A stretch of DNA of 64,000 nucleotides from an uncultured Luminiphilus sp. (lineage in GTDB: Bacteria; Pseudomonadota; Gammaproteobacteria; Pseudomonadales; Halieaceae), in assembly GCA_938091995.1 (NCBI GenBank), contig CALKNZ010000001.1, forward strand, positions 32,533-96,532. The letters run 5' to 3'. Each line of letters starts with the position of its first letter. Position 1 is the stretch's first letter. The position numbers and the translations under genes are program-made. This document shows positions 1-64,000 of the stretch, in pieces. Below the pieces are notes generated by a model. The model saw only the letters and a list, made by a program, of their open reading frames with translations. It was not told the origin of the DNA and made no database searches.

Positions 1-1037
1 AGCTCGACAATCTGAGTACCTGTTTGAGCGATAAACCGCCCGTCAGATGTGCCCCCGCCGGTTGATAATTTAGCAGATGTGCCCGTGATCGACTTGATGC
101 TCGCAGTGACTGCTTCTACCAAAGCGCCGGGTTCAGTCAAAAACGGCTCACCGCTCAGGTGCCATTTAATATCAAAGTCAGCAACGTGCGCACCCAGAAT
201 TTCTTCACAGCGGCTGCGGATGGTGGTGGCGTCAGTTTCCGTTGAGAAACGCACATTAAACTGTGCAGTTAACGACCCTGGAATAACATTGGTAGCACCT
301 GTGCCCGCTTGAATATTGCCAAATTGTAGGCGGGTTGGCTCAAAGAAGGCGTTGCCCTCGTCCCAGGGTTCTTTTGCGAGAGCGTCCAGGGCCAAAAATG
401 CACCGTGAATGGGGTTTTCTGCAAATTGAGGATAGGCGATATGCCCCTGCTTACCGCGGATGGTAATTACCCCGTTAATCGAACCCCGTCTTCCGTTTTT
501 AATGATGTCACCAAGAGACTCCGAGCTTGAGGGCTCACCGACCACACACCAGTCAACCTGCTCCCCTCTAGCGATCAACGCCTCAACAACCTTAACGGTT
601 CCGTCTCTTGCCGGTCCTTCCTCATCAGCGGTAATTAAAAAACCCAGCCGTCCCCTATGGTTTGGGTGCTGTTGGGCGAAGGCCTCAGCCGCAACGGTCA
701 TAGCCGCAAGGCTTGCTTTCATATCGGCGGCTCCACGTCCATAGAGCACGCCATCGCGATCAGTCGCTGTAAAAGGCGGGGTCGACCAACCCGACTCGGG
801 TCCTGTTGGAACAACATCAGTGTGACCAGCGAAGACCAGCGTGCCGTCCCCCTGTCCCCGGGTAGCCCAGAAATTATCGACCTCCCCAAATCGCATAGGT
901 TCGCAGACAAAACCAGCAGCCGTCAGCCGCTGCATCATTATTTTCTGGCAATCGGCATCGTTGGGCGTGACAGAAGGGCGCTCGATGAGTTGTCGGGTTA
1001 AAGCAACTGCGGCCTCCCCGTATTCAGTTGTTGGCAT
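1..1037 (-). CDS. dapE: Succinyl-diaminopimelate desuccinylase, C-terminus truncated by the window edge
   Basis: Not in the ORF track (open at the edge). Reverse translation from ATG at 1037 gives [31 protein letters not shown]...[12 protein letters not shown]...[14 protein letters not shown]20 peptidase motifs; overlaps the dapD stop. Confidence 0.9.
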
Positions 1038-2034
1038 GAAGGCTCTCATTAAGCTCGATAGCCGAGCGGTTAGTCAGGCACTCTACCGTTCCAGAGGTGC
1101 TGTTACGTCGAAATAAAAGGTCAGATTTTCCTGCAAGATCCCGCGCTGACACCGTCTCTACCGGTTTGCGTGCGCCATCTAACAGCGTGACTTTGGTTCC
1201 CGCCGTGATGAAGAGGCCGGCTTCAATGGTACAGCGGTCACCTAAAGGAATGCCCAGCCCGGCGTTGGCGCCAATCAAACATTCGCGCCCGACCGAGATG
1301 ACAATATTGCCACCGCCAGAAAGGGTACCCATGGTAGAGCAGCCTCCGCCAAGATCAGAACCCGCTCCTACCCAGACACCTGCCGAAATTCGGCCCTCGA
1401 TCATCCCGGGTCCTTCTGTTCCCCCATTGAAATTGATGAAACCTTCGTGCATGACCGTTGTGCCTTCACCTAAATAAGCGCCCAGACGTACCCTAGCCGT
1501 ATGAGCAATACGCACACCCGTGGGGACGACATAGTTGGTCATTTTGGGGAACTTATCGACGCTTGCGACTTCGAGAACCGAGCCTCGCAGCCGCGCATCA
1601 AGTTGTCGCTGGGGCAGATCAGTCAAACAGACAGCGCCCTGATCGGTCCAGGCGACATTGGGTAGCAGTCCAAAAAGACCGTCTAAGTCTGTCCCGTGGG
1701 GTTTGACCTGCCGGTGTGATAGCAAATGTAACTTTAAATAGGCATCTGCTACGGTTGCTGGTGCTGCATTATCGAGGAGTGTGGTCGCGACAACCCGACC
1801 TGCTGAGGACCGGAGTTGGTCGGCAAGTCTCGCCTGTTCATCGGCGCCAATAGCCGTAAACCCGCGACAAAGTTCGGCGAGTTGGTCGTCATCGAGTGGC
1901 CCGGATACGTCCTTAATTAAGGCGGCAAGATCGCCGTCGATGTTACTCAGTGGTGCCGGGTAAAAGACGTCTAAAGTCTCGTCCGCCGTATTCTGGGTGG
2001 CAACACCCAATCCAAATCCATGGACAGCGCTCAT
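1024..2034 (-). CDS. dapD: 2,3,4,5-tetrahydropyridine-2,6-dicarboxylate N-succinyltransferase
   Basis: Hexapeptide-repeat protein ([58 protein letters not shown]), next to dapE and dapC. Confidence 0.92.
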
Positions 2035-2061
2035 GGTTGTCTCCTGTATGTGTTTAAAAAT

Positions 2062-2412
2062 TCACTTTCCAAAGCGAGCGGCATAATCGGTGGCATTAAA
2101 ACCCACAGCCGTTTCGCCGTTATGTTCGAGAACCGGCCGTTTAATAAGGGTTGGATGTTTTAACAAAATTGACTCCACATTGCCGTTTTCAGCCTCCCCC
2201 CGCTCTTGCTCTGACAGATTTTTCCAAGTGGTGCTGCGTTTATTGAGTAGCGTTTTTTCGCCTACAGCAGCGACCCATTGGCTTAGCTGTGTTTGTGACA
2301 GCGCAGTCTTTCTAAAATCTACAAATAGGTACTCTAGGCCTTCGGATTCAAACCAACGTCGAGCTTTCTTAATGGAATCGCAATTGGGTATACCGTAAAT
2401 CACAGGGGTCAT
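2062..2412 (-). CDS. ArsC/Spx-family reductase (YffB-like)
   Basis: MTPVIYGIPNCDSIKKARRWFE...; KRPVLEH motif; commonly beside dap genes. Start chosen inside the longer ORF 2062..2433. Confidence 0.8.
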   Translation of the reverse strand: MTPVIYGIPNCDSIKKARRWFESEGLEYLFVDFRKTALSQTQLSQWVAAVGEKTLLNKRSTTWKNLSEQERGEAENGNVESILLKHPTLIKRPVLEHNGETAVGFNATDYAARFGK

Positions 2413-2464
2413 GGGGGTTCCTTGAATAATCAATTAGGACCAAGACGCTACAAGCGTATCAGAA

Positions 2465-3148
2465 TCAGGGCTTACTAATCTTTTTCGGGTGCTTTCGAAG
2501 CGGGTAGCAGGTCGTGCAAATTTCGCAGACGCGCCCGTCACAGCCTCTTGCGGTGCAGTATTCCCGGCCATAAAAAATAATTTGCAGGTGGAGGTCGTTC
2601 CAGCGTGATTTTTGAAAAAGGCGCTTGAGATCCCGCTCGGTTTCCACCACATTTTTGCCTCGGGTCAAACCCCAACGCTGGGCGAGACGGTGAATATGTG
2701 TGTCGACCGGAAAGGCTGGATGACCAAAAGCCTGTGCCATAACCACGCCTGCAGTCTTGTGCCCAACGCCGGGCAAGGCCTCTAATTCCGCAAACGATCG
2801 CGGGACCTGAGATTCGTGCCGAGTTATTAAGAGCTGGCTTAGGCCTTTGATCGCTTTGGATTTTTGTGGAGAGAGGCCACAGGGCCGAATAATACTGCGA
2901 ATATGCTCTACGGACAGATCTGCCATAGATTCAGGGGTGTCGGCCGCTGCAAATAACGCTGGGGTCACTTGATTGACCCGTTCATCAGTGCACTGGGCGC
3001 TGAGCAGGACTGACACCAAAAGTGTAAACGGATCTTTATGATCCAGCGGCACAGGAGGATCTGGATACAGGTCGCCCAACCGCGCGTCGATAAAGGCAAC
3101 ACGTTCGTCTTTCATTAAATTTCGAGGTGAACCGGTTGTTGCAGCCAT
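2465..3148 (-). CDS. nth: Endonuclease III
   Basis: HhH motif LEALPGVGHKTAGVVMAQAFG, VDTHIHRLAQRWGL; Fe-S Cys pattern CTARGCDGRVCEICTTC. Confidence 0.9.
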   Translation of the reverse strand: MAATTGSPRNLMKDERVAFIDARLGDLYPDPPVPLDHKDPFTLLVSVLLSAQCTDERVNQVTPALFAAADTPESMADLSVEHIRSIIRPCGLSPQKSKAIKGLSQLLITRHESQVPRSFAELEALPGVGHKTAGVVMAQAFGHPAFPVDTHIHRLAQRWGLTRGKNVVETERDLKRLFQKSRWNDLHLQIIFYGREYCTARGCDGRVCEICTTCYPLRKHPKKISKP

Positions 3149-3152
3149 CTTT

Positions 3153-4343
3153 TTACCAGCCCTGCTCAAGTGTTTGCACTATCCGTTGTGCAGCTTCAAC
3201 GCATGTTGCTTGTTCTGCGACCAGTGCCATGCGTATACGATTTGCTCCCGGATTTTCGCCATCGACCCATCGCCCTAGAAATTGTCCGGGAAGCACTGAA
3301 ACATTGCAGCGCCTCAATAATTCAGCAGCAAATTCTAAATCGTCAGTGGGCGTGCTTGGCCAGAGATAAAAGCCCGCGTCGGGAGTCGTGACGTCGAGTT
3401 GTTGAGCTAATAGGGGCACCACGGCTTCAAATTTGGCGCGGTACAGGGCTCGATTGGCTACGACGTGGGTTTCATCACTCCATGCAACGGTGCTTGCAAC
3501 CTGATGATGCGGTGGCATAGCACAGCCGTGATAGGTTCGGTAGCGCGTGAACTTTTGGATAATATCGGCGTCTCCAGCGACGAAACCTGACCGAAGCCCA
3601 GCCAGGTTGGAGCGCTTCGATAAGCTGTGAAAGCAGACGCATTTAGCGAAATCGGCATGCCCCATATTGGCTGCTGCAGATAAAAGCCCGGCAGGGGGAT
3701 TTTTCTCGTCAGGGTAAATTTCGCTGTAGCATTCATCGCTGACAATGACGAAATCATGCTCTTGAGCCAGAGCAATGAGGGTCCCTAAAGCCTCTTCTGA
3801 CATCACAGCACCCGATGGGTTGCCGGGATTGCAGAGGTACAGAACTTCGAGTCGCTCCCAGTCATCAGCAGCCACCTGGGAAAAATCCGGTTTAAATTCA
3901 CCGTGAGCATGGGCTGGAACAAAGGTAGGTTCGGTGCCTGCAAGCAGTGCTGCGCCCTCATAAATTTGGTAAAACGGGTTGGGGCTCATTACCCGTCCGG
4001 GTGCCCCGGGCGTGACTAAGGTCTGAGCAATCGCAAACAAAGCTTCTCGAGTGCCGTTCACAGGTAGCACCTGTCGGTCGGCATCAACATGTGGCAACTT
4101 AAACCGGTGTTCTAGCCACCGGGCAATGGTGGTTCTAAGTGTCGGTGACCCTGTGGTCGATGGGTAACGACTAATTTCGGGCAATGCCTGCATGAGTGCC
4201 TCTATAACTGCGCCCGGCGGGGCGTGCTGAGGCTCACCAATGGTCAGTGCTATTGGGGGGAAGTCTGCTGCAGTTATGCCATCAAATAATTGACTTAAGC
4301 GTTGAAACGGATAGGGCTGTAATGCTTCTAGGCCAGGGTTCAT
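3153..4343 (-). CDS. dapC: N-succinyldiaminopimelate aminotransferase
   Basis: Class I aminotransferase (SDECYSEIYPDEKNPP, SLSKRSNLAGLRSGFVAGD) in the dap cluster. Confidence 0.88.
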   Translation of the reverse strand: MNPGLEALQPYPFQRLSQLFDGITAADFPPIALTIGEPQHAPPGAVIEALMQALPEISRYPSTTGSPTLRTTIARWLEHRFKLPHVDADRQVLPVNGTREALFAIAQTLVTPGAPGRVMSPNPFYQIYEGAALLAGTEPTFVPAHAHGEFKPDFSQVAADDWERLEVLYLCNPGNPSGAVMSEEALGTLIALAQEHDFVIVSDECYSEIYPDEKNPPAGLLSAAANMGHADFAKCVCFHSLSKRSNLAGLRSGFVAGDADIIQKFTRYRTYHGCAMPPHHQVASTVAWSDETHVVANRALYRAKFEAVVPLLAQQLDVTTPDAGFYLWPSTPTDDLEFAAELLRRCNVSVLPGQFLGRWVDGENPGANRIRMALVAEQATCVEAAQRIVQTLEQGW

Positions 4344-6976
4344 AGTTGGCTTGGCAGTTCGGCATCCAGAGCGCGCTTGATGGCATCCTCTAGACGATTT
4401 AAGGCGTTTTCATCACCGATGCTGTTGCCATCGGTGCTGGTGACAAAAAACACATCCTCCACGCGCTCACCCAGGGTCTGAATTTTTGCAGCTTGAAGGG
4501 ATACATTTTGGTCTATGAACACTGCTCCAATATTGGCGAGAAGCCCCGGGCGGTCGGGCGTTGCGACTTCCAGTACGGTCCAGCCTCGTCGTTCATCTTG
4601 GTGCACTGAAGTTTCAGTGGGTATGACGAATGACTTTTGACGACGGGGTGTGTGTCGACTGACAGTTCGTATCTCTTTTCGTATCAGGGCTTCAGACAGT
4701 TTGTCGCGAATGCCCGATAAAGTGTGGTGATCCCCGGGGACTGGATTGCCATCGGCCTTGAGCACATAAAATGTATCTAAAGTCGCGCCATCACCCCCCG
4801 AGTAAATCCTAGCGTCGTTGACACTAAGGTCTAAAAATTCCAGCTGGGAGCAGATGCGGGCGAAGAGATCAGGGCTGTCGGGTGCATGAACAAAAATTTG
4901 GGTGGCGTTAGCCACGGTCGAGTCGCCGCTTTGCCTAACGAGCACCAGGGCTTGTTCCAAATTGCTGTGGTCGGCGATGGACTCGGTATGCCAGGCGATA
5001 TCATCCGGGCGCTCTCTCAGAAAATAATCATCGCCTCGAAGCGCCCAAATAGCCTCGATATCGGCCTTGATGAATCCTCTGTCCTCCAGCAATTCTAGGG
5101 CTGCCTGTCGCGTAGTATCGACCACGCTTTGGCGATCTACTGGGTTTTCAAGGCCGCGGGTTAGCGCTCGGCGCGTCTCCGTGTAGGTCTGACGCAAGAG
5201 CGTGCTGCGCCAAGCATTCCAGAGCTCGGGATTGGTGCCGTGAATATCGGCTACCGTTAGGGTATACAAATAATCCAGCCGCTCTTGCGTGGCCACGTGG
5301 TGGGCAAAGCGAGCTATTTCATCTGGATCGGAAATATCTTTCCGCTGGGAAAACGAGCTCATCAGCAGATGGTTTCGGACCAGCCACACGACCAAGTCCG
5401 TATCGGTTTTGTTCAGGTCGTGTCGTTCGCAAAATCCTTGTGCATCCACAGCACCCAGCTCGGAGTGGTCTCCCCCTCGACCTTTGCCAATATCGTGATA
5501 AAGAGCTGCAATGTAGAGCAACTCGGGGGCTCTAAGTCGCTGAGCGATGCGTGTTGAAACCGGGAATTTATCGGTGTAGTCGGCTCGCATGAAACGCCGC
5601 GTGTTGGCCAAAACTTCGAGTGTATGAGCCTCAACGGTATAGGCATGAAATAGGTCAAATTGCATTTGCCCTACAATACGTCCAAATTCTGGTAGATACC
5701 GGCCCAGCAAGCCATGTCTTGCCATGCGACGAAGCTGTAAGGTGACGCCGTGGGGAGACCGAATAAGTTCCATAAATAGCGCTTGATTGACAGGGTCGGC
5801 TCTAAATGGCGGATCGATAAGATCGTGAGCGGCTCTCAGTAAACGCCAGGTTCCTGGCGCAATGCCACTGATGTCTGAATTGTTGGCAAGTATGACGAAA
5901 ACCCGCAGTAAATTTGACGGTTCTCTAATGAAAATGTCGTCTTGTCTGGCGGAAAGTAACCCGCCAATGACCTCAAAGTCATCGCTAAGGAGCCGCGCTT
6001 TTTCTCGGTCATCGTTGTGTAAAATTTGTCGATCGAAGGCCTGCAATACCAATTCACGAAGCTGCGCTAGAGCCTGCGCCCAGCGATAATAAACCTGCAT
6101 AAATTGTTCGACGGCAAGCTTTTCACCGTCGACCATTTCCCACAGTTGGGAGAGCTTTTGCTGTTGCTCAAAAAGAAGTCGGTCTTCCTCGCGATCGTTA
6201 AGCATATGTAGGGCAAACCGAACCTGACCTATAAAGTTTTGACCGGCTTCTAGCATCCGTTGTTCATCGGTATTGAGAAAATCAGCTTCATTAAGCTCTT
6301 TTAAAGGGACATCGTAATGACGCTTGGCAATCCAGCCAATGACCTGAATATCTCGTAGGCCCCCGGGCCCATTTTTAACATGGGGTTCTAAATTACTTTC
6401 AGTGTTACCGAAGTGGTCGTGGCGAGACTCAGTTTCCTCAAGCTTCGCCGTGTAAAACGCTTTACTGTCCCACATTCGCTCCGGATCAATACGGCCTTTG
6501 AGTTGTGCAAACAGATCGTTGCTTCCCGCAACGCAGCGTGCTTCTAGCATCGAGGTAAAAATCGTGAGGTCCTCTCGCGCAAGGGCTTCACATTCCTCGA
6601 GAGTCCGAACACTCGACCCAACTTTGAGACCGATATCCCAAAGGTTTCTGAGCAGCTCTGAGATTTGAGCTGCGGTATCTTCCTCAGGCGGATGTGTGAC
6701 CAAAATGAGCAGGTCAATATCGGAGTGGGGATACAATTCACCGCGACCATACCCACCCACTGCGGCAAGGGCTAAATCTGGGCGTTGGTTCAGATGAATA
6801 CCCCAAAGATGCGTCAGCACGTTGTCGACCGCATTGGAGCGTGCGGACAGAAGTGGCCAGACCGGACTTGTGGGATGAAAGTTCCCCGCGATTTCTTCAG
6901 TGACCTGCGCGAGGTACCTCTGACAATCTTGAACAGGTTGGTCTGAATGGCTAATCGGGTTGGCCATGGATTGCAT
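4340..6976 (-). CDS. glnD: [Protein-PII] uridylyltransferase
   Basis: AAVGGYGRGELYPHSDIDLLIL nucleotidyltransferase motif, HD domain ALYHDIGKGRGGDHSELG, C-terminal ACT domains. Confidence 0.95.
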   Translation of the reverse strand: MQSMANPISHSDQPVQDCQRYLAQVTEEIAGNFHPTSPVWPLLSARSNAVDNVLTHLWGIHLNQRPDLALAAVGGYGRGELYPHSDIDLLILVTHPPEEDTAAQISELLRNLWDIGLKVGSSVRTLEECEALAREDLTIFTSMLEARCVAGSNDLFAQLKGRIDPERMWDSKAFYTAKLEETESRHDHFGNTESNLEPHVKNGPGGLRDIQVIGWIAKRHYDVPLKELNEADFLNTDEQRMLEAGQNFIGQVRFALHMLNDREEDRLLFEQQQKLSQLWEMVDGEKLAVEQFMQVYYRWAQALAQLRELVLQAFDRQILHNDDREKARLLSDDFEVIGGLLSARQDDIFIREPSNLLRVFVILANNSDISGIAPGTWRLLRAAHDLIDPPFRADPVNQALFMELIRSPHGVTLQLRRMARHGLLGRYLPEFGRIVGQMQFDLFHAYTVEAHTLEVLANTRRFMRADYTDKFPVSTRIAQRLRAPELLYIAALYHDIGKGRGGDHSELGAVDAQGFCERHDLNKTDTDLVVWLVRNHLLMSSFSQRKDISDPDEIARFAHHVATQERLDYLYTLTVADIHGTNPELWNAWRSTLLRQTYTETRRALTRGLENPVDRQSVVDTTRQAALELLEDRGFIKADIEAIWALRGDDYFLRERPDDIAWHTESIADHSNLEQALVLVRQSGDSTVANATQIFVHAPDSPDLFARICSQLEFLDLSVNDARIYSGGDGATLDTFYVLKADGNPVPGDHHTLSGIRDKLSEALIRKEIRTVSRHTPRRQKSFVIPTETSVHQDERRGWTVLEVATPDRPGLLANIGAVFIDQNVSLQAAKIQTLGERVEDVFFVTSTDGNSIGDENALNRLEDAIKRALDAELPSQL

Positions 6977-6990
6977 TCTCTAAATCTAAC

Positions 6991-7770
6991 TCAACAGGGT
7001 AGGACTTCGGGGGTTCTCTGAGTAAACACCTCACAGCCATTGGCAGTGACTGCTAGGGTATGCTCCCATTGCGCGGAAAGCCGTCCATCTCGAGTGGTTA
7101 CGGTCCAGCCATCCTTGGTATTGAGTTTGGTATGACGCTTGCCGGCATTGATCATGGGTTCAATGGTAAAAGTCATGCCCTCCGTGAGGACTTCGCCTAA
7201 GCCGGGAGAGCCGTAGTGGAGTATTTGAGGCTCTTCATGGAAAATTTTGCCGATACCATGCCCGCAGTATTCTCGAACGACTGAATAATAGTTTTCCTCG
7301 GCATATTGCTGGATCACATGACCAATATCGCCCAGCGTCGTACCCGGGCGGACAATCGCCAAAGCCTTATAAAGGCATTCTTGGGTGATGCGCATGAGCC
7401 GCTCTGCGTGGGGTGCTACGTCTCCCACCCCAACCATGATGCTGGTATCGCCATGCCACCCGTCTTTAATCACGGTGACGTCGATGTTAATGATGTCGCC
7501 GTTACGCAGTTTTTTGCTGTCAGAGGGGATGCCGTGACAGATAACATCGTTGACCGACGTGCAAATGGACTTTGGAAACCCGTGATAGTTTAAAGGAGCC
7601 GGGATGGCCTGCTGAACGTTGACGATGTAATCGTGACAAATACGATCTAGCTCCCCAGTGGTCATACCCACTTTGACTAGGGGTTCTATCATCTCCAGAA
7701 CTTCGGCAGCTAGGCGGCCTGCAACGCGCATGCCTTGGAGCTCTTCGGGTGTTTTGGGCGTAACGGCCAT
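6991..7770 (-). CDS. map: Methionine aminopeptidase type I
   Basis: MAVTPKTPEELQGMRVAGRLAAEVLEMI...; NYHGFPKSICTSVNDVICHGIP; divergent from rpsB. Confidence 0.93.
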   Translation of the reverse strand: MAVTPKTPEELQGMRVAGRLAAEVLEMIEPLVKVGMTTGELDRICHDYIVNVQQAIPAPLNYHGFPKSICTSVNDVICHGIPSDSKKLRNGDIINIDVTVIKDGWHGDTSIMVGVGDVAPHAERLMRITQECLYKALAIVRPGTTLGDIGHVIQQYAEENYYSVVREYCGHGIGKIFHEEPQILHYGSPGLGEVLTEGMTFTIEPMINAGKRHTKLNTKDGWTVTTRDGRLSAQWEHTLAVTANGCEVFTQRTPEVLPC

Positions 7771-7856
7771 GCTGTTCCACGTCTTGGATTGGGTATCTTT
7801 GGTATTGTAACGAAAGCACAGCCGAATGTCCTTTTTCCTTCTCCAAATGTTAGATT

Positions 7857-8020
7857 TGTGGTATAACGCGCGCCTCGCTGGAATGAGTCTGGCGGGGCGG
7901 GGGCATGAGTCCACGCTTTAATGACGAAGTCACACCTCAAAAAATCTAGGCCGGGTGCCGTTATTCGGTTGGACCTAGTAGATGTGTGGTGATTTAAACC
8001 CAAACCTCAGGAAGGTATTT
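7857..8020 (+). promoter_or_regulatory. rpsB promoter/leader, candidate S2 autoregulatory leader
   Basis: -10-like TATAAC near 7862, then a structured AU/GC leader containing GTGGTGATTTAAACC before rpsB; gammaproteobacterial rpsB leaders are known to be autoregulated. Confidence 0.45.
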
Positions 8021-8788
8021 ATGGCACAGATAAGCATGCGCGATCTGCTTCAGGCAGGCGCTCACTTCGGGCACCAGACCCGATTCTGGAATCCCAAAAT
8101 GGATCAATACATCTTTGGGGCTCGCAACAAAATTCACATTATTAACCTCGAGCACACAGTGCCCGCCTTCAATGAGGCCTTAAAGCAAGTTCAGCGTCTT
8201 GCCAGCAACAAAAGCAACATTATGTTTGTAGGCACCAAACGAGCGGCTGGAAAGGTGATTCAAGAGGAAGCCGCACGTTGTGGCATGCCCTACGTAAGCC
8301 ATCGCTGGCTGGGTGGTATGCTTACTAACTATAAAACAGTGCGCTCTTCAATCAAGCGGCTTCGGGAGCTTGAGGGTCAAGAAGCCGACGGTACGTTTGA
8401 CAAGTTGACTAAGAAAGAAGCGCTGATGCGCACGCGTTCAAAAGATAAACTGGAGCGTTCGGTAGGCGGTATCAAAGAAATGACGGGTTTGCCCGACGTC
8501 CTGTTTGTTATTGACGTCGATCACGAACGTATTGCCATTACTGAAGCCAACAAATTGGGTATCCCTGTCATTGGTATTGTCGATACGAATAGCGATCCCG
8601 ATGGTGTGGACTACGTGATTCCTGGCAACGACGATGCCATTCGAGCGATTAGGCTCTACGTGAAAGCCGTCGCCGATGCGGTTTTAGAGGGCAAGGCCGA
8701 GCGAGGTGTGGCGCCTGTCGCTGATGAGCTTGTTGAGGTGGAAGAGACTCCAACAGATGCGACCGCTGCGGTAGAAGCTGACGCCTAA
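8021..8788 (+). CDS. rpsB: 30S ribosomal protein S2
   Basis: [47 protein letters not shown]. Confidence 0.97.
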
Positions 8789-8794
8789 GATGAT

Positions 8795-8819
8795 GCCGCG
8801 CTTCGCGCGGCTTTTTTTT
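8795..8819 (+). terminator. Intrinsic terminator/attenuator between rpsB and tsf
   Basis: GCCGCGC-TTC-GCGCGGC perfect 7-bp stem followed by T8. Confidence 0.85.
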
Positions 8820-8905
8820 AACCGGTGGGGCTAACGCCCTGCAACTCACTTTTAGAGACGCACTTTCGGCTATGACTGCGGAAGGTGCATTATGAGGAAG
8901 GAAAC

Positions 8906-9763
8906 ATGTCAGCAGCATTGGTGAAGGAGCTACGAGAGCGTACAGGACTGGGGCTCCTTGAGTGCAAAAGAGCGTTGAAGGAAGCCGATAACGACATTGA
9001 CGCGGCGATAGAAGCCTTGCGCAAGTCCAGTGGCATGAAAGCGGCCAAAAAAGCGGGCCGTATTGCAGCGGATGGTGTTGTAACAACACGCATTGCAGAA
9101 GATGGTAGTTACGGTGTTTTGGTTGAAGTTAACAGTGAAACTGATTTTGTCGCTCGAGATGAAAATTTCTTGGGCTTTGTTGGTTCGGTAGCCGATGCGC
9201 TGTATGAAAGCCGCTCTGCTGACGTTGAGGCGCTTAAGACAGGCGCCCTTGAACAGGATCGCGAAGCGTTGGTGCAAAAAATTGGTGAGAATATTGGTGT
9301 TCGTAGAGCCTCGCTTGTGACCGCTGAAAACGGTGTGGTGGGTAGCTATGTCCACGGTAATAATCGCATCGCGGTGTTGGTTGAGCTGCGTGGTGGTGAT
9401 CAAGACCTTGCCCGAGACGTGGCCATGCATGTTGCTGCGGTTAATCCACAGGTTGTGTCCCCTGCTGATATGCCCGAAGCACTTTTGGAAAAGGAACGCG
9501 ACATTTTTACCGCTCAGGCACAAGAGTCGGGCAAGCCCGCGGAAATTATTGAAAAGATGATCGGCGGACGTATTAAAAAGTACCTAGCTGAAAACAGCTT
9601 ATCGGAGCAGGCTTTTGTTAAGGATCCTGATGTAACCGTTGGGCAGCTTGTTAAGGCGGCGAATGCTGAGGTGATTTCCTTCTCTCGTTTCGAGGTGGGC
9701 GAGGGCATCGAGGTGGAGAAGGTTGACTTTGCTGACGAGGTGGCCGCTCAGCTCAAGGGGTGA
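8906..9763 (+). CDS. tsf: Elongation factor Ts
   Basis: [52 protein letters not shown]. Confidence 0.97.
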
Positions 9764-9922
9764 ATTTGAAGCGGTCTTGGCGGTGACGAGGCCGCTGTAA
9801 CCCGGGCAATAGATTTTTTGTTGGTCATAAGTCGCTTAGTGAGCATTGGTCAGGAACTTATGGCCTGACTTGGGACTCAAGTGTCCGGTAGGATAGGAAC
9901 GTCTTGAGATAGGAGAAGGCCT

Positions 9923-10639
9923 GTGGCGAGCGAAAAAATATATAAGCGTATCCTCCTCAAGCTCAGTGGTGAGGCCCTTACCGGTGACGAAGCCTTTGGT
10001 ATAGATCCCAAAATTTTAGATCAGCTCGCCCTTGAGGTGGGTCAATTGGTTGGTATTGGCGTACAAGTAGGCCTTGTTGTTGGCGGGGGCAATCTTTTTC
10101 GCGGCAAAGCGCTGCAAGAAGCTGGCCTCGACCGAGTGACTGGTGATCATATGGGGATGCTGGCCACCGTCATGAACGCTCTGGCACTCCGCGATGCCCT
10201 AGAACGTTCCAATATTGCGACTCAGGTGATGTCGGCCATCCCTATGAGTGGTGTGGTCGATCATTATGACCGGCGAAAAGCCATCCGAGCATTATCTAAT
10301 GGTGATGTCGTCATTTTCACCGCTGGGACAGGTAACCCATTCTTTACTACCGATTCGGCGGCCTGTTTGCGCGGCATTGAAATTAACGCCAACCTTGTCT
10401 TGAAAGCGACGAAAGTTGACGGTGTTTACAGCGCGGATCCTATGAAAGATGCGTCAGCGGAGCGTTATGATCAGCTGACCTTTGATCAGGTCTTGGATCG
10501 TAAGCTCGAGGTCATGGATCTGACAGCAATCTGCTTGTGCCGTGATCATAATTTACCCGTTCGTGTCTTCGATATGGCACAGCGTGGTGCGCTGCTCAGC
10601 ATTGTGCGCGGTGGCTCAGAGGGTACTTTGATTAGTTGA
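9923..10639 (+). CDS. pyrH: UMP kinase
   Basis: [25 protein letters not shown]...[13 protein letters not shown] start. Confidence 0.97.
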
Positions 10640-10685
10640 TGAGTGGTCTTGGTTAGCAGACCGTTGCGATACAGGGAATAAAATC

Positions 10686-11243
10686 ATGATTGACGATATT
10701 CGCATTGAGACTGAAGAACGAATGGTGAAAGCCTTGGATGCTTTGGGGCACCACTTCAATAAGATTCGGACCGGGCGGGCCCATCCCAGCCTGCTTGACG
10801 GCATCAAAGCAGAATATTATGGGGCACTCACGCCCTTAAACCAGTTGGCAAATATCACCGTTGAGGACGCCCGTACGTTGGCCGTTAGCGCTTTTGATAA
10901 AAGCATGACACCCACGATTGAAAAGGCGATCTTGAAATCCGATTTGGGTTTGAACCCCGCGACTGCCGGGGATGTGATGCGCATTCCTATGCCCATGTTG
11001 ACGGAGGAAACCCGGCGTGGGTTTATTAAACAGGCCAGGGCTGAGGCGGAGTCTGGCCGGGTTTCGATACGCAGTGCTCGGCGTGACGCAAACGGCATGC
11101 TCAAGGAATTGCTCAAGGATAAAGAGATTTCAGAAGATGACGAGCGTCGTGCTCAGGAGGTCATCCAGAAGTTGACGGACAGTTTTGTCGCCAAAGTCGA
11201 GGACGCTTTGGCTGCGAAAGAAACTGATCTGATGGAAATTTGA
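10686..11243 (+). CDS. frr: Ribosome recycling factor
   Basis: [26 protein letters not shown]; synteny. Confidence 0.97.
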
Positions 11244-11263
11244 GCGCGGTTTTTGCTTAGACG

Positions 11264-12046
11264 ATGAATAAGCCCTTCCCATCTAATCTTATTAAGTGGC
11301 GGCCAGATCCCAGGCATATTGCCATTATCATGGACGGTAACGGTCGCTGGGCGAGTCGGCGGGGACTTCCTGTTCCTGCGGGACACCGCGCAGGGGTTGA
11401 GGCAGTGCGAGCGGCACTGAAAACATGCAAGCAAAAAGGCATAGAAGTACTCACGCTCTTTGCTTTTAGCAGTGAGAACTGGGGCCGGCCTGAGACTGAG
11501 GTTCGAGCACTTATGGCGCTTCTCTGTCATTACTTGCGGAAAGAGGTTGAGCAGCTTCAACGTGACAACGTTCGCCTGCGCTTTATCGGGCGACGAGATC
11601 GTTTAAGCTGTCGTCTGCAGCGGCTGATAGGCCGTAGTGAAGACATAACCGCAGCTAATACCGGTGCCACGTTAGTGCTAGCCGTCGATTATGGCGGTCA
11701 GTGGGATGTTCTAGATGCTGTAAAGGCGCTAGCTGGTGAGGTGGCTAAGGGCACCTTATCGGCTGAGGATATTGATTCAAGCCGTTTTGAGCAGGCGCTC
11801 TCTCTGGGTGATTTGCCCCCCCCCGATCTGTGTATCCGCACGGGCGGTGATGCGCGTATTTCTAATTTTATGCTTTGGCAGCTGGCATATACCGAGTTTT
11901 ATTTTGCGGAGGCACTTTGGCCTGATTTCGATGAGGCCGCCTTAACACGCGCCATTGAGGACTTTCAGGGTCGTGAACGTCGCTTTGGATTGCGCCGCAG
12001 TGAAGAGATCTTCGAACAACCACTGGATCCTAACGGGAGCGCCTGA
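11264..12046 (+). CDS. uppS: Undecaprenyl pyrophosphate synthase
   Basis: RHIAIIMDGNGRWASRRGLPVPAGHRAG; DLCIRTGGDARISNFMLWQLAYTEFYF. Confidence 0.96.
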   Translation: MNKPFPSNLIKWRPDPRHIAIIMDGNGRWASRRGLPVPAGHRAGVEAVRAALKTCKQKGIEVLTLFAFSSENWGRPETEVRALMALLCHYLRKEVEQLQRDNVRLRFIGRRDRLSCRLQRLIGRSEDITAANTGATLVLAVDYGGQWDVLDAVKALAGEVAKGTLSAEDIDSSRFEQALSLGDLPPPDLCIRTGGDARISNFMLWQLAYTEFYFAEALWPDFDEAALTRAIEDFQGRERRFGLRRSEEIFEQPLDPNGSA

Positions 12047-12048
12047 TA

Positions 12049-12885
12049 GTGCTGCGCCAGAGAGTAATCACAGGCGTGATTTTGGCAGGGGCTTTTTTGG
12101 CGGCTGTTCTTTTCTTGCCCCTTGAAGTTGTGGCCGTAATTTTTGGAGCGGTTTCTGCCGCCGGTGCGTGGGAGTGGAGCGGCCTGTCCGGTATGAAAAC
12201 CGCGGTAGGCCGTGCCCTTTACACTTTGCTCTACATGGTTTTTTTGATGACGCTTTGGTTCGTGTTTGCCCCAGGCGAGTCTCCGTCTCCCGATGTATTT
12301 CAGCCGTGGCTTGGTATTGCCTGCTTCTTTTGGTCTGTTGTCATGCTCATGGTTGAGAGCTATCCAGGCACTGCATGGGTTTGGCGCACACAGATCAGTC
12401 GCGCATTCGCCGGCTTATTCATCCTGGCGACCACATGGTTGTCGACTATTTTTTTGCTCACCCTATCCAGCGGTACCTGGCTGCTTGTTTTGCTGGTGCT
12501 GGCGGTGGCTGTGGCCGATATTGCCGCTTACTTTGCCGGTCGTCGCTGGGGACGTCATAAACTGGCTGTCAGAGTAAGCCCTGGAAAAACCTGGGAAGGC
12601 TTTTGGGGAGGCGTTACCTCGGTCGTGGCACTATCCCTAATCATCGCTTACGTTTTACCCAACCATATGGCACATCTGTCGGTGATCACTTTGGTGCTCA
12701 TGGGTCTTGCAGTTGCGGGTGCATCCGTACTGGGTGACCTCACCGTTAGTATGGTGAAGCGCGAAACTGGCGTTAAGGATTCAGGCAAGCTGCTTCCCGG
12801 TCATGGTGGCCTTTTGGATAGGATAGATGGCTTGTGCGCTGCGGCGCCTGTTTTTGCGTTGGGTTTACTCCTTGCGGGCTACTGA
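12049..12885 (+). CDS. cdsA: Phosphatidate cytidylyltransferase
   Basis: Polytopic membrane protein with SPGKTWEGFWGG and KDSGKLLPGHGGLLDRIDG signature; GTG start. Confidence 0.95.
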   Translation: MLRQRVITGVILAGAFLAAVLFLPLEVVAVIFGAVSAAGAWEWSGLSGMKTAVGRALYTLLYMVFLMTLWFVFAPGESPSPDVFQPWLGIACFFWSVVMLMVESYPGTAWVWRTQISRAFAGLFILATTWLSTIFLLTLSSGTWLLVLLVLAVAVADIAAYFAGRRWGRHKLAVRVSPGKTWEGFWGGVTSVVALSLIIAYVLPNHMAHLSVITLVLMGLAVAGASVLGDLTVSMVKRETGVKDSGKLLPGHGGLLDRIDGLCAAAPVFALGLLLAGY

Positions 12886-12886
12886 G

Positions 12887-14077
12887 GTGAAACAGGTCGT
12901 TGTATTAGGGGCCACGGGATCGATAGGTTTGAGCACCCTTGATGTACTCAACCGTCATACAGATCGCTTCAACCTTCACACCATTACGGCTAACCGCTCT
13001 GTCGAAAAAATGCTGGAACTGGTGCTGGCTTATGAGCCCCAGCAAGCGATCATGGCATGCCCTGATGCTGCAGAGGAGTTAGCGTCTCGACTGCCGGTTG
13101 AGTCCCCTACGCGGGTGCTGGGTGGCGAGCAGGCCCTGATTGATGCGGCTTCAGCCAGTGACGTCGATGTGGTCATGGCTGCCATTGTTGGCTTTGCTGG
13201 CCTGCGACCCACATTGGCCGCTGCAGAACACGGCAAGCGGCTCCTTCTGGCTAACAAAGAAGCCTTGGTTAGTGCGGGTGGTGTTTTTATGGAAGCCGCG
13301 CGTGCCGGTGGTGCTACGTTGCTGCCAATCGATAGCGAGCATAATGCGATGTTTCAATGTATCCCGGCGAATAGCCGGGGTCGTCCCTACACTGCGGGGG
13401 TGGAGAAGATTTTACTCACCGCTTCAGGAGGGCCTTTTCGAGGGCGCAGCCGCAGTGAGTTGGCGGGCGTAACACCGGAGCAAGCCTGTGCGCATCCTAA
13501 CTGGTCTATGGGTCGCAAAATATCGGTGGACTCAGCAACACTGCTAAACAAGGGGCTAGAACTGGCAGAGGCGTGCTGGTTGTTTGATTGCACGCCGGAT
13601 GATATTGATGTGGTGGTTCATCCCCAGAGTATTATCCATTCATTGGTCCGCTACGACGATGGTTCTGTGCTTGCACAGCTGGGAAACCCTGATATGCGCA
13701 CGCCAATCGCCTATGGCTTATCCTGGCCTGAGCGTATCGATGCCGGTGTTTCTCCCTTAGATTTGATCAGCTTGGCTCAACTCGACTTTGAAGCTCCTGA
13801 TTTGGATGCCTTTCCCTGCCTTCGATTGGCACAAGAAGCGATAACCCAGCCCGGCGGTATGTGCGTCCTTAATGCCGCCAATGAGATCGCGGTTGCCGCA
13901 TTTTTGGAGGGCCAGTTGACATTTACAGGTATTGATAAGGTGATAGCACATACCCTTGAGAAGGTCCCCAGCGTCGAGCCGGAAAATCTAGAGGGGGTTG
14001 AGGCCCTCGATGGTCGCGCAAGGGTCTGTGCTCAAGAGCGTGTTGAACAGCTAGAACGCGACACGGGAGGTGTCTGA
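12887..14077 (+). CDS. dxr: 1-deoxy-D-xylulose 5-phosphate reductoisomerase
   Basis: VKQVVVLGATGSIGLSTLDVLNRH; GTG start right after the cdsA stop (ORF track start 12827 is too early). Confidence 0.95.
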   Translation: MKQVVVLGATGSIGLSTLDVLNRHTDRFNLHTITANRSVEKMLELVLAYEPQQAIMACPDAAEELASRLPVESPTRVLGGEQALIDAASASDVDVVMAAIVGFAGLRPTLAAAEHGKRLLLANKEALVSAGGVFMEAARAGGATLLPIDSEHNAMFQCIPANSRGRPYTAGVEKILLTASGGPFRGRSRSELAGVTPEQACAHPNWSMGRKISVDSATLLNKGLELAEACWLFDCTPDDIDVVVHPQSIIHSLVRYDDGSVLAQLGNPDMRTPIAYGLSWPERIDAGVSPLDLISLAQLDFEAPDLDAFPCLRLAQEAITQPGGMCVLNAANEIAVAAFLEGQLTFTGIDKVIAHTLEKVPSVEPENLEGVEALDGRARVCAQERVEQLERDTGGV

Positions 14078-14081
14078 AGTT

Positions 14082-15434
14082 ATGGATTTGCTGTGGACAA
14101 TCCTGATGGCGCTGATAACGCTGGGTATTTTGGTCGCTTTTCATGAATACGGCCATTTTTGGGTCGCTAGGCGTTGCGGTGTCAAGGTACTGCGGTTTTC
14201 TGTGGGCTTCGGTACGCCAGTGTGGCGGACACAGGATGCTCAGGGTACTGAGTTCACCGTCGCAGCTATTCCTTTGGGCGGGTATGTCAAAATGCTCGAC
14301 GAGCGCGAGGGCGAGGTTGATGCGAGTGAATTGCACCGGGCCTTTAACCGACAGTCTGTCTGGGCGCGCATTGCAATTGTTAGTGCAGGACCTTTGGCCA
14401 ATTTTCTGCTGGCGATTTTTGTTTTCTGGATACTATTCCTTGGCGGTGAGAAAGGCATGGTGCCCATTGTCGATAGCATTGAACCTGATTCGCCGGCTTA
14501 CTTTGCCGGCATCGAAGTGGGTCAAGAAATCACCAGTATTGATGGCAGGGCCACGCCTACGATTAACGCACTGAGTTTTCGATTACTGGAGCGTCTGGGC
14601 GACTCCGGATTTATTGAGGTTGGAGCTCGCTATTCGGGCTCAGAGGTTCAGTACAGTTCAAATGCACCGATTAATCGTTGGCTTGCAGGCGTTGAGGCCC
14701 CTAATCCTATTGCCGGGCTGGGTGTTGGTCTGGCTTTCCCCACGGTCCTACCTATTGTTGAAAGCACCCTCGAAGAGTCTCCCGCCCAGACTGCCGGATT
14801 CCTGCCAGGGGATCGTATTATTTCTGCCGACAAAACCCCTATGCCGACGTGGTCAGACTGGGTGGATTACGTCCGTGCCAGGCCCGGGCAGTCCATCGCC
14901 GTGGTCGTTGAGCGAGATAGACTGGAGATGGCGCTTACCCTAACCCCGGTTAAAAAGCTGTTGAATGGCGAGACTATTGGCAGCGTTGGCATGGCTGTCC
15001 GTACGCCGGAGATTCCTCCAGAGAGCCTGCGAGTGTTCGATAGAGGTCCTATTGATGCGCTGTTTGCGGCACTGCAACGAACTTATGATCTGATCGCGTT
15101 TACATTTGAGTCGATTTTAAAGATGCTTCAGGGTCTCATTTCAACGGCAAATTTATCCGGTCCTATTACGATCGCGCAGGTTGCCGCATCGTCAGCAGAG
15201 TCAGGTTGGCAGTCTTGGTTGGGTTTTCTGGCGTTGTTGAGCATTTCTTTGGGCGCGCTGAACTTATTGCCCATACCGATTCTTGACGGTGGTCATTTGT
15301 TGTTTTACACCATAGAAGCCCTTACCGGACGTGCTGTTCCTGAGCGCATTCAAGGATGGGGATATCAAATGGGATTAATAATGGTGATGAGTCTCATGGC
15401 CTTTGCCCTGTATAATGACTTCAGTCGGCTTTAA
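14082..15434 (+). CDS. rseP: Site-2 protease RseP
   Basis: HEYGHFWVARRCGVKVLRFSVGFG zinc protease motif, two PDZ regions, NLLPIPILDGGHL. Confidence 0.95.
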   Translation: MDLLWTILMALITLGILVAFHEYGHFWVARRCGVKVLRFSVGFGTPVWRTQDAQGTEFTVAAIPLGGYVKMLDEREGEVDASELHRAFNRQSVWARIAIVSAGPLANFLLAIFVFWILFLGGEKGMVPIVDSIEPDSPAYFAGIEVGQEITSIDGRATPTINALSFRLLERLGDSGFIEVGARYSGSEVQYSSNAPINRWLAGVEAPNPIAGLGVGLAFPTVLPIVESTLEESPAQTAGFLPGDRIISADKTPMPTWSDWVDYVRARPGQSIAVVVERDRLEMALTLTPVKKLLNGETIGSVGMAVRTPEIPPESLRVFDRGPIDALFAALQRTYDLIAFTFESILKMLQGLISTANLSGPITIAQVAASSAESGWQSWLGFLALLSISLGALNLLPIPILDGGHLLFYTIEALTGRAVPERIQGWGYQMGLIMVMSLMAFALYNDFSRL

Positions 15435-15546
15435 ATGGGTTGTATTGTCGGTTGTGCGGTGTGCTTAAGGGTTTGCGCATCGAGTCGGCTTTGTTACCGA
15501 TCGCACTTATTAGGCGCGACGGTTTTGTGGGAGAGAGCATCTTTTG

Positions 15547-18168
15547 ATGTGTTTCGCTAAAAGTAAAAATAAAACAGAACGCTTTATTCCAGCGCTATTA
15601 ATAGCGCTGCTCAGTATGCTGCCTATAACTTCACAGGCGCAGGCTGAGGCTTTCAGTATCAGCGATATTCGCGTCGAGGGATTACAGCGAATTTCTCCTG
15701 GAAGCGTTTTCGCGGCCCTACCTGTTGGCGTTGGCGATGTGGCAGATACCTATGCAATCAGAGCATCGGCTAAGAATTTGTTTGCGACGGGCAATTTTGA
15801 TGATATTTCCATCGGCCGCGATGGTTCCGTTTTGGTGGTTACCGTTGCCGAGCGCCCCAGCATTAGCGAGATCACGATTGATGGTAATAAGGCCATCGAA
15901 ACCGAGGCATTACTCGACGGCTTAAAAGGAGCGGGACTGTCTGTTGGTAATGTATTTCAGCGCTCAACATTAGAAGGGATGCAGCTGGAACTGCAGCGGC
16001 AGTATGTTCTTCAGGGCCGCTACGATGCCAGAATCGAGGCCGAGGTTATCCCCGAGCCAAGAAATCGTGTGTCGATTGCTATCGATGTTAATGAGGGAAC
16101 GGTTGCGACCATTAAACACATCAATGTCGTTGGCAACACCGTTTACGACGATGAGCAACTTCGAGATCTTTTTGAGCTAAAGACAACCGGTTGGCTTTCT
16201 TTCTTCACCAGCGACGATAAATACTCAAAAGAAAAACTGACTTCCGATTTTGAAGCCCTTAGTTCTTATTATCTTGATCGTGGCTATCTTGAGTTCAATA
16301 TTGATTCCACCCAGATTGCGATCTCTCCAGGTATGGAAGCGGTCTACATTACCGCTAACGTTACCGAAGGCGATAAATTTACGGTTAGTGAAGTCGGGCT
16401 TTCGGGCGACCTGGTTCTCCCCGAAGACGACCTCAAGCGCTTTTTGCTCGTGCAACCGGGTCAGGTTTACTCGCAAACGTTAATCACGACGACGGAAGAG
16501 TATCTAACCCGTCGTCTTGGTAATGAGGGGTACAACTTCGCGACGGTCACGGGTATTCCCGAGGTAGAGGAAGACAGCAAGGTCAAGATCAAGTTTTTTG
16601 TTGACCCGGGTAAAAGAACCTACGTTCGACGCATTGATTTTAGCGGCAACCTCGACACCTCTGATGATGTGCTTCGCAGAGAGATGCGTCAGATGGAGTC
16701 AGCGCCAGCCTCGGCATCAGCCATTGAGCAGGGCCGAATTCGTTTGCAGCGCTTGGGATTCTTCAAAACGGTGGAGGCCGAAACTGAAGAGGTGCCCGGA
16801 TATGATGACCTTATTGATGTGGAATACACGGTAACTGAGCAATCTTTCGGCTCTATTGGTGGCAGCATTGGTTACGCACAGGATGCCGGACTGATATTGG
16901 GCCTAAACTTACAGCAGAATAATTTTCTAGGCACTGGACGCCGGGTGGGTGTGAACCTTAACTCTTCGCGGTACCAAGATGTGATCAGTTTAAATTATAC
17001 CAATCCTTACTTCACTGAGGACGGCGTGAGCCGGGGCTTCAGTGTCTTTTATCGGAAGACGGATCTCTCCGAGATTAACGTGGCCAGCTATACCACTGAT
17101 ACGGTGGGCGCCAATATGAACTTTGGATACCCGATCAGTGAGACACAGCGGTTGGGCTTTTCATTTGGCGTGACGGATACCAAAATCACAGCGGGGCAGT
17201 ACGCAGTGCAGGAGATAAAATCCAGCCCGCGTTTGGAGCCGCAAGTCGAAAACTGGTATGAAAGTACGCTGCAGGCCGATGGCACTTACGCCGCGGCAGA
17301 AGTTCTACGCCCCATTTCAGAGTTGCCGATTACTGCCTTAACCCTCCCGGGTCAGCTGGGATTTCTAGATCTCAATGGTGATGAGTATCTGAACTTCAGC
17401 GTGACTGGATCATGGTTGCAGTCGACTCTGAACCGCGGACAGTTGGCCAACCGAGGGGTGTCTCAGTCTGTGGCTCTTGAGGTTGCCGTACCCCTGTCAG
17501 ATTTAGAGTTCTATAAGCTCACTTATCGCGGTGAAATTTATCTGCCGGTTTATCAGGAGTTTGTGCTTCATTTGCGTGGTGAACTAGGTTACGGCGGCGG
17601 TTATGGCGATACGAGTGAGCTACCGTTCTACGAACATTTCTTCGCTGGGGGCTTTGGTTCGGTTCGCGGATTTGAGGCCAATACGCTGGGTCCACGCAGT
17701 ACGCCACCGCTGATATATAACTCCAACAGTCCAATTACCCAGATTGATGAAAACGGTAATCCCACTCAGGTAGGTGGCCCATCGGGACGAGGTTTTGGCT
17801 ACGTCGTCGATCCTCGGACGGGTAAACTCATCGTACAGCCGATTTCTACAAGGCCCGATCCATTCGGTGGTAATGTGCTCGCTGAGGGCAGTGCGGAACT
17901 TTTATTCCCTATGCCATTCATCAAGGACCGAAGCTCACTTCGTTCAGCTTTCTTCTTCGACGTGGGCAACGTATTTAACACTAACTGTCGCGGCAATCAG
18001 ATTAACTGTTTTGATGTCGATGCCGGTGAGCTGCGTTATTCTGTGGGTATCGGTGTGACTTGGCTGTCGGGCTTCGGTCCGCTCACATTTAGCTTGGCTA
18101 AGCCACTGAATGCCAGCGAGATCGATGAACGTGAAGTGTTCCAGTTTACTCTGGGTAGAAGTTTCTAA
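15547..18168 (+). CDS. bamA: Outer membrane assembly factor BamA
   Basis: Signal peptide, POTRA repeats (SDIRVEGLQRISPGSVF), C-terminal barrel with VRGFEANTLGPR and terminal Phe. Confidence 0.95.
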   Translation: MCFAKSKNKTERFIPALLIALLSMLPITSQAQAEAFSISDIRVEGLQRISPGSVFAALPVGVGDVADTYAIRASAKNLFATGNFDDISIGRDGSVLVVTVAERPSISEITIDGNKAIETEALLDGLKGAGLSVGNVFQRSTLEGMQLELQRQYVLQGRYDARIEAEVIPEPRNRVSIAIDVNEGTVATIKHINVVGNTVYDDEQLRDLFELKTTGWLSFFTSDDKYSKEKLTSDFEALSSYYLDRGYLEFNIDSTQIAISPGMEAVYITANVTEGDKFTVSEVGLSGDLVLPEDDLKRFLLVQPGQVYSQTLITTTEEYLTRRLGNEGYNFATVTGIPEVEEDSKVKIKFFVDPGKRTYVRRIDFSGNLDTSDDVLRREMRQMESAPASASAIEQGRIRLQRLGFFKTVEAETEEVPGYDDLIDVEYTVTEQSFGSIGGSIGYAQDAGLILGLNLQQNNFLGTGRRVGVNLNSSRYQDVISLNYTNPYFTEDGVSRGFSVFYRKTDLSEINVASYTTDTVGANMNFGYPISETQRLGFSFGVTDTKITAGQYAVQEIKSSPRLEPQVENWYESTLQADGTYAAAEVLRPISELPITALTLPGQLGFLDLNGDEYLNFSVTGSWLQSTLNRGQLANRGVSQSVALEVAVPLSDLEFYKLTYRGEIYLPVYQEFVLHLRGELGYGGGYGDTSELPFYEHFFAGGFGSVRGFEANTLGPRSTPPLIYNSNSPITQIDENGNPTQVGGPSGRGFGYVVDPRTGKLIVQPISTRPDPFGGNVLAEGSAELLFPMPFIKDRSSLRSAFFFDVGNVFNTNCRGNQINCFDVDAGELRYSVGIGVTWLSGFGPLTFSLAKPLNASEIDEREVFQFTLGRSF

Positions 18169-18197
18169 TTAAAAAAACTCTGTTAAGGGAGGTTGTT

Positions 18198-18719
18198 GTG
18201 AAACCATTCAATAAATTCTTAGTGTCTGCGGCACTTTTGGTGCTACCTACGCTAGCGATGGCTCAAGGTAAAATTGCAGTCGTTAATCTTGAGGAAGCGA
18301 TTCTTCAAACTGATCTGGCACAACAGCGCTTGACTGAGTTTGAAAAGAATGAAGATTTTACCAGTGATAAAAATGAATTTGAGAACCTGCGTGAAGAACT
18401 CGATAAGCTCGTGCAGGACTTTCAACGTGATCAAGCCGCAATGAGCGAAGATCAGATGGTCGCTGCCCGACAAAAGATCTCGAGTAAGAATTCCGACCTG
18501 GAATACGTTGCTAAAAAGCTGCAGACCCTGCAACAACAGAACGCACAGCGGGTATTTCAAGAGCTCGCACCGAAAGCTCGCGAAGTTCTTCGGGATATTA
18601 TTACCACCGAGCAAATCGGCTTGCTACTGCAACAGCAGGGTGTTATCCATGCTGACCTTGGGTACAGCATTACCGCTAAGGTCACGGATAAGCTAAATCA
18701 GTTGCCTGCTGACGAGTGA
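18198..18719 (+). CDS. skp: OmpH/Skp family periplasmic chaperone
   Basis: Signal peptide then coiled-coil GKIAVVNLEEAILQTDLAQQRL; bamA-skp-lpxD synteny. Confidence 0.9.
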   Translation: MKPFNKFLVSAALLVLPTLAMAQGKIAVVNLEEAILQTDLAQQRLTEFEKNEDFTSDKNEFENLREELDKLVQDFQRDQAAMSEDQMVAARQKISSKNSDLEYVAKKLQTLQQQNAQRVFQELAPKAREVLRDIITTEQIGLLLQQQGVIHADLGYSITAKVTDKLNQLPADE

Positions 18720-18731
18720 AGTTAACTTCCT

Positions 18732-19772
18732 TTGTTGAAGCTGGGTGACATTGCGAATCGGTTGAATCTTGAACTCCTCGGGGATCCCGATATTGAGCTC
18801 GAGGGTATCGCGCCTCTGACGACTGCTGGGGCCAGCGAGCTAAGCTTCGTGGCTAAACAGATGCATTTATCAGAGGTGACTAACACGAAGGCGGGGGCGC
18901 TCATTTTGCGCCCCGAATGGGCCGAAAACTGGTCGGGCGCGAGTCTTCTTAGTGATGACCCTTACCTCAGCTTTGCCCGCGTTACCCATTTATTTGACGA
19001 CAGGCCGACGGCGCTTTCCGGCGTTCATGAGAGTGCGGTTATTCACGAGACGGTAGTTCTGGGTGCCGACGTCACCGTGGCTGCCAACGTGGTTTTAGAA
19101 CGGGGTGTCGTTGTTGGCGATGGCGCGAACATCGGCGCCGGAGTCTATGTAGGGCACGACAGTCGAATTGGTAGCCACACACGGCTCTACCCCAATGTTG
19201 TTTTGTATCACCGCGTTGCGGTGGGCGATCAGTGCATTATTCATGGCAACACGACAATCGGTGCCGATGGATTTGGGTTCGCCCCTTCTGCGGATGGCTG
19301 GGTAAAGATCTTGCAGCTAGGGGGTGTTCTCATTGGTAACCACGTAGAGATCGGGGCCGGTTGTACGATTGACCGAGGTGCCCTTGAGGATACGGTGATC
19401 GAGGACAACGCTATTTTAGATGATCAGGTGCACATAGGGCATAACGTGCGGGTAGGAGAGAGGACGGGTTTTGCCGCCTGCAGCGGTGTTGGGGGCAGCA
19501 CTGTCATTGGTAGTGACTGTACTTTTGCCGGCATGGTGGGTATTGGTGATCACCTGACAATTGCTGACAACGTCCACGTTAATGGCCAGGGTCGGGTGAG
19601 TAAGTCCTTAGCAGAGCCGGGGCTCTATGCATCGGGAACGCCTATTCAGCCCTATCGTGACTGGAGTAAAAACGCCGTAAGGTTTGAGCAGCTGGCAACC
19701 CTTGCTCGTCGTCTATCGGCATTGGAAAAACAGTTGGCTCAGGTTAACGCGCTCGAGGAGAAAGAGGGATGA
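18732..19772 (+). CDS. lpxD: UDP-3-O-acyl-glucosamine N-acyltransferase
   Basis: Hexapeptide repeats; [20 protein letters not shown]; synteny. Confidence 0.95.
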
Positions 19773-20203
19773 TTATGGATATCGCTGATATTAGGGAACA
19801 TCTCCCTCATCGCTATCCATTTTTGCTGGTCGACAGAGTCGTAGGACTCGAGCTTGGTGAGTCAATACACGCCTACAAAAACTTGAGTATCAACGAGCCT
19901 TATTTTGATGGCCATTTCCCTGAGCAGCCAGTATTTCCAGGCGTATTGCTGGTTGAGGCAATGGCGCAAGCGGCGGGAATTTTAGGCTTTAAAACGATGG
20001 GTAAAACTCCCAAAGATGGTTCGCTTTACTACTTGGTAGGGGTCGACCAACTGCGCTTCAAACGTCCCTGTGTTCCAGGAGACCGTGTAGATCTGTATGC
20101 CAAAATTGTTAGCGAGCGAAGAGGTATCTGGAAGTTTGATGTGCGTTCTGAAGTCGAAGGCGCCATTTGCGCCTCAGCAACCATTTTGTGTGCAGACCGC
20201 TAG
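19769..20203 (+). CDS. fabZ: 3-hydroxyacyl-ACP dehydratase FabZ
   Basis: [33 protein letters not shown]. Confidence 0.96.
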
Positions 20204-20206
20204 CTT

Positions 20207-20977
20207 GTGATTCACCCAACGGCCATTATTGATTCACAAGCCGAAATTTCGGATGCGGCGACCATTGGTCCTTATGTGGTGATTGGCCCTGATGTCACAA
20301 TAGGTCCGGACACCATAATAGAGCCCCATGTCGTTATTCGTGGGCCGACAACGATTGGCGCCAGAAATCATATCTACCAGTTCAGTACCATTGGCGAAGC
20401 CACGCCAGACCTTAAATACCGCGATGAGCCAACAGAGCTCATTATTGGTAATGACAATGTTATTCGCGAGAATGTCACCATACATCGAGGTACTGTTCAG
20501 GATCGTGGCGTTACCGAATTGGGGGATCACAACCTGATTATGGCCTACGTTCATGTTGGCCACGATAGTGTGGTTGGCAACAATACGATCCTTGTCAACA
20601 ACACAGCGCTCGCGGGGCATGTTGTGGTAGGCGATTGGGCTATTCTCAGTGGCTATACGCTAGTGCATCAGTTTTGCAAAATTGGCGCCCACAGCTTTAG
20701 TGGCATGGGTACCGCCATCGGTAAAGACGTTCCTGCATTCGTGACAGTCGCCGGTAGCCCGGCAGAGGCGAAGACCATTAACTCTGAGGGCTTACGCAGG
20801 CGCGGTTTCAGTAGCCATACGCTGGCGGAGCTGCGACGCGCCTATAAAATCATCTATCGCCAAGGGCTAACACTTGATAACGCTGTGCAGCGCTTGGAAG
20901 GTATGGTCAAAGAAACTCCAGAGTTACAGATGCTTGTCGACAGCCTGATCAACTCAGAGCGTGGCATCGTCCGCTGA
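20207..20977 (+). CDS. lpxA: UDP-N-acetylglucosamine acyltransferase
   Basis: Hexapeptide repeats, HRGTVQDRGVTELGDHNLIMAYVHVGHD; synteny. Confidence 0.95.
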   Translation: MIHPTAIIDSQAEISDAATIGPYVVIGPDVTIGPDTIIEPHVVIRGPTTIGARNHIYQFSTIGEATPDLKYRDEPTELIIGNDNVIRENVTIHRGTVQDRGVTELGDHNLIMAYVHVGHDSVVGNNTILVNNTALAGHVVVGDWAILSGYTLVHQFCKIGAHSFSGMGTAIGKDVPAFVTVAGSPAEAKTINSEGLRRRGFSSHTLAELRRAYKIIYRQGLTLDNAVQRLEGMVKETPELQMLVDSLINSERGIVR

Positions 20978-20994
20978 CTGGAATTGAGGATGTT

Positions 20995-22125
20995 ATGCGT
21001 CTCGGTGTTCTAGCGGGTGAGGCTTCTGGAGATATCTTGGGAGCGTCGGTGGCAGGGGAGCTCCGGCTTCGCCATGGAGATTTAGAGCTGCAAGGTATTG
21101 GTGGTGCTGGATTAGCCAAGCAAGGGCTAGTCTCGCTGCACCCAATGGATCGCCTATCTGTTTTCGGCATCGTCGATCCGCTAAAACGTCTCCCTGAATT
21201 ACTGACGGTCAGACGTCAGGCCTTGCAGCAGCAGTTAAGCTGGCGCCCCGACTGTTTTCTTGGAATCGATAGTCCTGATTTTAACCTTACGCTTGAGGCA
21301 CAGCTCCGGGCCAAGGGTCTGACAACAGCGCATTTGGTCAGTCCTTCTGTGTGGGCTTGGCGCCCGGGCCGCGTGCGTAAAATTGCCACCGCGGTTGATC
21401 TCATGCTTTGTCTACTGCCCTTCGAAACGCGTTTTTATGAGGAGGCGGGGGTCCCTGCGGTTTGCGTCGGTCATCCACTCATTGAGGAATTGGCCGGGCT
21501 TCCTAGTCAAGAGGTACTGCGGGAAAGGTTTGGCTTGCAAGGCGATGCAAAGGTTCTGGCAGTGTTACCCGGTAGCCGTGCTGGGGAGGTGGCATCGCTG
21601 ATGGCTGTCTATGGTCAAACCATGGTCCGCTTGGCCGCACAGCATCCTAAGCTTCAGTTTCTTATACCAGCGGCAAATGATGATCGCAGAGGGCAAATTG
21701 AAGCGGTGCTAGCGCCCCTGGACATTCCTGCGACTGTTATTTCCGGTCAAGGTCGAGAGGCCATGCGGGCAAGCGACGCTGTATTACTGGCATCAGGCAC
21801 GGCCACTCTCGAGGCTATGCTGCTGAGAAGACCTATGGTTGTAGCCTACCGCATGCCCTGGTTATCTTGGCAAATTCTGTCGCGCATGGCGATCACTCGA
21901 TTTGTCGGGCTGCCCAATGTCCTCGCAGAGCGGGAAGTGGTGCCAGAGCTACTTCAAGAGGCTGCAAATCCCGAGCAATTGGTGAGGCAGATCGAGTACG
22001 TTTTGGAACGGGGTCTTGAGCAGCAGGTTCCCGTCTTTGATGAATTGGCTGAGCAGATTGGTGGTGGTTTTGCCGCACGGACTGCTGATGCGCTCGATAG
22101 CCTTGTGGCATCAAAGCGTGCCTGA
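20995..22125 (+). CDS. lpxB: Lipid-A-disaccharide synthase
   Basis: [49 protein letters not shown]. Confidence 0.95.
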
Positions 22126-22699
22126 CCGTAATTACCCCTATCAACTTATTGCTGGGGTCGATGAGGTCGGTAGAGGCCCCTTGGCTGGAGATGTCGTGGC
22201 AGCGGCGGTTATTTTTGGTGATGATGTGCCTGAAGGAGTGACCGATTCAAAAAAGTTGACGGCACAGCGTCGAGAGCGAATAGCAATGGCCATAAAGTCC
22301 AGTGCCCGCGCATGGTGTGTTGCGAGGGCATCAGTTGCAGAAATCGATACGCTTAATATTTTGCAGGCATCACTGCTGGCCATGCACCGCGCCGTAGACG
22401 GCCTGTCATTGGCTCCTGAATTAGTGTTGGTCGACGGTAATCGTCTGCCTGCGTGGAATTATAATGCAAGGCCGATCATTGGCGGTGACGCGCTTGAAGT
22501 GAGTATTGGTGCCGCCTCGATCCTAGCCAAGGTTCAGCGGGATGCTGAGATGGTTGCTTTGGATGCTGAATATCCGGGGTATGGATTTGCACGCCATAAG
22601 GGTTATCCCACTCGTGAGCATTTGGCCGCGTTGGCCAGCCTAGGAGTGACGCCGTGGCACCGAAAGAGCTTTGCGCCCGTAAAACGCTTGCTTAAATAG
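22118..22699 (+). CDS. rnhB: Ribonuclease HII
   Basis: [25 protein letters not shown] start overlapping the lpxB stop. Confidence 0.93.
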
Positions 22700-22723
22700 G
22701 GCGGTGTCCTTTAGCGTCTACCT

Positions 22724-25700
22724 ATGAAGCAATTTGTACACTTACGTTTGCATACCGAATTCTCACTCGTCGATGGGCTGGTTAGAATTCCGAAACTGAT
22801 GGGCGAGGTTGCAGCCCAAGGAATGCCAGCGGTTGCGGTGACAGATGCCACCAATTTTTACGGATTAATTAAGGCTTACAAAGCGGCCCAGCGGGCGGGG
22901 TTAAAGCTGATTGTTGGCGTAGATTTGTGGGTCGAGGATCCTGATGATCGCGATCGCCCCAAACCCCTCTCACTATTAGCGATGAATGAGCAGGGCTATC
23001 AGAACCTGACATTGTTGATTTCAAAAGCTTGGCGTGAGGGGCAGTATCACGGCTCTCCTCGTATCGAACGAAATTGGCTGGACGCCCATGCTGAGGGTGT
23101 TCTTGCAATGTCTGCAGGTTGCCAGGGAGAGTTTGGCCAGTTACTCATTAATGGCCACGAGGAAGAAGCCCGAGCTTCGCTGCGACGATGGATGACAACA
23201 TTCCCGGGGCGATTTTATATCGAACTGCATCGAACTGACCGTCTTGGCGAGGAAGATTATCTGCATGCGGCGGTTGAGCTGGCAGCAGAAATGGACTGTC
23301 CCGTCGTCGCCACCAACGATGTGCGGTTTTTGACGACGGGTGAATTTGAAGCGCATGAGGCCAGAGTATGCATAGGTTATGGTCGCACACTTGATGACCC
23401 ACGCAGGCCCAGAGAGTACTCCGAAAAACAGTATTTGCGCTCCCCTGAAGAGATGGCTGAGCTTTTCAGTGATCTTCCCGAGGCTCTCGCCAATACCGTT
23501 GAAATCGCCCGGCGCTGTTCCGTTACTATCCCCTTGGGTGAGCCCAGCTTACCTAATTTTCCCGTGCCTGATGGCACCACCATCGAAGACTTTTTGAGTC
23601 AGCTTTCCCATGAGGGCCTTAGCCGTCGTCTCGAGCAATTGCAACTGACTGATCCCGATACGCTCACTGAGTATCGCGAGCGCCTTGATTTCGAGTTGGG
23701 TGTAATCAACGAAATGGGTTTCCCGGGCTATTTTCTGGTCGTTATGGATTTCATCCGGTGGGGTAAGCAGCAGGGTATTCCTGTGGGTCCTGGCCGTGGT
23801 TCGGGAGCAGGCTCTCTGGTTGCCTATGTCCTCGAAATTACAGATCTTGATCCACTCGCCTACGATTTACTGTTTGAGCGGTTCTTGAATCCCCAGCGTG
23901 TCTCGATGCCCGATTTTGACGTTGATTTCTGTATGGATCGTCGCGATGAGGTCATCGAGTATGTGGCTGATACCTACGGCAGAGAGGCGGTTTCTCAGAT
24001 CATAACCTTCGGTACCATGGCCGCTAAGGCGGTGGTTAGAGATGTGGCTAGGGTTCAGGATAAGCCGTATGGGCTTGCTGATAAAATGTCTAAGCTCATT
24101 CCTTTTGAAGTGGGCATAACCTTAGAAAAAGCGCTTGAACAGGAAGAGGCTTTAGTTCAGCTGCTCAAGGATGACAGCTCGGCTCAGGAAATTTGGGATA
24201 TGGCGGTCCAGTTGGAGGGCGTAACCCGCAACGTCGGAAAGCATGCGGGTGGCGTCGTGATTGCGCCCTCTTGTTTAACCGACTTTTCACCGCTGTATTG
24301 CGATGAAGAGGGCGGTGGTCTTGTCACTCAATATGACAAGAATGATGTTGAGGAAGCCGGCCTTGTGAAGTTCGATTTTCTGGGCCTTCGTACTCTAACG
24401 ATCATCGATTGGGCGGTCGCCATGATCAACAAAGCCCGGAGCGACGATGACGGTGAAAATCTCGATATCACTGAAATACCCCTTGATGATGCCAAAGTCT
24501 TCACCTTGCTGAAATCCGCTGAGACGACGGCGGTTTTTCAACTTGAGTCCCGGGGCATGAAAGATTTAATCAAGCGTCTTCAGCCTGATTCCTTTGAGGA
24601 CATCATCGCGCTGGTGGCTCTGTTCAGACCTGGTCCTCTGCAGTCGGGTATGGTCGATAATTTCATTAACCGCAAGCATGGCCGTGAGGCGTTGGCATAT
24701 CCAGATGCGTCTTATCAGCACCCCTCTTTGCAGCCTATTTTAGAACCTACCTACGGCATTATTCTGTATCAGGAACAGGTGATGCAGATCGCCCAAGAGC
24801 TGGCCGGTTACACCCTTGGTGGGGCCGATCTTCTTCGGCGTGCTATGGGTAAGAAAAAGCCTGAGGAGATGGCTAAGCAACGGTCGGTCTTTGAGCAAGG
24901 GGCCAGTGAAAAGGGCATTGATCCCGACTTGGCCATGAAGATATTCGATTTGGTGGAAAAATTTGCGGGCTATGGCTTCAACAAATCACACTCTGCTGCT
25001 TATGCGCTGGTCTCTTACCAAACCGCGTGGTTAAAAACACATTTTCCAGCGGAGTTCATGGCGGCAGTCATGAGCTCGGAACTCGATAATACCGATAAGC
25101 TTTTAACGCTGAGAGACGAGTGTAAATCGATGGGAGTCCCCTTGCGCTTGCCCGCGGTAAACGAGGGGACTTACCTATTTACCGTTAATACCGATAATGA
25201 AATCGTTTACGGTTTGGGTGCAATAAAAGGGCTGGGGGAGGGGCCTGTCGAAAATCTACTGGCCGCTCGTAGTGCTGATGGTACCTTTAAAGACCTGTTC
25301 GATCTGTGCTCGCGCACAGACCCGCGAAAAGTTAATCGACGCGCCCTAGAAGCCCTGATTAAAAGTGGTGCTCTTGATAGCTTCGGTGTTGAGCGATGGA
25401 TTCAACTTGCAGCCCTTGACGATGCACTGCGTGCTGCTGAGCAAACGATGGCCAATGACGAAGCGGGTATGACCGATCTTTTTGGAGATGTGGCGCCCAC
25501 GGCAGACGGCGATCCCTACGCAGAGCATCGCAGTGTTCGCCCCTGGACATTAAAAGAAATTCTCAACGGCGAGAAAGACAGTGTGGGTAGTTTCCTCAGC
25601 GGCCATCCGATCCAAGAGTACGAAGCCGAAGTTCGCAAATTTGCCCCGCGTCGTTTGCGCGACTTGCAGCCGGATAGCAACACCACGGTTGCGGGGCTGA

Positions 25701-26185
25701 TTGTCGATATAAGGACCATCAAAACCCAAAGAGGTGTGATGGCGGTCTTAAAATTAGATGATAATACGGGCCAAATAGAGTCAACTGTCTATGCTGAGGC
25801 GTACACTGAGCATCGGGAGCTGCTGGTCAAAGACCGTATTGTGCTGCTTAGTGGCCGTATTCAGAGCGATGAGTATTCCGGTGGTTTGTCAATGCGTGCC
25901 CGTGAAATTCGTTCGCTGGAGCAGGCAAGACTGTCCCGAGTGAGTGAAATACGGCTAGAGGTTTTTGATGTTGGTCTGGACAGGAATTTGCGGCAATTGA
26001 TAAAACAGGCGTTGTTGACGTCGGGTGGAGGTGATTGCCCGGTCACGGTTGATTACTTTCAACCCAAGGGGGTGGCTCGTGTGGCACTGGGTGAACAGTG
26101 GCGAGTCAATCCCAGTGATGACCTATTAGAGCGTCTTAGAGGCGCCGTCGGAGGAGAGCATGTGGAGATTATCTACGAGCGGTAG
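22724..26185 (+). CDS. dnaE: DNA polymerase III subunit alpha
   Basis: 1153 aa; PHP domain FVHLRLHTEFSLVDGLVRI; PGRGSGAGSLVAYVLEITDLDPL; PDFDVDFCMDRRDEVIEYV. Confidence 0.97.
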   Translation: MKQFVHLRLHTEFSLVDGLVRIPKLMGEVAAQGMPAVAVTDATNFYGLIKAYKAAQRAGLKLIVGVDLWVEDPDDRDRPKPLSLLAMNEQGYQNLTLLISKAWREGQYHGSPRIERNWLDAHAEGVLAMSAGCQGEFGQLLINGHEEEARASLRRWMTTFPGRFYIELHRTDRLGEEDYLHAAVELAAEMDCPVVATNDVRFLTTGEFEAHEARVCIGYGRTLDDPRRPREYSEKQYLRSPEEMAELFSDLPEALANTVEIARRCSVTIPLGEPSLPNFPVPDGTTIEDFLSQLSHEGLSRRLEQLQLTDPDTLTEYRERLDFELGVINEMGFPGYFLVVMDFIRWGKQQGIPVGPGRGSGAGSLVAYVLEITDLDPLAYDLLFERFLNPQRVSMPDFDVDFCMDRRDEVIEYVADTYGREAVSQIITFGTMAAKAVVRDVARVQDKPYGLADKMSKLIPFEVGITLEKALEQEEALVQLLKDDSSAQEIWDMAVQLEGVTRNVGKHAGGVVIAPSCLTDFSPLYCDEEGGGLVTQYDKNDVEEAGLVKFDFLGLRTLTIIDWAVAMINKARSDDDGENLDITEIPLDDAKVFTLLKSAETTAVFQLESRGMKDLIKRLQPDSFEDIIALVALFRPGPLQSGMVDNFINRKHGREALAYPDASYQHPSLQPILEPTYGIILYQEQVMQIAQELAGYTLGGADLLRRAMGKKKPEEMAKQRSVFEQGASEKGIDPDLAMKIFDLVEKFAGYGFNKSHSAAYALVSYQTAWLKTHFPAEFMAAVMSSELDNTDKLLTLRDECKSMGVPLRLPAVNEGTYLFTVNTDNEIVYGLGAIKGLGEGPVENLLAARSADGTFKDLFDLCSRTDPRKVNRRALEALIKSGALDSFGVERWIQLAALDDALRAAEQTMANDEAGMTDLFGDVAPTADGDPYAEHRSVRPWTLKEILNGEKDSVGSFLSGHPIQEYEAEVRKFAPRRLRDLQPDSNTTVAGLIVDIRTIKTQRGVMAVLKLDDNTGQIESTVYAEAYTEHRELLVKDRIVLLSGRIQSDEYSGGLSMRAREIRSLEQARLSRVSEIRLEVFDVGLDRNLRQLIKQALLTSGGGDCPVTVDYFQPKGVARVALGEQWRVNPSDDLLERLRGAVGGEHVEIIYER

Positions 26186-26666
26186 AGTTTGTGTTGTCGC
26201 GGTAATGTCTGTTTTGTTGATTGGCTGCGAATTCGCCCCTGACTGTACTGTCGAGGATGCAGATGGGGCTTCCAATGGTAGGACCGGGCGCGTCGGGCAG
26301 GCTTACACCGCAGGCTGCTTGGTGTTGTATGACAAAGAACTCTTGCTAGTGGAGGCGATGGGTAAGTGGGGTCCACCAGGCGGTACGGTGAGATCAGGCG
26401 AGTCGTCACAGTGTGGCGCAGAGCGGGAAACCTGGGAAGAGACCAATGTGGCGGTGTCAGTTCAGAGCACTGCCGCTGTCTTTCAAAATGGTTTCCATTT
26501 GTATTGGTGCTCACCGGTCGGCAAGCCTCTCCCGAAGGTGCGCGCGCCCTTGGAAGTGAGCGATGTGGGCTTCTTCTCTACGCAAGAATTCCAGGGCTTG
26601 AAGTGGCGTTACCCAGATCAAGCGCGAGAGTTGAGGCGCTTGGTAAATGAAAGGTTAAGGCGTTAA
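26160..26666 (+). CDS. Nudix hydrolase with predicted lipoprotein signal peptide
   Basis: N-terminus CVVAVMSVLLIGCEF (lipobox LIGC); Nudix box GGTVRSGESSQCGAERETWEETNV. Overlaps the dnaE end. Confidence 0.75.
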   Translation: MWRLSTSGRVCVVAVMSVLLIGCEFAPDCTVEDADGASNGRTGRVGQAYTAGCLVLYDKELLLVEAMGKWGPPGGTVRSGESSQCGAERETWEETNVAVSVQSTAAVFQNGFHLYWCSPVGKPLPKVRAPLEVSDVGFFSTQEFQGLKWRYPDQARELRRLVNERLRR

Positions 26667-26670
26667 AAAT

Positions 26671-26958
26671 ATGTCTAATGATGCTATTGAGGCGGCTGTA
26701 TTTCGCCGCCTGCTTGCCCATTTGGATGGGCGTAAAGATGTTCAGAATATAGAACTCATGACTTTGGCCGGATTTTGCCGAAACTGCCTTTCCAAGTGGT
26801 ATGTAGCCGAAGCCGCAGAGAAGGGTGAGTTGGTAGAACTTGACCATGCGCGCGAGCTGGTCTACGGCATGCCCTATGCTGACTGGAAATCTCAATATCA
26901 GACAGAGGCGACAGCTGCGCAAATGGCAGCCTTTGAGGCCGCTAACCCTTCAAAGTAA
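26671..26958 (+). CDS. DUF1244 family protein
   Basis: 95 aa, LMTLAGFCRNCLSKWYVAEAAEKG, YGMPYADWKSQYQ. Confidence 0.75.
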   Translation: MSNDAIEAAVFRRLLAHLDGRKDVQNIELMTLAGFCRNCLSKWYVAEAAEKGELVELDHARELVYGMPYADWKSQYQTEATAAQMAAFEAANPSK

Positions 26959-27582
26959 TTGTGCTATGACTTCACCCACCGACACTACGTCAGCATATTT
27001 GGCGTTCATGTCGTATAGGTTGGCATTGTGGGCATCCAAATCTCTATCACCCACAGCTTCTATGGGCACTACAACGCGATAGTCGTTCTGCAGGCCGTCT
27101 ACGGTGGTGGCGCGAACACAGCCACTGGTTGTCAGACCCGTTACTACCAAAGAATCGACATTAAGCTCTCTGAGTTGCGCGTTTAGATTTGTGCCATGGA
27201 ATGAACTGGCATGTAATTTTTCAATCACAATATCAGAGTCTGCTATCGGCAAGCGCGCATCGAAGTCGACCCAGTTTGATTCTGGTTTCAACAATTCAAG
27301 TGCGGGCAGACGATCTCGAAATACACGAGCCACCTGGTCATCTCTAAAAATTACGGTGGTTAGGAAAACTGGCAGCTTGCGTTGGTGAAAAGCCTCCATT
27401 AACGTGATGTTGGCGGCCACGACGCTATCGGCTTCGACGCCTAGTGGGCAATCTGGATCGGTGAAGCCATTAACAACGTCTACAATAATAAGAGCAGGGT
27501 GATTACCCAATCCCAGTATTTTTTTCTGTAATGCTCCAGAGGTTTTCAATGCGCTGTCCTCGTTACTGCGGCATCGGCTCAA
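26950..27582 (-). CDS. Isochorismatase-fold cysteine hydrolase (N-carbamoylsarcosine amidase/maleamate amidohydrolase-like)
   Basis: Triad regions ALIIVDVVNGFT (D), IEKLHASSF (K), VTGLTTSGCVRATTVD (C). Confidence 0.85.
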   Translation of the reverse strand: MSRCRSNEDSALKTSGALQKKILGLGNHPALIIVDVVNGFTDPDCPLGVEADSVVAANITLMEAFHQRKLPVFLTTVIFRDDQVARVFRDRLPALELLKPESNWVDFDARLPIADSDIVIEKLHASSFHGTNLNAQLRELNVDSLVVTGLTTSGCVRATTVDGLQNDYRVVVPIEAVGDRDLDAHNANLYDMNAKYADVVSVGEVIAQLL

Positions 27583-27838
27583 GCTAAGCCCGTTCTTATT
27601 ACCTGGAAAGAGTTTACCTCGCTGCGGTTAAATATTCATGGAACGGGTCTACAGTATTTCATAATGTTTATGACGCAACGGCTTTGGGGACCCCAGAGCA
27701 CGTCTATTGTATGGAGTTTTCCGTACAACCACTGTTACTCTAGTGTCGTCAGCAGGCTCTTCCAGCAGGGTTATGGGCTACTATAAATCAACTTTGCGAG
27801 TGTTTACGCCGTTATATAGCGATAGAAGAGGGGTCATC

Positions 27839-28735
27839 ATGAACAACCGGATTTTGATAAAGGAAGTGGCGCCTAGAGATGGCTTACAAGCTCAGCCGCA
27901 GCATTTAACGTTAGAGCAGCGTCAGCGCCTAATAGAAAGCCTTGCGGTGACCGGCGTACCGGAGCTCGAGATAGGAAGCTTCGTTTCGCCCAAAGCCGTC
28001 CCTCAAATGGCAGGAACCGATGTATTAGCTGCGCACCTACCTAAGGCAGATTTGGCTTACTCGGTATTAGTTCCCAATATGAAGGGTTATGAGTTGGCCT
28101 TGGCCGCTGGTATGAAGACCTATGCGATCGCGATTTCTGCCACGGAGGAAATGAATCAGAACAACATTAACAAGAGTCTTGAAGAGACGTTTTTAATGGC
28201 TGAGGATATTCTTGAACGTGCTCCCCGAGATGGTGTCGATATTCATGTCTACTTGGCCGTTTCCTTTGTGTGTCCCTACGAGGGTCCCGTGGCTCCTGCA
28301 ACTGTTTTGGCGCAAGTGGAGCGTTTGATGCATTGCCAGCCTGCTCGGCTGATGATCGCCGATACCATCGGCGCCGCAAACCCTAAACAGGTCAATGAAC
28401 TTATGACAGCATTGGTGTCGCGCTACGGGCATCAGGATCTGGGCTGTCATTTCCACGATACTAGGGCTCTGGCCATTGCCAATGTCTACGCGGCAATCGA
28501 GGCGGGGGTTCGTCAGTTTGATAGTTCTGCTGGGGGGCTCGGTGGTTGCCCATTTGCGCCTGGTGCAAAGGGTAATGTTGCCACTGAAGATGTCGTTTTA
28601 TTGTGCGAATCTATGGGATACGAGACGGGTATCCACATGCCGCGGTTGCTCGAGTCTGTTGCCTTATTGAGTGAATTTATCGGTGCGCCTCAGGGTGGGC
28701 GCAGTCATTACTGGCTGAGCCGTGAATCTGCCTGA
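27839..28735 (+). CDS. Hydroxymethylglutaryl-CoA lyase family protein
   Basis: KEVAPRDGLQAQP; GCHFHDTRALAIANVYAAIEAG; SSAGGLGGCPFAPGAKGNVATEDV. Start chosen at 27839. Confidence 0.88.
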   Translation: MNNRILIKEVAPRDGLQAQPQHLTLEQRQRLIESLAVTGVPELEIGSFVSPKAVPQMAGTDVLAAHLPKADLAYSVLVPNMKGYELALAAGMKTYAIAISATEEMNQNNINKSLEETFLMAEDILERAPRDGVDIHVYLAVSFVCPYEGPVAPATVLAQVERLMHCQPARLMIADTIGAANPKQVNELMTALVSRYGHQDLGCHFHDTRALAIANVYAAIEAGVRQFDSSAGGLGGCPFAPGAKGNVATEDVVLLCESMGYETGIHMPRLLESVALLSEFIGAPQGGRSHYWLSRESA

Positions 28736-28741
28736 GCCCCG

Positions 28742-29416
28742 TTGATGAACGTAACCGAGGCCATTGAGGGCCGTCAAAGTATTCGCGCCTTCGACCCTGA
28801 TCGTCAGGTTACAGCTGATGTGGTGACTTCGATTCTTACCACAGCGGGCCGTGCCCCTTCGGGCTCTAATATTCAGCCCTGGCACGTTTATGTTGTCACT
28901 GAAACTGCGAAAGACCGAATCACCCAAGCCTGCACAGCGCGCTACTTAGCGGGGGATGAAGGGCAGTCGGAGTATCATTACTACCCTCAAGCTTGGCGGC
29001 AACCCTACATTGGTCGCCGGCGACAAACGGGGTTTGGTTTGTACGGACTGTTGGGCATAGACAAAGCCGATGCGGCGGCAGTGCAGGGTTATCGCGTGAC
29101 CAACTATCAATTTTTTGGGGCTCCAGTGGGCCTTTTCTTTACGATAGATCGCGATATGGAGTTAGGCAGTTGGCTGGATTACGGTATGTTCCTTCAGAGC
29201 GTCATGCTAAGTGCCCGGGACGCGGGTCTTGAAACCTGTGCTCAGGCTGCGTTTTGTCCCTATTACGATTCTGTTATGCCGCTCTTGGGTGCTCCAGAGG
29301 AGCAAATGCTTGTCTGCGGAATGTCTTTGGGCCATCCCTTGGGGGAAGCCCTAGTCAACGGATACCGCACCGAGCGACTCGATGCAGAAGCGTTCACCAC
29401 TTTTGTCAGTGCCTAA
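28742..29416 (+). CDS. Nitroreductase family FMN oxidoreductase
   Basis: EAIEGRQSIRAFDPDRQV...AGRAPSGSNIQPWHVYVV; C-terminal GMSLGHP. Confidence 0.85.
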   Translation: MMNVTEAIEGRQSIRAFDPDRQVTADVVTSILTTAGRAPSGSNIQPWHVYVVTETAKDRITQACTARYLAGDEGQSEYHYYPQAWRQPYIGRRRQTGFGLYGLLGIDKADAAAVQGYRVTNYQFFGAPVGLFFTIDRDMELGSWLDYGMFLQSVMLSARDAGLETCAQAAFCPYYDSVMPLLGAPEEQMLVCGMSLGHPLGEALVNGYRTERLDAEAFTTFVSA

Positions 29417-29418
29417 GG

Positions 29419-30567
29419 TTATTGGGCTCTCGCGACCATCTGTTTTGCAATGATCATACGCTGTATCTCATTGGTGCCCTCACCAATGCACAGCAGCGGC
29501 GCGTCTCGATAAAAACGCTCGATTTCATATTCGGGGGAGTAGCTGTAGCCGCCAAAGACACGCATGGCATCTAAGCTGTTTTGCACCGCCGCTTCCGAGG
29601 CGAAAAATTTGGCTTGTCCCGCTTCAAGGTCACAGCGTTCACCCTGATCAAACTTATTGGCCGCTTGCCTGACCAATAGTTCAGCCGCAGCGGCACGAGT
29701 GGACATTTCGGCAAGTTTCAGCTGGATAGCCTGATGCTCGGCAATGGGTTTACCAAAGGTTTTACGATCCATGGCATAACCTAGTGCCATGTCAGTAGCG
29801 CCTTTCGCCATGCCAGCACCTCTAGCGGCAATATTAATTCGCCCGAGTTCCAGACCACCGGCAACTTGCTGAAAGCCGCGGCCCTCCTCCCCGCCAATCA
29901 AGTTATCGGCTGAAACGTGGAAATCGTCGAAGATAAGTTCTGCGCTATCGATGGCCCGATAACCCAATTTTTTGAGTTTCTTGCCGACAGTAAAGCCCTC
30001 ACCTTTCTCGCACAAAAATAATGACATGCCGCGATGCCTGGGCTCTATGTCGAGATCGGTTTTAGTCAGCACTGCCAGACAATTACCGTGAATCCCATTA
30101 GAAATCCAGGTTTTGGTGCCGTTTAAAACGTAGTCATTACCCTGGCGTTTGGCCTGCAGTCGAATGCTTTGCAGATCAGAGCCAGCATCGGGTTCTGTTA
30201 AGCCTATGCCCCCCCGCAACTCGCCGGTAGCGAAACGCGGTAAATAATATTCCTTTTGCGCTTGGGTCCCGCCACGTTCAACGCAGTTGGCCATAATCAG
30301 ATGGGAGTTAAAAATACCCGAAGGAGCCATCCAGACCTCACAAATTCGGGACACAATTTTGGCGTAGGTTGTCGCGCTTAAGCCGAGCCCACCATATTGT
30401 TCAGAAATTGTGGCACCAAATAGCCCCAAAGTTTTCATCTGTTCGACGAGGTCACTCGGGTACTCATCAGCCTGATCAAACTCTCTAGCAATAGGCCTTA
30501 ATTCCCGTTCTACCCATTTGTCGATCGTTGCGAGAATTTGCTGTTCAGTATCGGTTTCTGTGGTCAT
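29419..30567 (-). CDS. Acyl-CoA dehydrogenase
   Basis: GGIGLTEPDAGSDLQSIRLQAKRQGNDYVLNGTKTWISNG; VFGGYSYSPEYEIERFYRDA; GTNEIQRMIIAKQM. Confidence 0.93.
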   Translation of the reverse strand: MTTETDTEQQILATIDKWVERELRPIAREFDQADEYPSDLVEQMKTLGLFGATISEQYGGLGLSATTYAKIVSRICEVWMAPSGIFNSHLIMANCVERGGTQAQKEYYLPRFATGELRGGIGLTEPDAGSDLQSIRLQAKRQGNDYVLNGTKTWISNGIHGNCLAVLTKTDLDIEPRHRGMSLFLCEKGEGFTVGKKLKKLGYRAIDSAELIFDDFHVSADNLIGGEEGRGFQQVAGGLELGRINIAARGAGMAKGATDMALGYAMDRKTFGKPIAEHQAIQLKLAEMSTRAAAAELLVRQAANKFDQGERCDLEAGQAKFFASEAAVQNSLDAMRVFGGYSYSPEYEIERFYRDAPLLCIGEGTNEIQRMIIAKQMVARAQ

Positions 30568-30593
30568 GCTGACTCCGAATGGGGGTATGGTTT

Positions 30594-31088
30594 TTAGGCC
30601 GCTGCTTCAGGTGCTTTAGGTACGAGGATCTGACGCTCAAAGACGCACACTTCGACGTCATCCTGATTAACGCCGCGTGTCAGTACGGTAACGATACCGG
30701 CGTTGGGCCGGGACTTGGATTCCCGTTTCCCTAGAACTTCGGTGTTGGCATAGAGGGTATCGCCGGGAAACACCGGCTTGGTGAGTTTAATATCCTTCCA
30801 GCCCAAGTTCGCGATGGCTTTGGCACTGACGTCTGAAACACTCATGCCGACGACGATAGCGACCGTCAGGGGGCTGGCGACCAAGGGTTTGCCAAACTCA
30901 GTGGCAGCAGCGTACTCCTCGTCAAAATGCAGCGGATGCGTATTCATGGTGAGCAGAGTAAACCAAGCGTTATCCTGCTGAGAGATCGTTCGGCCAGGCA
31001 GATGATGATAGATATCGCCAACTTGAAAATCGTCAAAATACCGGCCCGGCATGGCGGCATAACGTTCCATCACTGTTTGATCACTCAC
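30594..31088 (-). CDS. MaoC-like hydratase (itaconyl-/mesaconyl-CoA hydratase-like)
   Basis: GRYFDDFQVGDIYHHLPGRTISQQDN...MNTHPLHFDEEYA. GTG at 31088 has SD AAGGAG; upstream ATG alternatives at 31187 and 31214. Confidence 0.8.
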   Translation of the reverse strand: MSDQTVMERYAAMPGRYFDDFQVGDIYHHLPGRTISQQDNAWFTLLTMNTHPLHFDEEYAAATEFGKPLVASPLTVAIVVGMSVSDVSAKAIANLGWKDIKLTKPVFPGDTLYANTEVLGKRESKSRPNAGIVTVLTRGVNQDDVEVCVFERQILVPKAPEAAA

Positions 31089-31173
31089 CTCAACAGACTC
31101 CTTGTGAACTGGTTTTCGATCTTTTTGTGCTGCTGGAGGTACATCTGCCCCACAGCGGGTGAAAAACTCGGTA

Positions 31174-31189
31174 AAATGTTCGGACATTT
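31174..31189. promoter_or_regulatory. Operator-like palindrome site A
   Basis: AAATGTTCGGACATTT, between divergent maoC-like and gntR genes; one of six related sites. Confidence 0.7.
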
Positions 31190-31212
31190 CCCGCAGGGTA
31201 GCAAGATTCGCC

Positions 31213-31995
31213 ATGGCACCCAATCCATTAAGTGTAAAAAGCAAAAAAGATCCGCCACTGTATCGGCAAATTGCCGATACCTTGCTGTCTGGAATTAGAG
31301 ATGGGCTCTTTCCTGTTGGGACGCTGTTACCCGGAGAACTCGAGCTTATAGAACGCTTCACTAGCAGTCGGCATACCGTTCGCGAAGCGCTGCGTGTGTT
31401 GGAGGACATGGGTATTGTCAAGCGCCAGCGCGGGCGTGGCACCTTAGTCATTTCCACTGAGGCTAGACCGGCTTTTGTGCAAGCAGTGCGTGATCCTCGT
31501 GAGTTGTTTACCTATCCTCAAAACAGCACATTTCGGGTACTGGCGGAGGGTAGTGTGGCCGATGACGACCACTGGCCCGCTAGAATAGGTGAAGGAGTCG
31601 ACGAAAATTGGGCGCGTATTGCGGGCCTCAGAACCCTGCATGATGGCAGTCCTTTTTGTTGGACAGATATCTACGTGCTACCGGATTACGCCGCGATAGC
31701 CCAACAGCTAGGTCGAACAAAGCGCCCGGTATATGAACAAATTGCTGAGACTTTCGGTGAGACCGTGCAACGTATTAGCGTAGAGATTTGTGCTGGAAGC
31801 CTAATAGGTAACCGCGCGCAAGCTCTTCAGGTTGATGATGGAACGCCGTCTCTGGTTCTGTATCGGCGCTATTGCGGCAACGGCAATCGGCTTTTCGAGG
31901 TTTCAGTGACTGAACATCCCGCCGACAGTTTCAGCTATTCGCTGGAATTTAACCGCGGTTGGCAAGCCGCCGAACACTGGTCTTGGAGTCGATAG
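31213..31995 (+). CDS. GntR family transcriptional regulator, HutC/UTRA type
   Basis: wHTH PPLYRQIADTLLSGIRDGLFPVGTLLPGELELIERFTSSRHTVREALRVLEDMGIVKRQRGRGT plus C-terminal UTRA-like domain. Confidence 0.9.
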   Translation: MAPNPLSVKSKKDPPLYRQIADTLLSGIRDGLFPVGTLLPGELELIERFTSSRHTVREALRVLEDMGIVKRQRGRGTLVISTEARPAFVQAVRDPRELFTYPQNSTFRVLAEGSVADDDHWPARIGEGVDENWARIAGLRTLHDGSPFCWTDIYVLPDYAAIAQQLGRTKRPVYEQIAETFGETVQRISVEICAGSLIGNRAQALQVDDGTPSLVLYRRYCGNGNRLFEVSVTEHPADSFSYSLEFNRGWQAAEHWSWSR

Positions 31996-31997
31996 GC

Positions 31998-32894
31998 ATG
32001 GCAGAAAGAGAATTGGCAGGAATTCGCAGTTTTATGTTTACCCCCGCGAATCACCCCCGTCGCGTTGAAAAAGTTTTCCAGATTGGTGCCGATGCAGTCA
32101 TCTTGGACTTGGAGGATGCGGTCGCAGTTGCCGAAAAAGTCGCTGCTCGGGGTGATGTGGTAACGGCGTTTTCTGCTTCTAAGTACAGCTGTCTGAACTA
32201 CGTACGTATTAATAGTATCGAAACAGAGTACTGGCGCGACGATATTTTAGCGACCGTTGGTCCGTGGCTTGACGGGGTGGTGGTGCCAAAGGTCGAATCA
32301 GCAGCCGCATTGCTTGAGGTGGAGAGCGCTATTGCTCAGGCAGAGGGCAAGGCCGGTCTCGAGGTGGGTAGTCTCGATCTTTTGCCCATTATCGAAACAG
32401 CGCGGGGTGTTGAGACGGCTGCTGAAATCGCAACTGCGGGTTCCAGAATACGGCGTTTTGCCTTTGGTGGTGGCGATTACACCCTTGATCTCGATTATGA
32501 ATGGACTGCCGATGAGGATGTTTTGTCTTACGCTCGAGCGCGATTGTCCCACGCTTCGCGTCTCGGCGGGCTGCAGCCGCCAATCGACACCGTTGTGCTT
32601 CAAATCAAGGACGATGCTCGTTTTGCTGCTTCCGCAAAGCGCGGACGGAAGTTTGGATTTGGTGGCAAACTGTGTATCCACCCTAGCCAAGTGCCACTGA
32701 CTAATGCCATTTTTTCACCCTCGGCCGAGGAAATAGCCCACGCGCGAGCGGTGGTTGCAGCGTTTGAAGCCGCCGAAGCGAGTGGTTCAGCTTCGATACA
32801 GCTCGATGGTTATTTTATTGATTACCCGATCGTCTACAAAAGTCAGCGAATTCTCGCTCTTGCAGCATTGCTCGAGCAACGGGAGGTTTCGTAA
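31998..32894 (+). CDS. CitE-like CoA lyase (citramalyl-/malyl-CoA lyase family)
   Basis: RSFMFTPANHPRRVEKVFQIGADAVILDLEDAVAVAEK; LPIIETARGV; GFGGKLCIHPSQV. Confidence 0.88.
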   Translation: MAERELAGIRSFMFTPANHPRRVEKVFQIGADAVILDLEDAVAVAEKVAARGDVVTAFSASKYSCLNYVRINSIETEYWRDDILATVGPWLDGVVVPKVESAAALLEVESAIAQAEGKAGLEVGSLDLLPIIETARGVETAAEIATAGSRIRRFAFGGGDYTLDLDYEWTADEDVLSYARARLSHASRLGGLQPPIDTVVLQIKDDARFAASAKRGRKFGFGGKLCIHPSQVPLTNAIFSPSAEEIAHARAVVAAFEAAEASGSASIQLDGYFIDYPIVYKSQRILALAALLEQREVS

Positions 32895-32911
32895 GTCGTT
32901 CACGTCACCTA

Positions 32912-32927
32912 TAATGTCCGGACATTT
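32912..32927. promoter_or_regulatory. Operator-like palindrome site B
   Basis: TAATGTCCGGACATTT (inner 14 bp perfect), overlaps -10 TATAAT at 32910-32915, 11 nt upstream of the mmgE/prpD start. Confidence 0.75.
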
Positions 32928-32938
32928 AAGGAGGCGCT

Positions 32939-34393
32939 GTGAGTAACACATCATCCCATCAAGAGTCTTTGACTCGTCGTATCGCGGCATCATCCTTGGC
33001 GTTGAAGTTGGAAGACGTTGCGCCTCACGTATTGAGTTATACCAAAAGCTGCCTCGCCGATGCCATCGGCATTGGTTTTGCTTCCCACTATTATGATTTT
33101 GCAGAGCGTACTGTGGCTGGGGTGCGGACCCTGGCCAGTCCCGGAACGGGAGTGGTCATTGGCCTTGAGGATACTTTGGCGCCTCGAGACGCGGCACTCT
33201 TAAACGGAACGCTTATTCATGGATTGGATTTTGACGATACCCATCTGGCGTCTGTTGTGCATTGCTCGGCCAGTGCTTTGCCCACCGCGCTGGCATTGGC
33301 GTCGGAAAGGACGGTCTCAGGAAACGAGCTACTGATGGCATGCATTATTGCCACTGAGGTAGATGCCCGTTTGGGGAGCGCAGCCGGTGGGACTTTCCAG
33401 CAGCTTGGATTTCATCCGACCGGTGTCGTGGGGATTTTTGGTGCTGCCGTTGCTGCAGTCCGTCTGCTGGGTGGCACCGTTAACGAGGCGGTTCGTGCGC
33501 AGGGCATTGCCCTGAGTATGGCTGGAGGCAGCATGGCGTTCCTCGATACGGGGACATGGACTAAAAGATTACATCCGGGTTGGGCCGCGCAATCGGCCCT
33601 AGCAGCGGCCAAATTGGCACTGGCCGGATTTGAGGCTCCCTCCGAAGCTTATGGGGGGCGTTATGGGTTTTATGCGCTGTTTACGCAAAATGCTGACAAC
33701 GTTAACAAGGTTAATTGGTCAGAGGCTTACCAAGATTTCGCCATGGAGTCTGTGGCGATAAAACCTTATCCGATATGTCACTTTAATCATGCCCCTGTCG
33801 ACGCTGCATTACTTTTACGCGAAAAACACGGTTTGTCTCCCGACGACATCGAGTCAATCACTATCGGGTTGCATGAGCGTCAGTTTGCCGTGGTTGTTGA
33901 TCCCGTCGCGCGTAAACAACGCCCCGAGAGCGAGTATGAGGCTAAGTTCAGCGTGGCTTATGCCGTCGCTACCGCCCTAGTTCGTGGCCAGTTAGGGCTT
34001 CGTGAGCTTGAGTTAGAGAGCAGAACCGATGAAGCTATTCTTGCACTAACCCCCCGGATCCATTGCGTACACGATGATCGCTCTAACTATCCACAAACCT
34101 TTTCGGGTGGCGTCAGTATCAAGATGCGCGATGGCACGGTCCATGAGCATTTTGATACGGTTAATCGGGGTGCAGAAGGTCGGCTTTTGAGCGTGGAAGA
34201 TGTAAAGACGAAGTTTGTTCAAAACTGTCGTTTGGTGCTGTCCGAAACGCGTACAGAAGCGGTTTGGGAAGCCATTATGGCTGTAGATGAGCAGGACGAT
34301 TGTTCGGCACTTTTAGACGCACTCAAAGGATTGGGTGACCATGGTTTGATTGCGGATCAAACGAACGCAGTAGCGAGGAATACAACATGCTAA
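32939..34393 (+). CDS. MmgE/PrpD family protein
   Basis: NGTLIHGLDFDDTH...HCSASALPTALALASE; FHPTGVVGIFGAAVAAVRLLG; GTG start with SD AGGAGG. Confidence 0.88.
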   Translation: MSNTSSHQESLTRRIAASSLALKLEDVAPHVLSYTKSCLADAIGIGFASHYYDFAERTVAGVRTLASPGTGVVIGLEDTLAPRDAALLNGTLIHGLDFDDTHLASVVHCSASALPTALALASERTVSGNELLMACIIATEVDARLGSAAGGTFQQLGFHPTGVVGIFGAAVAAVRLLGGTVNEAVRAQGIALSMAGGSMAFLDTGTWTKRLHPGWAAQSALAAAKLALAGFEAPSEAYGGRYGFYALFTQNADNVNKVNWSEAYQDFAMESVAIKPYPICHFNHAPVDAALLLREKHGLSPDDIESITIGLHERQFAVVVDPVARKQRPESEYEAKFSVAYAVATALVRGQLGLRELELESRTDEAILALTPRIHCVHDDRSNYPQTFSGGVSIKMRDGTVHEHFDTVNRGAEGRLLSVEDVKTKFVQNCRLVLSETRTEAVWEAIMAVDEQDDCSALLDALKGLGDHGLIADQTNAVARNTTC

Positions 34394-35964
34394 TGAAGTC
34401 TGGCGGAAAGATTATGAGTGCCGAAGAGTACCGCGAGAGCCTGCGGAGTTACTCGCCGACAGTCTATGTCGATGGTGATCTCATAGAGAGCGTTGCAGAT
34501 GAACCCAGGTTGGCACCCGGAATTCGTGCGGTTGGCGTCACCTACGACTTTGCACAGAAGCCCGAGTTTGGTGGAGTAATGTTAGCTGACCAAGCGAGTT
34601 CCGGTAAGACCGTGAATCGCATGCTGCATATCAATCGGCACTCGGAAGACCTTCTGAGCAAGCTGGAGGCTGTACGTCTACTGTGCCGAGAGAGTGGCTG
34701 TGCCCAGCGCTATCTGACCCACGATGCCCTAAACGCGATTTATCAGTCTACTTGGCGCATGGCGGACGAGACCTCCGGTAGCGAGTACCACTCGAGGTTC
34801 CTGGATTATTTACATGATATTCAAGATCGAGATCTAACCCTTGGCGTGGCCATGACCGACGCCAAGGGTGAGCGCAGCCTGCGGCCTCACGCACAGTCTA
34901 ACCCCGACGCTTATGTACACATTAGTGAGCGTCGAGCCGATGGCATTGTGCTGTCAGGCACGAAAGCTATTGTTACCGGTGGTCCCTACATGCACGAGCT
35001 TTTAGTGATGCCCTGCAGAACTATGCTGCAAGGGGACACTGATTTTGCGGTTTGTTGCGCCGTACCGATAGACGCGAAGGGATTAACGGTGGTTGCCCGT
35101 CCCGCAGGGCGCCCGGGCCAAGCCGCGGCTAAATTCAGCGCTCAATACGGACAAAGCACTGCGGTTTGTCACTTTTCCGACGTCTTTGTGCCTTGGGATC
35201 GCGTTTTTATGGCGGGTGAATGGGACCAGACTGAGCACCTAGTGACCTCCTATGCCAACCATCATCGCCACAGTTGTATCGGTGCACGGGCAGGGTTTGG
35301 CGATCTTCTTATTGGGGCAGGAGCCCTCATGACCGAGGCCAACGGTCTTGATATGGACAACGTCTCGCATTTGCGAGAGACCATGGTTGAACTCATCAAA
35401 ATTGTCGAAGGCTTTTATGCTTGTGGGGTAGCGGCGTCTGTTTATGGCATTCAGGACCCCTGTGGCTCATGGATGCCAGAACCTGTGTTTTCCAATATCG
35501 GCAAGCTGCTGCTAGCGACACAGATATACGATATGCATCGGACTGCTCACGAGGTATCAGGTGGTTTGATCGTTGCCTTACCCGGTCCCGATGAAGATCA
35601 TAACCCGGCGACTGCGGGCGATCTCGCCGCGGTATTATCAGCACGTCCCGATGTCCCCTACGACAAGCGTATGGAAGTGTCCCGTTTTATCGAAGATTTA
35701 ACGGCATCCTCGACTGGTGGCTGGTACTCCGTGATTAGCTTGCACGGTGGCGGTTCGCCACAAGCCATGAAACGCGAAATTTATCGGCGCTACCCGGTGG
35801 AGGAGAGAAAAGCATTGGTGGAACGCCTGCTTGACCGTGGCGTAGCAGAAACGGGTAGTACGGGAGCTCCAGACCGCCAAAAACAACCGGGTCAATGTTG
35901 CGCCACAGGCTGCCAAGTGCCTGATTCTGTTCAGGCCTCTGAACAAAAGTCAGACAGCGAATAG
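34387..35964 (+). CDS. HpaB / 4-hydroxybutyryl-CoA dehydratase-fold flavoprotein (probable flavin-dependent monooxygenase)
   Basis: AEEYRESLRSYSPTVYVDGDLIESV; DPDAYVHI-like DAYVHISERRADGIVLSGTKAIVTGGPYMHELLVMP; VPWDRVFMAGEW. Start may be 34414. Confidence 0.82.
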   Translation: MLMKSGGKIMSAEEYRESLRSYSPTVYVDGDLIESVADEPRLAPGIRAVGVTYDFAQKPEFGGVMLADQASSGKTVNRMLHINRHSEDLLSKLEAVRLLCRESGCAQRYLTHDALNAIYQSTWRMADETSGSEYHSRFLDYLHDIQDRDLTLGVAMTDAKGERSLRPHAQSNPDAYVHISERRADGIVLSGTKAIVTGGPYMHELLVMPCRTMLQGDTDFAVCCAVPIDAKGLTVVARPAGRPGQAAAKFSAQYGQSTAVCHFSDVFVPWDRVFMAGEWDQTEHLVTSYANHHRHSCIGARAGFGDLLIGAGALMTEANGLDMDNVSHLRETMVELIKIVEGFYACGVAASVYGIQDPCGSWMPEPVFSNIGKLLLATQIYDMHRTAHEVSGGLIVALPGPDEDHNPATAGDLAAVLSARPDVPYDKRMEVSRFIEDLTASSTGGWYSVISLHGGGSPQAMKREIYRRYPVEERKALVERLLDRGVAETGSTGAPDRQKQPGQCCATGCQVPDSVQASEQKSDSE

Positions 35965-36076
35965 GGACCGAGTCGTTAAAAAGGGTCCGCCAGGGTAGCG
36001 AAGCCTTAGGCTCAAGAAGCAAGTATGGGATGCTCAACGGCCGGTGCCGACAACACCGGCCGCTCCTGACGAAAAC

Positions 36077-36922
36077 CTAAACGGGTACCGCCAAATCTGC
36101 TGGCGGTAGAATGGTCGTTCGCTTCATTAGACGATCATGATTTTGGTCAAAGGGGTCGCGGCGGTGCATCGTGCAGGCATTGTCCCAAAGCAGCGCATCG
36201 CCCGGTTGCCATTGGTGAGAGTAAACATAGCGCGGCTGAACCGTCCAATCAAAGAGATAGTCCAACATGGCTTGGCTCTCTGCTGCTTCCCATCCCACAA
36301 TTTCCGTCGTCATGCCGGGGCATAAGTAGAGTGCTTTCTCACCCGTTATTGGGTGGGTTCGAACAATAGGATGCGCAATGTCTGGCGATCGTTGCTTTTG
36401 TTCGCTGCTGGTGGGCACGCTGTACGCGCGATTGAAGGCTTCGTAGGATTGCACGGCACGGGCACCGTCAAGTCGCCCCTTGACCTCGTCAGGGAGCTCA
36501 CTGTAAGCCATTGTCATATCGGCAAATTCGGTGTTGCCGCCGGCAGGCGGTAGCGTGTGGGCCATCAATAAAGAGCCAACGGCTGGACGGGGTAGATATA
36601 TTTGGTCGTAGTGCCAGCCCACTTCTGTATCGGCAAGAATGCCCATTTTCTTTCCGTTATTTTGCATATTGGAAACATACAAAATCTCTGGAAAATCTGA
36701 TGAAAGGTATTCGGTGCGAACGTGAATTTCCAGATCCCCAAAAACGCGACTAAATGTCACCAAGGTCTCTTCGTTCAGGTTCTGTTTTCTAAATAAGAGC
36801 AGCTTGTGCTTCGCCCATAGCGACTTTATTGCCGCGATTTCCTCGGTAGCGGTGTCTGAAGAGATTGTGTACCCAGAAACTTCGGCACCGAAAGTGTCGG
36901 CCAGAGGCCTAGTGTCCAACAT
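36077..36922 (-). CDS. TauD/TfdA family Fe(II)/2-oxoglutarate dioxygenase
   Basis: HxD motif VGWHYDQIYLPRPAVGSLL, distal His NACTMHRRDPF. Confidence 0.88.
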   Translation of the reverse strand: MLDTRPLADTFGAEVSGYTISSDTATEEIAAIKSLWAKHKLLLFRKQNLNEETLVTFSRVFGDLEIHVRTEYLSSDFPEILYVSNMQNNGKKMGILADTEVGWHYDQIYLPRPAVGSLLMAHTLPPAGGNTEFADMTMAYSELPDEVKGRLDGARAVQSYEAFNRAYSVPTSSEQKQRSPDIAHPIVRTHPITGEKALYLCPGMTTEIVGWEAAESQAMLDYLFDWTVQPRYVYSHQWQPGDALLWDNACTMHRRDPFDQNHDRLMKRTTILPPADLAVPV

Positions 36923-36950
36923 TGCATCACCTTAGCGCTATAAAAAAATC

Positions 36951-36966
36951 AATTGTACGGACATTT
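36951..36966. promoter_or_regulatory. Operator-like palindrome site C
   Basis: AATTGTACGGACATTT, 28 nt upstream of the tauD-like start. Confidence 0.65.
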
Positions 36967-36988
36967 GTTGCTGAATCAAACCTACAGT

Positions 36989-37813
36989 TCACGACTTTGC
37001 TCTTTGGTAGGCAAAGCGCCACTCCAACAAAGCCACACTCAAGACCACTAGAGCGGTTCCCAGCAACTGAAAGAAGGACAGTCGTTCGTCGTAGAGTAAG
37101 TAAGCCATCAAAGCGGTTGCAGGGGGACCGACGGTGCTGAGCAATGCACCTCGAGAGGCCCCAATTCGCCGTATTCCTTCGGCGACGCAAAACAGGGGAA
37201 GCACCGTTGCGAAAACCACTAGGCCCAGCATAATCCACAGGGCGTTTCCCGGCAGGTCAACGTTGAGCCAACCCATGATGAGACCGTGATGAATAAAAAA
37301 GGCGATCCCTGCGGCTGTCATAGCCGTTAAGGTGAATGTCGCAGAACTCATGCTGCGAGTGAGCGCACCATTGGCCATGAAATAGCAAGCAATCGTGACC
37401 GAACAAAAAAGCACCCAGAAAATGCCTTGCCATTGATCCGACGGCAGTTTTGCATCAGCTGCGCCAGTCACCAGTAAAACTCCCAGGGAGGTTGTCGCAA
37501 GGGCAAGCATCGTAGATCTAGAGGGCATAGCTCTGTTCGTGATAGCTGAAAATATAACGACCATCGCGGGATAGGAAAACAGCAGGGCCCGCTCCACGTT
37601 GGCTTGAATCAGTGTCAGGGCGTAGAAATTTGCCAAAGCCCCAAAATAATAGCACCAGAGTCCCGCTAAACCGGCTGCCGCTAAATGAAACGCCGTTGGC
37701 TTGGGGCTGACTTTATTTTTACCTTTGAAGCGCTGTGCGCTGATGACCGCGACCAGTATAAATCCCGGAATCGCCAAGACCGAACGTATGGCCGCAACGT
37801 CATGATAGGTCAT
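36989..37813 (-). CDS. EamA/DMT family transporter
   Basis: About ten hydrophobic segments with internal duplication; C-terminal LLSTVGPPATALMAYLLYDERLSFFQLLGTALVVLSVAL. True start may lie upstream. Confidence 0.82.
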   Translation of the reverse strand: MTYHDVAAIRSVLAIPGFILVAVISAQRFKGKNKVSPKPTAFHLAAAGLAGLWCYYFGALANFYALTLIQANVERALLFSYPAMVVIFSAITNRAMPSRSTMLALATTSLGVLLVTGAADAKLPSDQWQGIFWVLFCSVTIACYFMANGALTRSMSSATFTLTAMTAAGIAFFIHHGLIMGWLNVDLPGNALWIMLGLVVFATVLPLFCVAEGIRRIGASRGALLSTVGPPATALMAYLLYDERLSFFQLLGTALVVLSVALLEWRFAYQRAKS

Positions 37814-37920
37814 GCCCTGAGCATACAGGGCCTTGGCGAAGAGCCCTTTGGCGGCGAGAAGAACAGCACCTAATGATACGAGAAGTGCGCCGATTAGCCC
37901 GCTGCGAGAGTCAGTGGCGA

Positions 37921-38604
37921 TTAGTGGGCACCCTGATTGAGTTCTGTGAGGACCTCATCGGTTGTGAGTACCCGCGCCCATAGTCTTTTCAACATGGTAA
38001 GTGTGGCGGTTTGCATATCATCACTGTCTGTTCCCGTACCGTCACTGACAACCACGACGCGATACTGCAGGTCGCAGGCTTCCATAGAGGTCATGGCGAC
38101 GCAATTGTTGGTAGAGACGCCGACAGTTACGACGGTTTTGATGCCCTTGGCACGTAGAGTAGTATCTAGCCCGGTAGAGCGAAAAGCGCCTTGAGTGGTT
38201 TTGTTGAGGACCAACTCACCGGGTTGTGGCTGCAAAGCGGCAACGATTTCATGCTCTTTTTGTCCGGCGATATTGTTTGTTGCGCGAATAATGGGCGCCA
38301 TGTGTGCTGGGGCATCGCTGGCGTCTGGCGCATTGGCACCGTAGGTAATGTAAATCACTTCCGAGCCCAGTTGACGAAAGCTGGCGAGGAGCTTTTGTAT
38401 ATTGGGAATCAAAAGCTGGTTGATGCGATTAAATCGATAAGCCGCGCCCTCGGCTTCCCCGCGTTCAGCTAAAAGCTTGCCCAATCCCATTTCGGGATTG
38501 CCGGTAGCGTTTTGCATATCGATAACAATCAATGCGGTCTCATCGGGAGAGATGACAAAGTTTTGACTGAAGGCATTGACGAATCCCGGCTGGTTTTGAT
38601 TCAT
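37921..38604 (-). CDS. Isochorismatase-fold cysteine hydrolase, RutB-like
   Basis: ALIVIDMQNATGNPEMG (D), LQPQPGELVLNKTTQGAF (K), VTVGVSTNNCVAMT (C). Start chosen at MNQNQPG. Confidence 0.86.
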   Translation of the reverse strand: MNQNQPGFVNAFSQNFVISPDETALIVIDMQNATGNPEMGLGKLLAERGEAEGAAYRFNRINQLLIPNIQKLLASFRQLGSEVIYITYGANAPDASDAPAHMAPIIRATNNIAGQKEHEIVAALQPQPGELVLNKTTQGAFRSTGLDTTLRAKGIKTVVTVGVSTNNCVAMTSMEACDLQYRVVVVSDGTGTDSDDMQTATLTMLKRLWARVLTTDEVLTELNQGAH

Positions 38605-38620
38605 TTTCGATGATCTCTTG

Positions 38621-38636
38621 AAATGTTCGTACATTT
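38621..38636. promoter_or_regulatory. Operator-like palindrome site D
   Basis: AAATGTTCGTACATTT between divergent amidohydrolase genes; overlaps -35-like TTGAAA (38618-38623), 18 nt from -10-like CATATT (38642-38647). Confidence 0.72.
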
Positions 38637-38692
38637 TACGCCATATTGCGACTGCATCCAAAATGTCACTCTCAACCTCGAGGTTTTTAGCG

Positions 38693-39310
38693 ATGGATCA
38701 ATTTGAACGCGCAGGTTATGGACAAAGAAAAATTGGTTTTGGCGTTAGGCCTGCCTTGTTGATGGTTGACTTTCAATTGGGCTTTACTGACGGAGTCAGT
38801 CCCATTGGACGCAGCCCTCACATACAGAGCGCCGTTGACAACACCCGAACATTACTCATGGCCTGCAAGGCTAAGCAAATTCCTGTGGCCTCATGTCGCG
38901 TATCCTGGGGTGGCGCCGATGAAATGACGCATTGGAAAATAGACACGCTCTTTGACGGTAGCTTCTATCATGGCCATCGCTGCACCGAACTGGATCCACG
39001 CATTGCCGATCCTGATTATGTTTTTGAATTTATAAAAACCGCACCCTCAATTTTTTATGAAACCCCATTAAAGCCCTGGTTGGTTACTCACGGCATCGAC
39101 ACAACTATCGTGACGGGCTGTACCACCTCAGGTTGTGTTCGAGCCTCAGTTGTCGATAGCTTCTCGGCGGGTTACCGCACGATTGTTCCAGCCGACTGCT
39201 GTGGCGATCAGGATGCAGAGGCCCATGACAGTAACCTGCGCGATGTTGATCGACGGTACGCAGATGTTGTCGATTTAAAGACGGTGCTGGAACACATTAA
39301 CGGTTCTTAA
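38693..39310 (+). CDS. Isochorismatase-fold cysteine hydrolase (N-carbamoylsarcosine amidase/maleamate amidohydrolase-like)
   Basis: ALLMVDFQLGFTD (D), FIKTAPSIF (K), VTGCTTSGCVRASVVD (C). Confidence 0.86.
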   Translation: MDQFERAGYGQRKIGFGVRPALLMVDFQLGFTDGVSPIGRSPHIQSAVDNTRTLLMACKAKQIPVASCRVSWGGADEMTHWKIDTLFDGSFYHGHRCTELDPRIADPDYVFEFIKTAPSIFYETPLKPWLVTHGIDTTIVTGCTTSGCVRASVVDSFSAGYRTIVPADCCGDQDAEAHDSNLRDVDRRYADVVDLKTVLEHINGS

Positions 39311-39339
39311 TTTTACTTTTAACTCAAGGAGAGCACGCC

Positions 39340-40143
39340 ATGCCTGTGGCTCACATAAACGGACACAATATGTACTACGAAGTCCATGGTGAAGGTCCGC
39401 CCGCGGTCTACATTGGCGGGTGGGATACTTTTTGCCACGGTCGAAGCCATTTTTTAGCGCGGGGCATGACTGACAACTACAGCACTGTGATCATTGATTA
39501 TCGGGGCATTGGAGAATCGGACGATGATTTGTCAATGACGCCGTCGACGGAGCTGTTCGCGGATGACATTGCGACCCTTCTTGATCACCTCAATATGAAG
39601 TCGGTGTACTTTGTCGGTTTGGTGGGCATGGGTGCTTGTATCGGACAGTGGGTTGCCCTTAAGCGGCCCGATCTGGTGCGTTGCATGGTAAATATGGGTT
39701 GTTGGACATGGGCCGATCCTATGTTGTCAGACCAGTTGCAGTCTTTTGGTGATATTCATGAATATGCCGGGTTTTCGGCGTTTCAAGCGATGGTGGCGTC
39801 ATATTCTTTCCGACCCGATTATTACAATGCGAATCGGGAAAAGTTAATGGGTTCGGGGGGTGTTTGGGGTAGTTTGGAGGGCCGAGTGCCTGCTCACTTA
39901 CGTTTCATTCAGGCCTGTCGGGGGCATGATATTCGTCCGCACCTGAAAGACATCGCGGCGCCGACTTTGGTGTTGCATGCGGGTCAGGACGTTATTACTG
40001 GCCCCCGCACAACTATGCCTCTCGAAGAGGGGCTGCCCAACAGCACTGGGGTAATGATGGAAGACGTTGCCCATGTGGTTGCCGGTAAGGACGAAAAGAT
40101 TGCCTTTTGTAATATTCTGTTCGACTTTCTGCAAAAACATTGA
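39340..40143 (+). CDS. Alpha/beta hydrolase-fold protein, RutD-like, no nucleophile Ser at the elbow
   Basis: VIIDYRGIGESDDD; elbow VYFVGLVGMGACIGQWVAL; C-terminal APTLVLHAGQDVITGP, MEDVAHVV. Confidence 0.82.
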   Translation: MPVAHINGHNMYYEVHGEGPPAVYIGGWDTFCHGRSHFLARGMTDNYSTVIIDYRGIGESDDDLSMTPSTELFADDIATLLDHLNMKSVYFVGLVGMGACIGQWVALKRPDLVRCMVNMGCWTWADPMLSDQLQSFGDIHEYAGFSAFQAMVASYSFRPDYYNANREKLMGSGGVWGSLEGRVPAHLRFIQACRGHDIRPHLKDIAAPTLVLHAGQDVITGPRTTMPLEEGLPNSTGVMMEDVAHVVAGKDEKIAFCNILFDFLQKH

Positions 40144-40451
40144 GGCTTGGGGCCCAGCTTAGCGGCACCGGCGACCGGGGTTTTGGTGAGCATTATTGTC
40201 AAAGACTGTGTCGCCGTTAATGTCTATAAAGCTTGTCATTGGTCCACAGGGCCTGGTAGCGCTGTGCTCTTGTCGTACCGGTGGCAGACGCATAGCGTAC
40301 TGAGAAAAGTAGGCTTGCCGCCCATGAGTGCCTGAGTTTTACCGCGGTGGGCTTTGTGCAGCACGGGTTGTTTTGCTGCAGTGCATGATGGGGCCCTGAT
40401 TAGACATGCCGCTACATATTGCACAGGGGTAACGCAGCAGTAGTTCAGGAC

Positions 40452-41636
40452 TCAGATGGCTCCAGAGGCTTCCAGGTCATCTAAATCATCTCGCCCTAAT
40501 TCGTCACCTAAAATGGCCTGATTATCGGCGCCAAGACCATTGCCACAGCGGGTCATTAGCCGTTCGCCATCGATTTTAATGGGATTACTCAAGGCGCGAT
40601 ATTCGTCGACGACACGATGGGGTACCGTTTGTATCATGCCTGTTGCTTGCACAAAGGGGTTCTCCAAGGCTTCGGACAAGGTATTGACCGGTGCGACGGG
40701 GATTTTTGTTTGCAGCACACCAAACCAATGGGCAGTAGTTTCGGTTGCTAAAATTTCATCGAGCACTTCTGTCAGTTCGGCGCGGTTATCTGCTCGATCG
40801 CCCATGGCGGCAAACCGGGGATCGTCAGCGAGTTCGGGGTGGCCAATATTGTCGATGAGAAGTTCCCAGAACTTCTGAGTCATACACATCAGAAAAATCC
40901 AACCATCCTGAGTTCGGTAGAGTTGAACGGGGGTGTTGTACGGGTGTGCTGAGCGCGCGACCCGACGGGTTTCAATGCCGTGATTCATGTACCAGGTGCC
41001 GGGGTAGGTTAATTGGTGCAGCGCCACATCAAAAAGCGTGACATCGACATCTCGGCCGCCGTGCTTATTGCGGCCTAGCAGTGCCGACACACAGCCCAAT
41101 GCCGCAACGACGCCGGTCATAAAATCAATCATGGATAAACCAAAGCGAGCAGGTGGTGACTCAGGCTCTCCGGTCAGTCCCAAAAAGCCACACTCTGCCT
41201 GCATTAGGTAGTCGTAGCCTGGCCATTCGGCACGGTCATTGTCACGACCATAAGCGGAGATGTGCGTGCAGATGATGTCGGGTTTTACCGCTTTTAAACT
41301 CTGATAGTCGAGGCCTAATTTAGCCGGTTGGCTGCCCCTGAGATTGTTCCAGACAACATCAGCTGTGCGGACTAATTCTTCAAACACCACCCGGCCTTCT
41401 GTGCTCTTTAAATTCACTGTGACGCTGCGCTTGGAGAGGTTAAAGGCTTGAAAATAGGCGCTATCGTCCTCTGCAAGAGTCACTGCGCCAGACTGGCGAG
41501 AGGGGTCCCCGCCGGTGGCTCGGTTCTCGACTTTGATGACATCTGCACCAAGCTCTGCCAGGTACATGGATCCGTAGGGTCCGGCACCAAACTGTTCGAT
41601 TGCAATAACGCGAATGCCCTCTAAGGGTTTGTCCAT
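40452..41636 (-). CDS. CaiB/BaiF family (type III) CoA-transferase
   Basis: LEGIRVIAIEQFGAGPYGSMYLAELGADVIKVENRATGGDPSR; catalytic Asp region FGLSMIDFMTGVVAALG. Confidence 0.9.
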   Translation of the reverse strand: MDKPLEGIRVIAIEQFGAGPYGSMYLAELGADVIKVENRATGGDPSRQSGAVTLAEDDSAYFQAFNLSKRSVTVNLKSTEGRVVFEELVRTADVVWNNLRGSQPAKLGLDYQSLKAVKPDIICTHISAYGRDNDRAEWPGYDYLMQAECGFLGLTGEPESPPARFGLSMIDFMTGVVAALGCVSALLGRNKHGGRDVDVTLFDVALHQLTYPGTWYMNHGIETRRVARSAHPYNTPVQLYRTQDGWIFLMCMTQKFWELLIDNIGHPELADDPRFAAMGDRADNRAELTEVLDEILATETTAHWFGVLQTKIPVAPVNTLSEALENPFVQATGMIQTVPHRVVDEYRALSNPIKIDGERLMTRCGNGLGADNQAILGDELGRDDLDDLEASGAI

Positions 41637-41728
41637 TTTAAACTCTCAGGTGTTCAGGTGGATTGCCTGCGGTGCCTTGCACGCTCCCGCAGATTGGTGC
41701 ATGGTGCAGTGTAACGGTAATGGGCAAC

Positions 41729-41744
41729 AAATGTCCGGTCAATT
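41729..41744. promoter_or_regulatory. Operator-like palindrome site E
   Basis: AAATGTCCGGTCAATT between divergent caiB-like and hyuA-like genes. Confidence 0.65.
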
Positions 41745-41801
41745 GAAAAATTGCCCTGCAGTTATTGCCAACTTTTGTAGAATTCAGCCAGGAGGCCTGA
41801 C

Positions 41802-43862
41802 ATGACCTACCGCTTAGGTGTCGACGTTGGTGGCACATTTACTGACCTTATTCTTGTCAACGAATCGAGTGGAGATATCCACACCGCCAAGGTGCCGAGT
41901 ACTCCCGATGACTCATCCGTAGGCGTGATGAACGGTGTTGAACGTGTGTGTGCTAATGCCGGCATCGATCCTGCACAGATTTCTCAGGTCATGCACGGCA
42001 CGACGGTCGCCACTAATACGGTGCTCACCGGCTCGGGTTCAAAAGTGGGCCTGGTAACGACGCGGGGATACAAACAGGTACTGCAGATTGCGCGCTCCTA
42101 TGTTCCGGGAGGGCTGGGTGGCTGGGTGATTTACAACAAGAGCGACCCTCTGGCCCCTCTAGCCTGCACCATAGAAGCTGACGAGCGTATGGGTGCAGAC
42201 GGCAAGGCTGTCCGTGGCTTAGACACTAAAGCACTTGAAAAAGCGATGAAGCAGCTCAAAGAAGAAAATATTGAGGCGCTCACCGTGTCTTTGATCAACT
42301 CCTATGCTAATCCGAAACATGAAAAGGCGGTTGAGAGGGTGGCGCGCAAGGCCTTGCCGGGCGTACCGATTTCGCTGTCCTCTTCTGTAGTGCCAGAGAT
42401 GCAGGAGTACGAACGAACCATTACGACGGTTGCCAACTCTTACGTGCGTCCCAAGGTTGCTGAGTACGTCAAAAATCTTGAGAAAAAACTTAAGAAAGGC
42501 AACAAGAATATTCAGCTCAATATTCTCCGCTCTGACGGCGGTATGGCATCGGCTAAGTTAGCTCAGCAGCTGCCCGTTAACCTACTCATGAGTGGTCCTG
42601 CTGGTGGAGTTTCTGGTGCGGTTTGGGTGGCGAAACAAGCAGGATTTGAGAACCTCCTGACATTCGACATGGGCGGCACTTCCACCGATGTGGCCTTAGT
42701 GCAAGATGGTAAGGCGCACCTTCGCCGAGAAACAACGGTGGGAGATGTGACTGTGCGGGCCTCTTCGGTCGATGTGCGTACCGTTGGTGCCGGTGGTGGC
42801 TCTATTGCCCACGTGCCGGAGCTGACGGGAGCGTTGCGTGTTGGTCCGGAAAGCGCCGGTGCTCAGCCCGGCCCTGCTGCTTATAATAAAGGCGGGAACC
42901 TTCCTACCGTGACCGATGCTAACGTTGTGCTGGGGTACCTTCCCAGTGAAGTGCGCTTGGGTGGCGACATGGAAATACGCAAAGATTTGGCGGAGAAAGC
43001 GATCAAGCCGGTTGCCAAGGCTTTGGGAATATCAGTGAAGCGTGCGGCGGCAGGCATTATCGATATCGTCAATGAAAATATGTACGGCGCCTTGCGATTG
43101 GTTTCTGTAGAGCAGGGCTTTGACCCCAGAGACTTTGCACTTATTGGCTTTGGCGGTGCCGGTCCTCTCCACGCCAACGCTTTGGGACGATTAATGAATA
43201 GCTGGCCGGTGATCATTCCCCCCGGGCCCGGCGTACTGTGCGCTTATGGTGATGCAACAACACGAGTACGTGATGAGGCTTCACGGACATACATTCGACG
43301 ATTTGCCGACACGACAACAGCAGACCTCGCCAAGATCTACGAAGAGCTCGCGGCAAAGGCGCTAAAGACACTGGCGCAACAAGGTGTGCCGGCAAAAGAA
43401 TGCAGCGTTTCCTGTCAGGCCGATATTCGCTATCAGGGGCAGGGTTTGCAGCTGACAGTGGACTTTGATTTGAAGGCGCTCAAAAAAGGTGACCTCGCTA
43501 TTATTGGCGACCCCTTTGATGAAATGCACAAGCAACTGTTCACTTTCGCGCTAGAGTCGGACAAAGAAATCGTGAACTTAAGGGCTGTTGCCCAGGGTAA
43601 GAGCGCCGAAATAGAAGCGCGAAAGTTACCCAAGTCGGGCTCGCGGACGCCGGTAAACGCGGCGAAACTGGGCAAAACCACCGTGTTTATGGACGGCAAG
43701 GATATGGAAGCAACGCTTTATCAGCGGGACCAGCTCAAAGCAGGTAACAAAATAGAGGGGCCTGCAGTGGTACTCGAAATGGATTCCACAACGGTCATTC
43801 TTGCGGGTCACACCGGTAACGTCGACGAGTTCGGCAACATCTTGATTGCACCGACTGCATAA
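41802..43862 (+). CDS. hyuA: Hydantoinase/oxoprolinase family subunit A
   Basis: RLGVDVGGTFTDLILV; HGTTVATNTVLTGSGSKVGLVTTRG; GPAGGVSGAVWVA; FDMGGTSTDVAL. Confidence 0.92.
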   Translation: MTYRLGVDVGGTFTDLILVNESSGDIHTAKVPSTPDDSSVGVMNGVERVCANAGIDPAQISQVMHGTTVATNTVLTGSGSKVGLVTTRGYKQVLQIARSYVPGGLGGWVIYNKSDPLAPLACTIEADERMGADGKAVRGLDTKALEKAMKQLKEENIEALTVSLINSYANPKHEKAVERVARKALPGVPISLSSSVVPEMQEYERTITTVANSYVRPKVAEYVKNLEKKLKKGNKNIQLNILRSDGGMASAKLAQQLPVNLLMSGPAGGVSGAVWVAKQAGFENLLTFDMGGTSTDVALVQDGKAHLRRETTVGDVTVRASSVDVRTVGAGGGSIAHVPELTGALRVGPESAGAQPGPAAYNKGGNLPTVTDANVVLGYLPSEVRLGGDMEIRKDLAEKAIKPVAKALGISVKRAAAGIIDIVNENMYGALRLVSVEQGFDPRDFALIGFGGAGPLHANALGRLMNSWPVIIPPGPGVLCAYGDATTRVRDEASRTYIRRFADTTTADLAKIYEELAAKALKTLAQQGVPAKECSVSCQADIRYQGQGLQLTVDFDLKALKKGDLAIIGDPFDEMHKQLFTFALESDKEIVNLRAVAQGKSAEIEARKLPKSGSRTPVNAAKLGKTTVFMDGKDMEATLYQRDQLKAGNKIEGPAVVLEMDSTTVILAGHTGNVDEFGNILIAPTA

Positions 43863-43874
43863 GGGGGACGAAAA

Positions 43875-45953
43875 ATGCCTGCAACAATAGTAGAGACTAA
43901 CGAAGACAAGTTTTCCCTTATTGATATCGATCCTATTACCCTCGATATCATTGAAAACGCGATGATGAATGCTCGGTATGAGATGGATGCGGTGTTATTT
44001 CGCACGGCCATGTCACCGGGCATACGCGAGCAGCACGATGAGTTCCCCATGATTGCAAATCTTGAGGGAAAGATGGTCGTTGGACAGTTCGGTAGTTTTA
44101 TCCACGGCTTTAAGGAAGCTTATGACGGCACCATCGAAGAGGGCGATCTCTTTTTAACAACAGATCCTTACGCCTGTAATGGTGCGATTAGTCACATCAA
44201 CGATTGGTTGCTGCTGCGGCCGATTTTTAAAGATGGACGTTTAATAGCGTACGCCGCTATGTTCGGGCATATGACCGACGTTGGTGGCAAGGTTCCCGGC
44301 AGCCTGCCAACTGATGCGCGAGAAATCTTTGAGGAGGGTATCCGTATCCCTCCCACGAAGATCTATAAGAACGATGAGCTACAAACAGATTTACTGGAAC
44401 TCATTCTTCATAACTGCCGCATGCCTAACTGGAATCGCAGCGATTTCAACGCGCTCGTTGCAGCGATTCGGACGGCAGAGAAGCGCGTTATTGAAATGGC
44501 AGATCGCTTTGGTGACGACGTCTTTTATTCGGCGCTCGATGAGCTGCTCGCGCGAAATAAGCGGGCGATGGGCAAGCTGATTAAAAACACGGTGCCAGAA
44601 AAAAAGCAGTTTTTTGAAGACTATATTTGTGACGACGGTCTGGGTATGGGGCCTTATCGCATCAAGTGCGCCATGTGGCGTGAGAAAGATAAGGTTATTT
44701 TTGACTTTGAGGGTACTGACCCCCAGTCGATAAGCTCGATTAACTTTCTCTTGAATGAAGAAATGTTCAAGATGTTTTGCGGTGTTTATATGATCATGGT
44801 GTTTGATCCACAGATCATGTTTAACGACGGCTTCTATGACCTGATGGAGGTAAAAATACCCCATGGGACGTTGTTGAAGCCCGCAGAGCCGGCGGCCTTG
44901 TCCTGTAGGACACACGCTCTGGGTCGCATCTTTGACGTTCTGGGCGGGTTATTGGGGCAGGGTGATCCCGACTTCCTCGCCGGTGCGGGTTTCTCAGATA
45001 GTCCGCACTTTATGTACTCAGGCTACGATAAAAATGGCGAGTGGTATCAGCTGTACTCCATTGGTTTTGGCGGCGTTCCTGGGAAGCCTTCCGGTGACGG
45101 TCCCGATGGCCACTCACTGTGGCCAAGTTTCACAAACGTACCCAATGAATTTCTTGAGAGTTACTTCCCGCTGCGTATCGAGACCTACGAAACAATTACC
45201 GATAGCGGCGGCGCGGGCTACAACCGTGGTGGTAATGGTTTGCGCATGGGTTACTGCTTCTTGGAGCCCGGCACTATCTCAATCCACGACGATCGTTGGT
45301 TAACGTATCCTTGGGGGGTCAATGGTGGCGAGCCGGGAAGACGCTCAGAAAAAATTCTTGTGCGTGCTGACGGCTCTCCTCAAGAGCGCTTACCCAGCAA
45401 GTGTGATCGGATTGAAGTTGGGTCTGGAGATATTCTTTACTTCAATACTTGGGGTGGTGGTGGCTGCGGTGACCCGCTCAAGCGTGAGTTGGAACGCGTT
45501 GAGTTCGATGTGCGGGCAGGTCTGGTTTCGATCGAAGGGGCTAAACGGTATGGCGTTGTAATGACAGAGGATCGTCGTGTAAACGTAAAGCGCACAGAAA
45601 CCCTTAGAGCTCGTATGGCGAAGAAGCGCGGCAAAGTTCCGATGTTTGATCGCGGTGGTGACATTGCAACACTGAAAAAACGCTGCCTGAAAGAAACTGG
45701 TTTGGAGCCACCCCGTCAGCCTGAGTTCCAGGCCTGGGCGTTAAAATTGCTGGAAGGTGGCAAGGCGGAAGGTAGTGGTAGTGTGAAAGTCAGTCGATCT
45801 GCGAGTAAGAAGACGGCGAAGAAAACGGCAAAAAAGGCGGTGCCAAAGGCGAAGGTTAAGGCCAAGGCTAAGGTCAAGATCAAGATCAAGGCTAAGACAA
45901 AGGCTAAGGCCCCGGCCAAAACCAAGGTAAAAAAAGCAAAGAAAACGGCCTGA
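43875..45953 (+). CDS. hyuB: Hydantoinase B/oxoprolinase family subunit with Lys/Ala-rich C-terminal tail
   Basis: DPITLDIIENAMMNARYEMDAVLFRTAMSPGIREQHDEFPMI; GDPYACNGAISHINDW-like TDPYACNGAISHINDW; YNRGGNGLRMGY; WGGGGCGDPLKRE; tail VKVSRSASKKTAKKTAKKAVPKAKVKAKAK... Confidence 0.92.
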   Translation: MPATIVETNEDKFSLIDIDPITLDIIENAMMNARYEMDAVLFRTAMSPGIREQHDEFPMIANLEGKMVVGQFGSFIHGFKEAYDGTIEEGDLFLTTDPYACNGAISHINDWLLLRPIFKDGRLIAYAAMFGHMTDVGGKVPGSLPTDAREIFEEGIRIPPTKIYKNDELQTDLLELILHNCRMPNWNRSDFNALVAAIRTAEKRVIEMADRFGDDVFYSALDELLARNKRAMGKLIKNTVPEKKQFFEDYICDDGLGMGPYRIKCAMWREKDKVIFDFEGTDPQSISSINFLLNEEMFKMFCGVYMIMVFDPQIMFNDGFYDLMEVKIPHGTLLKPAEPAALSCRTHALGRIFDVLGGLLGQGDPDFLAGAGFSDSPHFMYSGYDKNGEWYQLYSIGFGGVPGKPSGDGPDGHSLWPSFTNVPNEFLESYFPLRIETYETITDSGGAGYNRGGNGLRMGYCFLEPGTISIHDDRWLTYPWGVNGGEPGRRSEKILVRADGSPQERLPSKCDRIEVGSGDILYFNTWGGGGCGDPLKRELERVEFDVRAGLVSIEGAKRYGVVMTEDRRVNVKRTETLRARMAKKRGKVPMFDRGGDIATLKKRCLKETGLEPPRQPEFQAWALKLLEGGKAEGSGSVKVSRSASKKTAKKTAKKAVPKAKVKAKAKVKIKIKAKTKAKAPAKTKVKKAKKTA
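45772..45950 (+). repeat. Low-complexity Lys/Ala/Val repeat tract in the hyuB 3' end
   Basis: Degenerate repeats of AAGGCxAAGG encoding KAKVKAKAKVKIKIKAKTKAKAPAKTKVKKAKKTA. Confidence 0.85.
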
Positions 45954-46009
45954 TATCTGAGCAACGGGGGGCACGAGCTCCCCGCATTTCGCGATGAAGG
46001 AGCCTGACC

Positions 46010-47068
46010 ATGAAGTTTGGTGTATTTCTGCCCAACGGCAGTAACGGTTACATTCCCTCTGCGGGGAGCCCGGTTTACCAGCCGAGCTACCAGCACAATC
46101 TCGATATATCTCTCGCAGCGGAAGCCCACGGATTGGACTTCGTCTTATCCATGATGAAGTTTCGAGGGTTTGGCGGGGAAACCGGTTATTGGGACAGTTG
46201 CTTAGAGTCCTTTACGCTTATGGCCGGCTTAGCGGCGGCCACTAAAAGTATTGGACTGTTTCCTTCAATATCAATTTTGAGTCAGCACCCGGCGGTAGTG
46301 GCGCGAATGGTGGCTACCATCGATGACATTAGTGGAGGACGCTGCGGACTTAATATTGTGACCGGCTGGAATCGTCCCGAGTATGCTCAGATGGGCATGT
46401 GGCCAGGGGATGAGCACTATCAGCGTCGTTATGATTACGCCGGGGAATATGTGCAGATCCTTCAGGCGCTATGGCGTGACGGACGAGCGTCCTGGGAAGG
46501 TGAATACTTTCAGCTGGATGACTGCTCGGTTTTACCGCAGCCCAAACGCGATATTCCACTGGTGTGTGCCGGACAGTCTCCTGCGGGGCGTGAGTTTGTC
46601 GCGCAATACGCTGACCATCAGTTCGTTTTGACCAGTGAAGACAACCTGGTTACTTCAGTGAAAGATATTCGAGCCAAGGCGGAGAGTACCGGACGTGATG
46701 TGGGAATCTACGCGCTGTTCCATCTGATTGTGGCCGATAGCGACGAACAGGCCCGAGCGGAAGTTGACAGGATTATCGACGGCGCGGATCACGGCGCGAT
46801 CAGCAACATCCTTGCCAGCGCTGATTTAGACACCAATACAGGCGGCACGGCGGATCAGCTTAAGGCGGCCCTCAACCAGAGCGTTGAGGCGGGTAATATG
46901 GCCTTTATGGGCATCCCGGTTATTTATGGCTCACCGGACACTGTGGTCAGACGAATCGAGGGTATTGTTGAACGTACGGGCATAGACGGGATGCTCTTTA
47001 GCTGGCCCGACTTTGTGGGAGGAATTGAGCGCTTCGGCTCCGAGGTGCTGCCTGCATTAAAGTTGTAA
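46010..47068 (+). CDS. RutA-like luciferase-family flavin monooxygenase (pyrimidine monooxygenase family)
   Basis: KFGVFLPNGSNGY...FVLSMMKFRGFGGETGYWDSCLESFTLMAGLAAATKSI...ARMVATIDDISGGRCGLNIVTGWNRPEYAQMGMWPGDEHYQRRYDYAGEYVQIL closely resembles E. coli RutA as recalled. Confidence 0.88.
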   Translation: MKFGVFLPNGSNGYIPSAGSPVYQPSYQHNLDISLAAEAHGLDFVLSMMKFRGFGGETGYWDSCLESFTLMAGLAAATKSIGLFPSISILSQHPAVVARMVATIDDISGGRCGLNIVTGWNRPEYAQMGMWPGDEHYQRRYDYAGEYVQILQALWRDGRASWEGEYFQLDDCSVLPQPKRDIPLVCAGQSPAGREFVAQYADHQFVLTSEDNLVTSVKDIRAKAESTGRDVGIYALFHLIVADSDEQARAEVDRIIDGADHGAISNILASADLDTNTGGTADQLKAALNQSVEAGNMAFMGIPVIYGSPDTVVRRIEGIVERTGIDGMLFSWPDFVGGIERFGSEVLPALKL

Positions 47069-47083
47069 AGTGAATCTGTTGGG

Positions 47084-47446
47084 TTACCCGTCGTTTTCGA
47101 CTTGGGAAACCACTGCGCTGTAGTCCCGATCTTCTGAAGCCTCAAGATCTTCAATTTCGCCCACAATAATACGGGTCACTTCTTTGAAAATAGTTTGGTG
47201 ACGCGCAGCTCGTGCTTCCATATCGGCATCAGACAGAGCGTATCGCTCAATATCATCACTCGAGAACAATCCCTTTGCAGCGGCAACCCGCTCTAGAGTG
47301 TCGAGTCGATCCCGGGTGACCGATAGCTCGCCCGTTAAAGCCATGACCATCGATAGCAGGCGGTCAACGTCGGGATCAGAAAAATAATAGGGGCGCTTGC
47401 CTTTGGCCTTCCGCTGTAGTGTGACCTCTGATTCGTCCTGACTCAT
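47084..47446 (-). CDS. Hypothetical protein, predicted coiled coil, paired with a methyltransferase
   Basis: 120 aa; stop/start overlap with the upstream methyltransferase gene; YYFSDPDVDRLLSMVMALTGELSVTRDRLDTLERV. Confidence 0.6.
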   Translation of the reverse strand: MSQDESEVTLQRKAKGKRPYYFSDPDVDRLLSMVMALTGELSVTRDRLDTLERVAAAKGLFSSDDIERYALSDADMEARAARHQTIFKEVTRIIVGEIEDLEASEDRDYSAVVSQVENDG

Positions 47447-48603
47447 TTTTCACACCCATAAACAAACCAGACACCGCCCCCTCCAAAATCGCCACCCTGG
47501 AAGGTATTGGTGCGTTTGGTTTCCTGAAAAGCACTGGGAACCATAATCTGAATAGGCTTGTGGGACTGGAAACCCGAGTCATGGGCTAAGGCCTCCAAAT
47601 CGAGTAAATGGCTTTTTCTCCAGAAGGGCTCATTGTTATTTTCGCTGTCCCAATCGAAGAGGAACGTATCGAAAGGTTCCATGCCCTCATAGGGTGGGGT
47701 CTCCACGTGCAACATCATGCCGCCAGGTTTAAGCACGCGGTGACATTCACGAATAATATTCTTGATGGCGGCAGAGGAAGTTTCATGGAGCAGAATATGC
47801 GAGACCACTAAGTCGAATGAGTTATCTTCAAAGTCGACGCTCTCGGCATTTTGCTGAGAGAAATGTACGGGAAGACCCATTGATGAGGCTCTAGCATGGG
47901 CATAGCGAAGCATGGGCGCGGCAACATCTATGGCATGAACTTCCGCGCCTTCGAAGCCGCTGACGTAGGGAAGGGTGCTATGGCCTACGGCACAGCCCAT
48001 ATCAAGAATCCGAGTGGGTTTTAGTTCGGGGTGTTCCTGCTTCAGCCAGGCCACAGTGCTGTCGCCCATGTCGGCGTTGTTAACGCCCATCTGCCCCATG
48101 GCATAAATGTAGACCGCACGGTCGTAAATGGCACCCTGAGCAACATCGTTTTCTATGTACTCGGTGTGATAACCCCCGGGCTGACAATGGATATCGACGG
48201 CTGTGTGGTAAGCCGGAATTTTTAAATCAGGATTGAGCCGTAGGCTACCAACCGCAGGCGTCTCAGAGGCCTGAGTCGCGAGCTTTTGCATAGCACGTTG
48301 CACGGGGATTTGTGCCGATGACCACATCATTTCCTGGCTGGTACGTAACAGAGAGCTCCACGCTTGATAGTGGGTATCCTGCTTCATCACCTGACCCACT
48401 TCTTGAATGGTTTCAGGTTCTCGTTGATGCTTTGCAACAAACTTGCCCTTGGCCCGTTTTTCGTACGCGGTTTTCAGCCCCGGGTGTAAATCAGTCACTA
48501 GGTGCTCTTTAAAAGAGCGCACGAAATGCTGTCGTGCAAGTTCATCATGGCTGGTGGTGGGGAGAGCGTCGTGGACTTGTTGTTCTTTGTAGGCGTTCGA
48601 CAT
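47443..48603 (-). CDS. Class I SAM-dependent methyltransferase
   Basis: RILDMGCAVGHSTLPYVSGFEGAEVHAIDVAAPMLRYAHARA; FDLVVSHILLHETS; HRVLKPGGMMLHVE. Confidence 0.88.
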   Translation of the reverse strand: MSNAYKEQQVHDALPTTSHDELARQHFVRSFKEHLVTDLHPGLKTAYEKRAKGKFVAKHQREPETIQEVGQVMKQDTHYQAWSSLLRTSQEMMWSSAQIPVQRAMQKLATQASETPAVGSLRLNPDLKIPAYHTAVDIHCQPGGYHTEYIENDVAQGAIYDRAVYIYAMGQMGVNNADMGDSTVAWLKQEHPELKPTRILDMGCAVGHSTLPYVSGFEGAEVHAIDVAAPMLRYAHARASSMGLPVHFSQQNAESVDFEDNSFDLVVSHILLHETSSAAIKNIIRECHRVLKPGGMMLHVETPPYEGMEPFDTFLFDWDSENNNEPFWRKSHLLDLEALAHDSGFQSHKPIQIMVPSAFQETKRTNTFQGGDFGGGGVWFVYGCEK

Positions 48604-48812
48604 AGCAGTAGTCCTGTATGTTTACCGGGGAATAACCTGTTCGTTGAATATAGCCTAGTGTCGCCCGGTCGCCAATGGCTGGATTGTCGATCGTTTGTAA
48701 GGGTGGCAGCGATGGGCAGCAGCGCGCGCGATTAAAGCGATGACGGTTGCCCTTTACGATTTGAAGGTGCATCTTTGTGTTCTGCTTAAGCCACTTTTTG
48801 GGAGATTGGAGT

Positions 48813-49568
48813 ATGAGTGAATCAGTAGCGCTGGTGACGGGAGCAGGTATTGGTCTGGGGCGGGCAACGGCCTTGGCTTTGGCCGATGCGGGCTATCGAG
48901 TCATTGTGACTGATGTACTGCTAAGCGAGGGTCAGGCAGTCGCCGATGAGATCGCTGCACTAGGCGGTCAGGCAGAATTTCACGGCCTTGATGTAACCGA
49001 CACTCAGGCCGCTAACGCCGTTGTAAGTGCTGTAGAGGCGCGGTGGGGTGCATTGAGTGCATTGGTGCTCAATGCCGGCATTGCCCGCACACTCCCGCTG
49101 AGTTCCCTTGAGGATGACGCCTGGGACGAAACTATGAACGTAAATCTCAAAGGCATGATGCGCGTGATGCGTGCTGCAATACCGGGCATGCAAAAGGCGG
49201 GCAGGGGGTCAATTGTTTGTCTGTCGTCCATTGTGGGAGCGGTACTGGGTTGGTCGGAACATATCCCCTATGTGGCCAGTAAGGGAGGCGTGATGGGAAT
49301 GGTTCGTTCTGCGGCACTGGAATTTGCCCCCCACGGTATTCGGGTTAACGGCATTGCTCCTGGGGTCATACGCTCTGCGCAAACACTCGATCCCGTTAAT
49401 TCACTCGGTGAAGAGGGACTGGCTGCTTTTGCCGAGAGTGTGCCTTTGGGACGGGTGGGTAATCCTGAAGACATTGCCGATGTGGCGGTCTTTTTATTAT
49501 CTGATAAGGCCCGCTATTTGACCGGTCAAATCATTCCTGTCGATGGCGGAACTACCATCAGTTTATAG
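48813..49568 (+). CDS. Short-chain dehydrogenase/reductase
   Basis: ALVTGAGIGLGRATALALADAGYRVIVTD; LVLNAGIAR; YVASKGGVMGMVRSAALEFAPHGIRVNGIAPG. Confidence 0.92.
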   Translation: MSESVALVTGAGIGLGRATALALADAGYRVIVTDVLLSEGQAVADEIAALGGQAEFHGLDVTDTQAANAVVSAVEARWGALSALVLNAGIARTLPLSSLEDDAWDETMNVNLKGMMRVMRAAIPGMQKAGRGSIVCLSSIVGAVLGWSEHIPYVASKGGVMGMVRSAALEFAPHGIRVNGIAPGVIRSAQTLDPVNSLGEEGLAAFAESVPLGRVGNPEDIADVAVFLLSDKARYLTGQIIPVDGGTTISL

Positions 49569-49718
49569 CGAACAGCGACTTGCAGTATGGGTGACGCTCT
49601 AGCGCCAGTAGAGGAAGATGTTTTTGTGCGGTGATGATGCTTGCGGTTTTAAGTCGGAAGTAAAGCCTGTAAAAGCGGCAGATCACCCAAGTTTGGGCTC
49701 AAGTTAAAATCTGCAGGC

Positions 49719-49753
49719 AAAAAAAAGGCAGGGTATTTACCCTGCCTTTTTTT
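49719..49753. terminator. Bidirectional intrinsic terminator
   Basis: A8-GGCAGGGTA-TT-TACCCTGCC-T7 between convergent SDR and TonB receptor genes. Confidence 0.9.
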
Positions 49754-49763
49754 GTTTCGGCAT

Positions 49764-52352
49764 TTAGAAGCTGTACTGCACTTCTACGCCAGCACGTCGC
49801 TGTGTGCCAGGGCTCACAAAACCGCCGCCAAACTCGGGGGCTAAAATCACCTCCGCGACAAACTGCTCATCGGTCAGGTTACGTGCGAAGGCCATAATGC
49901 TCCACTTCTCGCCGCGTAGACCGACACGCAGATTTGCCAGGCCGTATCCATCGACCTGTGTGCCACCTTGACCTGTCTCTGGATCCTGTCCGTAGTTCGC
50001 AGGTGGTCCGCCAAAGAGTGTCGCTGGAACCACATCGTCTTGCACGGTGTGGTACCAAGTGTCGCCTTGGTACGAATACTCAAGTCGGCTGAACAGCTCG
50101 AATCGACCCAATGGCAACGAGTACTGAATCGCCGCATTTGCCGTGAATTCGGGGTTGTTCGGTACGTCGTTGCCTGCTGTATAGGGCCTCAATGCGTTGA
50201 CATCGATCTCGCCGTCGACCATTGAGTAGCCTGCATCAAATCGCAGGTTATCGGTGATCGCCCAAGCCGCGCTAAGTTCAAAGCCTTGTAACGTTACTTC
50301 ATCAATGTTCTCAGCTGTTCGTAGCAAGCCGAAGGGGCCCACGAAGAACTCGAAGAACTGCATGTCGTCGACCTCGGTATGGAATACCGCTCCGTTCAGC
50401 TGCAAGTTTCCGTCCAGAAGTCCGGAGCGGAAGCCTAATTCGAAAGAGCTTGAGGTTTCCTCCCTAATAAGATCGGGCGGTGCTATTAAGGCGCCGCCGT
50501 TCTCAACGAGGTAGAAGTTGACGATTTGGCTCGCGCCGCTATTGTTGAAGCCACCCGCTTTAAAGCCCACGCCCCAACTGGTGTATAGGGTAGTGGCATC
50601 GGTAGCGTCCCAGGTCAGGCTGACTTTAGGCTGCAGTTGGTCAAAGGTTTCACTGTTACCCGGAATGCTGGAGCTCACCGTAAAGTCGTCGAAGTTTACG
50701 AAGCCGGGGTTCAGTGGTGAACCGCTCAGGGGTTGACCGTTTAAAGTACATTGCCCACCGCAGTAGTCGATATAGTTTGATAGAGCGCCATCTGCCGGTG
50801 AGGGCACGTTATTGGTGACATCCCGTTCTTCACGGTCGTAACGTAGTGCCACAGATAATTCCATGGCTTCGGTTAGGTCGTAGCTGATCGATCCGAAGGC
50901 TGCCATAACCGTTGTATCGAAGGTGTCATTCACCATTGCATCAGTGAACTGGTTGTAGATGGTGGTGGGTACATTGCTGGCAGGATTAGGCCAGTTCGAG
51001 CCATCATCTCGCAGTTGTGATACTGCCTGATACCGCTCGATATCGAGGTAATACAAACCGGCTTGCCAGCGCAATCGCTGATCCGAGTTGGATGTCAGCT
51101 GCACCTGAAAGCTCATGTCTTCTTGAAAACGCTCCTGGTATTGATAGCCGTCACAGGTAGTGGGGCTATAGGGTGGCAACACTTGTGCGCCAGGGGCTGA
51201 GCCAAAAATAAAGGTTGGGGCTGGCAGGGCGGTTACGCCGCCAGGTACCGATGGTGTGTATGAGGGGGTCAATGCATCTAGGGAATTGATACACGCCTCT
51301 GTGCCACCATAGAAGCCGAAAGCCCCGGATGTACCGTCTGCGATAAAGGTATCTTCAGTATCACTGTAGAAGCCCCAGGCAGTCAGTGTTGCCCAGTCCA
51401 TGTCCCAATCTGCCTTTACTGAAAACTCAAGAACGTCTTGCTCGTTAACCGGTCTCACGTTTCCTGCAAAGACAAATTCGTGGGTGTTGACGTTTTGATA
51501 AAAGGACTCAACTCCCGGGGTACCGAAGCCCAGAAATGGCGGTAACTCAAAGGCAGCGTTGAATGTAATGGCAGCGGCTTCTGACTTGCCGTAACGCAGC
51601 TTGGTGTCTATGGATAAATTATCTGTAGGGTCAAAGACCAATCGCCCCTGGACCGAGTAATTCTCAGCATCGTCAACGACGTTGTCATCGAGGAATGAGT
51701 TTCTGTAGAAACCATCTGTGCTTCGATAGTCAGCGGTCAAACGACCCGCTACCTTCTCACCCAGTGGTCCAGCAACGGTGGCAAGACCGGTGTAGGTGCT
51801 GTCTTCAGCCATACTGATACGTACATCGCCCTCGAACTCTTGAGAAGGGCGCTTCGTCGACATGATAATGGCGCCTGCAGCGGCTGAGCGACCGTACAAA
51901 GCACCTTGGGGCCCCTTGAGAATTTCAATTTGCTCAAGGTCTGCATATTCCCGGTTAAAGGCGTAGGTGTTGATGTAGAGAATGCCGTCAATAATGAGCG
52001 CAAAGTTGGTCTCTGCATCTCGCGCCCCGTTAATACCCCGAATCGACACTGAGGAATCACCGGTCTCGACCGTATTAACAAAGCTCACGCCGGGCGTCTG
52101 GGAAATAAAGTCCTCGGCACGCTGAATGCCCATGTCATTGATCTGTCCGGCGGTAAAAGCGGTCACCGTACTGGGTACGTCCTGCAGTGATTCACTTCGT
52201 GCTCGAGCAGTAACGACCACTTCCTCGAGTTGGGCGTGGGCAAAATTGGGTAACGCAAGGCCTCCACCGACGGTTGTCAGCGCGGCAAGCGCAATCGATA
52301 GGTTGGTTTTTACTGTTGCGGGTCTTTTCTGTAATGGACTTTTCATATCCAC
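49764..52352 (-). CDS. TonB-dependent outer membrane receptor
   Basis: Signal peptide; EEVVVTARARSESLQDVPSTVTAFT plug; LKGPQGALYGRSAAAGAI; C-terminal GVEVQYSF. Confidence 0.93.
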   Translation of the reverse strand: MDMKSPLQKRPATVKTNLSIALAALTTVGGGLALPNFAHAQLEEVVVTARARSESLQDVPSTVTAFTAGQINDMGIQRAEDFISQTPGVSFVNTVETGDSSVSIRGINGARDAETNFALIIDGILYINTYAFNREYADLEQIEILKGPQGALYGRSAAAGAIIMSTKRPSQEFEGDVRISMAEDSTYTGLATVAGPLGEKVAGRLTADYRSTDGFYRNSFLDDNVVDDAENYSVQGRLVFDPTDNLSIDTKLRYGKSEAAAITFNAAFELPPFLGFGTPGVESFYQNVNTHEFVFAGNVRPVNEQDVLEFSVKADWDMDWATLTAWGFYSDTEDTFIADGTSGAFGFYGGTEACINSLDALTPSYTPSVPGGVTALPAPTFIFGSAPGAQVLPPYSPTTCDGYQYQERFQEDMSFQVQLTSNSDQRLRWQAGLYYLDIERYQAVSQLRDDGSNWPNPASNVPTTIYNQFTDAMVNDTFDTTVMAAFGSISYDLTEAMELSVALRYDREERDVTNNVPSPADGALSNYIDYCGGQCTLNGQPLSGSPLNPGFVNFDDFTVSSSIPGNSETFDQLQPKVSLTWDATDATTLYTSWGVGFKAGGFNNSGASQIVNFYLVENGGALIAPPDLIREETSSSFELGFRSGLLDGNLQLNGAVFHTEVDDMQFFEFFVGPFGLLRTAENIDEVTLQGFELSAAWAITDNLRFDAGYSMVDGEIDVNALRPYTAGNDVPNNPEFTANAAIQYSLPLGRFELFSRLEYSYQGDTWYHTVQDDVVPATLFGGPPANYGQDPETGQGGTQVDGYGLANLRVGLRGEKWSIMAFARNLTDEQFVAEVILAPEFGGGFVSPGTQRRAGVEVQYSF

Positions 52353-52444
52353 GGATCCTCCAGTAAGCAGTTGGGAAGTGGCTTTTCTCGATGATTATTC
52401 TCCCGGTAAATACTGCTCTACCGAGTGCTTGGATTACTCTAGCT

Positions 52445-52474
52445 AATATAGCCCTGAAACATTTGTACGTACAA
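52445..52474 (-). promoter_or_regulatory. Putative sigma70 promoter of the TonB receptor
   Basis: Minus strand TTGTAC-18 nt-TATATT; the -35 lies within operator site F. Confidence 0.6.
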
Positions 52475-52476
52475 TT
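52461..52476. promoter_or_regulatory. Operator-like palindrome site F
   Basis: ATTTGTACGTACAATT (inner TTGTACGTACAA perfect). Confidence 0.68.
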
Positions 52477-53647
52477 ACGGGATAAGCTCCAATATCGCCG
52501 CACGATGCGCCGGGGTCAAGTCTAAATCGTCAATGATATTCGAGGTATTTTCACCGACCTTGGCCAGTTTGGCGTTAATTTCAGCGGGTTCGCGCTGAAA
52601 TTTAAGGGGATTACCAATGTGATCATTGCCTTGCTCGTCTTGCCAACGCATCTCCCGGGCTATGACATGGTCTGCTGACCAAGCTTCGTTGAGGTCCAGT
52701 ACTGGGTTCCAGCAAATATCGCGGCCCTCAAACCACAGTTCCCACTGTTTCAACGTTTTGGTGCGGAATGTGGCGCGCAAAAAACCAATGGCGGGTTCAT
52801 GACCGGAACCCGCGGGTCCTGCGACCGGTTGAATGAAGTCGGGACGCTCCAGCCCCTCAAACAGTGCCTTGACAAATTTGAGCTCACCGCCGCCCAAAGC
52901 CAGAAACCGGTCGTCGGCGGTCCTGTAGATATTCAGCATGGCGCCGCCGCCATGACTGCGCTCTGCAAGCTGATTGGGCGCATGTTTGCCAGCAAAGACG
53001 GGGCCTATTATGTTGGGTGATGCCGCCAGCACAGACTCGTGCATGCTGACATCGAGATAATCGCCTTCACCTGTCGTTTCGCGTCGTAACAGGGCCATGA
53101 GAATACCTGACAGTGCGGCCCAAGAAGAGAGCATGTCTGATATGGCGACACCAATAATTGCGGGGCCACTGTTCCCTTCGGGGGAACAGGACAAGCTCAA
53201 TACCCCTGAAGCCGCAACGGTCGCAGTGTCGTGGGCTGGTTTGTCACGCCATGGCCCTGATTGACCGAAAGCCGAAATAGAGCAGTAAACGATCTTTGGA
53301 TTGAGCGCTTTTACCGCGTCAGGCCCAAATCCTAATCGACTAATCACCCCTGGGCGAAACGCTTCAACAAGAACATCGGCGCTTTTTATCAGTTCGGTGA
53401 GTGCCGCTTTCCCAGATTCAGATTTTAAATCAAGGGCAATACTCTCTTTGCCTCGCTGAGTGTTTCGAAACATGACTGTTTCCCCACCTTGCTGCCATGG
53501 GAAGGCCTGGCCTGATCGGGTGGGCTCGGGCGCCTTGGGGTTTTCAACTTTAATTACCCGCGCGCCATGATCTGCCATCATTTGGGTGGCGGCTGGGCCA
53601 GGTAAAAAGAGCGATAGATCGATAACCGTGATGCCTTCAAGTTTCAT
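52475..53647 (-). CDS. CaiB/BaiF family CoA-transferase
   Basis: LEGITVIDLSLFLPGPAATQMMADHGARVIKVENP; IGVAISDMLSSWAALSGI. Confidence 0.9.
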   Translation of the reverse strand: MKLEGITVIDLSLFLPGPAATQMMADHGARVIKVENPKAPEPTRSGQAFPWQQGGETVMFRNTQRGKESIALDLKSESGKAALTELIKSADVLVEAFRPGVISRLGFGPDAVKALNPKIVYCSISAFGQSGPWRDKPAHDTATVAASGVLSLSCSPEGNSGPAIIGVAISDMLSSWAALSGILMALLRRETTGEGDYLDVSMHESVLAASPNIIGPVFAGKHAPNQLAERSHGGGAMLNIYRTADDRFLALGGGELKFVKALFEGLERPDFIQPVAGPAGSGHEPAIGFLRATFRTKTLKQWELWFEGRDICWNPVLDLNEAWSADHVIAREMRWQDEQGNDHIGNPLKFQREPAEINAKLAKVGENTSNIIDDLDLTPAHRAAILELIP

Positions 53648-53656
53648 CGGCGAGGC

Positions 53657-54850
53657 TCAGTTGGTGATGCCGTCGGCTGATAGCGCGCCTAGGGCGGTGG
53701 CGTCGAGGCCGAGCAGATCGCCCAGAATTTCAGCATTGTGTGCTCCTATCTCAGCCCCTGGCCAGTCTGTCCTGCCCGGAGTTTCTGAAAGTTTGGGCGC
53801 AATAGCTGGAATTTTTAAGGGACTACCGTTGACGTCTACCGATTCAAACATGCCCCGAGCAATGTAATGGGGGTCTGTCATCATATCTTCCACGCTGTAG
53901 ATGGGTCCCACGGGAACTCTCACTGATTCCAGGCGGTCGATAATATCTTTCGAGGTGTTTGCGCCACACCAGTCGGCTAAGGCTTGATCAATGGCTTCCT
54001 GGTGAACCACTCTGCCTTGGTTATGTTCCATGGCGGGATCATTTGCCATGTCTTCGCGACCCGCCTCTTTCATGAGTCGCTTAAATATTGAATCGCCGTT
54101 GCCACCAATCACAACGTGCTTACCGTCTGAGCAAAGATACGTATTGGTCGGAACAATCCCAGTGATGGTCGTTCCTGATGGCTCTCGAACCACACCGGCC
54201 CCGTCGTATTCTGGGACGATACCCTCCAAAAGATTAAAGACGGCCTCGTATAGGGCTACATCAACAACCTGTCCCTCGCCCGATTTGTGGCGTTGTATGA
54301 CCGCAAGTAAAACGCCCAGCGCGGCGTGAATAGCGGCGGCGGTATCGCCCAGTGAAATATTGGGGCGTACGGGCGCTTTACCCGGCTCCCCATTGATGTA
54401 TCTAAAACCACCATAGCCCTCGGTGACTGAGGCATAGCCTGGCTTCGCTGAAAACGGACCGGTCTGCCCGTAGCCGGAGATTCGTGCGTAAATAATCCCT
54501 GGATTGACGGCTTTGACCTTCTCTGGACCCAGCCCCCACTCTTCCATGGCACCGGGTCGAAAGTTCTCTACGACAATATCGGCTTTACAGAGCAAATCGA
54601 AAGCTAATTCCTGCCCTCGCTCAGACTTCAGGTCTAGGGTGACACTTTTCTTGTTGCGCGCTAAAGAGTGGTACCACAGAGACATGCCGTCGCGAACTTC
54701 CCGCCACTGACGAATGGGATCGCCGGTGGGGGGTTCTACTTTGATCACTTCTGCCCCAAAGTAACCCAAAATTGTGCCTGCAAAGGGCCCTGCTAGCAGT
54801 TGACCCATTTCGACAACACGTAAACCCTCGAGTGGACGTTCACCGGTCAT
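53657..54850 (-). CDS. CaiB/BaiF family CoA-transferase
   Basis: LEGLRVVEMGQLLAGPFAGTILGYFGAEVIKVEPPTGDPIRQWR; NISLGDTAAAIHAALGVL. Confidence 0.9.
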   Translation of the reverse strand: MTGERPLEGLRVVEMGQLLAGPFAGTILGYFGAEVIKVEPPTGDPIRQWREVRDGMSLWYHSLARNKKSVTLDLKSERGQELAFDLLCKADIVVENFRPGAMEEWGLGPEKVKAVNPGIIYARISGYGQTGPFSAKPGYASVTEGYGGFRYINGEPGKAPVRPNISLGDTAAAIHAALGVLLAVIQRHKSGEGQVVDVALYEAVFNLLEGIVPEYDGAGVVREPSGTTITGIVPTNTYLCSDGKHVVIGGNGDSIFKRLMKEAGREDMANDPAMEHNQGRVVHQEAIDQALADWCGANTSKDIIDRLESVRVPVGPIYSVEDMMTDPHYIARGMFESVDVNGSPLKIPAIAPKLSETPGRTDWPGAEIGAHNAEILGDLLGLDATALGALSADGITN

Positions 54851-55086
54851 AGTTTGTTCCTCAGTGGATGGGCAAAACCTAATAAAGGCTCTGCTTGGAT
54901 CTCATTGGCTCGTGCAGATGTTACCGAGTGCCCAGAGTATACGCCTGTCGGTTGTGGCTGGTTCTCGGACGCGATGTAAACATACTACTGACTTTGAGCC
55001 AAAGCTCAGTAAAGAGGCGCTATGCGGTCGCTATGGAGGTAGGCTTAGTGATGAGATAATGGTGCCCTAGGATCTCTGAGCTACCT

Positions 55087-55752
55087 ATGAAACTACATGC
55101 CGATCTAACACGCCGTGCCGTTGTTAACAGTCTTGATCTCGATTGGGTGGCATCTCCCATGGCGGGTGTTTATCGGCGAATGCTGGACCGTGATGGCGAT
55201 GAAATAGCGCGGGCAACGAGTATCGTACGCTACGAGCCCCAGTCTTTTTTTTCATCCCATACTCACAGTGGTGGTGAGGAATTTCTTGTGCTGGAGGGAG
55301 TATTCTCGGATGAGAACGGCGATTACAGCGCGGGGACCTACATTCGAAATCCAGTGGGCTCAACCCATACCCCGTTTTCCAAAGCCGGAGGTACCATTTT
55401 CGTAAAGCTCCAGCAGTTCCATAGCCTCGATCAGCAGCGAGTCTGTATCGACACAAAGGTAGCAGCTTGGCGTGACGGTTTGGTCAGCGGCACTAAAGTA
55501 CTGCCTTTGCACCGCTACCGGGACGAGGTTGTATCGCTGATCCGCTGCGAACCAGGGGTTACGTTACCTGAGACCTTCTATCCCGGGGGTGAAGAAATAC
55601 TGGTTCTTGAAGGGGAGCTCGATGATGATGCGGGTTGTGACAAGACCCACAAGAAGGGTACGTGGATTAGAAACCCGCCGGGCAGCCGGCAACGATACCG
55701 TAGCGAGCGTGGCTGCTTGCTCTATAGGAAGACGGGCCATTTGGCGCGCTGA
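55087..55752 (+). CDS. Bicupin protein (ChrR-like cupin)
   Basis: Two cupin motifs: SSHTHSGGEEFLVLEGVFSDENGDY and ETFYPGGEEILVLEGELDDDAG. Confidence 0.8.
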   Translation: MKLHADLTRRAVVNSLDLDWVASPMAGVYRRMLDRDGDEIARATSIVRYEPQSFFSSHTHSGGEEFLVLEGVFSDENGDYSAGTYIRNPVGSTHTPFSKAGGTIFVKLQQFHSLDQQRVCIDTKVAAWRDGLVSGTKVLPLHRYRDEVVSLIRCEPGVTLPETFYPGGEEILVLEGELDDDAGCDKTHKKGTWIRNPPGSRQRYRSERGCLLYRKTGHLAR

Positions 55753-56119
55753 CAGCCGACAGTTTTCTGGCACATCAAGCCGCAGCAAGCGCCCGGTGCG
55801 TCCCACTAGCTGTTTGCAAAGGAAATAGCCTATGCTTGGCAAGCCACGCAACCGATGATTTGTTGGCATCACCGCATTATCGGGCCATGGCAATTGATAT
55901 CCTCAGCCAGGGCACGACGGAAGGTTGAGGCTTCACCTAGGCCTAGCGGACTGCGGTCTTATTGTTGCGCCAACTGTGTTTGTAGCAGGGGGCTTTGCCA
56001 CAGTTCAGTGGTCCAGAGGGTCGGCGATCGATAAAGCAATGCCGAACAAAGACGCCGTCATTCGATCATCGCAACGCCTAACGGTTGAGAACCTTGCTCT
56101 CGGGCACTAACGGAGTGTT

Positions 56120-57091
56120 ATGAATACATTGGTAACTGCTATACCAGATCTTGCAAACGAGCTGCCGCCCGATGCAGAGGCTGTACCTAAGTGGCTAGAG
56201 CATGCCCTTCAAGTACCCAGAGAAGAGGGGTGGGTGGATTCCGGTGGATGCGCTATTCATTATTTCCGCTGGGGTGATCCAAAGAACCCCAGTCTATTGC
56301 TAATGCACGGGTTTCTGGCTCATGCGCGATGTTTTGCTTTCATCGCGCCTTTCCTGGCCGAAAATTACCATGTTGTTGCGTTTGACCTGTCGGGCATGGG
56401 TGATTCCGGGGTGCGGGAATGTTATCCCGATGCGGTTCGTGCGGCGGAAGTTGAGGACGTGGCTCGCGCTACTGGCATGTTTGATCATGAGGTAAAGCCT
56501 GTTGTAATCGCTCACTCTTACGGAGGCCACGTAGCAACGACCGCCATGACAGCAGGTAGTCATAGCCTGTTTGGTGGGTTGATTATTTGCGATTTAATGG
56601 TGTTACGCGCGGAACGTCTCAGGGCGCATTTTGGCAAAAGTAAGCCGCTGCCCTCAGATCCAAACCGCCCCAATCGGATTTATCCCGATTACGAGACGGC
56701 CAAGGGGCGCTTTGTCTTATCGCCTAAACAGGTGGTCAACGTTCCCAGTTTGTTTGACTACATGGCGTACCATTCTCTAAGACAAGTAGAAGGCGGTTGG
56801 ACTTGGAAGTTTGACCCCAGCGTATTTCAAAGTGACTTTGGTCAAGAAGAGCGCATTTTTAGTCAGGGTAATATCATCGCGGCAACGCCAGGACGAAAAG
56901 CCGTCATTTATGGTCAGAACAGTGTCTTGTTCGATGATGATTCGGCCGAGTATTTAAGGGAGTGTGGTGCGGTAGAAGTTCCCATGATAAGCATCCCTGG
57001 GGCACGCCATCATCTTATGTTGGACGAACCTATAGCCTTCGTCAGCGCATTGCGCGCCATTTTGGCTTTGTGGGCCTCCCCTTCGAGCTAG
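56120..57091 (+). CDS. Alpha/beta hydrolase
   Basis: LLMHGFLAHARCFAFIAPFL; FDLSGMGDSG; VIAHSYGGHVA nucleophile elbow; GARHHLMLDEP. Confidence 0.88.
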   Translation: MNTLVTAIPDLANELPPDAEAVPKWLEHALQVPREEGWVDSGGCAIHYFRWGDPKNPSLLLMHGFLAHARCFAFIAPFLAENYHVVAFDLSGMGDSGVRECYPDAVRAAEVEDVARATGMFDHEVKPVVIAHSYGGHVATTAMTAGSHSLFGGLIICDLMVLRAERLRAHFGKSKPLPSDPNRPNRIYPDYETAKGRFVLSPKQVVNVPSLFDYMAYHSLRQVEGGWTWKFDPSVFQSDFGQEERIFSQGNIIAATPGRKAVIYGQNSVLFDDDSAEYLRECGAVEVPMISIPGARHHLMLDEPIAFVSALRAILALWASPSS

Positions 57092-57142
57092 GACAACATG
57101 GTAAAGCGTGAACGTTAAAGGGTTAACGGGCTGTGCGTCTGG

Positions 57143-57664
57143 TTATTCCTCGTCGGCCCCGGGGTCGTATCGAATTGCGTTGAGGTACCAAGTTTGCGGA
57201 CCGGAGGGGCTATCTATGACCACTTCGGCATCGACGGGTTTACCCAGCAGTGCCCGACCTAAGGGCGAATCACAGCTAAGCTTTTGGGCGCTAATATCAA
57301 ATTCGTCGGGTCCGACAATACGCCACTGATGTCTCTGACCGTCGGGGTTCTCGAGGGTCACATAGGCGCCAAAATAAGCTTTCTCAGGATTGGTCGGCGC
57401 CGACGTGACAACCGTCAGCTCATCAAGCCGCTTGCGCAAGAAACGAACCCTACTGTCAATTTCGCGAAGGCGTTTCTTGCCGTAAATGTAGTCGCCATTC
57501 TCAGAGCGATCGCCATTTGCTGCAGCCGCCTGTACTGCGGCGGTGACCACTGGGCGCTCTACTTTCCAAAGTTCCTTTAGCTCATCGCGCAGGCATTGCT
57601 CCCCTTCTGGAGTGATGTATGGAGAACCTTTGGGTCTAGGGGGGCGATAGCGGGACAATTGCAA
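57143..57664 (-). CDS. greB: Transcription elongation factor GreB
   Basis: YITPEGEQCLRDELKELWKVERPVVTAAVQAAAANGDRSENGDYIYGKKRLREIDSRVRFLRKRL. Confidence 0.92.
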   Translation of the reverse strand: MQLSRYRPPRPKGSPYITPEGEQCLRDELKELWKVERPVVTAAVQAAAANGDRSENGDYIYGKKRLREIDSRVRFLRKRLDELTVVTSAPTNPEKAYFGAYVTLENPDGQRHQWRIVGPDEFDISAQKLSCDSPLGRALLGKPVDAEVVIDSPSGPQTWYLNAIRYDPGADEE

Positions 57665-57716
57665 ACTCCTTATCTTGAGTTAAACCCTTGCAGGTGCAAC
57701 CAATTTTCATAATGCT

Positions 57717-58589
57717 GTGGCCCTTATTGTGCCATCCTCAGAGCTCGCGATGACTTCTGTATTTTTTATGCGTCTGATCATGCCTTTTATCTTGCTTTAC
57801 GCTTGCGGTGTTGGCGCTGAGAACTGCGTTACTTTAATGGGCGACCCTCGGCAGGGCGGTTTGCTGTGGGGGCAGGTAGCCCCCAATACCTCACTGACTC
57901 TGGGCGATATCTCCATACCGGTCTTGCCCGATGGGCGATTTGTTATTGGTTTAGGGCGAGACGCACCTCGGGAGCAAATTCTAGTAGTGGCAGCAGAGCG
58001 TTTGTGCTCTCAGCCAGTTGTGGCGATGCAGCGCACCTACAACGTTCAACGTATAGAGGGAGTCCCTCAAAAAACCGTGACGCCTCCAGAGGAGGTTCTT
58101 GACCGTATTGCGGAAGAACGTCGTCGCGTTCGTGCGGCTAAGGCTCGGCGAATCGAGCGTCCAGAGCTGTTAACGGCCGTGCAAGCAGGGCTTTCCTGGC
58201 CTGCGACAGGTAGAATTAGCGGAGTATATGGGAGTCAGAGGGTTTATAACGGTACTCCCGGGTCACCCCACTACGGGGTGGATGTAGCAGTGCCCACAGG
58301 GCACCCTGTTGTTGCTCCGGGTCCGGGGGTCATTACCCTCGCCGAGCCGGATCTTTTCTACTCAGGCGGCACAATCATTCTGGACCATGGCTATGGTCTG
58401 TCGTCCTCTTTTTTGCATCTCAGCAAACTGGATGTTGAAGTTGGTCAAGAGGTCAGCCGAGGTGACCTTCTGGGTGAAGTGGGTGCAACCGGGCGTGCGA
58501 CCGGACCACATTTGGATTGGCGAATGACCTGGCTCAATGAACGTATCGATCCTCAACTACTTGTGCCAAAGATGCCCTTACAAGACTGA
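57717..58589 (+). CDS. M23 family metallopeptidase
   Basis: Signal peptide; [58 protein letters not shown]. Confidence 0.9.
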
Positions 58590-58665
58590 CCGGTATCAAG
58601 AGGTGCGAATTGCACCGCCATACCCGTATACTTCCCCCCTGAAATTTTTATCGGAGAGCTTTATC

Positions 58666-58851
58666 GTGCTTGATCCCAAATTACTGGAGATTTTAGTCTG
58701 CCCAGTCTCCAAGGCACCCCTAGAATACCAGCCTGACCAACAGGAGCTGGTATGCCGGGCGAGTGGGTTGGCCTACCCAATACGTGATGACATCCCCGTT
58801 ATGCTCGAAAGCGAGGCTCGCGCACTAAGTCTCGAAGAGCGTGAGCGATGA
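58666..58851 (+). CDS. Trm112-like protein (YcaR family)
   Basis: [20 protein letters not shown]...[28 protein letters not shown] start. Confidence 0.88.
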
Positions 58852-58861
58852 GCGCTGCCCT

Positions 58862-59218
58862 ATGAGCGATACCATTTTTGGCAAAATTACTCGGGGTGAA
58901 ATACCCAGTGAGTTTTTGTATGAAGACGAGCAATGTGTGGTTATTCAAGATATTCACCCACAAGCGCCGACGCACGTTTTAATCATTCCCAGAAAACCGA
59001 TTCCACGCTTAGTCGATGCACAAACGACCGACTCGGAACTGCTCGGCCACCTCTTGCTGGTGGCAGGCAAGGTTGCCAGAGATCTAGGTGTGGGTGACGG
59101 TTTTCGCTTGGTGATTAATAATGGCGTAGATGGTGGCCAAACCGTTTTTCACTTACATCTGCACATACTTGCGGGGCGTACTTTATCCGAGGGAGAGTTG
59201 GCTGGAGGCCTTGCCTGA
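58862..59218 (+). CDS. HIT family protein
   Basis: IFGKITRGEIPSEFLYEDEQCVVIQDIHPQAPTHVLIIPRKPI; GGQTVFHLHLHILAGR. Confidence 0.92.
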   Translation: MSDTIFGKITRGEIPSEFLYEDEQCVVIQDIHPQAPTHVLIIPRKPIPRLVDAQTTDSELLGHLLLVAGKVARDLGVGDGFRLVINNGVDGGQTVFHLHLHILAGRTLSEGELAGGLA

Positions 59219-59447
59219 GCCGGCTGTGCTGTACGCCACGTCGTGTCAGTGGTTGCTTCAAGATTGGCTGGGGCCCGATACTTTTGCGCATGGCTGAAAG
59301 TGCAAATGGCTGAAAGTGGGAATGGCTTCGATAAAGACGGTCGCCACACGGTCGAAGTGATCAAGGTGGGCGCAATGGAGTTTGACATTAACAAGGGCTG
59401 TCTGGGCCCAAGGTATTCATGGCCATGGGGCCAAACGAGAACTTGCA

Positions 59448-62048
59448 ATGAAAACAGCTGAAATACGTGAAGCGTTTCTGTCTTACTTTGAACAGCAGGG
59501 ACACACCCGAGTTGGATCAAGCTCTCTGGTACCCCACGACGATCCAACCCTGCTTTTTACCAATGCGGGCATGAATCAATTTAAAGAGACCTTTCTGGGG
59601 TTGGAAACCCGGGCTTACCTACGGGCTTGTACATCACAAAAGTGTGTTCGTGCTGGTGGTAAACACAACGATCTTGAAAATGTAGGTTACACCGCACGCC
59701 ACCACACCTTTTTCGAAATGTTGGGCAACTTTAGCTTTGGTGACTATTTTAAGCGCGAGGCCATTAATTTTGCCTGGACCTTTCTGACAGAGGTGCTGAA
59801 GTTACCCAAGGAACGCCTTTGGATTACCGTTCACACCTCTGACGATGAAGCCGCGGCGATCTGGATTGACGAGATTGGCATTGATCCCAGCTGCTTGTCC
59901 CGGCTGGACGAAGACAATTTTTGGCAGATGGGTGATACCGGGCCTTGCGGGCCCAGCTCCGAAATTTTTTACGATCATGGCGCCCATGTGCCCGGCGGGC
60001 CTCCTGGCAGTGCCGACGATGACCTCGATCGCTACATTGAAATTTGGAACCTTGTGTTCATGCAGTTTAATCGGGATGGCGCGGGGGAGTTGCATCCGTT
60101 ACCGGCGCCTTCTGTTGATACCGGCATGGGTCTGGAGCGCATAGCGGCCGTTTTGCAGGGCGTGCATTCCAACTATGAAATAGATCTTTTTCAAACCTTG
60201 ATCAAAGCCACTGCCTCGGCTCTTGCTGTCGCTGATCTGGAAGAGAAATCATTGCGCGTGATCGCGGATCACCTGCGCTCCTGTGCATTTCTCATTGCCG
60301 ACGGTGTGATGCCTAGCAATGAGGGCCGGGGATATGTGCTGCGCCGCATTATTCGCCGCGCGGTGCGTCACGGCAACAAACTGGGTGCTACCCAGCCTTT
60401 TTTCGCGACCCTAGTGCCTGTGCTAGTGGCTGAAATGGGCGCAGCTTATCCTGATCTCCAAGCGAGTGAGAGCGCCATTGTGAAGGCGCTTCGTGCCGAG
60501 GAAGATCAGTTCGCGCGAACCCTAGACAATGGCATGGCTATTCTTGAAGAGGCACTGAGCAGTCTTGAAGGCGCTGTGCTTCCAGGAGAGCTTGTTTTTA
60601 GGCTCTACGACACTTACGGGTTCCCGGTTGATCTGACAAACGACATTGCTCGCGAGCGCAACCTTACCTTAGATGTTGAGGGTTACGATGAGGCCATGGC
60701 CCAGCAGCGCAAGCGCTCTCAGGAGAGCGGCAGTTTCAAAGTTGACTACAACGAGTCAGTCACAATTCCCGGAGAGACACAATTTACCGGCTACGACAGC
60801 ACCGAAGGCTCAGGAACCATTTTGGCTCTGTTGGCCGAGGGTGAGATGACGCAGTCATTGGCTGCGGGTGAACAGGGTGTAGTGGTTCTCAATAGCACGC
60901 CTTTTTACGGCGAAAGCGGGGGGCAGGTAGGTGACTGTGGCTTGCTACAGGGAGATTCGAGCCGTGCGGATGTTACCGATACAACTAAGGCTCAGGGTCA
61001 TCATTTTCACCACGTGCAGGTGACAGCGGGGTCCTTATCGGTGGGTGATGTGCTGACGTCTACGGTGGACAACGCGCTGCGTGAACGTATTAGGCTAAAT
61101 CATTCCGCGACTCACTTACTTCATGAAGCGCTGCGCCGGGTATTGGGTAATCATGTCGTGCAAAAGGGTTCGCTGGTTGATTCGGAGCGGCTACGGTTCG
61201 ATTTTTCTCACGGCGAGGCGGTGAGCGCTGCTCAAATTGAAGAAATCACTCACATTGTTAATGAGCAAATTCGGGGCAACAGTGCTACGACGACACAATT
61301 AATGGATATGGACAGCGCCGTTGCGGCGGGTGCGACTGCTCTATTTGGCGAGAAGTACGGTGACGAAGTGCGGGTATTGTCTATGGGGTCCCAAGGCTTT
61401 TCGGTGGAGCTCTGTGGCGGCACTCACGTTGATAGAACCGGTGATATTGGCCTGCTGCTAGTAACCGGTGAGTCAGGCGTCGCTGCGGGGGTGCGAAGAA
61501 TAGAAGCCATCACAGGCAAGGCCGCTTTGGAGCAAAGCTTAGCCAGCAGTCAGCGTGTGGTCGATGTAGCTGAGGTCTTAAAAGCCACGCCAAACGCCGT
61601 TGTCGAGAAGGCCAGCGTATTGCGATCAGAGGTACGTGAACTGGAAAAAGAAGTGGCGCGCTTGAAGCAAAAGTTGGCCACTTCATCTGGGGGCGATCTC
61701 ACACAGTCTGCGGTGGAGATTGGCGGCATTAAGGTGTTAGCCACTCAAATAGAGGGTGCCGATGTGGCAACGCTTCGTGAAACACTAGATCAATGTAAAA
61801 ATAAGTTAGGTACTGCCGTGGTTTTATTAGCCGCGGTAGAGGGCGACAAAATTTCTTTAGTCGCAGGTGTCACCAAAGATGCCACCGACAAAGTGCGAGC
61901 GGGAGACGCCATTAAAGAGTTCGCCGGCCGCTTGGGTGGTAAAGGCGGAGGTCGTCCTGACATGGCTCAGGGCGGCGGTACCGATGTGGCGGCTCTGCCT
62001 GCGGCGCTAGCCGCCGTGCCAGACTGGGTTGCATCACAGCTTGCCTAG
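59448..62048 (+). CDS. alaS: Alanyl-tRNA synthetase
   Basis: [64 protein letters not shown]. Confidence 0.96.
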
Positions 62049-62167
62049 CTTGGCTCGCTGTTAGGAATAGCCGCTTTAACCAATGCCGATGGTGCGGGTG
62101 CCGCTTACGCAACGGTGCTTATGTGGTATGCTCCGCGCCCAATTTTAACTGACCGGCACGGGTTTTT

Positions 62168-63400
62168 ATGGCCCTAATAGTTCAAAAATACGGTGGTACT
62201 TCGGTGGGCTCGCCAGAGCGCATTGAGCACGTTGCCGATAAGGTTGCGAGCTTTCATCGCGACGGCCACGACGTAGTAGTGGTGGTCTCAGCAATGTCTG
62301 GGGAGACCAATCGACTCATTGAGCTTGCGCATTCAATTGAAGAGTACCCCCAGCCAAGGGAACTCGACATGCTCGTGTCCACGGGTGAGCAGGTCACTAC
62401 AGCATTGCTGAGCATGGCGCTCCATAAGCGCAAGGTGCCCGCGCGCTCTTACAACGGATCCCAGGTCCGTATTTTAACCGACACCGCCCACACTAAAGCA
62501 CGTATTCAGCATATTGATGGCCACCGCCTACGGGCCGATCTCGATCAAAGGCGGGTCGTGGTTGTGGCGGGTTTTCAGGGCGTTGATCCAGAGGGCAACA
62601 TCACAACGTTGGGGCGTGGTGGTTCAGACACCACGGCGGTTGCCCTGGCTGCGGCGTTATCGGCAGACGAATGCCAGATTTATACCGATGTTGATGGGGT
62701 TTACACGACAGACCCTCGGGTGGAATCGAGCGCTAGGCGTTTGGAAAAAATTACTTTCGAGGAAATGCTGGAACTCGCCAGTATGGGCTCTAAAGTACTG
62801 CAGATACGTGCCGTGGAATTTGCCGGTAAGTATGCGGTGCCTCTTCGAGTTCTTAGCAGTTTTAAAGAGGGTCCGGGGACTTTAATTACCATGGAAGAGG
62901 ACGCTGATATGGAAGCGCCAACAATAGCGGGCATTGCTTTTAACCGTGATGAGGCCAAGCTCACCGTACTGGGTGTTCCCGATACCCCCGGTGTGGCCTA
63001 TAAGATTTTGGGCCCGGTGGGTGAGGCCAATATCGAGGTTGATGTGATACTGCAGAATACCGGTGAAGAGGGGCATACCGACTTCACTTTTACTGTAGCC
63101 CGTAATGATCTCGAGAAAGCAAGAAAAATTCTTGAAGATTTGGTGGTACAACTGGATGCGAAAGAATTGCGTGCCGACGCAAAAATTGCCAAAGTGTCAA
63201 TTGTGGGAGTTGGAATGCGCTCGCATGCTAACGTGGCTGCGCGCATGTTCAAGGCATTGTCAGAGGTGGGCGTCAATATTCAGATGATCAGTACATCCGA
63301 AATAAAGATATCGGTGATTATTGAAGAAAATTATTTAGAGCTTGCTGTGAGAGCTCTTCATACCGCATTTGGTCTTGAGCACAGCCCAGAAGGGCAATGA
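62168..63400 (+). CDS. lysC: Aspartate kinase
   Basis: LIVQKYGGTSVGSPERIEHVADKV; GRGGSDTTAVALAAAL; C-terminal ACT domains. Confidence 0.96.
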   Translation: MALIVQKYGGTSVGSPERIEHVADKVASFHRDGHDVVVVVSAMSGETNRLIELAHSIEEYPQPRELDMLVSTGEQVTTALLSMALHKRKVPARSYNGSQVRILTDTAHTKARIQHIDGHRLRADLDQRRVVVVAGFQGVDPEGNITTLGRGGSDTTAVALAAALSADECQIYTDVDGVYTTDPRVESSARRLEKITFEEMLELASMGSKVLQIRAVEFAGKYAVPLRVLSSFKEGPGTLITMEEDADMEAPTIAGIAFNRDEAKLTVLGVPDTPGVAYKILGPVGEANIEVDVILQNTGEEGHTDFTFTVARNDLEKARKILEDLVVQLDAKELRADAKIAKVSIVGVGMRSHANVAARMFKALSEVGVNIQMISTSEIKISVIIEENYLELAVRALHTAFGLEHSPEGQ

Positions 63401-63461
63401 TTAAGGTCGATTGTAGTTAGCTGAAAGGCTCTGCATAAGGCCGCATACAGGGAAGTTAGAC

Positions 63462-63674
63462 ATGCTGATACTAACAAGAAGAATGGGTGAATCTCTGGTG
63501 ATTGGCGACAACATCACCATTACGGTTCTAGGGGTGAAGGGTAACCAGACCCGTTTAGGTGTAGATGCTCCTAGGGACGTTTCAGTTCATCGAGAAGAAA
63601 TTCTTAACCGGATTCAGGGAGATACCCCCCCTAAAGACGGTGATAGTGACGGAAATACTCGCGACACCGATTAA
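63462..63674 (+). CDS. csrA: Carbon storage regulator
   Basis: [47 protein letters not shown]. Confidence 0.96.
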
Positions 63675-63720
63675 ACCAGTGTTTTTCAGCGAATTCTCTA
63701 TGGTAGGATTCGCACCCTCC

Positions 63721-63811
63721 GGAGAAGTGGCCGAGTGGCTGAAGGCGCTCCCCTGCTAAGGGAGTATACGTTAATCGCGTATCGAGGGTTCGAATCCCTC
63801 CTTCTCCGCCA
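63721..63811 (+). tRNA. tRNA-Ser (anticodon GCT)
   Basis: GGAGAAG...CTTCTCC acceptor stem, anticodon loop CTGCTAA, extended variable arm, GGGTTCGAATCCC T-arm, encoded CCA. Confidence 0.95.
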
Positions 63812-63823
63812 TCCAAATAAAAG

Positions 63824-63846
63824 ACGCCCCTCTGGGGCGTTTTTTT
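63824..63846 (+). terminator. Intrinsic terminator after tRNA-Ser
   Basis: ACGCCCC-TCT-GGGGCGT followed by T6. Confidence 0.88.
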
Positions 63847-63871
63847 GTTTGGGGCTTTGAATATGGGAAGA

Positions 63872-64000
63872 GAACCCTCGGGTTCGACAAACTCTGTCTA
63901 GGGCAGAGTTTGGACGCGGAGCCGTAAGGCGGAGCGCCCTGGAAGGGTTCGAGCAGCGGAGGCAACGCTGCTCGAATCAATCCCTCCTTCTCCGCCATCC
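63872..64000. repeat. Hairpin-rich element ending in a 20-bp copy of the tRNA-Ser 3' end
   Basis: Perfect inverted repeats GAACCC/GGGTTC (6 bp), CAAACTCTG/CAGAGTTTG (9 bp), TTCGAGCAGCG/CGCTGCTCGAA (11 bp); 63981-64000 identical to 63795-63814. Confidence 0.75.

Follow-up and report, generated by a model that had tools for sequence, protein, structure and literature searches.

Histone H1- and AlgP-like tails are usually discussed for DNA- and granule-binding proteins; why should such a tail stand at the end of a metabolic enzyme complex? The question is raised by a hydantoinase-like locus in the window, by which we mean the whole 64,000-nucleotide stretch of DNA analysed here, taken from contig 1 of a 2.88-Mb assembly (about 81% complete) of an uncultured Luminiphilus sp. 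On the plus strand lie a hyuA-like gene (41802-43862) for an ATP-dependent hydantoinase/oxoprolinase A subunit of 686 residues (Pfam PF05378/PF01968/PF19278) and a hyuB-like gene (43875-45953) for a Hydantoinase_B subunit of 692 residues (PF02538, E = 2e-141; fold matches 9h03_A, 5l9w_A and 6yra_B). The tail belongs to the second of these.

The HyuB tail and the enzyme that carries it

The preliminary description had placed a lysine/alanine tail at the HyuB C-terminus, and the end of the protein is as first read: the reading frame is continuous over 43875-45953 and closes with SKKTAKKTAKKAVPKAKVKAKAKVKIKIKAKTKAKAPAKTKVKKAKKTA*. The tail proper occupies about 45771-45950, starting past the last helix of the predicted structure (residues 620-627), and is dense in lysine and alanine from about 45804; translation places the polycationic stretch SKKTAKK...KKTA at residues 644-692 (45804-45950, plus strand). 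The last 60 residues of HyuB comprise 24 lysines, 13 alanines, one arginine and no aspartate or glutamate. Given that lysine makes up 6% of HyuA and of the HyuB core, the binomial probability of at least 24 lysines in 60 residues is about 2e-14. The tail carries a net charge of +25 and the core one of -20, and the tail raises the isoelectric point of HyuB from 5.2 to 8.4. Residues 630-692 (45762-45950, plus strand) are predicted to be disordered, with an AlphaFold2 pLDDT of about 30-34, whereas the domain before them scores about 90 or higher.

Each subunit is a full-length match to its Pfam families, HyuA to Hydantoinase A and HyuB to Hydantoinase B; HyuB scores 472 bits against PF02538 (gathering threshold 26.8) over profile positions 1-519 of 519. 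Its residues D55, H107, D110 and H132 align with D41, H99, D102 and H124, the Asp-His-Asp-His metal site of CapB (PMC8453981). As this site is present and invariant in 63 HyuB orthologues, and the predicted fold matches those of N-methylhydantoinase, caprolactamase CapB and acetophenone/acetone carboxylase subunits, the core looks active. The nearest NCBIfam models for both subunits are those of caprolactamase subunits, far under their equivalog cut-offs: HyuB reaches 218.8 bits against the CapB model NF050157 (cut-off 1000 bits), and 121 bits against that of the acetophenone carboxylase subunit ApcD, NF042976 (cut-off 1500 bits). Caprolactamase and N-methylhydantoinase are the nearest characterised families, with scores well below equivalog cut-offs where these exist, and the "carboxylase" part of the name first given to the subunit is not indicated. 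HyuAB is an otherwise ordinary ATP-dependent (lactam/hydantoin-type) hydrolase.

Directly 3' of hyuB, at 46010-47068, lies a luciferase-like monooxygenase gene whose nearest model is RutA (382 bits, below the cut-off of 498). The gene adjoins hyuAB in the window's clade and is placed elsewhere in some relatives; it could hold a clue to what HyuAB acts on. Between the two genes is a GC-rich hairpin without a T-run (45965-45983, plus strand; minimum free energy -27.2 kcal/mol and z -2.65 for 45945-46012), and similar inverted repeats seem, by eye, to be present between hyuB and the next gene in near relatives.

Tails among orthologues and on the partner subunit

From two scans we assembled 91 usable HyuB orthologues, including the window's own, and counted tail length after the conserved ETG..PP..P.F anchor. 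The length variation that the preliminary description had suggested looking for is ample: tails range from 0 to 73 residues and from net 0 to +25, the window's being the longest, and none of the 91 is net negative. The tail most frequently encountered is short and basic, of about 20 residues (for example KKAARKVA), and ends of this kind are found in more distant Gammaproteobacteria. Compared by HyuB, the window is closest to Luminiphilus and other Halieaceae genomes and to the isolate HTCC2080. Within the window's own clade (L032-L035, L051) the tails measure 44-57 residues, in a sister Halieaceae clade of about 90% identity (L037-L047) they measure 22-23, and long tails appear again in some distant Gammaproteobacteria (L077, L058, L063, L068). 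Five near relatives, HTCC2080 among them, have the tail in the same frame. The frameshift or assembly error that had been named as a possible source of the tail is ruled out by this shared frame, which includes an isolate, and by dN far below dS.

Among the six closest proteins, pS is 0.61-0.89 and pN 0.01-0.05 in the core, and pS is 0.53-0.97 and pN 0.07-0.32 in the tail. Amino-acid change is thus several times faster in the tail than in the core, and tail length varies freely. That the lysine/alanine content has survived near-saturated synonymous change argues for purifying selection on the composition of the tail. A composition driven by GC content was rejected, since GC and tail length are uncorrelated (rho 0.04).

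The main new result was obtained by examining the partner subunit as a control. The HyuA of the window has no K/A tail, and orthologous HyuA proteins of several other gammaproteobacterial lineages have one, of 40-125 residues and net +16 to +66: 125 residues (+66) in L074, 61 in L111, 56 in L107, 55 in L093, 50 in L085, L092 and L070, 45 in L098 and 40 in L105. A separate genome search found a HyuA K/A tail in L182 too. The tail of the L074 protein (3474-5931) is built of KKKVA-type repeats and is the longest of the set. The L107 record is titled Candidatus Planktophila lacus (Actinomycetota); because its HyuAB is nearly identical to that of the proteobacterial MAG L111, it is likely a mislabelled or contaminated bin.

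Where HyuA is tailed, HyuB has a short tail (+3 to +7), and where the HyuB tail is long, HyuA stops within a residue or two of its domain; at thresholds of net +8, +10, +12 and +15 alike, strong tails never occur on both subunits of one complex. At net +12, the tree of the cores requires at least three changes of state for HyuB and at least four for HyuA. With only three usable independent pairs once phylogeny is counted, too few for a phylogenetically independent test, the exclusivity is not statistically established, and we treat it as a pattern rather than a rule. Neither subunit is tailed in L064, L065, L069, L082, L071-L073, L075 and L087-L090, or in the more distant L003-L016; with several related complexes tail-less, the enzyme can do without the tail in many species. 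The view that such a tail is unusual on a hydantoinase subunit holds insofar as an H1/AlgP-like composition is found on a Hydantoinase_B protein; it does not hold as a peculiarity of HyuB, HyuA being tailed elsewhere.

The tails are also specific to this enzyme within its neighbourhoods. We scanned 689 open reading frames of at least 150 residues in 80 loci for C-termini rich in K/A and of net +11 or more, and found 17, all on HyuA or HyuB and none on the 539 other frames (Fisher P about 3e-12, a value inflated by relatedness). A general habit of the proteins in these genomes is therefore ruled out for the neighbourhoods of the 80 loci. For the window's own genome, the survey covered every contig with two pattern scans and, in addition, stretches totalling about 0.38 Mb, many picked for lysine-rich hits. 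The strongest other K/A-rich C-termini include those of an AlgP-like repeat protein, RNase R and topoisomerase I, and a HU-like protein has a K/A-rich N-terminal region (all named by reading the translations). A wax ester synthase/DGAT-like protein on contig C55 near 27460 (L128), identified in the same way, ends in the basic tail KPKTTTKRKTKVKAKPKNPQ and is a second metabolic enzyme with a basic tail in this genome. The regular KKAPAKKKAVA repeat of the AlgP-like protein reaches contig ends (C79, 65008-65345; C128, 13269-13618), and the assembler probably broke a single gene, or two copies, within this repeat. The DNA of the HyuB tail matches only itself in the genome, a search that short low-complexity DNA may escape; on this result a gene-conversion copy of the AlgP-like repeat was rejected. 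So was a PHA link of the phasin/PhaF type, as this genome, 81% complete, yields no match to a phasin family.

What the tail may do

From these observations, the HyuB tail is a genuine, selectively kept polycationic appendage of predicted disorder, for which polyanion tethering and assembly are possible roles. Our preferred reading, held tentatively and at a little under an even chance, is that the tail is a low-specificity tether of HyuAB to cellular polyanions. The +25 arm would bind ribosomes/RNA first and nucleoid DNA or polyphosphate next, binding would concentrate or slow the HyuAB complex at the polyanion surface, which may be the benefit, and the tail would take no part in catalysis. 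We prefer the tether because it would explain the disorder, the polycationic character, the tolerance of sequence and length change, the selection on composition, the placement on either subunit and the dispensability in some species. The binding capacities invoked have precedents: in E. coli, ribosomes are bound by +25 GFP (PMC5726854); polyphosphate is bound by the lysine-rich disordered part of E. coli YihI (PMC12345225); and the KPAA tail of AlgP binds DNA and is required for the spacing of polyphosphate granules (PMC9239181). We also count in favour of the tether that some of the other K/A-rich C-termini in the genome are polyanion-related (the AlgP-like protein, RNase R, topoisomerase I) and that a polyphosphate kinase gene is present in the genome. 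Against it we count the several related complexes that are tail-less on both subunits. The net charge of the whole HyuB is only about +5, so long-range attraction would be weaker than for +25 GFP.

A bolder version, possible but rather doubtful, is that of a portable localisation arm belonging to the complex: selection would favour one basic tail per HyuA-HyuB, on either subunit, repeatedly gained, lost and re-lodged, and the tail would anchor this catabolic ATP-dependent hydrolase at the ribosome/nucleoid or on polyphosphate granules. If true, marine bacteria would thereby control where a metabolic step takes place. The alternation of the tail between two subunits of one enzyme is in any case a natural experiment on polycationic tail function, and the HyuB tails of this near kin, at 0, about 20, about 50 and 73 residues, together with HyuA tails of up to 125, are ready-made variants for studying location, assembly and stability.

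The HyuB core being net negative, the tail could instead bind its own complex. It would then wrap the acidic surface of HyuA or of a second HyuAB dimer and stabilise the oligomer, a role to which the core charge of -20 would lend itself, which a tail on either subunit of one complex would serve, and for which the C-terminal arms of about 50 and 90 residues that bind the γ subunit in the homologous acetophenone/acetone carboxylase subunits (PMC8453981) offer a model. We consider this unlikely: the tails are of low complexity and predicted disorder, vary between 0 and 125 residues and share no conserved distal motif. Nor are they more basic on more acidic cores; the correlation has the opposite sign (rho +0.57, confounded by phylogeny), and simple charge compensation of an acidic core was rejected on the same value.

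The other of the two chief rivals, and quite improbable too, is an effect on expression or stability, in which a lysine-rich C-terminus protects the protein from degradation and raises its level, the HyuB tail being an exaggerated case. Lysine and arginine are enriched at bacterial C-termini and C-terminal lysine raises protein levels (PMC7246954), which fits the commonest, short basic state of HyuB and may be the ancestral reason for such ends. However, 50-125 residues are left unexplained, and a general effect does not account for strong tails that are confined to HyuA and HyuB and absent from all 539 neighbouring frames.

The codon repeats had been read as expansion by slippage, and for a part of the tail there is modest support. 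A (KX)11 tract at 45846-45911 (plus strand) uses AAG for all 11 lysines, and Tandem Repeats Finder detects in it 6/12/18-bp periodicity with 68-74% matches. Identity of synonymous codons in the tail at a lag of four residues exceeds that expected from the codon usage of the window's genes (P = 0.002) and from within-tail shuffles (P = 0.007), five lags having been tried. Near relatives have AAA and AAG mixed at the position of the tract, and the HyuB (KX)n run is the longest found in the genome, with 9 of 19 overlapping pattern hits. Most likely, then, the (KX)11 tract was added by recent duplication, and slippage or duplication may explain the recent lengthening in this genome but not the tail as such; the bulk of it is not recent slippage, because it has persisted while synonymous divergence came close to saturation. 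A neutral expansion of low-complexity sequence through replication slippage, tolerated beyond the folded domain, would account for these signs and for the great variation in tail length among close relatives. As an origin for the tail we find it very unlikely: the dN/dS pattern disfavours it, K/A richness being kept despite near-saturated synonymous sites, the same composition has appeared repeatedly, in different lineages and on HyuA as well as HyuB, and the tail is never acidic. Just as improbable is a membrane tether, in which the lysine-rich arm holds the enzyme to anionic phospholipids, which a polycation could bind, near where substrate enters: a TonB-dependent receptor-like frame lies nearby (49764-52352, named by reading its translation), its relatives recur near hyuAB at other Halieaceae loci and the wax ester synthase-like protein is also basic-tailed, but the arm has no amphipathic or hydrophobic anchoring residues except scattered valine and isoleucine, and outside the Luminiphilus relatives the tails persist in different neighbourhoods.

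Comparison with known systems

Caprolactamase CapAB of P. jessenii (6YRA) and N-methylhydantoinase (9H03/7HK5) have the HyuA plus HyuB architecture and the Hydantoinase_B fold of the window's enzyme, and CapB has the Asp-His-Asp-His metal site in common with HyuB. CapB, of 581 residues and about 28% identity, is alignable only as far as HyuB residue 575. The acetophenone and acetone carboxylases do have, as HyuB does, a C-terminal extension on the homologous subunit (Apc β, Ac α); theirs is an arm that binds the γ subunit (PMC8453981), whereas that of HyuB is low-complexity K/A sequence, and no γ subunit was identified for HyuAB. In the open literature we found no report of a hydantoinase with a lysine-rich tail, which is weak evidence of absence.

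Polyphosphate binding through a PASK motif, defined as a 20-residue window in which D/E/S/K make up 75% or more and lysine occurs at least once (PMC12345225), is not suggested by the tail, whose last 60 residues lack D/E and whose K/A/V/T windows are, by reading, well below 75% D/E/S/K. Closer parallels are AlgP, the histone H1-like protein of P. aeruginosa, and PhaF, both of which have a C-terminal region that is disordered, polycationic, rich in Lys and Ala, and variable in its number of repeats. In composition and predicted disorder the HyuB tail is of this type, and to that extent the likeness to H1 and AlgP first proposed stands; membership of the AlgP/H1 family does not follow, since AlgP carries 154 residues of regular KPAA repeats on an α-helical protein, whereas HyuB has irregular units (KX, KKTA, KAPAK), no regular KPAA-type array, and no demonstrated sequence kinship with AlgP or PhaF beyond composition. 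The AlgP-like protein of this genome, with its regular units, is separate from HyuB. Basic low-complexity lysine repeats are likewise described for the tails of actinobacterial topoisomerase I, of chlamydial Hc2 and of comparable proteins, with length polymorphism of the repeats in Hc2 (PMC2848022, PMC7398561); these proteins act on DNA, whereas the HyuB family acts on small molecules. The HyuB tail thus resembles the tails of H1 and AlgP in composition and probably in its physics, and membership of the AlgP, PhaF or H1 families is not part of that claim.
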